Part shown: positions 1-38,930 of the stretch, piece after piece
Numbering within the stretch: the stretch's first letter is position 1
Layout: every line of letters begins with the position of its first letter
Source: Chloroflexota bacterium
Lineage (GTDB): Bacteria; Chloroflexota; Limnocylindria; Limnocylindrales; CSP1-4
DNA length: 38,930 bases
Direction: 5' to 3'
Assembly (NCBI GenBank): GCA_003171255.1
Contig: PMYK01000028.1
Span: forward strand, 11,328-50,257
Program-made: the position numbers and the translations under genes
The notes under the pieces: model-generated
The model's database searches: none
Seen by the model: only the letters and a program-made list of their open reading frames with translations
Told to the model about the DNA's origin: nothing

Positions 1-1481
1 GCCATCTCGTCGCGGATCGAGCCGCCGGGCTGGATGATGGCCGTGACACCGGCCTGAGCCGCGGCCTGGATCCCGTCTGGGAACGGGAAGTAGGCGTCGC
101 TGGCCATGACCGCCAGCCTGGCTCGATCGCCGGCTCGCCGCAGGGCGATCTCCACGGCCGTCTGGCGGCTCGCCTGAGCCGCGCCGATCCCAACAGTGGC
201 GCCGCCGCGGGCCAGAACGATCGAGTTGGAGCGGACGTGGCGCACCGCCCGCCAGGCGAAGAGCAGGTCCGTCAGCTCCTCGAGATTGGGCCGTCGCTTC
301 GTCACCACCTGGAGCTGGGCCTTGTCGAGCCCGAGCTCATCCTTGGTCTCGACCAGCAGCCCGCCGGCGATGCGCTTGAAGTCGAGATTGGCGATGCCGT
401 AGTCGCGCGGGCCTTCGATGGGGTTGGGTGGTACGGCAAGCAGCGCGATCTGCGGCTTCTGGGCCAGGATCCCGATCGCGGACTGGCTGAACGACGGCGC
501 TACGACAGCCTCGTACGAGTTCGCGGCGATCTCACGGGCCGTGGCGCCGTCGAGCTCGCGATTGACCCCGACGATGCCGCCGAAGCACGACACCGAGTCA
601 GTCTCGAGCGCCTTGCGACAGGCCTCGACCAGCTCCTCCGCGGAAGCCAGCCCGACTGGGTCGGTGTGCTTGACGATGGTCACCGTGGGGCCGGTGAAGT
701 CGGCGGCGATGGCGTAGGCCGCGTCCAGGTCCAGCAGATCGTTGAACGAAGGCCGCGACCCCTGAAGCTGAGTGGCGTCGGCGAGGGTGCCGGCGCGGTG
801 GGTCATCTCGCGGTAGAAGGCCCCGTGCTGGTTGGGGTTCTCGCCGTAGCGCAGGTCGTCCACCTTCTCGAGGACCAACGCCAGCCGTCCCGGGAACATT
901 TCGCCGGCCGCGTTGGACAGATATGCGGCGATCTCGGCGTGGTAGGCGGCAACGAGCCCATACGCCTCGGCCGCGAGGCGCTGTCGAAGCTCGGCGGAGA
1001 CGGCGCCGCGCTGCCGAATCTCGGCGATGACCTGGAGGTAGCGCGCGGGGTTGGCCACGGCTGCGACGCCGGCGTAGTTGCGGGCGGCGGCGGCGAGCAG
1101 CGCCGCGCCGCCGATGTCGATCATTTCGATCGCCTCGTCGATAGGCACGAGGCGGACGCCCACCTGCGGGGCGAAGGGGCTGACGTTGACGGCGACGATG
1201 TCGATCAGCCCGATCTTCTGGGCCTCGAGCTCGGCCAGCTGGTCGGGCTTGTCTCGTCGGGCCAGGATGCCGGCATAGATGGTGGGGTGGAGAGTCTTGA
1301 CCTGGCCACCAGCGATCGGCTCGGAGCCGGTCAGCTCGGAGACGGATCGGACCTCGACGCCCTCAGCGGCCAGGGCTTCTCGAGTGCCGTCGGTGGCGAA
1401 TACCTCGACGCCCAGCGCGAGCAGCTCGCGCGCGAACGGGACGAGGCCCTCCCGGCTGGCAACCGAGAGTAAGGCTCGCAC
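1..1481 (-). CDS. purH: PurH, bifunctional AICAR formyltransferase / IMP cyclohydrolase (C-terminus cut by window edge)
   Basis: PurH catalyses the last two steps of de novo IMP synthesis in the cytosol: formyl transfer to AICAR, then ring closure. Reading leftwards, the N-terminal MGS-like cyclohydrolase domain begins with LLSVASREGLVPFAREL and contains the KTLHP motif. The transformylase half has a KHTDPVGLA segment, equivalent to the family's catalytic KH(N/T)xP region, and ends with ASDAYFPFPDG and IIQPGGSIRDEM. The start is a GTG at 1481 preceded by GGGAGG-type Shine-Dalgarno sequence eight bases upstream. 493 codons are visible; the family is usually 510-530 residues, so only the last 15-30 residues lie outside. 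It is divergent from the membrane protein at 1775. The identification rests on full-length motif agreement. Confidence 0.96.
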   Translation of the reverse strand, partial: MRALLSVASREGLVPFARELLALGVEVFATDGTREALAAEGVEVRSVSELTGSEPIAGGQVKTLHPTIYAGILARRDKPDQLAELEAQKIGLIDIVAVNVSPFAPQVGVRLVPIDEAIEMIDIGGAALLAAAARNYAGVAAVANPARYLQVIAEIRQRGAVSAELRQRLAAEAYGLVAAYHAEIAAYLSNAAGEMFPGRLALVLEKVDDLRYGENPNQHGAFYREMTHRAGTLADATQLQGSRPSFNDLLDLDAAYAIAADFTGPTVTIVKHTDPVGLASAEELVEACRKALETDSVSCFGGIVGVNRELDGATAREIAANSYEAVVAPSFSQSAIGILAQKPQIALLAVPPNPIEGPRDYGIANLDFKRIAGGLLVETKDELGLDKAQLQVVTKRRPNLEELTDLLFAWRAVRHVRSNSIVLARGGATVGIGAAQASRQTAVEIALRRAGDRARLAVMASDAYFPFPDGIQAAAQAGVTAIIQPGGSIRDEM

Positions 1482-1774
1482 CGGCCGTACCTCCCTACTG
1501 CGTGAAGTCCGGCTCCGTCGTCCAAAGGGGCCGCGCCGTGCGGCGCTCGGCCTGTCTGCTGGCCGCGCGCCAGGTCCCGTTGGATCGGGTTTGCCGGATT
1601 GGCCCGAGTATAACGCTCGGTCATGGCATACTCCGTGCACGCGAAATCGCAGGCGCTATCAGCGCAGGTCTCGGCGGCCGTGTCCCGGCCACCGCGCCGA
1701 AGCTCGGCCGGCGTCGCTGGTGAGCGTCTATCCAGGTCAATCGACCGCAATGACTGAATACTCGGAGGGTCCGC
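1482..1774. promoter_or_regulatory. Divergent intergenic region between purH and a membrane protein
   Basis: This 293-base gap must hold promoters for both flanking genes. On the minus strand TATACT (plus-strand 1607-1612) is a good -10 element about 125 bases upstream of purH, but no convincing -35 is visible. On the plus strand GGAGGG at 1764-1769 is the ribosome binding site of the 1775 gene. I see no riboswitch or hairpin. Confidence 0.35.
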
Positions 1775-2218
1775 GTGAACGGCCCGTGGAACCAGATCAG
1801 CACCCTGCTCATTGGCTTCAACGCCAACAACTTCCCGTCCCTGTGGAGCATCACCTGGCAGCTGTCGGTTGCGCTGCTGGTCTTCGTGGTGGTCTTCTAC
1901 AACTTCCAGGGTCGCCGGCTTCATCAGTATTCGGTGTTCCTCGATCTGAATGAGTGGCTGATGTGGACCACGATCGGGGTCTTTTCGCTTCTCCTGCTGT
2001 TCACCGTCTTCAGCTTCGACTTCGTCTTCGTTCTGCCGACTATGGTCGGCGGCGCCGCCCTCTTCATCTGGATCCGGTTCCTCCACTTCCCGCCACTGAT
2101 CCAGGCCTATGAAGAGCGTCTCGCCCGCCAGCGCTACTTCCAGCGCTCGAAGACGGCTCACCCCGAGGCCACGATCCGCACCAAGGCCGCGGCCAAGCCG
2201 AAGCGCCGCCGGCGGTAG
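1775..2218 (+). CDS. Small integral membrane protein, unknown function
   Basis: A 147-residue protein with no family I recognise. The first third is a polar N-terminus followed by a hydrophobic segment near residues 25-45. Two more hydrophobic segments follow (about 65-85 and 87-105), so three membrane spans are likely. It ends with a strongly basic cytoplasmic tail (KAAAKPKRRRR). The start is GTG at 1775 with GGAGGG five bases upstream. It is divergent from purH, and the cupin gene follows 63 bases downstream on the same strand, so the two may be co-transcribed. Nothing in the sequence points to a catalytic role. Confidence 0.75.
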   Translation: MNGPWNQISTLLIGFNANNFPSLWSITWQLSVALLVFVVVFYNFQGRRLHQYSVFLDLNEWLMWTTIGVFSLLLLFTVFSFDFVFVLPTMVGGAALFIWIRFLHFPPLIQAYEERLARQRYFQRSKTAHPEATIRTKAAAKPKRRRR

Positions 2219-2281
2219 TCGCCAGGAGGAGACCGCGGTGCGTCCAGCCGCAGCGGTGGCCGGGTAGGCACGCCCGACGCA

Positions 2282-2773
2282 ATGGAGATCCGTCGCTTCG
2301 GCATCGGTCAACGGCGGCGCGAAGGGCCGGCCGGGACGCACGGGGTGGAAGGCCAGTCGATACACAACGATGAGCGTGGCGTCGTCGCCGAGCTTGCCTT
2401 CCGGCCGAAGGCGGCGATGGCGCCCCATTCGAACCCGAATCTGAGCTACTTCGTGGTGATCGAGGGCGGGGGTTTCGTGCAGGTTGGCGATGAGCGGGGC
2501 CGTGTCGCTGCCGGAGAGGCAGTCGTCTGGCCACCGAACGTCGTCCATGCCGCCTGGACGGAATTGACTCCGATGCGGGCTATCGTCGTGGAGTTCGCTC
2601 AGGATGCGGCCGGCGCGTTGCTCCTCGAAGGTGCGGTCGAACTCCCAGCCGGATCCGCCGCCGAGCCACCGGCTGAACCGCCGACCAGGACCGACCCGGC
2701 CGATAGCGCGCTCGCGGCGCACCCCGCCGTCATGCCGGCCGACCGCGAATCGCCCGAGCGAGAGCCCTGGTAG
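2282..2773 (+). CDS. Cupin-domain protein
   Basis: A 163-residue protein whose residues about 40-120 form one cupin beta-barrel. It shows the paired motifs of the fold: an APHSNPNLSYFVVIEGGG stretch, then a V-G-D-E..G(R)VAAGEAVVWPPNVVHAAW segment. The PPNVVHAAW region supplies the conserved Pro and His of motif 2. Motif 1 has a single His instead of HxH, so metal binding may be weak or absent. Single-cupin proteins are often small-molecule sensors, isomerases or dioxygenases, and the substrate cannot be read from sequence. The last 45 residues are Pro/Ala-rich and probably disordered. It converges on the minus-strand gene ending at 2784, only ten bases away. Confidence 0.8.
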   Translation: MEIRRFGIGQRRREGPAGTHGVEGQSIHNDERGVVAELAFRPKAAMAPHSNPNLSYFVVIEGGGFVQVGDERGRVAAGEAVVWPPNVVHAAWTELTPMRAIVVEFAQDAAGALLLEGAVELPAGSAAEPPAEPPTRTDPADSALAAHPAVMPADRESPEREPW

Positions 2774-2783
2774 GAGCCCCGAA

Positions 2784-3560
2784 TCAGGCGCCGATCGGCG
2801 ACTTGTCCCAGTCGATCGCCACTTCCTCGTTCTTGTTGGTTGGATCGACCGCGACCGCTAGCTTCACGCCCGGGGCCACCGCCGCGACCTTGGCGATCGG
2901 AACTCGATGGCCGAAGACCGCGGGGAACGGCGCCTCGCCGGCCAGGCTGACCTCGACGGTGAAGAGCCAGACGGGGTCGTTGAGGCGCGAAGGATCGGCT
3001 GCCGGATTCATGTCGCGGACTGTCTTGCCCATCGGCTGGGCGGTGGTGATGACCGCCGTGCCGTGAGTGCCCGTGGCCAGGATGTGATCGGCGCTGCCCT
3101 TGATCGTGGGTAGAGCGCCGCTCCGGACCGCCCCTAGCATGGCCGATACGTCGCCAGAATTGGGCTGCCCGCTGGCATCGAAGTTGAAGTCCATGCCGCC
3201 GGCCGCACCCGCCGCGGCGCCGGCCGTTCCCGCCGCGGCGCCGGCCGCGGGAGCGGAACTGCCGCCCATTCGGCTGAAGTCGAGCGAGACCTTCTGGGGG
3301 TCGGTCGGGTCGATCAGGACGCCGACGTGGGCGCCCGGCACGACCATCGGAATGAACAGCCGCGGGACTAGCGCCTTGGTCTGGACCTGGTACGGTGCGC
3401 CGCCCCCGTCCGGAGTGACCTGCAGGACGAACTTGTAGTCCGGCGCCTCGGGCCCCACGCCCGGCATCGAGATCGTTATGCCTGTGTCGGAGATGCTCTC
3501 GATGACCGCGTCGCCGCGCAGGCCGCCCTTTATGGGGCCGGTCGTGCCGCTCAGCTTCCG
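2784..3560 (-). repeat. Diverged direct repeat, copy in the longer gene
   Basis: The 3' part of the 584-residue gene and the 259-residue gene at 4649-5428 are paralogous DNA. Long identical blocks are visible, for example the stretch around 2945-2990 and its partner around 4803-4850. Boundaries are approximate and set by where the protein similarity starts (RKLSGTT). Confidence 0.85.
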
Positions 3561-4538
3561 CATGAGCCACGGGCCCCACAGGAACGGCGCCGAAATCGAG
3601 AAGAGCACGACCACGACGACGAAGATGATCACCGGGATGGCGTCGCTGGAAATGAGGGGCGGCTTCTGGACCGCGTCGATCGCCGCGAGAAGGCCGGCCT
3701 GGACGTCGCCGTTTGGAGCCGCCTCGGGCGACATGGTGTCGCTCGACCAGGGGGAGCTGGTCTCGTAGCTGTCCCAGAGGTCCGACGTCGAGTCGATGTA
3801 GCCGCCGATCTGCGTGCCCGAGACCCCCAGCGCGATGACGAGCGTCTTCTTGTCGAAGGCGTTCCTGATATCGGCGCCGTTGAAGAAGGCAATCGTGTCA
3901 GGCTCGCTGTCGCTGAGGGCCACGTCCACGTAGATGGTGCCGCCCAGCTGGCTGCCCAGGTTCGTGGCCGCGGTCTCGATGTGCTGCTTGGCGGCGTCGT
4001 CGAGGAGACCGGTGCCGTCGAAGACGTGGGTGCCGCCGACGAACGCGTCCACTCGGGCGAGCGTGCTCATGATCCAGCTCGCAGACGTGGCCATCCCCGG
4101 CGACGAGTTGTCGTTGATGAGGCTGGACTGCTGACTGTTGAGCCTGGTCTTGAGAGTGGCGCCGATCGCGAGCTGGCCGTCAGAGCCCTGGTCCGTAAGG
4201 AGCAGGCCGTCTACGCTCCAGGCCGCCGCGAGTGTGGCCTGGTCCGGCAGGCTGGCGGAATCAGGTCCCGTGTACAGCACGACCCGCCCGCCGCCGGCGG
4301 TCTCGATATGGGTTGCCAGAGTCTCGGCAGCGGTCGCGAGTTTCGGCGATAGCACGTTCCCGTAGTCATAGATATGGCGACCGGGGACGAAGGGCGACAT
4401 CGACGGGTCGGCGGCCGTTACGGGTCGGGCTCCGGCGAGGCCGATGAGCAGGAAGCCGAACAGACTCAGCGCGAAGGCCGCCACGATCGGCGAGACGTAG
4501 GCGCGCGGCTGCCGGCGGGACTGAGTCCAGTAGGGCAC
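2784..4538 (-). CDS. Membrane-anchored protein with two TPM-like domains plus a duplicated cytoplasmic module
   Basis: A 584-residue protein from a GTG start at 4538 with GGAGG six bases upstream; a longer open frame upstream is out of phase with the neighbouring gene. Residues about 15-36 are a signal anchor. Two regions follow that resemble TPM domains: about 50-150 (HIYDYGNVLSPKLATAAETL..GGGRVVLYTG) and about 170-290 (GLLDDAAKQHIETAATNL..GTIYVDVALS). A second membrane span lies near 325-346. The remainder is a cytoplasmic module, joined by an Ala/Gly-rich linker, that closely matches the whole protein encoded at 4649-5428. TPM proteins are linked in other organisms to membrane or photosystem protein quality control; the role here is not known. 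The gene follows its paralogue after 110 bases and is probably co-transcribed with it. Confidence 0.8.
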   Translation of the reverse strand: MPYWTQSRRQPRAYVSPIVAAFALSLFGFLLIGLAGARPVTAADPSMSPFVPGRHIYDYGNVLSPKLATAAETLATHIETAGGGRVVLYTGPDSASLPDQATLAAAWSVDGLLLTDQGSDGQLAIGATLKTRLNSQQSSLINDNSSPGMATSASWIMSTLARVDAFVGGTHVFDGTGLLDDAAKQHIETAATNLGSQLGGTIYVDVALSDSEPDTIAFFNGADIRNAFDKKTLVIALGVSGTQIGGYIDSTSDLWDSYETSSPWSSDTMSPEAAPNGDVQAGLLAAIDAVQKPPLISSDAIPVIIFVVVVVLFSISAPFLWGPWLMRKLSGTTGPIKGGLRGDAVIESISDTGITISMPGVGPEAPDYKFVLQVTPDGGGAPYQVQTKALVPRLFIPMVVPGAHVGVLIDPTDPQKVSLDFSRMGGSSAPAAGAAAGTAGAAAGAAGGMDFNFDASGQPNSGDVSAMLGAVRSGALPTIKGSADHILATGTHGTAVITTAQPMGKTVRDMNPAADPSRLNDPVWLFTVEVSLAGEAPFPAVFGHRVPIAKVAAVAPGVKLAVAVDPTNKNEEVAIDWDKSPIGA

Positions 4539-4648
4539 GGGATTCCTCCAGTTGCGGCGCCAGGTTCTCCGAGCGGCGGATCTACCGCTGCGGAGTCGGC
4601 CGCCAGGGATATCCCCAGCCGCCGCGACGTCCGGCTGCGCTCCGTTGG

Positions 4649-5425
4649 TCAGGCGATCGGCGAGGCGTCCCAGTCGATCGCGACTTCCTGGTTCTTGTTG
4701 GCTTCGTTGACCGCCACGGCGAGCTTCACGCCGGGGGCGACGGCCGCGAGCTTGGCGATCGGAACTCGATGGCCGAACACTGCCGGGAACGGCGCCTGGC
4801 CGGCCAGGCTGACCTCGACGGTGAAGAGCCAGACGGGGTCGTTGAGGCGCGACGGGTCGGCGGCGGGGTTGATGTCGCGGACCGTCTTGCCGAGCGGCAT
4901 GGCCGTGGTGATCACTGCCGTGCCGTGCGTGCCGGTCGCGAGTAGCTGATCGGCACTGCCCTTGATGGTGTTGACCTGGCCGCTGCGCACACCGGTCGCC
5001 ACGGCGGCGACTTCGCCCGCCGCGGGCTGGCCGTTCGCGTCGAAGTCCATGGCGAATCCGCCGGGGCCGGCCGGGGTCATGCTGACGCCCTGGGCCATGG
5101 GCGCCGCGCCCTGGCCGATGCGGCTGAAGTCGGGCGAAACCTTCATTGGGTCGGTCGGGTCGATCATGACGCCGATGGTCGCGCCGGGCAGGACCATCGG
5201 GATGTAGAGCCGCGGAATGGCTTCCTTGATCTCGACCGAGTAGGGCGCACCGGCGCCACCGATGGGCGTGACCTGTAGCTCCAGCTTGTAGACCGGTGCA
5301 TCGGGCCCAGCGGTCGGCGAAGTGATGGTCATGCCGGTGTCGGTGATGCTCGCGATCATCGCCGTACTCGGCACGCCGTTCTTCACCGGAGCAGTGGTGC
5401 CGCTCAACTTGCGGACCAAGAAGTC
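4649..5425 (-). repeat. Diverged direct repeat, copy forming the shorter gene
   Basis: Partner of the repeat at 2784-3560, in the same orientation, separated by the TPM-like part of the longer gene. The protein-level match runs from RKLSGTT to the IDWD-SPI end. Confidence 0.85.
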
Positions 5426-5428
5426 CAT
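4649..5428 (-). CDS. Soluble paralogue of the C-terminal module of the neighbouring TPM-like protein
   Basis: A 259-residue protein starting at the ATG at 5428, which has AGGAGGA just upstream; in-frame codons farther upstream lack a ribosome site. It begins MDFLVRKLSGTTAPVKNG and matches the C-terminal module of the next gene nearly end to end, without the signal anchor or TPM-like domains. It consists of two similar halves of about 90 residues. The first has GV(P)STAMIASI....YKLELQVT....PRLYIPMVLPGATIGVMIDPTDP. The second has GTAVITTA....WLFTVEVS....HRVPIAKLAAVAPGVKLAVAV. A Pro/Gly/Ala linker joins them. The repeated pattern suggests a small beta domain used twice. I do not recognise a named family or function. 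Confidence 0.8.
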   Translation of the reverse strand: MDFLVRKLSGTTAPVKNGVPSTAMIASITDTGMTITSPTAGPDAPVYKLELQVTPIGGAGAPYSVEIKEAIPRLYIPMVLPGATIGVMIDPTDPMKVSPDFSRIGQGAAPMAQGVSMTPAGPGGFAMDFDANGQPAAGEVAAVATGVRSGQVNTIKGSADQLLATGTHGTAVITTAMPLGKTVRDINPAADPSRLNDPVWLFTVEVSLAGQAPFPAVFGHRVPIAKLAAVAPGVKLAVAVNEANKNQEVAIDWDASPIA

Positions 5429-5623
5429 TTGAGTCCTCCTGCGCACGCCCCGCGAATCCTCGCTTGCTGCGAGGCTGGCGGCCTCGGCAACAATAGTGAC
5501 CGCGGCTCGAATGGGTAGCGAGTGGCACCAGCCGGTCCGGCAGTCGCAGAACACTGACGTTCGGGGCCCATTCGGAGTCCGGCCCTGGTCGCGAGTCTCC
5601 TCGACCACGTCCGAGCCGCTGGC

Positions 5624-6796
5624 TCAGCCCAGGGCGCGGCTCAGCAGCAGGCGATCCTCGCCGCGAGCCTGTACTCGGCGATCGACGGCGTAGTCGGCGA
5701 AACGGTTCGAGCGGAAGAACGCCCGCGTGGCGATAGACGAGGGATGGGCATCCGAATCGGCGAGGGTCCAGGCGAGCAGGCGGGTGTTGCCCGCGGCCCC
5801 GGCGGCGCCGGCCACTGCCGTTGTCAGGCCACGACCGATGCCACGGCCGCGGAGGTGCGGGGCCACGGCCAGGAGCGTCAGCTCGGCGGGCCGCTCGGCG
5901 TCGGCGAGGGTAAGCCCGTCGAAGCCGCGCGGGTCGTCGGTGGATCGCGGTCGATCCCAGGGTGCCCAGCTGGCGAGACCCGCCGTCCGGCCCGACAACT
6001 CGGCGAGCAACAGCTCGGACGCGGTTGGTAGTGAGTGGGCCAGCTCCGGCGCGAGCGCTTCGAGGAAGTTGCGGATCGACTGCCCATCGGCTTCGGTCGC
6101 GGCGCGGACGATCGTGTCGGTCGGCGTCTCATCGGACCGGATCGCCGGGTTGGTGCGCCCCGGCTCCGTCGCCAGCAGCGCGCCAAGCTGGCCGAGCATT
6201 CGAGCCGTCGCGCCCCAGACCCGCTCGCCCTCCACCGGGTAGAGCCCGTAGCGGATCAGTCGCTGGCGGATGACTCGCTCCTCCAACTCGACCGGGGCGT
6301 CTGGCAGGAACGCCTCCACCGGAGCCTCGATGATCCGGGCGACTTCAGCAGCCGCCGCGCGGCAATCGGGTCGCCGCTCCGCGAGGGCCACGACCGGTGT
6401 GATTCGGTAGCCCGACACGGTCAGGGCGAAGACCTCGAGGACGCCGGTCACGCGCAAGCCGCAGGCCGTCGGATCGAGGCCCACTTCTTCGGCCGCCTCA
6501 CGCAGGGCCGTGGCGATCGGGTCGGCGTCGGCCGCCTCGGCCGATCCGCCGGGGAAGCTGACTTCGCCGGCATGCCCGATGCCGTGGGGCGCGCGGGCCG
6601 TCAGCAGGACGCGGGCCTGGCCTTCGTCGTCGGGGAAGAGCAGTACGAGGACCGCCGACGGCCGGCCGCGGCGGTGCGCCTCGGCCGGAAAGGGCGCCTC
6701 CGGCGAATCGATCCGGATCGGCGTGAGGATCGCCGGCGCCGCCGGCATGTCGCGCGGCAGCGCGGCCAGCCTCTCGCGAACCAGCTCGAACCTCAT
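5624..6796 (-). CDS. NUDIX (CoA pyrophosphatase-like) - GNAT acetyltransferase fusion
   Basis: A 390-residue two-domain protein. Residues about 40-200 are a NUDIX hydrolase of the NudL/PCD1 type. It has LLTARAPHGIGHAGEVSFPGG (split here as LLTARAPHG / HAGEVSFPGG), the signature that marks coenzyme A pyrophosphatases, followed by the NUDIX box G..E..D....ALREAAEEVGL with the metal-binding glutamates. Residues about 230-390 are a GNAT fold with the acetyl-CoA loop VAPHLRGRGIGRGL and a downstream AFFRSNRF segment typical of the last helix. CoA pyrophosphatases cut CoA to 4'-phosphopantetheine and 3',5'-ADP, while GNAT domains use acetyl-CoA. The ATG at 6796 has AGAAGG upstream. A fusion is unusual, but no stop or frameshift separates the two domains. 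Confidence 0.88.
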   Translation of the reverse strand: MRFELVRERLAALPRDMPAAPAILTPIRIDSPEAPFPAEAHRRGRPSAVLVLLFPDDEGQARVLLTARAPHGIGHAGEVSFPGGSAEAADADPIATALREAAEEVGLDPTACGLRVTGVLEVFALTVSGYRITPVVALAERRPDCRAAAAEVARIIEAPVEAFLPDAPVELEERVIRQRLIRYGLYPVEGERVWGATARMLGQLGALLATEPGRTNPAIRSDETPTDTIVRAATEADGQSIRNFLEALAPELAHSLPTASELLLAELSGRTAGLASWAPWDRPRSTDDPRGFDGLTLADAERPAELTLLAVAPHLRGRGIGRGLTTAVAGAAGAAGNTRLLAWTLADSDAHPSSIATRAFFRSNRFADYAVDRRVQARGEDRLLLSRALG

Positions 6797-7182
6797 GTGT
6801 ACCTTCTCAATGGCTTACGGCGGCCCGATCGACCAGCTGATCCTAGCCCAGGTCGCCGAACTGGTCGTGCGGCACAGCGAGCGCGATGCCGAACGAGAGG
6901 TCGTGCCTCATTTCCGTCACGTACGCCCGGCAGGTGTGGCAGACCCGCCGCTGCCGCCTGTTTCCGTCACCTCACGTCCGGACGAGCGTGACCCTGGACA
7001 GAATCCAGCGGCACATTGACGCGCGGTGACTCGCGATCGCGTGCAGCACCTCCGCTGGGCGTATGTGGCGGAAACCATCCGGCCCCGACGCGCCAGGCGC
7101 GGACGCAGACGCTCCGCGTTCCCATGACGTACGCTCGCATCGCGACTCGGCCCAGCGGAATGGCGCATCCTCGGAGGGTCCG
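6797..7182. other. Intergenic region between divergent NUDIX-GNAT and GNAT genes
   Basis: 386 bases that should contain both promoters. An open frame of about 70 codons at 6810-7019 has no ribosome binding site and no recognisable features. The 10-mer TTTCCGTCAC occurs twice (near 6911 and 6960) in direct orientation and may be chance. I see no convincing promoter. Confidence 0.4.
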
Positions 7183-7740
7183 GTGGAACCATCCAACACG
7201 ACGACAGCCGCCACCGTCCTCTCAGATGGAGTGGTCACGCTGCGGCCGTGGCGCCCTGACGACGCCCAGGCCGTCTTCGATGCCTGCCAGGATCCCCAGA
7301 TCGCGCTTCACACTTACGTGCCGGTGCCGTACACGCTCGAACACGCCGTGGGCTTTATCGCCCGGCGCACGGAGGCCCTGACGAGGGGCTCTACCGCGGC
7401 CGGTTTCGCCATCACCGACACCGCCACGGACGTGGTCCTGGGCTCGATGTCACGCCCGCCGCTCGACGGCCACCGGGCGAGCTTCGGCTACTGGCTGGCG
7501 CCCGAGGCCCGCGGCCACGGTGTCGCCACGCGCGCGCTCCGACTGATCGTGGATTGGACGCTGGCCACGACCGAGGCCATCCGGCTTGAGCTCTACACGG
7601 ATCTCGACAACCCGGCGTCCGGCGCGGTGGCCGAGCGGGCCGGCTTCGTGCGCGAGGGAATCCGCCGCGCCTGGGACATCGGCCGCGACGGCAAGCCTGT
7701 CGACGTCATCTTCTACGTGCTGGTCCGACCGCCGGCCTGA
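7183..7740 (+). CDS. GNAT acetyltransferase, RimJ/RimL type
   Basis: A 185-residue acetyltransferase of the RimJ/RimL-like group. It contains VTLRPWRPDDAQAVFDAC near the N-terminus, the acetyl-CoA binding segment LAPEARGHGVATRALRL around residue 115, LELYTDLDNPAS and the closing AERAGFVREGIRR. Members acetylate the N-terminus of ribosomal proteins, aminoglycosides or other amines; the acceptor here is unknown. The open frame extends farther upstream, but the GTG at 7183 has GGAGGG four bases before it and the family's N-terminus begins shortly after, so I take that start. It stands alone, divergent from the NUDIX-GNAT gene. Confidence 0.88.
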   Translation: MEPSNTTTAATVLSDGVVTLRPWRPDDAQAVFDACQDPQIALHTYVPVPYTLEHAVGFIARRTEALTRGSTAAGFAITDTATDVVLGSMSRPPLDGHRASFGYWLAPEARGHGVATRALRLIVDWTLATTEAIRLELYTDLDNPASGAVAERAGFVREGIRRAWDIGRDGKPVDVIFYVLVRPPA

Positions 7741-7858
7741 GGTTGAGCTGAGACGATCGTGGCGCCGCGCCACCGACGGCGCCGAGTGATCCTGCCGCCA
7801 GCCCGCTGCGCATCCACCACAGAGGCGGCATCTGCCCGAGGTTGCGACCTGGAATGGG

Positions 7859-9193
7859 GTGGGGAAGTTGTCTGAACCGGCATCGCGAAGACGCGCGCTC
7901 TGGACTCTGCTCGTCATCGGCCTGAGCGTCGCCGTCATCGCAGTCACGCTGTCGCTCCGCGCGATTCCGGGTCGACCGCCGGGCGCTTCAGCGACCGCCG
8001 AGGCATCGGCGCCGGCAAGGTCTCTTGCGGCCGGGGGATCCGCCAGCCCGGTGCCTTCGACCGCGGACTTCGCCTGGGCCGGGCTCGAATGGGCCAAGCC
8101 ATCGACGGTGCCACACGGCTGGAGCATCACTCACATCGTTGAGTGGAATGGCGGTCTGGTTGCGGCCGTGACCGGCGGCTATACGAATCCCGTGACGGAC
8201 ATCTGGCATTCCACCGACGGCGTCAACTGGACCGCCGACCCGCGGACCCAGACCCTGTTCGGCAACGCGGGCACCTTGACCGTTGACGCAGGGCCCCGGG
8301 GCTTGATCGTTCGCGTCGGTCCGAACCTGTCGGTCAGTGCCGGCCTGACCCCCGTGGCGCCCGGATATGCGAACTCGGCTCCATTGCTGTGGGTCTCACC
8401 CGACGGCGCCGAGTGGACCCGGGTGGCCGACACGACTGCTTTTGGTGACGCGGTGGTGCTCCAGGTCGCCGCCGGTCGCGCCGGGTTCGTGGCTATCGGC
8501 CAGGACTCTGCAGACCGGATTTGGTTCTCGAGCTCCGGCACCGACTGGCAGGTCGTGCCGCTGCCGCCGGGGGTCTTCGGCGGCGCCGACTTCTACGCGC
8601 TCCGAGCCACCGAGTCGGGCTTCGTGATCGCGGGCCATACCGCTTCCAGCTCGACGCAACCAGAGACGGTCAAACCGGCGGCATGGTGGTCCGCCGATGG
8701 CCGATCCTGGTCGAAGGCGACCGTGGAGTCCGACTCGGTCGGGCGCTCGATGGCTACGCTAAACGTCGGTTCCGGCGGTCTTCTTGGGCTCGAGGGCGTC
8801 CAGAACGACCATGGTGCCGGTGCCTGGTCGTCCGTTGACGGACGCGAATGGCGGTTGATCGAACCGCCGCTAGCGCAATCTGGTGGCACGGCCATCGTCA
8901 CCGACGACGGCCGGCACATGGTCTCCAGCGGTCTGGTCTTAGGGGGGCTCTCGATGCTCTCGTCTGAGGACGGCATCACCTGGACGCCGCTGGTCTTCTC
9001 GGGCGACACGACTATCCTCCCCGGCGACCTCTCCTCCTCGCACGATATCGGTAACACGCCGCTTACGCAGGATCCGCTCAATCCCGCGTACGAGCTCTAT
9101 GTCCTCCGCGACGGCGTCGTCGCGACCGGCGTAGCGATCTACGGCGATCTCTGGCACGGGCAAACGCTCTGGCGCGCTCGCGCAGTGCCGTAG
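7859..9193 (+). CDS. Membrane-anchored propeller-like protein with six W-x-S-x-D-G-x-x-W repeats
   Basis: A 444-residue protein probably held outside the cell by a single N-terminal span (residues about 14-34), followed by an Ala/Ser/Pro-rich linker to about 68. The rest carries six copies of a W-x-S-(x)-D-G-x-x-W signature, at about 116, 178, 222, 277, 323 and 367, spaced roughly 45-60 residues. This is the pattern of BNR/sialidase-like beta-propeller blades. The third copy has S-S-G in place of D-G. No sialidase catalytic residues are evident, so it is more likely a binding or surface protein. The start is uncertain: GTG at 7859 is used here, but TTG at 7868 is possible and has a purine-rich site before it. 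It converges on clpB. Confidence 0.75.
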   Translation: MGKLSEPASRRRALWTLLVIGLSVAVIAVTLSLRAIPGRPPGASATAEASAPARSLAAGGSASPVPSTADFAWAGLEWAKPSTVPHGWSITHIVEWNGGLVAAVTGGYTNPVTDIWHSTDGVNWTADPRTQTLFGNAGTLTVDAGPRGLIVRVGPNLSVSAGLTPVAPGYANSAPLLWVSPDGAEWTRVADTTAFGDAVVLQVAAGRAGFVAIGQDSADRIWFSSSGTDWQVVPLPPGVFGGADFYALRATESGFVIAGHTASSSTQPETVKPAAWWSADGRSWSKATVESDSVGRSMATLNVGSGGLLGLEGVQNDHGAGAWSSVDGREWRLIEPPLAQSGGTAIVTDDGRHMVSSGLVLGGLSMLSSEDGITWTPLVFSGDTTILPGDLSSSHDIGNTPLTQDPLNPAYELYVLRDGVVATGVAIYGDLWHGQTLWRARAVP

Positions 9194-9225
9194 CCACAGG
9201 CCTGCCCCCGCCTGCCCGACTCCCG

Positions 9226-11973
<2,748 letters not shown>

Positions 11974-12017
11974 GATTGTCTCTCAGTTGCCGCGGCGGAC
12001 CGGCGACACGCAGTCGG

Positions 12018-13178
12018 TCAAGCCTTGTTGCGTGGGTTGGGTTGGACTATCTGGCGGAGGAATTCTTCGGCCGCCTTGCGCTGGCGGCCCTCCAGTTTGC
12101 CCGGCAACACGACCTTGATCCGGGCGAACATGTCGCCGGATCCTGCGCCTTTGAGACGGGGCATTCCCTTGCCCGTCAGCCGGAAGGTCTGGCCCTGCTG
12201 CGTGCCCGACGGGATGGTCAGCACTACGCGCCCCCCGAGGGTGTCGACATCGACCTCGCCGCCGAGCAACGCCTCTCCCAGGGTGATGGGCAGGTCGCGG
12301 GTCAGGTCCGCGCCGTTGCGAGTGAAGACGGCGTGTGGCCGGACCTTCGTGATCAGATAGAGATCGCCCGCGTCGGCGCCCGAGCCGGCCTTGCCGCTCA
12401 GGCGAATCTTGCTGCCGGTCTCCACGCCGGCCGGAAGCTTGACCTCGAGGCGACGATCGCCGACCTGGACGAGTCGGGCGGAGCCGCGGAATGCCTCTTC
12501 GAGGCTCAGGTCGACCTCAACCTCGACGTCGTCGCCATGACGGGTCCCGCGGCTGCGTGGCGTGGGTCCGCTGGTGCGAGTGCCGGTGCCACTCCCCGTC
12601 GGCGAGCCCGTGGCTGCGCCGTCCGTCCGGAGCCGCGAAAACAGATCGTCTAGAGGGTTGCCGGAGCGCCGGCCGCTCGTTCGGCCGCCCGTGCCGCCGC
12701 CGGTTCCGCTGCCCTTGCGGGTCGCCGTGGCAGTCTGCGTTGCGTCGCCCGCGGCCGCTCCACCGAAGAACGTGCGGAAGAAGTCGGAAAAGTCCTCCGA
12801 ACCCGCGCCGTTGAACTGGTATCGGACATTGCCCCCGCCCGGCGCCGCATACCCGGCGAAGGGCCCGCCGGCTCCGAACTGATCTCCGGCGTACGGGTTC
12901 CCGGCCGCACCCGCTCCGCCGGCCCCGCCGGCCCCGGCGCCTGCCCGCGAGAACTGGTCCCAGTTGGAACCGAGCATGTCGTATTGCTGGCGCTTCTTCG
13001 CGTCCGCCAGGACTTCGTGTGCCTCGTTGACCTCCTTGAACCTGCTCTCCGCCGTCTTGTTGCCGGGATTGCGGTCAGGATGAAGCTCGCGGGCCAGCCG
13101 CCGATACGCCTTCTTGATCTCCGCCGGAGTGGCCGCCCTCGGCACTCCCAGCGTCTGGTAGTAGTCCTTGTATTCCAT
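12018..13178 (-). CDS. dnaJ: DnaJ/CbpA-type co-chaperone without zinc finger
   Basis: A 386-residue J-domain protein that stimulates DnaK ATPase and delivers substrates. The J domain fills residues 1-70 with helix [21 protein letters not shown] including the essential HPD. A Gly/Ala-rich segment follows (about 75-130), then a Ser/Thr/Gly/Arg-rich linker and two beta-sandwich substrate domains (about 175-375; [47 protein letters not shown]). There are no CxxCxGxG zinc-finger repeats, so it is a class B (CbpA-like) protein. No dnaK or grpE lies in the window. The ATG at 13178 has only a weak ribosome site. It sits between the four small CxxC genes and clpB, all on the same strand. Confidence 0.93.
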
Positions 13179-13281
13179 TGGTCACCGCCGTCGTCGCCCA
13201 CGGCCGGCCGAAATCGGGGGCCGGGCAACCTGTCGCCAATTCGATTGTCGGTCCGCGGGCCGGCGGTGTCTCAGCCGGCCG

Positions 13282-13515
13282 TCAGACCGGCCACTGCTCT
13301 TCGTCGGCCTGGAGCTCGCTCGCCGCATGTACATGATCCGACCGCAGCTTGCGGCAGATCGCGCACTGCTCCATGTTCCCCTGAAGCACGTATTGCGGGC
13401 CGCCTGCTCCTCGGACGCCCACCGCCCGCGGGACGTCGAACGGAACGTTCATCCGCTCCAGGAATGCGTGCGGAGCCTCTGCTTCGACCGAACTTGTGTC
13501 GCCGTGCTGGTCCAT
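13282..13515 (-). CDS. Small CxxC protein, tandem paralogue 4 (last in transcription order)
   Basis: A 77-residue protein of an unrecognised family present as four tandem copies. Shared elements are a short acidic N-terminus, PHAFLERMNVPFDVPR (the PH-[FY]-x-ER-[MI]-N-x-P pattern), a variable glycine-rich middle, then CAICRKLRSDHVHAAS and a QWPV end. The Cys pair and the His of SDHVH have the same spacing as in the other copies. The His that precedes WP in the other three is Gln here, so this copy lacks one candidate metal ligand. It is closest to copy 1 (CAIC-RKLRSDH type). AGGGAG precedes the ATG. The function is unknown; operon position suggests a stress role. Confidence 0.8.
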   Translation of the reverse strand: MDQHGDTSSVEAEAPHAFLERMNVPFDVPRAVGVRGAGGPQYVLQGNMEQCAICRKLRSDHVHAASELQADEEQWPV

Positions 13516-13571
13516 CTCTCACTCCCTTGCGGGCTGCAGTCGTGCCGAGTCCTTGGAATCGCACTCAGTCG

Positions 13572-13814
13572 TCAGACGGGCCAGTGCTCGTTGTCTGCGG
13601 CTTGTTCGCTAGCAGCATGGATGGGATCCGACCGTCGCTTGCCGCAGAGTTCGCAGTCGTCGGGGACGCTTCCTTTTCGGAAGGGCATTTCGACAATTGT
13701 GCCGTCGCCGATGCCCGCCGACCTGGGGATGTTGTACGGGGCGTTGATCCTCTCCACGTACGAGTGTGGCGATTTCGGATCGACCGACTTGAGATCGTCG
13801 CCGTTCGAGTCCAT
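13572..13814 (-). CDS. Small CxxC protein, tandem paralogue 3
   Basis: An 80-residue member of the four-gene array. It reads DSNGDDLKSVDPKSPHSYVE, then RINAPYNIPRSAG, a variable middle with F-R-K-G, and DDCELCGKRRSDPIHAASE before EHWPV. Candidate zinc ligands are the CxxC cysteines, the His eight residues after the second Cys and the His ten residues later, plus a conserved His in the N-terminal PH. It is most like copy 2, with which it shares the C-E-L-C and K-R-R-S-D-P-I-H version. The ATG at 13814 follows GGGGAGGAG. It is separated from copy 4 by 56 bases and from copy 2 by 28, consistent with one transcript. No signal peptide or membrane segment is present. Confidence 0.82.
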   Translation of the reverse strand: MDSNGDDLKSVDPKSPHSYVERINAPYNIPRSAGIGDGTIVEMPFRKGSVPDDCELCGKRRSDPIHAASEQAADNEHWPV

Positions 13815-13842
13815 TTCTCCTCCCCTGCGACCCGATCCGACT

Positions 13843-14088
13843 CTAGAGAGGCCAGTGCTCGGGGTCGGCGGCCTCGTCGCTGGCGGTGTGTATCGGATCC
13901 GATCGTCGCTTGCTGCAGAGCTCGCAATCGTCCGGGACGCCGTCTCTCTTGAACGCGAACTCGGGTCCCATGGCCACGCCCGGCCCCATGCCTCCCCTGG
14001 GGATGTTGTACGGCAGATTCATCCTCTCCACGTACGCATGCGGCGCCTTTGGATCTACCGAGTTCAGATCGTCGTGGTGCTTGTCCAT
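13843..14088 (-). CDS. Small CxxC protein, tandem paralogue 2
   Basis: An 81-residue member of the array with SVDPKAPHAYVERMNLPYN, then IPRGG, a Met/Gly/Pro-rich middle and EFAFKRDGVPDDCELC followed by SKRRSDPIHTAS and a C-terminal EHWPL. The Cys and His spacing is identical to copies 1 and 3 (C-x2-C-x8-H-x10-H). The protein is predicted soluble, acidic at the N-terminus and basic around the Cys pair. The ATG at 14088 has GGAGGACC before it. As for its relatives, I can name no function. The conserved Cys/His pattern suggests a small zinc-binding or redox-sensitive protein. Confidence 0.82.
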   Translation of the reverse strand: MDKHHDDLNSVDPKAPHAYVERMNLPYNIPRGGMGPGVAMGPEFAFKRDGVPDDCELCSKRRSDPIHTASDEAADPEHWPL

Positions 14089-14135
14089 CTGGGTCCTCCG
14101 CTGATGTTCTGCGATCGCGACCGGCCGAGCGTTCG

Positions 14136-14381
14136 TCAGAGCGGCCAGTGTTCCGGGTCGGCGGCCTGCTCGCTGGCCTCATGAATGTGATCCGACCGCA
14201 GCTTGCGGCAGATCGCGCATTCCTCCGCGACAGTCTCTCTGCGGAACGCGAACTCCGGAGCGGCCGAGCCCATGACGCCGCCGACCGCCTTCGGAACCGC
14301 GAACGGGACGTTCATCCTCTCCACGAAACCGTGGGGCAGGTTCGGATCGACCGATCTGGCTTCTTCGTGCTGGTCAGACAT
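14136..14381 (-). CDS. Small CxxC protein, tandem paralogue 1 (first after lon)
   Basis: An 81-residue protein, the first of four paralogues. It shows SVDPNLPHGFVERMNVPF, then AVPKAVGG, a variable middle with EFAFRRETV, EECAICRKLRSDHIH and a PEHWPL end. It shares the C-A-I-C / R-K-L-R-S-D-H version with copy 4, whereas copies 2 and 3 form the other subtype. Strong AAGGAGGG precedes the ATG at 14381. It lies 85 bases after lon, with a hairpin in between. Four ordered copies with the motifs kept and the middle diverged are what one expects of genes under selection rather than open-frame noise. Confidence 0.83.
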   Translation of the reverse strand: MSDQHEEARSVDPNLPHGFVERMNVPFAVPKAVGGVMGSAAPEFAFRRETVAEECAICRKLRSDHIHEASEQAADPEHWPL

Positions 14382-14403
14382 CTGACCCTCCTTGCCATTG
14401 CAG

Positions 14404-14429
14404 GTCTCGTCGGCAGATGCCGGCGAGAC
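14404..14429 (-). terminator. Hairpin between lon and the small CxxC genes
   Basis: Two 12-base arms (14404-14415 and 14418-14429) pair with one mismatch or wobble and a two-base centre. No U-run follows in the transcript direction, so it is a weak or partial terminator, or an mRNA processing or stability element that could set the ratio of lon to the downstream genes. Confidence 0.4.
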
Positions 14430-14466
14430 TTACCCACTAGTGAGACTGGCGGACGGTCTCGGAGGT

Positions 14467-17082
14467 TCAGGACTCCATGGCCGCCAGAGATTCCATGATG
14501 TCCAGAGCCATAGCCGGCGGCTGATCGACCGGAAGCGGGAAGTGCCGCCGGACCGGTGCGTCCTCGGGCTCCGGCTCGGGCTCCTTGACGCCCTCGGTCG
14601 TCTTTGGCGGTTCCACCGGCAGCGGCATCGGCTTGCGCCGGAGGGCCGCATCGAGAACCTGGTCCATGTTGTCGACGAGAACGAGCTTGATCTGCTTGCG
14701 GATCTCCTCGGGAATGTCCCTCAGATCCTTCTCGTTCTTGTGTGGCAGGATCACCATCTTGGCGCCCGAAAGGTGCGCAGCCAGGATCTTGCTCTTCAGC
14801 CCTCCGATCGGCAGAACCCTGCCGCGGAGAGTGATTTCGCCGGTCATCGCTGCATCCTTGCGGACGGGGATGCCGGTGAAGGCGCTGATCATGGCCGTGG
14901 CCATCGTGATTCCCGCCGATGGGCCGTCCTTCGGAATGCCGCCGGCCGGCACGTGGATGTGCAGCGTGTTCTTCTCGAAGACTTCGCGCTTGATGCCGAG
15001 CAACGCGGCGTGGGCGCGGATCCACGACAGACCCGCACGAGCCGACTCGCGCATCACCTCGCCGAGCTGGCCGGTGAGGATGAAGTCTTCCTTGCCTTCC
15101 ATGAGCGTGACTTCGATGGCGATAACGTCGCCGCCGACCTCGGTCACGACCAGGCCGGTCGCGGCGCCGATCTGATCCTCGGACTCCAGCTCGCCGTATT
15201 CGAAGCGTTGCGGACCGAGGTACTCGACCAGCTTCTTGACGTCGACGACGGTCTTGCGCTTGCGGCCCTCGGCCACGGCGCGCGCCACCTTGCGCATGAC
15301 ATTGGCGATCTCACGCTCGAGATTGCGGACGCCGGCCTCGTGCGTGTAAGAGCGGACCAGCTCGACCATCGCCTCGTCCGTGATGGCGATCGTCTTCTCG
15401 GTCAGGCCGTGGTTCTTCATCTGCTTGGGGATGAGGAACCGCTTGCCGATCCCGATCTTCTCGGTCTCGGTGTAGCCCGGCAGGTGGATGATCTCCATGC
15501 GGTCGCGCAGCGGCGCCGGGATCGGGTCGAGCAGGTTCGCGGTCGTGATGAAGAGCACCTTCGTCAGGTCGAAGGGCACTTCGAGGTAGTTGTCCTGGAA
15601 GGTGTTGTTCTGCTCCGGATCGAGGACCTCGAGGAGCGCCGAACTTGGGTCGCCCCGGAAGTCCATGCCGATCTTGTCGACCTCGTCGAGCATGAAGACC
15701 GGGTTGTTCGAGCCCGCCGTCTTGACGTTCTGGATGATCCGGCCGGGCAGCGCGCCGATGTACGTGCGCCGGTGACCGCGGATCTCGGCCTCGTCGTGAA
15801 TGCCGCCCAGGCTCATGCGGACGAACTTGCGGCCCATGGCGCGGGCGATGCTCTTGCCGAGCGAGGTTTTGCCGACGCCGGGTGGTCCGACGAAGGCGAG
15901 GATGGGACTGCGCAGCGTCTCGGCCAGGCTTCGAACGGCCAGGTACTCGAGGATGCGGTCCTTGATCTTCTCCAGGCCGTAGTGGTCCTCGTCGAGGATT
16001 ATTGCCGCGGCCTTGATGTCCAGGTTGTCCGTGGTGGACACGTTCCACGGCAACGCGATCAGCCAGTCGACGTAGGTCCGAATGACGCCGACCTCGGGCG
16101 AGGCCGATGGGATCCGGCTCATCCGGTCGATCTCCTTGAGGGCGCGGGCCTTGACCTCCTCGGTCATGCCGGCAGCTTCGACCTTCTCGCGCAGCTCGTT
16201 GATCTCGGCCTGCTGCGGGTCATCCTCACCGAGCTCGCGCTGAATTGCCTTCAGCTGCTCGCGCAGGATGTACTCGCGCTGGGTCTTGTCCATCTCCGAC
16301 TTGACTTCGGACTGGATCTTGCCCTTGAGCTCGAGGATCTCGATCTGGCGACCCAGGAAGGTCGACACGATCTTGAGGCGCTCGACGACGTCGGTCGTTT
16401 CGAGGAGCTCCATGCGCTGTTCGGTCGACAGGTCCGGGCTGTAGGCGACCATGTCGGCCAGCAGACCCGGCTCGGTGATGTTGCGGGCCGCGACGGCCGC
16501 TTCCGGCGGAACCGGGGCGCCGTTGGCCACGTATTGCTCGATCTGGGCCTGGACCGACCGCATCAGGGCCTGGACCTCGATCCCCTCGGGCGTCAAGTCC
16601 GTGATCTCTTCGACCCTGACGATGATGTAGGGGCTGGTCTGGGTGAAGCCGACCACGCGCAGGCGGCTCTGGCCCTGAACGATCGCCCTGACGGTCCCGT
16701 CCTGAAGCTGGACGACCTGGGCGATCTTGGCCAGGGTGCCGACGCTGTACAGCTCGGAGGGATCCTCGATCTCCTCGCGCTCCGCCTGGCGCTGTGTCAC
16801 AAGGGCGATCGGGCCGCTCGAGGCGACCGCGGCATTCAGGGCGGCCACGCTCTTGTCGCGCCCGACCTGGAGCGGCACGATCATCTCGGGGAAGATGACC
16901 GTTTCGCGCAGGGCAACGAGCGGCAGCTCCCGGATGCCGGACACGTGGACGTGCGCGTCAGAGGAGGCTGACCCGGCAGCGGAGGCTGGAGCCTCGTCAG
17001 TGGAAGATGAGGCGTCGCCGTGAATTCGCTCTTCGTTCTTGACTTGCTGCTCGTCGTCCTTGTCGGCCGGCCGGTCAGTCAT
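14467..17082 (-). CDS. lon: Lon ATP-dependent protease
   Basis: An 871-residue LonA protease that degrades misfolded and some regulatory proteins in the cytosol. The N-terminal substrate domain starts at about residue 50 ([19 protein letters not shown]) after an acidic, Ser/Ala-rich extension. The AAA+ domain has Walker A GPPGVGKT at 399-406 and Walker [11 protein letters not shown]. The protease domain carries the catalytic Ser722 in PKDGPSAGI and Lys763 in [12 protein letters not shown] Pro/Glu-rich tail of about 60 residues follows. The ATG at 17082 overlaps the hspR stop by eight bases and has AGGAGA upstream, so lon is probably translationally coupled to hspR. HspR regulates lon in Streptomyces, which fits this arrangement. 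Confidence 0.97.
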
Positions 17083-17611
17083 TGGAATCTCCTGATCGAG
17101 TCGTGGTCACGCGAGTGGCCACTATACGTGTGATGGGTCGAGCGGCCGGTGTCGCCGATTGCTCAGCCCCCCCGGCGATCCGGCCGTTGTCCGAGCCGCC
17201 TTCGTAGCCACTCACTTCAGGAGAGGTTTCGGCGGCCCGGCTGATTGATGTCTCGGTGGATGTACCCGTCTGTGGCCCGCGTGCGGCGGCTGCCGCACCG
17301 GCCGCTCGGGCCTGAGCTTCGTCGAAGAGGGCCTCCAGGAGTCGGGTCCCGAGTCTCTCCTCGAGCTCGAACAGGAGGCGCACCCCCGCCAGATTGACAC
17401 CTCGCTCTTGAGTCAGGCGCCTGATCCACAGGATGCGCCGGATGTCGTTCTCTGAGTACAGGCGGATGTTTGTCGGCGTGCGGGCGGGTGCCAGCAGGCC
17501 CTCGTCCTCATATATCCGGAGTGTGCGCGGGTGGGCCTGAACAAGGCTGGCCGCCACGCTGATCACGAAACAGGGGCGCTCGGGGTCTTGCTGGAACTTC
17601 CGATCGGTCAT
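17075..17611 (-). CDS. hspR: HspR, MerR-family heat-shock repressor
   Basis: A 178-residue regulator. Residues about 10-80 are a MerR-type winged helix: CFVISVAASLVQAHPRTLRI, then YEDEGLLAPARTPTNIRLYS and DIRRILWIRRLTQERGVNLAG. This matches the HspR pattern (AxxxxxHPQTLRxYExxGL). A coiled-coil stretch LLFELEERLG follows, then an Ala/Ser/Thr-rich tail of about 80 residues, longer than usual. HspR binds HAIR inverted repeats, often with DnaK as co-repressor. An exact HAIR-like repeat lies upstream of hsp20 at 18240-18260, so autoregulation is expected. I take the ATG at 17611, seven bases after the hsp20 stop; the farther upstream in-frame extension overlaps hsp20 and looks like out-of-frame hsp20 sequence. 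Confidence 0.9.
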   Translation of the reverse strand: MTDRKFQQDPERPCFVISVAASLVQAHPRTLRIYEDEGLLAPARTPTNIRLYSENDIRRILWIRRLTQERGVNLAGVRLLFELEERLGTRLLEALFDEAQARAAGAAAAARGPQTGTSTETSISRAAETSPEVSGYEGGSDNGRIAGGAEQSATPAARPITRIVATRVTTTRSGDSND

Positions 17612-17618
17612 GGGCTGC

Positions 17619-18131
17619 CTACTTCGCGCCGACCACGGCTGGCTGCGCAGGCTGCCCGTCGCCGTCCGAGTGGCCCAGGCCACCGGACAGGCCCTGGCCG
17701 GTCGTGATCTTGATCTGCCGAGGCTTGACCTGCTCTGCCTTGGGGATGCGAAGGGTCAGGATGCCGTCCTCGAAGGTGGCCGCTGCCTTGTCCGGCTCGA
17801 TGCCGGCGGGCAGGGTCAGCGACCGGGTGAAGCGGCCACGGCGGATCTCCTGGAGGAGGAGGCCCTCTCGCGGCGGGATCATCGAGCTGGTGTCGCCGGC
17901 GATGGTCAGGGTGTTGCCCTCGATCGTGATGTCGACTTCCTCGGGCTTGACGCCCGGGAGGATCACCTCGACCACGACGTGGTCGTTGGAGGCGTAGACG
18001 TCGACCGGGACCAGCTGCCCCTCGCCAAACTGCCACGTACCTGGATTGCCAAAGCTCTCCTCGAAGAGCCTGTCCATCGCCTGGCGGAGCGAGAGCAGGT
18101 CGCCGAAGCCGCTGCGTCTGATGAATGTCAT
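17619..18131 (-). CDS. hsp20: Hsp20 small heat-shock protein
   Basis: A 170-residue alpha-crystallin-type holdase that keeps unfolding proteins soluble for refolding by DnaK/ClpB. The N-terminal arm has FGDLLSLRQAMDRLFEESF. The crystallin domain runs from about 42 to 140, with VPVDVYASNDHVVVEVILPG and VKPEEVDITIEGNTLTI, and closes with the family's G-I-L-T-L-R-I-P-K motif. A short tail rich in Gln/Gly/Ala follows. The ATG at 18131 has GGAGGTG upstream. It is the first gene after the HAIR operator/promoter and begins the run hsp20-hspR-lon. Confidence 0.95.
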   Translation of the reverse strand: MTFIRRSGFGDLLSLRQAMDRLFEESFGNPGTWQFGEGQLVPVDVYASNDHVVVEVILPGVKPEEVDITIEGNTLTIAGDTSSMIPPREGLLLQEIRRGRFTRSLTLPAGIEPDKAAATFEDGILTLRIPKAEQVKPRQIKITTGQGLSGGLGHSDGDGQPAQPAVVGAK

Positions 18132-18229
18132 CCTGCACCTCCAAACTGGGCCGTGGCCCAGTCCCGGTCGGGGTCTGATGATCTGGAGTCCCCAACTGGC
18201 CTTGCCGACCGACCGAATGTCGCCGCGAG

Positions 18230-18260
18230 ACCATAGAACCTTGACAATGGCATTGTCAAG
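18230..18260 (-). promoter_or_regulatory. HAIR-type HspR operator overlapping a sigma-70 promoter
   Basis: Bases 18240-18260 form a perfect 21-base palindrome with one central base: CTTGACA-N7-TGTCAAG. The known HspR site HAIR is CTTGAGT-N7-ACTCAAG, so the outer CTTGA/TCAAG and the 7-base spacing are kept. On the minus strand TTGACA within it (18254-18259) is a consensus -35 element. TATGGT (18230-18235) is a candidate -10 at 18-base spacing. A repressor bound here would cover the -35 and spacer. Transcription would start about 90 bases before hsp20. Confidence 0.85.
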
Positions 18261-18261
18261 G

Positions 18262-18880
18262 GTGTTCCTACCAGACGGGAGCGAAGTTATCCACAAACTG
18301 CCTGGGGCGGTGGTCAACGGTGACGCTCGACAAGGGCCGCGCCGGCGTGGCCTGCATGCCCGGCGCAATGCTGAGGCCGCGGGTTGGGATGGCCTGGATC
18401 GTGGCCGAGCCTCACGCTGAGGTCCTGGCGAGAAGCTGCGTTGTCGGCCTATGTCCCGAGCGCGATGCCGCCTCCGGGATCGCTTTCTAGACCAACTTGC
18501 CTGGAGCGAGAATTGGTCAGGCCTTCGCCGCCCTGCAGCGCGTAGCAAGGCGGTCTGACACCGCGAACGCGCGCAATTCAGGCTCGCGCATTGCCGGCCG
18601 GGCGGCTTTCCGGATGCCCACACCCATTTGGCGTCCTCGCGTCGAGCTCAATTCCCACCTGCTGCAAGTTGGTCGAGATGGTGCCGTCTCATCTCCCAGC
18701 AGCGGCCTGATTCGGAACGGTGGCCCGCGCGGCGGCTCGGCCGCAGGAGCCCGGGCCGGAGAGCCGCCCTACGCCACGGGCCACGACGCGCGAGATAGCC
18801 GTTGGCCCGATCTGACAGCAGTTCCGGCAGGGCCGGGCCATCCAGACGCATTTGATTTGAGCCAGCGTGATAGGGTCGGC
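18262..18880. other. Gene-free stretch upstream of the hsp20 promoter
   Basis: 619 bases with no supportable gene: open frames here lack conserved motifs and good ribosome sites. One perfect DnaA-box sequence TTATCCACA lies at 18287-18295. A 6-base inverted repeat GACCAA / TTGGTC (18490-18495 and 18513-18518) is the only other structure I noticed. It borders the 8-bp repeat and the permease remnant, and looks like decayed sequence. Confidence 0.5.
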
Positions 18881-18928
18881 AGCCCGGCAGCCCGGCAGCC
18901 CGGCAGCCCGGCAGCCCGGCAGCCCGGC
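18881..18928. repeat. Six perfect tandem copies of an 8-bp unit
   Basis: The unit AGCCCGGC is repeated six times without error, preceded by a partial copy (TCGGC). An 8-base period shifts the reading frame with every unit gained or lost. It directly adjoins the permease remnant and runs into its frame. It is not a CRISPR: there are no spacers. Confidence 0.97.
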
Positions 18929-19443
18929 AGACCATCTTCCTGGGCAAGCCGGGCGGGCTCGGTGTATTCAGCTGGCCCCAGATGAAGGCCTATCTGCTCG
19001 TCGCCTTCCTCGCGAACTCGTTGATGACCTGGGTCGACGAGGGGAGCATGGCCCGCGACGTCCGAATGGGTCGCATCGCCACCGACCTCGCGCGCCCGAT
19101 CGACTTCCAGGCCAGACGGCCGGCTGAAGCCCTCGGGCCGTTCCTGGTCGAGCTACTCTCCACTCTCCTCGTCGGCGTGGACGTCATCGTCGCGTTCGGG
19201 GGGATGGCTGTGCCGTCAGATCCCGTGCCCTTGGCCCTCTTCGTCGTCAGCAAGGCCCTTGCAACCCTGCTCAAGTTCACCATCGTCTACTGCGTCTCGA
19301 TGACCGCCTCCTGGACGATGGGCATGTACGGCATCAGGATCGGTCGCGCCGCGATCCAGAATCTCTCCTCCGGGGCGCTGTTTCCACTCGCCTTCTTCCC
19401 CGACTGGTTGCGCACCGTTGCCGCCGTCCTGCCCGTCCAGTGG
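18928..19443 (+). pseudogene. Fragment of an ABC-2 type exporter permease
   Basis: In one frame about 170 residues match the middle and distal part of ABC-2 family permeases: LGVFSWPQMKAYLLVAFLAN, then a polar MARDVRMGRIATDLARPIDFQ-like stretch (dRxG..a.DL.rPidfq), hydrophobic segments LVGVDVIVAFGGM and VVSKALATLLKFTIVYCVSM, and NLSSGALFPLAFFPDWLRT. The 5' third of the gene is missing; its place is taken by the 8-bp repeat. After PVQW at about 19443 the frame runs on into sequence that is antisense to the kinase gene and no longer resembles a permease. No ABC ATPase partner is adjacent. An ATG at 18982 exists, but a functional protein is unlikely. Confidence 0.7.
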
Positions 19444-19500
19444 GGCGTCGGCCGCCGGTCGCGCGGTTGCGCGGTCCTCGATCAGCCCGAGCTCGCTGTC

Positions 19501-20538
19501 TCACCCGCGCGACATTCGCTCGTGGGTCAGGCTGGCGCGGAGGCGCTGCTCGAGGGCGGGCGGCGTGGGGGCGCCGTGCAGGCGGTCGAACCCCAGGAGG
19601 GCGGCGCCCACGATCGGCGGGACGGTCAAACGGCAGACCTGGGCCGCGGGCGCGACTGCGGCGATGCCGGCGCCGATGCGTTCGAAAAAGAGCGGATCCT
19701 CGGCTCGGAACATGCCACCGGCCAGGACCACGTGGGGGTCCAAACGCTGCATCTTGAGCCGGCGGATGGCCGCGCCGGCCCAGGCCACGACCTCGTCCGC
19801 GAGGCGATCGATGATGCCGCGCGCTACCTCGTCGCCCCGGGCGGCGGCCGCGAAGACAAGCGGCGCGATCTCGACGTGGCGCTCGTAGGCTATGCGCCCG
19901 CGATAGATGGCCACGCTCAGCGCTCGGGCGCGGGCCACGCCGAAGTAGGCAGGCACCGTCCGCTCCAAGATCGTGGCGGGGCCGCGGCCGTCCTGCGACC
20001 GGACCGCCGCCGCCAGACCCGCGAGCCCCACGCCGCCGCCGCCGCCCCAGTCACCGGAGATTTCGCCCAGGGCGTCGAAGCGGGCGACGCGGCCGTCCGG
20101 GGAGACGCCCAGGCAGTTCATGCCGCTGCCGCTGATCACGCTCACTCCCCAGGTCCGGTTCGTGCCCGCCCGCAGACCGCCGTAGCAGTCGTTCACGACC
20201 AGATCGGCCGCGGCAAGACCCGTGCGGCGCAGCTCCGTGGCGAGAAGCCGCTCGTCGCTCGGCAGATCGACCCCGGCCGCGCAGTACGCCGCCAGCTGAG
20301 CGGCAGGTCGCGCGGCCGGATCCAGGCCCGCCAGCGAGCAAGCCCGTTCCACGAGCGAGACAAGCGTGGCGAAGCCCCGCTCGGGGCCCACCGCCTGATG
20401 CGAGGCCGTGGCCCCGCGGATGGCGCCCAGCACCGCCCCGTCCGCGTCGATGAGGGCAACGTCCGTCTTGGAGTTGCCCACGTCGATGGCCAGAACCGCT
20501 GGTAGCTCGTGGGCGGAACCGCCGGTCGCCGGTGTCAT
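19501..20538 (-). CDS. BadF/BadG/BcrA-type sugar kinase (N-acetylglucosamine kinase-like)
   Basis: A 345-residue ASKHA-fold kinase. The phosphate-1 loop AIDVGNSKTDVAL is at about 17-29. The family's second phosphate motif is seen in GVSVISGSGMNCLG, followed by GEISGDWGGGGGVGL, and adenosine-side sequence HVVLAGGMF near residue 285. This family includes eukaryotic-type GlcNAc kinase and bacterial glucosamine and glycoside kinases. With a Dpp-type importer upstream and a GH4 phosphoglycosidase nearby, I infer that it phosphorylates an imported sugar or disaccharide. Its ATG overlaps the stop of the ABC ATPase gene by four bases (ATGA), so it belongs to that operon as the last gene. The C-terminal tail faces the permease remnant. 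Confidence 0.88.
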   Translation of the reverse strand: MTPATGGSAHELPAVLAIDVGNSKTDVALIDADGAVLGAIRGATASHQAVGPERGFATLVSLVERACSLAGLDPAARPAAQLAAYCAAGVDLPSDERLLATELRRTGLAAADLVVNDCYGGLRAGTNRTWGVSVISGSGMNCLGVSPDGRVARFDALGEISGDWGGGGGVGLAGLAAAVRSQDGRGPATILERTVPAYFGVARARALSVAIYRGRIAYERHVEIAPLVFAAAARGDEVARGIIDRLADEVVAWAGAAIRRLKMQRLDPHVVLAGGMFRAEDPLFFERIGAGIAAVAPAAQVCRLTVPPIVGAALLGFDRLHGAPTPPALEQRLRASLTHERMSRG

Positions 20539-21575
20539 GCGGGATCGGCGGTGGCGACGTGGCAGGCGGCGCTGTGGGCCGAACCCAGGGTGCGCAGCCG
20601 CGGCGTCACGCGCGAACATTCGTCGACTGCGACCGGGCATCGCCAGCGGAAGCGGCAGCCTTCGGTCGGGTTCACTACTTTGGGCGGCTCGCCCACGGTC
20701 GGCGATGCCGAGACCGAGATCGGCTCGCGCGGGTCCGGCACCGCCGAGAGCAGCAGCTGGGTGTACGGATGCTTGGGGCGGGCCAGAACCACGTCGGCCG
20801 GCCCGGTTTCGACGACATGGCCGGCGTACATGACGATGATCCGGTCGGCCACATAGCGGGCGCTGGCGATGTCGTGGGTGATGTAGAGGATCGAGACCGA
20901 CTCTACCTCGCGGAGATCGACCATGAGGTTGAGGATGCCGGCCCGGATGGAGACGTCGAGCATCGACACAGGCTCGTCGGCCAGGATCAGCCTGGGCTGG
21001 ACCGCGAGAGCCTGAGCGAAGCCGACGCGCTGACGCTGGCCGCCGCTCATCTCGTAGGGGAACTTGCGCAGCATATCGACCGACGGCGTCAGCCCCACCA
21101 CCTCGAAGACTCGCGCGGCTTCTTCCCGGCGCTCCGCCGACCCGAGATTCGGGCGGTGCAGCTGCAGGTTGCGCATGACTCCGTGCGACACCCGGAAGAC
21201 GGGGTTGATCGAGCTGTACGGATCCTGGAAGACCATCGGGACCTGGCCCCTGTACCAGAGCAGGTCCTTGCGCGAACGGAAGCTGTGGACGGAGCGGCCG
21301 CGGTAGTAGATCTCGCCGCGAGTCGGTTTGTAGGCCATGGCCAGTAGCCGGGCGACGGTGCTCTTGCCGCTGCCGCTTTCGCCGACCAGGGCCACGATCT
21401 CGCGTTCCGCGATGGAGACGCTCACGTCGTCGACGGCGTGGAGCGTCTGCTTGGACAGAATCCCGCCCAGATGGAAATGGCGCGTCAGGCCGACCGTCCG
21501 CAGGAGCGGCTCGACCGCGTCGGCCACCGAAGCCGCCGCCTGGGGATCGATGGGGCCGCGCGTCTCGGCCGTCAT
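20535..21575 (-). CDS. Dpp/Opp-type ABC transporter ATPase (second, DppF-like)
   Basis: A 346-residue ATP-binding subunit that powers the importer from the cytoplasmic face. It has Walker A GESGSGKST at 65-73, a Q-loop VFQDPYSSINP, the signature MSGGQRQR, Walker B LILADEP and the switch THD. The C-terminal oligopeptide-transporter extension carries CRFRWRCP and a later Cys pair. Longer open sequence upstream overlaps the neighbouring ATPase gene; the ATG at 21575 overlaps that gene's stop by four bases and is the natural start. The downstream kinase start again overlaps its stop, giving a tightly coupled operon. Confidence 0.94.
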   Translation of the reverse strand: MTAETRGPIDPQAAASVADAVEPLLRTVGLTRHFHLGGILSKQTLHAVDDVSVSIAEREIVALVGESGSGKSTVARLLAMAYKPTRGEIYYRGRSVHSFRSRKDLLWYRGQVPMVFQDPYSSINPVFRVSHGVMRNLQLHRPNLGSAERREEAARVFEVVGLTPSVDMLRKFPYEMSGGQRQRVGFAQALAVQPRLILADEPVSMLDVSIRAGILNLMVDLREVESVSILYITHDIASARYVADRIIVMYAGHVVETGPADVVLARPKHPYTQLLLSAVPDPREPISVSASPTVGEPPKVVNPTEGCRFRWRCPVAVDECSRVTPRLRTLGSAHSAACHVATADPA

Positions 21576-22552
21576 TCGGGTCGCCCCGGCTGCGCAGCCT
21601 CGTAGAGCAAGCACCGAACCATGCTGCCTCCGACCGAATAGAGATCCGGCTGGCGTGTGGCGCACTTCGGCATGGCCTGCGGGCAGCGGGGCTGGAAGCG
21701 GCAGCCGGCCGGTGGCCTGGCCAGATCGGGCGGGCTGCCGGGGATGCCGGTGAGCACGCGTCGAGGTCCATGGATGGAGGGGAAGGCGTCCAGCAGACCG
21801 ACGCTGTAAGGATGCAGGGGCTTCTCGAACAGCAAACTCGTGCTCGCCGCTTCGGCGATCTGGCCGCCGTACATCACCGCAAGGCGGGCGGAGTAGTGGC
21901 TCACGAGCGACATGTCGTGCGTGACGAAGATGACGGCGAAGCCGAGGCGGTCCTGAAGCTCCTTGATCTGGATCATTAGGCTCCGCTGGGCCACAACATC
22001 GAGCGCCGAGGTGGGCTCGTCCATGATCACCAGGTCCGGCGTGAACAGCAGGGCCATCGCGATCATCGCCCGCTGGCGCATGCCGCCGCTCAACTGGTGG
22101 GGGTAGCTGCGCAGATGAACCGCGTCGACGCCCACGAGCTTGAGCACCTCGGCCGACCGCTTGTGCATCGCCTCGACCGACATGTCGCTGTGGGCGGCCA
22201 TGGCGTCCTTGAACTGGGCCTCGATGCTCTTCATCGGGTTGAGCGCGTTCATGGCGCTTTGCATAACCACGGAGTAGTCGCGCCAGCGCATATGTCGCAG
22301 CTCGCTGGGGCTGAGTTGCACCATGTCCTTGCCCTTGAAGATGACGCTGCCACTGGAGATCTCCGCGGGCGGCGAGAGGAGCTGGGCAATGGCGAAGAGG
22401 AGGGTCGACTTTCCGCAGCCGGACTCACCCACGATGGCCAGGAACTCGCCCGCTTCCACGCTCAGGTCCACATGATCTACCGCGCGGACATCGCCCGAGT
22501 TGGTGACGTAGTCGACGCACAGGTCTCGGACTTCAAGAATCGGACTTGGCAC
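21572..22552 (-). CDS. Dpp/Opp-type ABC transporter ATPase (first, DppD-like)
   Basis: A 326-residue ATPase. Walker [10 protein letters not shown] is at 42-50. A Q-loop [12 protein letters not shown], signature LSGGMRQR, Walker B LVIMDEP and THD switch follow, with the C-terminal CRFQPRCP extension of the family and [12 protein letters not shown], which is typical of DppD. It forms a heterodimer with the DppF-like protein. Its start lies inside the end of the upstream permease gene (20-base overlap). Confidence 0.94.
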
Positions 22553-23468
22553 GCCGCCTCCTCACCGACCGCAGCGCGGGGTTGGCTATCTCGTCGAAGG
22601 CGTAGTTGAGCAGCGCGAATGCGGTCCCGAGCAGCGCCACAGCGGCGCCAGGCGCCAGCGCCCAGAAGGCGTTGCCACTCTCGATGGCCCCGTTCTGCTG
22701 GGCGAAATGCAGCATCGTGCCCCATGTGATCTCGCCACTGTTGCCGAGCCCGAGGAACTGCAAGCCGGCCGCGGTCGCGACGGTGTAGACCGCCGACCCC
22801 AGGAAGCTCGCGACTACGAGCGAGAGCATGTTGGGCAGGATCTCGACGAGGATGATGTAGGGGCGCCGCTCGCCGCGGACGCGGGCCGCCTCAAGGAAGT
22901 CGCGGGTCCGGAGCGACAGCCCCTGGGCCCGCAGCTGGCGGGCCCCGAAGGCCCAGCCGGTCAACACGAGCACGGCAATGATCGCAAAGGTTCCACTCCC
23001 CTCGAGGTACGTGGAGAGCACGATCAGCAGCGGCAGCGTGGGGATGATCAGGAAGATGTCGGTCAGGAGTGAGAGCGAGCCATCCACGGCGCCGCCGACG
23101 TAGGCCGCCGTCACGCCGACGAGGACCGAGATGAGGGTGCACAGGGCGCCCACCGAAACGGTTATGAGCAGGGTGAGGCGCGTTCCCCAGATCAGCTGAG
23201 TGAACACGTCCTGGCCCACCTGCGTCGTGCCCAGCAGGTGGCTCCAGGACGGGCCAAGTTGCTGGTCGTAGATGGCCGCCTGGGGATCGCCAGGTGCGAG
23301 CAGGCCGGGGAAGGCAGCCACGAAGACGATGACGGCCAACAGCAACAGGCCGATGCTGGCCTTCCGGTTGCGAAGGATTGCTCGGGAGAGCCGGCCGGCG
23401 GCGTCGCGGTAGCCCTGATCGACGGCTTCGGTTCGAGTGCCTGGCAGGAAGACCTGCGGGCTTGCCAT
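22533..23468 (-). CDS. Dpp/Opp-type ABC permease (DppC-like)
   Basis: A 311-residue inner-membrane permease. A cytoplasmic N-terminus leads to a first span (about 37-58). A periplasmic loop with LGTTQVGQDVFTQLIWGTR, the DppC hallmark (LGTDxxGRDvlSRliyGtR), follows, then five further spans. The EAA loop that contacts the ATPase reads DFLEAARVRGERRPYIILVE, with the coupling Ala and Gly in place. The ATG at 23468 follows GAGGTAG. It lies 11 bases after the DppB-like gene. Confidence 0.94.
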   Translation of the reverse strand: MASPQVFLPGTRTEAVDQGYRDAAGRLSRAILRNRKASIGLLLLAVIVFVAAFPGLLAPGDPQAAIYDQQLGPSWSHLLGTTQVGQDVFTQLIWGTRLTLLITVSVGALCTLISVLVGVTAAYVGGAVDGSLSLLTDIFLIIPTLPLLIVLSTYLEGSGTFAIIAVLVLTGWAFGARQLRAQGLSLRTRDFLEAARVRGERRPYIILVEILPNMLSLVVASFLGSAVYTVATAAGLQFLGLGNSGEITWGTMLHFAQQNGAIESGNAFWALAPGAAVALLGTAFALLNYAFDEIANPALRSVRRRRAKSDS

Positions 23469-23479
23469 CGCTCGCTACC

Positions 23480-24451
23480 TCAAGCGTCGCGGGTGCGTGG
23501 GTCGAGCCACGCAGTGGCGAAGTCAGCGACGAGGACACACAACAGGACCGCCAGCGTATAGAAGAGGAACAGCGCCTCCTGGAGCGGCAGATCGTGGTTT
23601 GTCGTCCCGGTAAAGAAGAGGTAGCCGAGCCCCGGATACGAGAACGTGTATTCGACCAGGATCGATCCTCCCAGGATGAACCCGAGTTGCATCGCGAATC
23701 CTGTGAGGTTTGGAAGGATCGCGTTCCGGGCTGAATAGTCGAGCATGATTCGCCACGGCGAAAGCCCCTTGGCACGGGCCATGCGCACATAATCCTCGGA
23801 CAGAGTACTCACCATGTTGTTCCGCATGGTGTATATCCAGCCGCCGGCCGCCGTGACAACGAGGGTCAATCCCGGAAGAATGGCATGATCGATCACATCC
23901 GATATGAAGCCCACAGATAGAGACGGCGCCTCCCCCACAGAATAGTTGGACGATAGCGGGAACCAGCCCAGAGCTACTCCAAAGATGAACAGTAGCAACA
24001 GGGCGACGAAGAATACGGGGAACGTCGTAAGGATGAATAGCAGCGGCGACAGGAGGCTGTCGAGCGCCCCGCCGCGCCTCCACGCGCTCACGATGCCGAG
24101 GAGCGTGCCGAGCGAGAAGGCGATGACAGTCGTCACTCCCACGAGGCCAAGCGTCCAGGGCAGGCCACGCAAGATGACCGTCATGACCGGGACCCGCGCT
24201 GAGTCAAGGCCGAACTGCCCCGTGAGGCAGTTGCCCAGGTACTGGACGTAGCTGACGAGCAGGTTCTCGTTGTTGTTGACGCCGAACTCCACCTCCAGGG
24301 CGTGGAGCGCCGCTGGGTTGATGCCCTTGAAGTGAGAGAGCATCGCGGTGGCCTCATTCCCCGGCATGAGCCGGGGAATGAAGAAGTTGATGGAGAGCGC
24401 GGCCCACAAGGTCAGGAGGAAGAGGCCCAGTCTGCGAATGATGAATCTCAT
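23480..24451 (-). CDS. Dpp/Opp-type ABC permease (DppB-like)
   Basis: A 323-residue permease with the characteristic start MRFIIRRLGLFLLTLWAAL and a FFIPRLMPGNEA segment. A periplasmic loop and five more membrane spans follow. The coupling loop is DYVRMARAKGLSPWRIMLDY. The distal part has LPNLTGFAMQLGFILGGSIL and VEYTFSYPGLGYLFF, both diagnostic of DppB-type subunits. It pairs with the DppC-like protein to form the translocation pore. GAGGAGC precedes the ATG at 24451, 37 bases after the solute-binding protein gene. Confidence 0.94.
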   Translation of the reverse strand: MRFIIRRLGLFLLTLWAALSINFFIPRLMPGNEATAMLSHFKGINPAALHALEVEFGVNNNENLLVSYVQYLGNCLTGQFGLDSARVPVMTVILRGLPWTLGLVGVTTVIAFSLGTLLGIVSAWRRGGALDSLLSPLLFILTTFPVFFVALLLLFIFGVALGWFPLSSNYSVGEAPSLSVGFISDVIDHAILPGLTLVVTAAGGWIYTMRNNMVSTLSEDYVRMARAKGLSPWRIMLDYSARNAILPNLTGFAMQLGFILGGSILVEYTFSYPGLGYLFFTGTTNHDLPLQEALFLFYTLAVLLCVLVADFATAWLDPRTRDA

Positions 24452-24488
24452 CAGGGCTCCTCGGGCCTCTTCCTCGACGGCTTGGTAG

Positions 24489-26198
24489 CTACTTGGTGGG
24501 ATAGAGGTGGGTCAGAACGACGCCATTGTCCGGCAGCGCCCAAACGGCGGGCAGTGCATATGCGTTGTCCTTGGTGGGCCAGCCGCCGATGCTGGTGGTG
24601 TCGTACTGATACCAGTCGACTCCTTCGCATACGGGGATGACCGGCACGTACGTGGCCATCACGGTTTCGATCTGGTGAATGACGCTCATCTGATCGGCCG
24701 CGCTCGACGACGGGTACTTGTTGAAGAGCGCGTCGGTGTCTGAGTTCTTGTAACGTGAGTAGTTGGTCGATCCGATGTTTGAGCTGAGCAGCATCTGTCG
24801 CAGCTCGTAGTAAGGCAGTGGACCACCGGTTTCTTCGCCGTATGCGAGCTGGAAGCTTCCGCCCTGGAGATCGGTGGTATATGTGCCGCTGTCCTCATCG
24901 ATGATATTCGAGATCTCGATGCCGGCAGTCTTCAGTTCCTGCTGGATGACCTGGACCGAAGAGTCCCAGTCGGTGTAGCCGCTGATGGTCTTGATCGTGA
25001 AGGACAGGCGCTTTCCGCTGGCATCCTTGTAGATGCCGTCCGTGCCCTTGGTGAAACCGGCCGCCTCGAGTGTCTGGCCGGCCTTCGCGACGTCGAAAGC
25101 GGTGGTATCGAGCGTCTTGTCATACCAGGACTGGTAGGTGGGCAGAACGATGCCGGTCTGGTTGGCGGCAGGCTCATAGCCGGACTCGCCGCGCTGGGAG
25201 ACCTCGGGGCGATTGATCGCCAGCGCCATCGCCTGGCGCACCGCCTGATTGCTCAAGAGCGGATCTTCGAGGTTGGGGAAGATCGAAACGTTGAGGGTGG
25301 CCGGGAACCAGTAATGCCGGTTGGCGGGGTCCTTGGCCACGTAGAAGGAGTCGATGTTGGGGATGTACTGGGCTCCCCACTGGGCCTGTCCCTGAGCCAG
25401 CTGGAGGTTGGCCGGGTCGTTGCTCAGGAACGCGGGGTAGTCAACTTCGGCGATCTGGGGCACGGGCTTGCCCGGCTGGCTCTGCCAGTAGCTAGCGTTG
25501 GCCAGGTACTTGATGTTGTTGTCCGTGCAGTTGGACATCGTGTACGGCCCGGTCCCGATCGGGGCGGTGTCCGTGAAGGTCTCGAGCTTGGTCTGATCCT
25601 CGGACGACCAGATGTGCTGAGGCACGATCGGGGTCTGGTCGGCCACGTAGTAGAAGTACGTCTGGGCCGCGCCCGAGAACGTGAAGACGACCTTGTCCGT
25701 GCCCTGGAGCGCCACGCTTGTGAGGGGTCCGCCGTTGGCATCCCACAGGGCATTCGTGTCGATCGCGGCGTCGCCCTTGAGAGCGTTGAAGGTATAGACG
25801 ACGTCGTTGGCGCTGAACGGCTGGCCGTCGCTCCACTTAACGCCGCTTCGGATCGTGAATGTGAGCGTGGTGTAGGCGGAGTTCCACGAGGAATCCGTGG
25901 CCAGCCACGGGGTGACCTTGTTCGAACCGTCGGAGTTGGTCTGGAGCGCATTGACGAATTCGAGCGGCTCGTACACGAACCCCACCGAGGTGAGGCTGAC
26001 GGACGGGTTATACGGGTTGAACTGGCAGGTCCAGGTGCTGCCGCTCTCGTTGTCTATGACCAGTTTTCCACTGACCTGGCCGGTGTTGGCCCCGCCACCT
26101 CCGCCGCCGCTGGGGGCGGCCGTGGCAGAGCTGCCACTACAGGCAGCAACCAGGACACTGATAGCGATGACGAGTTTGGGCAGCTTCGATCGTCTCAT
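24489..26198 (-). CDS. Solute-binding lipoprotein of the ABC importer (SBP family 5)
   Basis: A 569-residue family 5 binding protein. The lipoprotein signal is residues 1-20, with lipobox LVAAC and Cys20 as the lipid-modified residue; a Ser/Gly/Ala linker follows. Family features include TFTIRSGVKWSDGQPFSAND, DVVYTFN, IGTGPYTMSNC and QAVRQAMALAINRPEV. Family 5 proteins bind peptides, nickel chelates or oligosaccharides. The neighbouring kinase and GH4 enzyme suggest a glycoside; cello-oligosaccharide binders of this family are known in Thermotoga. The ATG at 26198 with AGGGAGA upstream starts the lipoprotein signal; open sequence farther upstream has no family match. Confidence 0.93.
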   Translation of the reverse strand: MRRSKLPKLVIAISVLVAACSGSSATAAPSGGGGGGANTGQVSGKLVIDNESGSTWTCQFNPYNPSVSLTSVGFVYEPLEFVNALQTNSDGSNKVTPWLATDSSWNSAYTTLTFTIRSGVKWSDGQPFSANDVVYTFNALKGDAAIDTNALWDANGGPLTSVALQGTDKVVFTFSGAAQTYFYYVADQTPIVPQHIWSSEDQTKLETFTDTAPIGTGPYTMSNCTDNNIKYLANASYWQSQPGKPVPQIAEVDYPAFLSNDPANLQLAQGQAQWGAQYIPNIDSFYVAKDPANRHYWFPATLNVSIFPNLEDPLLSNQAVRQAMALAINRPEVSQRGESGYEPAANQTGIVLPTYQSWYDKTLDTTAFDVAKAGQTLEAAGFTKGTDGIYKDASGKRLSFTIKTISGYTDWDSSVQVIQQELKTAGIEISNIIDEDSGTYTTDLQGGSFQLAYGEETGGPLPYYELRQMLLSSNIGSTNYSRYKNSDTDALFNKYPSSSAADQMSVIHQIETVMATYVPVIPVCEGVDWYQYDTTSIGGWPTKDNAYALPAVWALPDNGVVLTHLYPTK

Positions 26199-26346
26199 CG
26201 GGTTCTCCCTTGGTTCTCGACCAGTGTTGCCGTACCGGTCCGCCTCTTCCGTCGCTGGCCGACACGAACATGATCTGTGTGAGCGGGCATGGTCAAGATT
26301 CGCCTCCTCATCCTGGATCTCGGAGCGGTTCGGGGTGCGAGTGTCG

Positions 26347-27147
26347 TCACGGCTCTCCGACAGTGACGCTTCGGTTTGGGGGCAGGTCGAGCGGCGTAAC
26401 GGCACGAATTCGCGAGCCGGTTGATTCGACGAAGTAACGCGCCCGTTCGGGCGAGACGACTGTGCGGCTTGACTCGATTGGCTCGTCTCCGGTTGTGAAG
26501 GCGGTGCCCTTCAGCTGGATGGATGGCTTGCGGGTTCGGAGCCCCAGCAGCTTTGCCTCTCGTGCACTCGGCACGACCGCCGAGAGCGTTTCCTGGCGTC
26601 TCCCGATCGTGAGGTTGTAGTCGTTCTCCAGCACGTCCCACAGCGATTCCACGCCGAAGTCGTGGTCGAGCAGGCCGGGGAGTCTGTCTGCGGGCAGCCT
26701 CACCTGTTCGAGAAGGAGTGGCACGTTGTCCGCGCCCCGGACCCTCTCCAGGAAATGCACGGGGCCGTCAACAGGGATCCCCAGCACTGCCGCAACGGCG
26801 GATGAAGCGCCTTCGATCCTGGCCGTAACGACGACCGTGTACGGCTGGTACCCCAACGAGCGGACTTCGTCGGCGAAGCCAGCCTGGCCGGCGATGTCGC
26901 GGACAATCGGGGGTTCGGTGACGAATGTGCCTCGGCCGCGCGTCCGCTCGAGCCGGCCTTCTCGGGCCAGATCGTCCAGCGCGCGCCGAACGGTGATCAG
27001 GCTGCAGCCGTATCTGGCGGCCAGTTCCCGCTCCGTCGGGAGCTGTTCGCCCGGGCTCCATTCATTGGCAGCCAGCGCGGCGTGCAGATCGAGGTACACC
27101 TGATGGTGGAGAGGTACGGGACCCCGCTCGAGGCGGAAGCGAGTCAT
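26347..27147 (-). CDS. GntR-family (HutC/UTRA) transcriptional regulator
   Basis: A 266-residue regulator from the ATG at 27147. A TTG at 27183 would add 12 residues. The winged helix covers about 10-75: LHHQVYLDLHAALAANEWSP, GEQLPTERELAARYGCSLIT, VRRALDDLAREGRL and GRGTFV. The UTRA effector domain occupies about 90-260 with FLERVRGADNVPLLLEQVRL, a DVLENDYN segment and the terminal YFVEST. UTRA domains usually bind a phosphorylated sugar or amino sugar, which fits the kinase and GH4 genes. It is divergent from the GH4 gene and heads towards the transporter operon, so it probably controls both. Confidence 0.93.
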   Translation of the reverse strand: MTRFRLERGPVPLHHQVYLDLHAALAANEWSPGEQLPTERELAARYGCSLITVRRALDDLAREGRLERTRGRGTFVTEPPIVRDIAGQAGFADEVRSLGYQPYTVVVTARIEGASSAVAAVLGIPVDGPVHFLERVRGADNVPLLLEQVRLPADRLPGLLDHDFGVESLWDVLENDYNLTIGRRQETLSAVVPSAREAKLLGLRTRKPSIQLKGTAFTTGDEPIESSRTVVSPERARYFVESTGSRIRAVTPLDLPPNRSVTVGEP

Positions 27148-27189
27148 CCTCTGATGGATCCTTTCGGCGATGGCCGGTGGCAATGGGGC

Positions 27190-27240
27190 TTGCTGCCCAG
27201 GTTCATGATAAAGTTATAATCAATAGGTCGGGCACGTCAA
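27190..27240. promoter_or_regulatory. Overlapping divergent promoters of gntR and the GH4 gene
   Basis: Minus strand: TTGACG (plus 27235-27240), 16-base spacer, TATAAC (27213-27218), a good sigma-70 promoter for the regulator. Plus strand: a consensus TATAAT at 27215-27220 with only a weak -35 (TTGCTG at 27190-27195, spacing 19), for GH4. The two -10 boxes share bases and the region is strikingly AT-rich for this genome. One bound repressor could block both directions. Confidence 0.7.
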
Positions 27241-27315
27241 GGGGCACGGAGTCTCCGCCGGGTCATGTCATCCTGGTGGAGCTGATGTCCAGTTCGGAAT
27301 GTCGGAGGTCGAGAC

Positions 27316-28584
27316 ATGGGCGTGAAGATCGCCGTCGTCGGCGGTGGCAGCACTTACACGCCGGAGCTGGTGGAGGGCTTCGCGGTCCGAGCGGATCGCC
27401 TCTCGATCGATGAGCTGGTCCTACTCGACCCGGACCAGGATCGCCTCGAGCCGGTCGGTGGGCTGACCCGCCGGATGCTCGATCACATCGGCTGGACCGG
27501 CCGGCTCATCACCACGTCCGATCGCTCGGCCGCCCTCGATGGCGCGGACTTTGTCGTGATCCAGCTGCGCGTCGGCGGCCAGGCGGCCCGCCAGGTGGAC
27601 GAAACGCTGCCGCACAAGTTCGGGATTCTGGGCCAGGAGACGACGGGGCCGGGCGGGCTGGCGAAGGCCTTGCGCACGGTCCCGCTGGTTCTGGAGATTG
27701 CCGAGGAGACGGCACGCCGCGCCGCGCCCGGGGCCTGGATCGTCGACTTCACCAATCCCGTGGGCATAGTCACGCAGGCGCTGCTCAACTCCGGTGCCCG
27801 AGCGCTCGGTCTCTGCAACGTGGCGATCGGCCTGCAGCGCCGGATGGCAGCCGATTTCGGCGTCGAGCCCGACCGGGTCTCGCTGGAACACGTTGGCCTC
27901 AACCACCTGACCTGGGAGCGGGCCGTTCGCGTCGACGGAGTCGATCGGCTGCCGGAGATGCTCGACCGGGATCCCGCCCGGATCGCCGACGAAGTTGGGC
28001 TGCCCGTGGAACTCATCTCCGAGCTGCGGGCCATTCCTTCCTACTACCTGCGCTACTACTACTGCCGAGCCCAGGTCCTGGAAGAGCAGCTCCGCGAGCC
28101 GTCTCGGGCCGAGGAGGTCATGGAGATCGAGCGTGACCTCCTCGAGATGTACCGCGATCCGAGCCTGAACACCAAGCCCAAGCTTCTCGAGAAGCGGGGC
28201 GGCGCCTTCTACAGCGAGGCCGCCGCCCAACTGATCGCCTCGCTGCACGCCGGGACGGGCGACGTCCAGGTGGTCAACGTTCGGAATGACGGGGCCCTGC
28301 CCGGTCTGCCCGACGACGCCGCGGTCGAGATCCCCGCACGGATCGATAGAGACGGCGCCCATCCGCTGCCGCTCGAGCCGCTCGCACCTGAGATCCGGGG
28401 CCTGGTCCAGGCAGTCAAGGCCTACGAAGACCTGGCCGTGGAGGCGGCCGTCAAGGGCGACCCCATCCTCGTCGAGAAGGCTTTGCTGGCCCACCCCCTG
28501 GTCGGACAGCATGCCATCGCCCGGCCGCTCGCCGACGCCCTGCTCGAGGCGAACAGAAAGTACCTACCGCGCTTCAACCGCTGA
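27316..28584 (+). CDS. GH4 family glycosidase, probable 6-phospho-beta-glucosidase
   Basis: A 422-residue NAD- and Mn-dependent glycosidase of family 4, which hydrolyses by oxidation-elimination rather than by two acids. The dinucleotide loop VVGGGSTYTPELV is at 7-19. QETTGPGG, DFTNPVGIV, the metal-binding Cys167 in GLCNV and His197 in GLNHL follow, matching the Cys/His metal ligands known in GH4. The SYYLRYYYC segment is typical of 6-phospho-beta-glucosidases rather than alpha-galactosidases. Substrates are usually PTS-phosphorylated disaccharides; here no PTS gene is near, but a sugar kinase is. The ATG at 27316 has GGAGG seven bases upstream. Confidence 0.92.
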   Translation: MGVKIAVVGGGSTYTPELVEGFAVRADRLSIDELVLLDPDQDRLEPVGGLTRRMLDHIGWTGRLITTSDRSAALDGADFVVIQLRVGGQAARQVDETLPHKFGILGQETTGPGGLAKALRTVPLVLEIAEETARRAAPGAWIVDFTNPVGIVTQALLNSGARALGLCNVAIGLQRRMAADFGVEPDRVSLEHVGLNHLTWERAVRVDGVDRLPEMLDRDPARIADEVGLPVELISELRAIPSYYLRYYYCRAQVLEEQLREPSRAEEVMEIERDLLEMYRDPSLNTKPKLLEKRGGAFYSEAAAQLIASLHAGTGDVQVVNVRNDGALPGLPDDAAVEIPARIDRDGAHPLPLEPLAPEIRGLVQAVKAYEDLAVEAAVKGDPILVEKALLAHPLVGQHAIARPLADALLEANRKYLPRFNR

Positions 28585-28902
28585 CGGCGCGGAGGGGTCC
28601 CGAGCCACGGAGGGCCCTTCGGAACCGAGGGGTTGTGACCGCCGGCACGGTCGAATGGGCCCACAGGCGGAGGGACGACGCTCGGACGCCCTGTAGACTC
28701 CGACGCTCAGGCCACCAACTAACGGTTATCACCTGACCATTCGAGAAGTGGGCCCGCTGGACCCGGCCTCGAGCCGGGCCGTGACGTGGCCCAGGCAGGC
28801 GCGGCTCGCCTCCCTGATCGGTGGCCAGCCGCCTCCGTGATCGGTGGCCAGCCGCCTCCGTCACCCTTCGCCATAACTCGTCCCGCTTTCAGGAGCAGCT
28901 TC
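28585..28902. other. Gene-free region between GH4 and the EamA transporter
   Basis: 318 bases without a supportable gene. It holds a C-C-C-G-G-C / G-C-C-G-G-G hairpin (about 28763-28779) that could end the GH4 transcript although no T-run follows, and a 23-bp tandem duplication at 28815-28860. AGGAGC at 28891-28896 is the ribosome site of the next gene. Confidence 0.5.
28815..28860. repeat. Two perfect copies of a 23-bp unit
   Basis: The units 28815-28837 and 28838-28860 are identical, followed by a divergent start of sequence. The duplication lies between the GH4 gene and the ribosome site of the transporter and may affect transcript start or leader length. Confidence 0.95.
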
Positions 28903-29847
28903 ATGATCGGTGCGCTAGTCGCAGCTCTCTTCTCCGGCGTGACGCCGGTCGTCGCCGGTCGTGCCATCAGGCTCATCGGCTTCGTGCGCGCCAACGTGAT
29001 CCGGCTCTCGTTCGCGGTCGTCATCCTGGGCGTCTGGGCCTTCGCCTTCGGCCAGGGTCTGCGTGGCGAGACCCTCCTGTTCGTCACCGCTGGCGCGATC
29101 GGCTTTGGCATCGGCGGCCTGTCACTCCTCGCGGCCCTGCCCCGACTCGGCGCGCCGCTGGCGTCGCTTGTCGAGGAAACGATCGCTGCGCCGGTGGCAG
29201 CTATCGTGGCCTGGGTCTGGTATGCGGACAAGCTGACGGCCAACCAGATCGCCTTCTGCGGCGTGATCCTCGCCGGCGTCGTCATCGGCCTGCTGCCTTA
29301 CGTTCGAGCCACCCTGGCCAGGGGCGTCGCGTCGAAGGCTATCGTGCTGGGCGTGGGCCTGGCCCTGCTGGCGGCGACCGCCCAGGGCATCAGCTTCGCC
29401 GCTACCCGCCACGGCATGCAGCTCATGAAGGCGGCCAAGACTCCGCCCGACGTCATCACCGTCGCATTCCAGCGGCTCATCGGCGGCTTCCTCGTCGCCA
29501 TCGCGGTCTACCTCATGGCTCGCTGGGTCTGGCGCAAGAAGTGGGGCTTTACCGCGGCGGACGGTTCCGAGAAGGCCGTCCTCAGCTCCGACGCCGGCAG
29601 ACTCACCACTCGGCCGCTCTTCTGGGGGACTCTGAACTCGCTCTTCGGCCCGATCCTTGCGGTCACCGGCACGGTCTGGGCTCAGCAGACCATGAATGCG
29701 GGCGTGGTCCAATCGATCGTGGCCATGGCGCCGATGATCAGCGTGCCGTTCGCGTTCTGGCTCGAAGGCCACAAGCCGCCGCGACTCTGGTACCTCGGAG
29801 CCGCCGTTGCAATCGTGGGGCTCGTTCTGGTCGATCTGAACAGCTAG
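28903..29847 (+). CDS. EamA/DMT-superfamily transporter
   Basis: A 314-residue membrane protein with about ten hydrophobic spans arranged as two similar EamA halves. Pieces such as MIGALVAALFSGVTPVVAGR, LVEETIAAPVAAIVAWVW and IAFCGVILAGVVIGLLP define the first half. GVVQSIVAMAPMISVPFAFW and YLGAAVAIVGLVLVDL close the second, which is the usual DMT ending. Members export or import metabolites such as amino acids, nucleotides or sugars; the cargo cannot be read here. The start is the ATG at 28903, with AGGAGC seven bases upstream. The frame stays open farther upstream, but through repeat sequence without a ribosome site. Confidence 0.85.
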   Translation: MIGALVAALFSGVTPVVAGRAIRLIGFVRANVIRLSFAVVILGVWAFAFGQGLRGETLLFVTAGAIGFGIGGLSLLAALPRLGAPLASLVEETIAAPVAAIVAWVWYADKLTANQIAFCGVILAGVVIGLLPYVRATLARGVASKAIVLGVGLALLAATAQGISFAATRHGMQLMKAAKTPPDVITVAFQRLIGGFLVAIAVYLMARWVWRKKWGFTAADGSEKAVLSSDAGRLTTRPLFWGTLNSLFGPILAVTGTVWAQQTMNAGVVQSIVAMAPMISVPFAFWLEGHKPPRLWYLGAAVAIVGLVLVDLNS

Positions 29848-29849
29848 GC

Positions 29850-29868
29850 CGAGCCGCTCAGCGGCTCG
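29850..29868. terminator. Candidate bidirectional terminator hairpin
   Basis: A perfect 9-base inverted repeat (CGAGCCGCT / AGCGGCTCG) with one central base lies two bases after the EamA stop, between two convergent genes. No T-run follows on either strand. GC-rich hairpins without U-tracts are common at gene ends in such genomes. Confidence 0.5.
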
Positions 29869-29941
29869 CGCGCCGTGCCGCCTCTCTGCGGGGTGCGCCG
29901 TGCCGCCCGCCTGCGCCGCGCGCCTGCGGGGTGCCCGAACC

Positions 29942-30616
29942 TCAGCCGGCGGCTTCGTACGTGCCGAGCAGGATGCGGTGGAGCTCGCCCTCGCACTCGG
30001 TGCGGCCGATGCCGATGACCTTGTCGCCCTCGCGCAGCTCGGTTTCGGAGCGGACCGACATGGCGCGCTCGTCGCGGATGATGGCGAAGATCGAGCAGCC
30101 GTCGGGCAGGTCCAAGCTGCCGGCGGTGACCCCGACCGCGGGCGAGCCGGTGCGCAGCTGGGCTTCGACCAGCTCGAGCTCGCCACCGCCCAGGACCGCC
30201 AGGTGGAGCAGCTCGTGGACCGGGATGTCGGCCTCGATTGAGCCCAGGATCATGCGCGTCGGCGACACGATCTCGTCGACGCCGAGATGCTTGAAGAGCC
30301 CCTCGTTCTTGGGGTTGTTCACCCGGGCGATCGTCCGCGGCACGTCGAAATGGTGCTTGGCCATCTGGCAGATGACGAGATTGTCCTCGTCGTCGCCTGT
30401 GACCGCTGCCACGATGTCGGCCCGATTCGCGCCGGCCTGACCGAGGTACTTGCCCTCGCAGCCATCGTGGGAGATGACGATCGAACCTATCTCCTCGGTG
30501 ATCTGTGTGGCGCGCGCCCGATCCCGTTCCATGAGGGCGACCTCGTGGCCGGACCCCATGAGCTCGCGGGCAAGGTAGTACCCGACCTTGCCGCCGCCAA
30601 CGACGATGACGAACAC
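29942..30616 (-). CDS. trkA: TrkA-type potassium transport regulatory protein (RCK N and C domains)
   Basis: A 224-residue cytoplasmic protein from a GTG start at 30616 with AGGAGG upstream. Residues 1-125 are an RCK-N/TrkA-N Rossmann domain (VIVVGGGKVGYYLARELMGS) that binds NAD(H) or nucleotide. Residues about 140-224 are a TrkA-C domain (LVEAQLRTGSPAVGVTAGSL, then LPDGCSIFAIIRD and GDKVIGIGRTE). Such proteins gate potassium channels or transporters by forming ring-like assemblies. It is the second of two adjacent TrkA-like genes downstream of an APC permease, the same layout as CeoB/CeoC in Mycobacterium. Confidence 0.94.
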   Translation of the reverse strand: MFVIVVGGGKVGYYLARELMGSGHEVALMERDRARATQITEEIGSIVISHDGCEGKYLGQAGANRADIVAAVTGDDEDNLVICQMAKHHFDVPRTIARVNNPKNEGLFKHLGVDEIVSPTRMILGSIEADIPVHELLHLAVLGGGELELVEAQLRTGSPAVGVTAGSLDLPDGCSIFAIIRDERAMSVRSETELREGDKVIGIGRTECEGELHRILLGTYEAAG

Positions 30617-30635
30617 GACGACCTCCTACCCGCGC

Positions 30636-31247
30636 TCAGCCGCGCGTGCGCCGAAAGCCGAGCCGCCGGGCCCGGACCGCGTCGGCCTCGCTGGTGTTGA
30701 CAGTGGGACGGCCGGCCAGTTCGGCCGCGCCGTGTGCGGCCCGCGCCTCGACCGCCGGAGGGGCCGGGCTTTCGATCGTTGGGGCCGACGGATGCGGATG
30801 CTCGTGGCCCGGGGTCTCGGGGATATCGATGCCGGGGCCGGTCTGCATCGGCAGGTTCAGGAAGGTCGAAACGGAGTCGACCATGATGTTGGTCCGGCAC
30901 AGTGTGACCACGCCCAACTCGGAATAGGCCGCAGCCCGGACCGGGTCGTTGATCTTGGCGATCACCTGCGGGATGGCGAACGACTCAGTGGCCAGCTGAG
31001 CGGCCATGATGTTGCGGTTGTCGCCCTCGGTAAGGGCCAGGAAGATGTCGGCGCCCTGGGCGCCCGATCGCCGCAGAACCTCTTCGTCCGTTCCGTCGCC
31101 GCGGACCGCAGCGCCCTTGAACGTCTCCGGAAGCCTGTCGAAAGCAGCGGTCCGGATGTCGAAGATGATGACCTCGTGCCCGTCCGCGTCGAGGTTCTCG
31201 GCCAGCGTCGACCCGACACGGCCGCAACCCACGATCACGATCTTCAT
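30636..31247 (-). CDS. TrkA-N domain protein lacking a TrkA-C domain
   Basis: A 203-residue protein with an RCK-N Rossmann domain at 1-125: MKIVIVGCGRVGSTLAENLD, an acidic end of strand 2 at FDIRT, and ALTEGDNRNIMAAQLA. The C-terminal 65 residues are Pro/His/Ala/Glu-rich and carry no TrkA-C fold, so they are probably disordered. It is likely to form mixed assemblies with the full-length TrkA protein encoded 20 bases downstream. Its ATG overlaps the stop of the universal-stress gene by four bases, so the three genes are co-translated. The missing C-domain could be ancestral or a loss. Confidence 0.9.
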   Translation of the reverse strand: MKIVIVGCGRVGSTLAENLDADGHEVIIFDIRTAAFDRLPETFKGAAVRGDGTDEEVLRRSGAQGADIFLALTEGDNRNIMAAQLATESFAIPQVIAKINDPVRAAAYSELGVVTLCRTNIMVDSVSTFLNLPMQTGPGIDIPETPGHEHPHPSAPTIESPAPPAVEARAAHGAAELAGRPTVNTSEADAVRARRLGFRRTRG

Positions 31248-31696
31248 TTCGACTCCTCGCCCATCGGCTCACGCACCACCCACACGGCGCAGGGGGCGTT
31301 CTGGAATGCGTAGGGGACGGCCCGTCCGATGGCGAAGTCGCCGCCGAAACGGGTTCGATAGGGCAGGCCCAGGATCAGCAGATCCGCGTCGCGAGCCGCC
31401 GCTTCGTCGACGATTGCCGCGCCGACGTCGCGAGCCTGGATGAGCACCGACTCGAGCTTGCCGTGCATTACCTCGGCGATGCCCTCGGCCGCGTCGAGCA
31501 CCCGCTGGGCCTCTTCGGTGGCCACGTCGGCGTCGAGCGGCTGCGTCCAGTCGAGCTCGACGACATGGACCGCGATCAGCTCGGCATGCGTGTGGCGGGT
31601 TACTTCGAGGGCCAGACGAACCATGTAGCTGTCAATGGGCCCACCGTTCAGAGCAATGACGGCGCGCCGGAAGACGGGCGTATTCGCCTCGGGCAC
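31244..31696 (-). CDS. Universal stress protein (UspA family)
   Basis: A 150-residue UspA-fold protein. It has the opening strand RRAVIALNGGPIDSYMVRLA, the central HAELIAVHVVELDW and the closing ADLLILGLPYR ... NAPCAVWVV. The usual ATP-loop G-x2-G-x9-G-[S/T] is altered: after FGGDFAIG the Ser/Thr is Arg (GRAVPYAF), so ATP binding is doubtful. USP domains accompany many cation transporters, and here the gene lies between an APC permease and two TrkA-like genes. The ORF begins at 31696 and runs to 31244, overlapping the next start by four bases. Confidence 0.88.
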   Translation of the reverse strand: MPEANTPVFRRAVIALNGGPIDSYMVRLALEVTRHTHAELIAVHVVELDWTQPLDADVATEEAQRVLDAAEGIAEVMHGKLESVLIQARDVGAAIVDEAAARDADLLILGLPYRTRFGGDFAIGRAVPYAFQNAPCAVWVVREPMGEESK

Positions 31697-31866
31697 CGGA
31701 CCTCCGATCTCATAGGTCGCAACATCGACCGCGTACGAGCGGGAACGATACCACTGGCCCGCAGCAACGTACGGGCCGAAGGTACCTGGACGAGCCGATC
31801 TGCGGGTGCGTCGGCCCCCGGCCGTTTGGCCTCATGTTCGCGCCGTTCGGCACCCGTGGCGGGCGG

Positions 31867-33942
31867 TCATTGGTTCCGGACGTTGTCGCCGGCGACCAGC
31901 GTGCCTGCAGGCTCGATCTCCGCGGCCGCGGCCGCGGCTCGGGCTTCGTCGCGTCGGTAGGGGACGTTGATCACTACGGTGTGGGCTCGGCCGAGGAGAG
32001 TGGCGCGCAGTTGCTTGGTGGCCTGGTTGTACAGGAGCCGCTCCCACCAGCTGCGGGCGACGTACTCCGGGATCAGCACGAACGTGATCGGTTCCTCGCG
32101 CTCGGATGGCCAGGTTCGATCCAGAACGTCGAGATAGGCGACGACGGGGGCGATCAGGGCCCGATATGGCGACTCGACCACGACCAGCGGGACATCAGGG
32201 ACGGTCTGGGTCCAGCGCTCGCGAATGTCGTCGCTCTTCTTCGGATCGTCGGAAACGTAGACGGCGCGGATGTCCGTCGTGATGGATCGGGCCACGTTGA
32301 GGGCCTGGATCACGGCCCGGTTGACGCCCGAGATCGGAATGACGACCCGGTTGTGCCGGTGCGGCTGCGGCACCGCGACGCCCGGTGTCAACTCGAGCTG
32401 CCGGGTTGACGAGGCGTACTGGTGCCGGATGAACATCATCATTGCGATCAGCACCGGGATGAAGACCAGGACCAACTTGGCCCCGGCGTCGAACTTCTCA
32501 TAGGCCACGACCAGGAACACGACGCCGGTCAGGACGGCGCCGACACCGTTCACAACGCTCCGCCAGGCCCACCCGGAGCTCCGCTCCCTGCGCCAATGGA
32601 TGACCATGCCGGCCTGCGACAGGGTGAAGCAGACGAACACGCCGACCGAGTAGAGCGGGATCAGGGCGTCGACTGAGGCATTGAAGGCGTAGAGCATCGC
32701 GATGGCGACCGCGGCCAGGACGACGATGCCCCAGGAGAAGGCGAGTCGGTCCCCCCGGAAGGCGAACTGGCGAGGCATGCAGTCATCCTGGGCCAGGATG
32801 GCCGCCAGGCGGGGGAAGGCATTGAAGCTGGTGTTGCAGGCCAGGAAGAGGATCATGGCGGCGCTGATCTGAAGCAGCAGGAACAGGAATCCGTTGCCGA
32901 AGACGGCATTGCCAACCTGGCCGAGGACGGTCGGGCCCTGAGCGGTCGTGGCCATCACGCCGTACTGCATGCCCACGAAGGTCAGGCCGATGAAGATCGT
33001 GCCCAGCAGCACGGCCATGATGATCAACGTGTTTGCGGCGTTCTTGGGCTCGGGCGGCTTGAATGAGGGAACGCCGTTGGCGATGGCTTCGACGCCGGTC
33101 AGGGCCACTGAGCCGCCGGCAAAGGCCTTCAGGAGAAGGAGAAGAGTGAATGCCTGGACGCCCGGCTGCTCCACGAACGCCGGCGGCGCCAGGTGGTGCG
33201 CAGTGCCGGTGACCGTGTTCATCAGGCCGACGCCGATGGCGAGCAGAGCCATGCCCACGAAGAGGTACGTGGGAATGGCAAAGATGTTGCCCGACTCCCG
33301 GATGCCCCGGAGGTTGGCCGCCGTCACCAGGATGATGACCAGCGCACCAAGTTCGACTTTGTAGGGCTGGATCGCGCTGAAGGCCGTCGCCAGGTTGGCC
33401 AGGGCCGAGGCGCTCGAGACGGCGACGGTCATGACGTAGTCGACCATCAGCGCCGCGGCGGCGATCAGACCGAAGTTGGGCCCGAGGTTCTCTCGGGCGA
33501 CCACGTACGCGCCACCTCCCGACGGGTAGCCGCGGCAAACCTGCCGGTAGCTGAAAGCCACGATCGTCAGCATCAACGCAATCGCGGCCGCGACCCAGAT
33601 GGACCAGGTCATCCAGGCCAGGCCGGCCAGCACCAGCACCCGCAGGATCTCATCGGTCGCGTAGGCGGAGGATGAGATCGCGTCCGAACTGAAGATCGGC
33701 AGCGCCAGCTTCTTCGACAGCCGTTCGCCGATCTCCTGCGCATTGGTGAGCGGCTTGCCGAAAACGAAGCCCCTGATTCGGGCCAGCCTGCGACCAATGG
33801 CCGTGGTAGGCGTGCTCGCCGCGGCCTTGGCAATCATCGTGCCCGGGCCCGAATAGCGGAAGAAGGCCGAGTGCGGTCGATCGACCACCACGCGCCGGTC
33901 GCCCAGCTTGCGACCGTGGAGAGGTGGGCGGGGAGCGGTCAT
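31867..33942 (-). CDS. APC-superfamily permease, KimA-like potassium importer
   Basis: A 691-residue membrane protein. A basic N-terminal arm (1-85) ends in LPIFSSDAISSSAYATDEIL, the signature of the KimA/YdaO branch of APC transporters. About twelve spans follow (about 85-510), with GYPSGGGAYVVARENLGP, a substrate-region motif, GSVALTGVEAIANGVPSF and LFLACNTSFNAFPRLAAILA. The cytoplasmic C-terminus (about 530-691) has a USP-like alpha/beta fold (RVVIPISGVNRAVIQALNVA). KimA imports potassium with protons and is inhibited by cyclic di-AMP in Bacillus; the same is inferred here. The start at 33942 is likely but lacks a strong ribosome site. It precedes usp and the TrkA pair. Confidence 0.87.
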   Translation of the reverse strand: MTAPRPPLHGRKLGDRRVVVDRPHSAFFRYSGPGTMIAKAAASTPTTAIGRRLARIRGFVFGKPLTNAQEIGERLSKKLALPIFSSDAISSSAYATDEILRVLVLAGLAWMTWSIWVAAAIALMLTIVAFSYRQVCRGYPSGGGAYVVARENLGPNFGLIAAAALMVDYVMTVAVSSASALANLATAFSAIQPYKVELGALVIILVTAANLRGIRESGNIFAIPTYLFVGMALLAIGVGLMNTVTGTAHHLAPPAFVEQPGVQAFTLLLLLKAFAGGSVALTGVEAIANGVPSFKPPEPKNAANTLIIMAVLLGTIFIGLTFVGMQYGVMATTAQGPTVLGQVGNAVFGNGFLFLLLQISAAMILFLACNTSFNAFPRLAAILAQDDCMPRQFAFRGDRLAFSWGIVVLAAVAIAMLYAFNASVDALIPLYSVGVFVCFTLSQAGMVIHWRRERSSGWAWRSVVNGVGAVLTGVVFLVVAYEKFDAGAKLVLVFIPVLIAMMMFIRHQYASSTRQLELTPGVAVPQPHRHNRVVIPISGVNRAVIQALNVARSITTDIRAVYVSDDPKKSDDIRERWTQTVPDVPLVVVESPYRALIAPVVAYLDVLDRTWPSEREEPITFVLIPEYVARSWWERLLYNQATKQLRATLLGRAHTVVINVPYRRDEARAAAAAAEIEPAGTLVAGDNVRNQ

Positions 33943-34231
33943 CTAGCGCACGGTCCTCTGCTGGGGGTTCTCATCGTGGTGGGCAACCGTTCGTGGCACG
34001 TCGAGCGCCTATACCCCGCGCGCCCGTGCCCAGCCGAACGCGGCCGTTCGACGGAGCCGGGTTAGGCTAGCATGCCGCCCCGCAGCCCGATGCCGTACCT
34101 GCGGCTCGATTCGAGTGGCCCGGTGGGCCCCATCGATGCCCCTCGAATGAACGGCTCGAAGGCGTTTGGCTCGGTCTGCTGACGATCGACCCGGCGCTTG
34201 CGGAGCGGCAGGTCCATCGATGCGGGTGCCA
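33943..34231. other. Intergenic region upstream of the APC permease
   Basis: 289 bases between the phosphoesterase stop (34232) and the APC permease start. It should contain the promoter of the potassium-uptake genes, but I find no convincing -35/-10 pair. One TATAGG (minus, near 34010-34015) is the best -10 candidate. No gene is supported. Confidence 0.4.
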
Positions 34232-34960
34232 TCAACGCCCGAGACTCAATCGTCGGGCCAGCCGCGACGGGAGGCCCGCCGCCAGCATTGCCTTCTGGGT
34301 GGCTCCAATGTCGTAGGCCACGCGCTGCCACGTGGCCCGACCGGCGGTCGTGTCGAGGATCAGGTAGCTGGCCGTCGGATCGCCGTCGCGCGGCTGCCCG
34401 ACGCTGCCCGGGTTCAGGAAGGCGCGCCGCTCGTCCAGCTCGAGCCGGCTCTCGGGATCCGCGGCAATCGCCTCGATGTGGCCACCGTTCTCGCGAAAGA
34501 TCATCGGAACATGGGTGTGGCCGATCAGGCAGTAGCGCGATCCGAGGACGGCCAGGTTCTCGCGGGCGGCGAACCTGGAGTCGAGGTACTCCCAGATCGG
34601 CTCGCGCGGGCTGCCGTGGACCAGCGTGAAGTCGGTGCCCTCCGGCGTCACCTGCTCGGGCAGGGCCTCGAGGTAGGCGAGAGTTGCCGCGTCGACATGG
34701 GAGCGGGTCCACTCGGCGGCGATCCTGGCGTCGGGGTTGAAGCCCTCGATCGACTCGCCGCCGCAGATCGCGTCGTCGTGATTGCCCAGGACTCCGATCG
34801 AGCCGACCTGGCGAAGCCGCTCCACCACTGCCGCCGGCTCGGGGCCGTAGCCGACCAAGTCGCCCAGATGCCAGACCGCATCCACCGTCCCAAGCGAGCC
34901 GAGGACCGCATCGAGGGCCTTCAGGTTGGAGTGGATGTCGGACAGTACCGCGACGAGCAT
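34232..34960 (-). CDS. Metallophosphoesterase (YfcE/MJ0936-like)
   Basis: A 242-residue calcineurin-type phosphoesterase with all metal-binding motifs in order: DIHSN at 8-12, GDLVGYGP at about 33-40, GNHDD at about 59-63, LVHGSP near 111 and GHTHVP near 146. YfcE-like enzymes hydrolyse phosphodiesters with Mn; the natural substrate is generally unknown. The ORF begins eight bases after the rsmG stop, so it is likely in the rsmG transcript. The length is normal for the family. Confidence 0.94.
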   Translation of the reverse strand: MLVAVLSDIHSNLKALDAVLGSLGTVDAVWHLGDLVGYGPEPAAVVERLRQVGSIGVLGNHDDAICGGESIEGFNPDARIAAEWTRSHVDAATLAYLEALPEQVTPEGTDFTLVHGSPREPIWEYLDSRFAARENLAVLGSRYCLIGHTHVPMIFRENGGHIEAIAADPESRLELDERRAFLNPGSVGQPRDGDPTASYLILDTTAGRATWQRVAYDIGATQKAMLAAGLPSRLARRLSLGR

Positions 34961-34968
34961 CGCCGCCC

Positions 34969-35820
34969 CTACAGCGGACGCCGGCGGCGCGCGGCCGGGT
35001 CGCGGGGGAATTCACGCGGCGTCTCCGCCACCTTCTCGACCACCGCCAGAACGTGGTCCTCGAGCCCCGGCACGGTCACGTCCTCCACAGCCACCAGACG
35101 GCCGCGCAGCTGGCGGAGCGCCGGCTCCGCCGCCGCTATCTCGTCGTCGAGGGGGAAGCGCTTCCAGGCCACCAGGATCCCGCCGACTCGGAGCAGCGGC
35201 AGGGACACCTCCGCGAGGTCGGCCAGGTCCGCGACTGCCCGAGCCACGACGGCTCCCCAGCGGCCGCGGTGGTCCGGGTCTGCGGCGAGGATCTCGGCGC
35301 GGGCGGCGAAGACGGCCACTCGATCGCCGATCCCCAGGGCCTCCACGGCCGTGGCCAGGAAGCGTGCCTTCTTGGCGACCGACTCCACGAGCAGCGCCCG
35401 ACGGGCCGGAAGCGCGATGGCCAGCGGAATGCCCGGGTAGCCGCCGCCGCTGCCGAGGTCCACGAAGTCGTCGATGCCGGCCCAACGCAGCAGAGGAATG
35501 GCGGTCAGGCTGTCGAGCACGTGCTCCCGAGCGATCATCCCGGGCTCTCGGATCCCGCTGAGATTGATCGCCTGGTTCCACGCGAGCAGTAATCGGACGT
35601 GGTCGCCCATCGCTTCGAGGTGGGCCTCCGACAGGCTGGCCTCGGCAGCTCCGGCAGCTCCGGCAGCTCCGGCAGCTCCGGCCGCTCCGGCCGCGCCGCC
35701 GCCTGCGCCGTGGAGGGCCGCGTCCAGACCGTCGCGAACCGTCGCGAGGTATTCCTCGGGCAGCAGCTCCAGGCCGTCAACGCACGTCGGGAGCGGATCG
35801 CGGCCTGGAGGTGGGGTCAT
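34969..35820 (-). CDS. rsmG: RsmG, 16S rRNA m7G527 methyltransferase
   Basis: A 283-residue SAM-dependent methyltransferase that modifies G527 of 16S rRNA; loss gives low-level streptomycin resistance in other bacteria. The conserved core runs from about 65: LLLAWNQAINLSGIREPGM, HVLDSLTAIPLL, SAM motif I FVDLGSGGGYPGIPLAIALP at about 113-132, VESVAKKARFL, and the ARAVADLADLAEVSLPLLR segment. The start is the ATG at 35820 with GGGAG upstream; the longer frame adds only low-complexity sequence. An Ala/Gly repeat at about 44-59 (encoded by the 9-bp repeat) is inserted before the core. Confidence 0.93.
   Translation of the reverse strand: MTPPPGRDPLPTCVDGLELLPEEYLATVRDGLDAALHGAGGGAAGAAGAAGAAGAAGAAEASLSEAHLEAMGDHVRLLLAWNQAINLSGIREPGMIAREHVLDSLTAIPLLRWAGIDDFVDLGSGGGYPGIPLAIALPARRALLVESVAKKARFLATAVEALGIGDRVAVFAARAEILAADPDHRGRWGAVVARAVADLADLAEVSLPLLRVGGILVAWKRFPLDDEIAAAEPALRQLRGRLVAVEDVTVPGLEDHVLAVVEKVAETPREFPRDPAARRRRPL
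35643..35678 (-). repeat. 9-bp tandem repeat inside rsmG
   Basis: Four perfect copies of CGGCAGCTC followed by variant copies encode a Gly-Ala-Ala tripeptide repeat. The period is a multiple of three, so changes in number preserve the frame. Confidence 0.9.
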
Positions 35821-36136
35821 CCGTGGACTCCCGTTCCTCACGGTCGCGCCGCTCCCGGCGTTGTCTCTTCTCGCACCCGGCGTCCCTCGGTCTTCCCGCG
35901 CTGGTCCAGTCTCCGGCCGGGTTTCCCCAGGCCCCTCGCCGACGCGGTTACCCATCTGACGGTCCGCAACTGCGGTGCGGATGTCGGACGGTAGGCGCCG
36001 TCCCCTAGGCAGTCAACGAGGTTTTCCACCAATTTAGGTCATTCATCCACGAAAGTGGATAACTCTCTACGCCGAAGGACGGAGGTGGAAGACTCGACGG
36101 GCGATGAGCGGCCTCAAGGCTGGATCGGAGCCCGAG
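35821..36136. promoter_or_regulatory. rsmG upstream region with candidate promoter
   Basis: 316 bases between csoR and rsmG. On the minus strand TTGACT (plus 36011-36016), a 17-base spacer and TACCGT (35988-35993) form a moderate promoter for rsmG. AT-rich sequence with DnaA-box-like motifs lies just upstream (36022-36062). No gene is supported here. Confidence 0.35.
36022..36062. other. Three DnaA-box-like sequences with a small inverted repeat
   Basis: TTTTCCACC (36022-36030) and TCATCCACG (36043-36051) match 7 of 9 bases of TTATCCACA, and TTATCCACT on the minus strand (36054-36062) matches 8 of 9. The last two form ATCCAC-GAAA-GTGGAT. This could be a csoR terminator hairpin or DnaA binding sites. 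The rsmG gene is often found near oriC, but no dnaA, mnmG or parAB is visible here. Confidence 0.3.
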
Positions 36137-36541
36137 TCAGACGCGCGGGTTCTTGACCGGCTTGCCGAGGGTGCGGCGGACGACATCGAGCACTTCCTCG
36201 ATGTAGCGCTCTGGATCGCCCTTCTCCGCAGCCGTCCGAACGCAGCCCTGGACGTGGTCTTCGAGAATCAGCAGGGCCACCGAGTCGACGGCGGCCCGAA
36301 GCGCGGCGGTCTGCTGAAGGATGTCGATGCAGTACTCGCGGCGCTCGATCATCCGCTCGATGCCGCGCACTTGGCCCTCGATACGCTTGAGCCGGCGCAC
36401 CAGAATCGACTGGTCGCGCGAGTACGAGTGCCGGAACGTCGGATCCAGCTCGGGCGCGTCGGCACCGGCATCGAGCCCACCGATGGTGGCAACGGCCGAC
36501 CCATCGCCGCCCGTCTTCGTAAGCTCGTCCTGTCCTGCCAA
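36137..36541 (-). CDS. csoR: CsoR-family copper-responsive repressor
   Basis: A 134-residue regulator from a TTG start at 36541, with GAGGA five bases upstream. A GTG at 36553 is the alternative; any start beyond the operator at 36610 would place the operator inside the gene. The conserved all-helical core (about 45-130) has RRLKRIEGQVRGIERMIERR, then YCIDILQQTAALRAAVDSVA and LEDHVQGCV. The Cys of EYC and the H-x3-C of HVQGC supply the Cys-His-Cys triad typical of Cu(I)-sensing CsoR. The N-terminal 40 residues are polar and probably disordered. No copper exporter gene is adjacent, so the visible target is its own promoter. Confidence 0.9.
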   Translation of the reverse strand: MAGQDELTKTGGDGSAVATIGGLDAGADAPELDPTFRHSYSRDQSILVRRLKRIEGQVRGIERMIERREYCIDILQQTAALRAAVDSVALLILEDHVQGCVRTAAEKGDPERYIEEVLDVVRRTLGKPVKNPRV

Positions 36542-36606
36542 TTCAATCCTCACTTCGTGGTCGCGGCCTCGCGAGACCCTCGGCGGAGACCCGGCTACGT
36601 TCAGGA

Positions 36607-36635
36607 TGATACCCCCAGGGAGTATTCGAGGCAAC
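36607..36635 (-). promoter_or_regulatory. csoR promoter with embedded CsoR operator
   Basis: On the minus strand TTGCCT (plus 36630-36635), a 17-base spacer and TATCAT (36607-36612) form a good sigma-70 promoter. The spacer contains a near-perfect palindrome ATAC-CCCC-A-GGGA-GTAT (36610-36626, one mismatch), of the class bound by CsoR repressors. The position fits negative autoregulation. Confidence 0.8.
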
Positions 36636-36689
36636 GCGCTCGGTCCGCCTCGGGCGTCCTCGAATGCTCCAAGAGGATAGACTTGGAGG

Positions 36690-37325
36690 GTGGACTCGCG
36701 AGAGCAGCTGGGCATGGGCCAAAGCGGCATGACCGACGAGGCGGCGACTCCCGGTCAACGATCTGACTATGGCTTCGCCCACGCGAGCGAGGCCGAATTC
36801 GCTCGGATTCTCGATTTCTATCAGGTCGCCTGGGAGTACGAGCCGACCGTCTTCGCGATCCTGTGGGACCTCGATGGCAACGTCCTCGAGAGCTTCGCGC
36901 CGGACTTCTACCTGCCCGATCTCGAACTCTTCATCGAGTTGACGACGCTCCAGCAGCGGCTGGTTCGAAAGAAGAACCGCAAGGTCCGCCGACTGCGCGA
37001 GCTGTACCCGGGGCTTCGAATCAAGCTGTTCTACGCCCGTGACTTCCGGGCCCTGATGCTCAAGTACGGCCGGGCCGCACTCGTCTCCGAGCTGAGCGGT
37101 ACCCTGGGTCAGGTGACGTCACGCCAGGAGGCGGAGGCGTCGGTCGCGCCGGGAGACCGATTGGTCGGGCTCGATCGATCCAGCAATCGGAGCGGCGACG
37201 GCGACCTCGGCCCGTCAGGCTCCAACGCCGAAGGGCGCCCAAATCACGAACGCCGCTCGCGCGCCTCCCGTCGCCGCGCCGTGCGGAAGGCCGCGGCATC
37301 TACGCTACGGGCACCCGCCACGTGA
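36690..37325 (+). CDS. PD-(D/E)XK-like protein next to hpt
   Basis: A 211-residue protein. Residues about 25-125 form an endonuclease-like alpha/beta core: EFARILDFYQVAWEYEP, then DFYLPDLELFIELTT, KKNRKVRRLRELYPG and IKLFYARDF. The D-F-Y-L-P ... I-E-L-T-T pattern resembles the PD-(D/E)XK motif, but the usual Lys after E-x is Thr, so catalysis is doubtful unless a downstream Lys substitutes. The last 75 residues are basic and low-complexity. The start is uncertain: GTG at 36690, or ATG at 36714 or 36732. It is divergent from csoR, and hpt begins 13 bases after its stop, so the two are likely an operon. Confidence 0.72.
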   Translation: MDSREQLGMGQSGMTDEAATPGQRSDYGFAHASEAEFARILDFYQVAWEYEPTVFAILWDLDGNVLESFAPDFYLPDLELFIELTTLQQRLVRKKNRKVRRLRELYPGLRIKLFYARDFRALMLKYGRAALVSELSGTLGQVTSRQEAEASVAPGDRLVGLDRSSNRSGDGDLGPSGSNAEGRPNHERRSRASRRRAVRKAAASTLRAPAT

Positions 37326-37338
37326 TCAAGAGGTAGCG

Positions 37339-37899
37339 ATGAAAGTCTCCCAGGACCTCGTCTCCGACGTAGCCGAGGTGCTGCTAACCGAGGAGCAGAT
37401 TGCGGCCAAAGTGGCCGAGCTCGGGCAGAGGATCACCGCCGACTACGCCGGCCACGAGCTGACGCTGGTCAGCGTGCTCAAGGGATCGCTGCCGTTCATG
37501 GCGGATCTCATGCGTCGCATCAGCCTGCCTGTCCGGATCGACCTCATGGAGGTCTCGAGCTACGGCGGCAATGCGACCGAGTCGTCAGGGCTGGTCCGCA
37601 TCCTCAAGGACCTGAGCGCGCCGATCGAAGGCCGCGACGTCCTCCTCGTGGAAGACATCATCGACACCGGCCTGACCCTCAACTACCTGCTGCGATACCT
37701 CAAGGGCAAGAACCCGCGCTCGATCAAGGTCTGCTCATTGCTGGACAAGCCGGCGCGGCGCCTGGTCGAGTTCCCGCTCGACTATGTCGGATTCGAGATC
37801 CCGGACGCCTTCGTGGTGGGGTATGGTCTCGACTTCGGGGAGGTATACCGGAACCTCCGCTTCGTGGGCGTGCTCCGCCCCGAGGCCTACGAGTCGTGA
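37339..37899 (+). CDS. hpt: Hypoxanthine phosphoribosyltransferase
   Basis: A 186-residue purine-salvage enzyme that joins hypoxanthine or guanine to PRPP. SVLKGSLPFMADLMRR is near 45-60, the flexible loop DLMEVSSYGGNATESSG near 72-88, and the PRPP motif VLLVEDIIDTGLTL at about 101-114. The C-terminal LDYVGFEIPDAFVVGYGLDF supplies base-contacting residues. The ATG at 37339 has AGAGGTAG upstream. With purH at the other end of the window this is a second IMP-forming gene, but the two are not linked. Confidence 0.95.
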   Translation: MKVSQDLVSDVAEVLLTEEQIAAKVAELGQRITADYAGHELTLVSVLKGSLPFMADLMRRISLPVRIDLMEVSSYGGNATESSGLVRILKDLSAPIEGRDVLLVEDIIDTGLTLNYLLRYLKGKNPRSIKVCSLLDKPARRLVEFPLDYVGFEIPDAFVVGYGLDFGEVYRNLRFVGVLRPEAYES

Positions 37900-37909
37900 G
37901 GAGGCCAGG

Positions 37910-38374
37910 ATGAACTACACCTCGGCCACACGCGGTCACTGGCTCGTCGCGATTGGCGCGATTGTGATCGTGGGCTCGACGATGCTGCAGTGGTGGCAGA
38001 TCGGCGGCGGTCCCGGCGAGCTCCCCCAGCGCAGCGGGGTGGGCATCTCTGACGGGCCCGTCTTCTTCCTGATGTTCCTCGTCTCCGTGGCAAGCCTGTT
38101 GCTGGTGACGCTGCCCTTCGCGTCGGAACGGCCGATTGCGATCGATCACCCGGTTGCGTACCTGGCTCTCTTCGCCACGATCACGATCGGCTACTTCTGG
38201 CAGTTGATCAGCCTCGCCCAGGTCCAGTTGAAGCCATGGCCGGTGGTCCAGACGCAGCGCCTGCCCTGGCCCCCGCAGCGCGGCGTGGGACTGTGGCTTG
38301 CGGCCGTCGGTCTTGTCTTGTTCGCGCGCGGCGTGTTTGAAGTCTTCGAGGAACGCCGCCGCCGTCTCTATTAG
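37910..38374 (+). CDS. Small multi-span membrane protein, unknown
   Basis: A 154-residue protein from the ATG at 37910 with GAGGAGG upstream, ten bases after hpt. Four hydrophobic segments are visible (about 8-27, 48-68, 80-100 and 122-142), with a basic C-terminal EERRRR end. Trp-rich loops (LQWWQIGG, KPWPVVQTQRLPWPP) separate them. I recognise no family. Co-transcription with hpt is suggested by spacing alone. Confidence 0.75.
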   Translation: MNYTSATRGHWLVAIGAIVIVGSTMLQWWQIGGGPGELPQRSGVGISDGPVFFLMFLVSVASLLLVTLPFASERPIAIDHPVAYLALFATITIGYFWQLISLAQVQLKPWPVVQTQRLPWPPQRGVGLWLAAVGLVLFARGVFEVFEERRRRLY

Positions 38375-38664
38375 TTCCGGTATTGGTTCCGGGCGATCGT
38401 CCCCAGCTCGGAATCTCGCTCGTTCGGCCGAGGTGACCGTTGCAGGACGGAGACCTGCACATTTCGTATGCTTGACACGGTTGCCGTATAGTTAGTGTCT
38501 GGCGAAGCGGATGCACCTGCACGGTCGCCGACACCCGAGGCGTGGCTGTCGAGCGGGTAACCGTTCGCCACTCCGAGAGCTCCGGCACTACGGCAAGCGA
38601 CCCAGGCTTTCCTGGCTGTCGCGGGGCAGTGCGATCACCCTCTCGTCTTGAGGTTCGTCTGTTC
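38375..38664. other. Intergenic region before the last GNAT gene
   Basis: 290 bases. TTGACA at 38472-38477 is a perfect -35, but the only good -10-like match (TATAGT, 38487-38492) is nine bases away, too close. A TGCAGG / CCTGCA inverted repeat with a 7-base loop lies near 38436-38454 and could be a terminator remnant. No gene is supported. Confidence 0.4.
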
Positions 38665-38930
38665 GTGGAGTACCTGGTCAGGCAGGCCCGCATCACCGAC
38701 GTGGATCGGTTGTACGCGCTATGCGCGGAGAAAGGGGCCGTGCCTGGCGGCGACTCGCCGATCGATGCGATCGGTCTGTTGCGCCAGCTCGTCTACCTGC
38801 CGAATGCGAGCGTCGCGCTCGCGGAGGCCGGTCGCCAGCTGGTAGGCGGCGCAGTGCTCGGCCTTCGGCCATCGGTCAGATCCGGCGGTTTCGTCGGCAC
38901 GGTCGATGTGCTGGTTGTCGCGAACGGACA
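38665..38930 (+). CDS. GNAT acetyltransferase, N-terminal part (cut by right edge)
   Basis: From GTG at 38665 the frame reads VEYLVRQARITDVDRLYALC, then SPIDAIGLLRQLVYLPNASVA, LAEAGRQLVGGAVLGLRPS and FVGTVDVLVVANG up to the window edge. This is the usual N-terminal half of a GNAT fold: an opening R-x-A-R-x-x-D-x-D-x-L strand/helix and the G-x-A/G-x-L-x-L core strand, with the acetyl-CoA loop expected just beyond the edge. An upstream GTG at 38629 is also in frame. The plus-strand frame of similar length in this region (38648-38845) lacks family features. Confidence 0.8.
   Translation, partial: MEYLVRQARITDVDRLYALCAEKGAVPGGDSPIDAIGLLRQLVYLPNASVALAEAGRQLVGGAVLGLRPSVRSGGFVGTVDVLVVANG

Follow-up and report, generated by a model that had tools for sequence, protein, structure and literature searches.

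Tandem copies of a lineage-restricted family of putative zinc-knuckle proteins in the heat-shock gene run of a Chloroflexota genome

What role can be assigned to four small related genes placed between lon and dnaJ in an uncultured member of the Chloroflexota? The window (the whole stretch of 38,930 nucleotides that was analysed) carries them as an array within a gene run in the order hsp20-hspR-lon-array-dnaJ-clpB (18131-9226), in which the neighbours of the array were named by Pfam (Table 1). The reading that best accounts for the data is that the array encodes zinc-knuckle accessory proteins controlled by HspR, made with the co-encoded protein quality-control machines and most likely docking by their tails on Lon; its probability is estimated at about 0.35.

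The array genes are intact and lie head to tail, with spacers of 28-56 bp, and every start is preceded by a Shine-Dalgarno-like sequence (AGGAGGG, GGAGG, GGGAGGAGA and AGGGAG, read by eye). Coordinates and alignment thus confirm four tandem paralogues of 77-81 codons between lon and dnaJ, as reported in a preliminary description of this DNA, which was also right in placing them in a heat-shock gene run, although this run is longer than it stated. The four-copy alignment has 24 invariant columns, among them PH, ER-x-N-x-P, CxxC, RSD..H and WP; copies 1 and 4 carry CAIC/RKLRSDH and copies 2 and 3 CELC/KRRSDPIH, again as first described. Comparison of copy 1 with its own genome matched copies 2-4 far beyond chance (E 8e-27 to 6e-22).

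Table 1. Coordinates in the window of the array genes, of the other genes of the run and of the putative operator.
Feature	Position	Strand	Remarks
hsp20, first gene of the run	17619..18131	-	Pfam
HspR-like MerR-family regulator	17075..17611	-	Pfam MerR-type; start codon inferred
lon	14467..17082	-	Substrate-binding, AAA and Lon_C domains
Array copy 1	14136..14381	-	81 aa; putative ligands H17, C55, C58, H67; tail HWPL
Array copy 2	13843..14088	-	81 aa; putative ligands H17, C55, C58, H67; tail HWPL
Array copy 3	13572..13814	-	80 aa; putative ligands H17, C54, C57, H66; tail HWPV
Array copy 4	13282..13515	-	77 aa; putative ligands H16, C51, C54, H63; tail QWPV
dnaJ / CbpA-like J-protein	12018..13178	-	J domain and DnaJ_C
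clpB	9226..11973	-	Pfam
21-bp perfect HAIR-like palindrome	18240..18260	.	CTTGACAATG-C-CATTGTCAAG on the minus strand

No credible family match was obtained in Pfam, NCBIfam (four window copies), PHROGs (four window copies and one short paralogue), PDB by sequence, PDB by profile or PDB by Foldseek, and the family was correctly called unrecognised. Five Pfam families each matched one or two of 37 members weakly (E 0.0036-0.15); none of these is a zinc-finger family, and IncD and Phage_gene29, which are among them, have scores below the cut-off. Four weak PDB profile matches (E 0.35-0.6) were to zinc-finger proteins. No publication on this protein family was found among open-licence papers. A mobile origin was also rejected, tblastn searches giving best E values of 1 (copy 2) and 9 (a relative from another genus) against phages and of 4 (short paralogue) against plasmids, and a scan of IMG/VR finding no relative.

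The range of the family, for which the preliminary description had proposed a profile search, was examined using a 19-member profile, which matched (E at most 0.01) in 21 of 107 genomes of the taxonomic family and in 11 of the 21 genomes of the genus, with weaker relatives beyond the genus. Among 400 genomes drawn from the phylum, five matched, of which three belong to this genus and a fourth to its taxonomic family; the fifth (G424) has two stops in its frame (both TAG), which contains CxxC and DPIH without HxF. Four relatives with names belong to fen metagenome Chloroflexi. Looser relatives occur in other genera; in some of them C-x4-C (CxxPGCG) replaces CxxC, and G109:C117 is of this C-x4-C kind. 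Matches in which the full motif is absent were set aside (G005, G027, G042, G102, G279, G494:C87, G513 and G003:C121), and further profile matches were left out of the analysis (G048, G112, G127, G069:C278, G494:C103, G363 and G185). The family is lineage-restricted, with one to four copies inside the heat-shock operon of some soil Chloroflexota. A family unmatched in the libraries is thereby placed among the heat-shock genes of uncultured bacteria of this phylum.

The sole invariant residues over 37 aligned members are H17, C55, C58 and H67 (copy 2 numbering), a 37/37 conservation that is partly built in, since members were preselected by a filter on PHxF, CxxC and a following His, with L103 added by hand. 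When unfiltered genus members found by the profile and L190, found by reading, were added, His...CxxC-x8-His was kept by 39 of the 41 members from the genus; G007 encodes the two proteins that deviate, one with CxC (C77 contig) and one with C-x4-C (C154 contig). Outside the 37-member alignment are L106, L108, L112, L113, L115, L116, L190, L138, L052, L068 and one short G011 copy. Exactly two Cys occur in all 38 tabulated proteins and in 10/10 further ones. The distance from the His to CxxC varies from 11 to 40 residues in the 38 proteins, and that from the second Cys to the last His is 8 residues in every one; this spacing, variable before CxxC and fixed after it, indicates that the four residues form a core, interrupted by a loop in the middle. 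The HCCH set can be read as one putative zinc site, and the zinc-binding function suggested earlier is retained as the interpretation of this motif. The N-terminal His, described as invariant, is indeed conserved, but the second C-terminal His, thought to be lost in copy 4 only, is replaced by Q, N, R, K or D in the wider family.

The classical C2H2 finger (C-x2-4-C-x12-H-x3-5-H) likewise combines two Cys, as CxxC, with two His. In the family, by contrast, the two His bracket the Cys pair, the first on its N-terminal side, and the classical pattern was found in none of the 38 proteins, all of which read H-x(11-40)-CxxC-x8-H. The run's J-protein gave no zinc-finger domain in a Pfam domain search, and so appears to be of type II, or CbpA-like. 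This had prompted the idea that the array proteins provide DnaJ with its zinc finger in trans, which was rejected because the DnaJ zinc-finger motif does not correspond to HCCH. Nucleic-acid binding is unlikely given a mean pI of 5.2 over 38 proteins, though one member has a pI of 10.2. AF2 models were poor (mean pLDDT 58 for copy 2 and 60 for the short paralogue): the ten-residue blocks with HxF and with CxxC..H reached 66-76, residues 32-45 and the final three residues of copy 2 were below 50, and Foldseek found no match with these models. Members are small, mostly acidic, largely disordered proteins.

Copy number at the lon-dnaJ site is variable. These two genes are linked within the fetched stretch in 19 of the 21 genus genomes, with an array in six (four copies in G000, the window genome, and in G011, three in G017, two in G003, one each in G002 and G009) and an empty site in 13. 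All six have the order lon-array-dnaJ, followed by clpB in five; the sixth stretch (G009) ends within dnaJ. The preliminary description had raised the possibility that the family always sits with lon, dnaJ and clpB, which does not hold, the site being empty in 13/19 genomes and 26 of 41 genus members lying elsewhere. Array-less lon-dnaJ gaps measure 73-368 bp, and no family remnant was found in them in the three forward frames. Counterparts in G011 are 94%, 93% and 90% identical to copies 1, 2 and 4, respectively, and the closest relative of copy 3 is in G017. The tree groups copy 1 with G011 and G002 (95/85) and copy 4 with G011 and G017 (97/87); copies 1 and 4 come together at just 84/73, and copies 2 and 3 have no resolved placement. 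The nested A-B-B-A order described earlier is therefore real, but the stepwise duplication read from it receives moderate support at most. The G011 counterparts and the tree grouping indicate that several copies are older than these species, and the array is not a recent private duplication. In a dnaJ tree, whose backbone is weak, the six array genomes do not form one clade (G003 groups with the array-less G020, 99/96), which implies that loss or exchange has happened. As a check for selection of the kind suggested with the preliminary description, dN/dS was computed by NG86 (YN00 gave no value for 6/11 pairs) and was below 1 in all 11 pairs (0.12-0.71), with 0.24, 0.32 and 0.12 for copies 1, 2 and 4 against their G011 orthologues.

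A hairpin is also present between lon and dnaJ in all 13 array-less genomes (L080, L082-L085, L087-L092, L094 and L095), with energies of -17.6 to -31.6 kcal/mol computed without shuffle control, a GNRA loop in 12/13 and no T-run downstream. In 12 of these genomes (G007 was left out), 4/12 pairs show changes in both partners; 0/500 shuffles reached the covariation score, but 77/500 reached the count of such pairs. Weaker GCCGGC hairpins (-17 to -19) occur in the array genomes G000 (window 14382-14466), G011 and G003, and no hairpin of this kind in G002, G017 and G009. The lon-dnaJ hairpin may serve to divide the operon transcript or to make it more stable.

Control of the run was approached through its regulator and the region upstream of hsp20. 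In NCBIfam the regulator scored highest against two HspR models (93.6 and 86.6 bits; E 1e-26 and 8e-25), below the cut-off in both cases. Comparison of the regions upstream of hsp20 in G000, G002 and G003 revealed the palindrome, which is overlapped by a promoter-like site (TTGACA-18-TATGGT; 10/12 matches; 0/50 shuffles). The palindrome pattern occurs once in the window (0/100 shuffles) and, with as many as 3 mismatches allowed, is the sole such site in the 2.56-Mb genome. A scan of the 21 genus genomes allowing 2 mismatches located it in 19 (G010 and G014 giving no match), and the reversed-pattern control gave 0; 15 of the 19 have that site alone, and four have one additional site with 3 mismatches. 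Palindrome and dnaJ share a contig in 10/19, the genomes in which linkage to the run was checked in this way, and the other nine are presence counts alone. The known HAIR element is a 21-bp sequence, CTTGAGT-N7-ACTCAAG (PMC7464140, PMC9775585), and lon of Streptomyces lividans belongs to the HAIR/HspR regulon (PMC9775585). The window resembles this regulon in having a 21-bp inverted repeat with CTTGA/TCAAG as the outer five bases of each side and in joining an hspR-like gene, lon, dnaJ and clpB in one run; it differs in the inner bases of the palindrome and in the one site per genome of most palindrome genomes. With as many as 3 mismatches allowed, no standard HAIR was found in the window; CIRCE was not found in it either. 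Palindrome and promoter-like site support HspR-type control of the run as a prediction from sequence, and run and putative operator together favour the stress-protein interpretation of the preliminary description. The array lies about 3.9 kb from the palindrome, and internal promoters or mRNA processing are possible.

Array proteins also differ from other members at their C-terminus. All 15 lon-dnaJ copies end in WP[LVI], against 1/25 genus members elsewhere, of which 23 terminate in WG or in WG plus one residue (L138, ending DPIHE, is left out of the count); Fisher's exact test gave 4e-10 on rows that are related by descent, so that the contrast is one between two clades and does not represent 15 independent events. 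In seven relatives from other genera Trp is absent from the C-terminal region (two carry Trp elsewhere), and three further ones have WP right after the last ligand His, where it is not terminal.

The mechanism proposed from these features is the following. On repressor release, the lon-dnaJ copies would be made together with Hsp20, Lon, DnaJ and ClpB, a co-induction deduced from the operator and the arrangement of the genes. One zinc would be held jointly by HxF, close to the N-terminus, and the C-terminal CxxC-x8-H knuckle, with the variable loop of 11-40 residues between them. The proteins would act as accessory factors of the Hsp20/Lon/DnaJ/ClpB machinery, perhaps in handling damaged proteins, the conserved hydrophobic WP[LVI] tail docking on a partner, most probably Lon, while the zinc knuckle or the variable loop would bind clients or tune activity, and the client may vary from copy to copy. 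Both the partner and the way the proteins act are hypothetical, whereas zinc binding and induction are drawn from motif and gene context. Lon is ranked first because the hydrophobic end recalls that of LarA and because its gene is adjacent; DnaJ or ClpB would fit too. LarA, a Lon activator of alpha-proteobacteria, is an 89-aa heat-shock protein that acts via five C-terminal residues after a predicted helix (PMC10665427). Shared features, according to the part of this source that was available, are a length below 90 aa, a heat-shock setting and a short conserved hydrophobic C-terminal tail. In the low-confidence copy 2 model a helix spans residues 65-73, and none is present in that of the short paralogue. 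LarA differs in ending in His, which the array tails do not, and belongs to another phylum, the likeness being drawn from descriptions and not from sequence; the word zinc is absent from the main text of PMC10665427 in the form available. HspQ and SmiA, known as Lon specificity factors in the sources as accessed, are similar as small Lon accessory proteins, by description only.

Paralogues with the same core are found beside folE and elsewhere, so that the core function is not tied to Lon, and 13 of 19 genomes manage without the lon-dnaJ array. The window genome has three distant paralogues in tandem (E 2e-4 to 0.05 against copy 1), flanked by folE on one side and, on the other, by genes encoding a B12-binding mutase domain and MeaB. 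HCCH members occur between folE and the B12-domain gene in 6/20 genomes (four in G011, three in G000, two each in G002 and G009, one each in G019 and G017). A different small protein with four Cys (C-x2-CGEETAVGSVFxSDR...LCSEC type), two examples of which gave no Pfam match above cut-off, is encoded there in one to three copies (L175-L178, L180, L182, L183, L185, L188 and L189); 4/20 genomes hold neither family. Single HCCH members lie within about 3 kb of a CsbD-matching gene (G011), a ferritin/Dps-like gene (G017) and PRC-barrel protein genes (G011, G017). Stress-type neighbours recur, yet folE is no stress gene, and the common theme may be zinc.

Small, mostly acidic proteins that carry CxxC, are poorly ordered in models and are encoded in a chaperone gene run could also be redox-switched chaperones like Ruc and Hsp33, in which bound zinc would keep CxxC reduced and oxidation of CxxC to a disulfide would release zinc and expose disordered parts, unfolded proteins then being held for DnaJ and ClpB. 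PF09723, which we take to be the Ruc family, gave no match to the array proteins in Pfam, and these have two Cys each and no Cys4 ribbon; a PF09723-type zinc ribbon occurs separately in the same genomes, being present in all 21 of the genus, and may already fill such a role. Ruc (Rv0991c) is, like the array proteins, a small disordered protein with a metal site encoded near chaperone genes (here hsp20, lon, dnaJ and clpB) and is active when oxidised, but its zinc site, as that of Hsp33, is Cys4 and not HCCH (PMC7448276, in the part available). Redox sensitivity, the alternative named in the preliminary description, is considered unlikely, and less favoured than the zinc reading.

It is decidedly unlikely that the proteins are zinc buffers or carriers, binding zinc freed by stress and passing it to zinc enzymes, with copies that differ by client locus (the folE array serving GTP cyclohydrolase). 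To our knowledge the heat-shock run contains no recognised zinc enzyme, its DnaJ lacks a zinc-finger domain, and one site per protein would be a poor store. What speaks for carriers is the folE locus, where HCCH members (one to four) adjoin the gene in 6/20 genomes and the four-Cys protein replaces them in 10/20, both never occurring together, some FolE_I enzymes being zinc-dependent (PMC10882993, in the part available). Near-neutral, lineage-specific expansion of cheap small duplicates with little function, tandemly accumulated in expressed runs, would suit the patchy distribution (6/19 at lon-dnaJ, 11/21 genomes overall) and the variable copy number; it is very improbable in view of the dN/dS values, the Shine-Dalgarno-like sequences, the conservation of HCCH and the locus-specific tails.

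The reading as tail-docking accessory proteins can be extended, though doubtfully, to a tail-coded family with one zinc core and locus-specific docking tails, where the WP[LVI] set would be heat-induced regulators of Lon (or of DnaJ or ClpB) with exchangeable client loops and the WG-tailed paralogues would serve other loci. If docking on such a partner is true, these proteins are a new, tandemly multiplied class of Lon (or DnaJ/ClpB) regulators, combining one putative zinc core with locus-specific tails; few dedicated Lon regulators (LarA, HspQ and SmiA) were found in the literature as far as accessible. Natural presence and absence, from 0 to 4 copies in related genomes, makes the role testable using purified proteins.

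Two minor observations concern other gene neighbourhoods. One HCCH member recurs (L102, L104, L108, L113 and L115) beside response-regulator-like and glucan-type hydrolase-like proteins (named by eye), a protein with a weak DksA/TraR-finger match and a PRC-barrel protein. On the minus strand of the window, at 2784-5608, a segment of RKLSGTT...IDPTDP type is repeated in adjacent reading frames, which suggests tandem paralogues.
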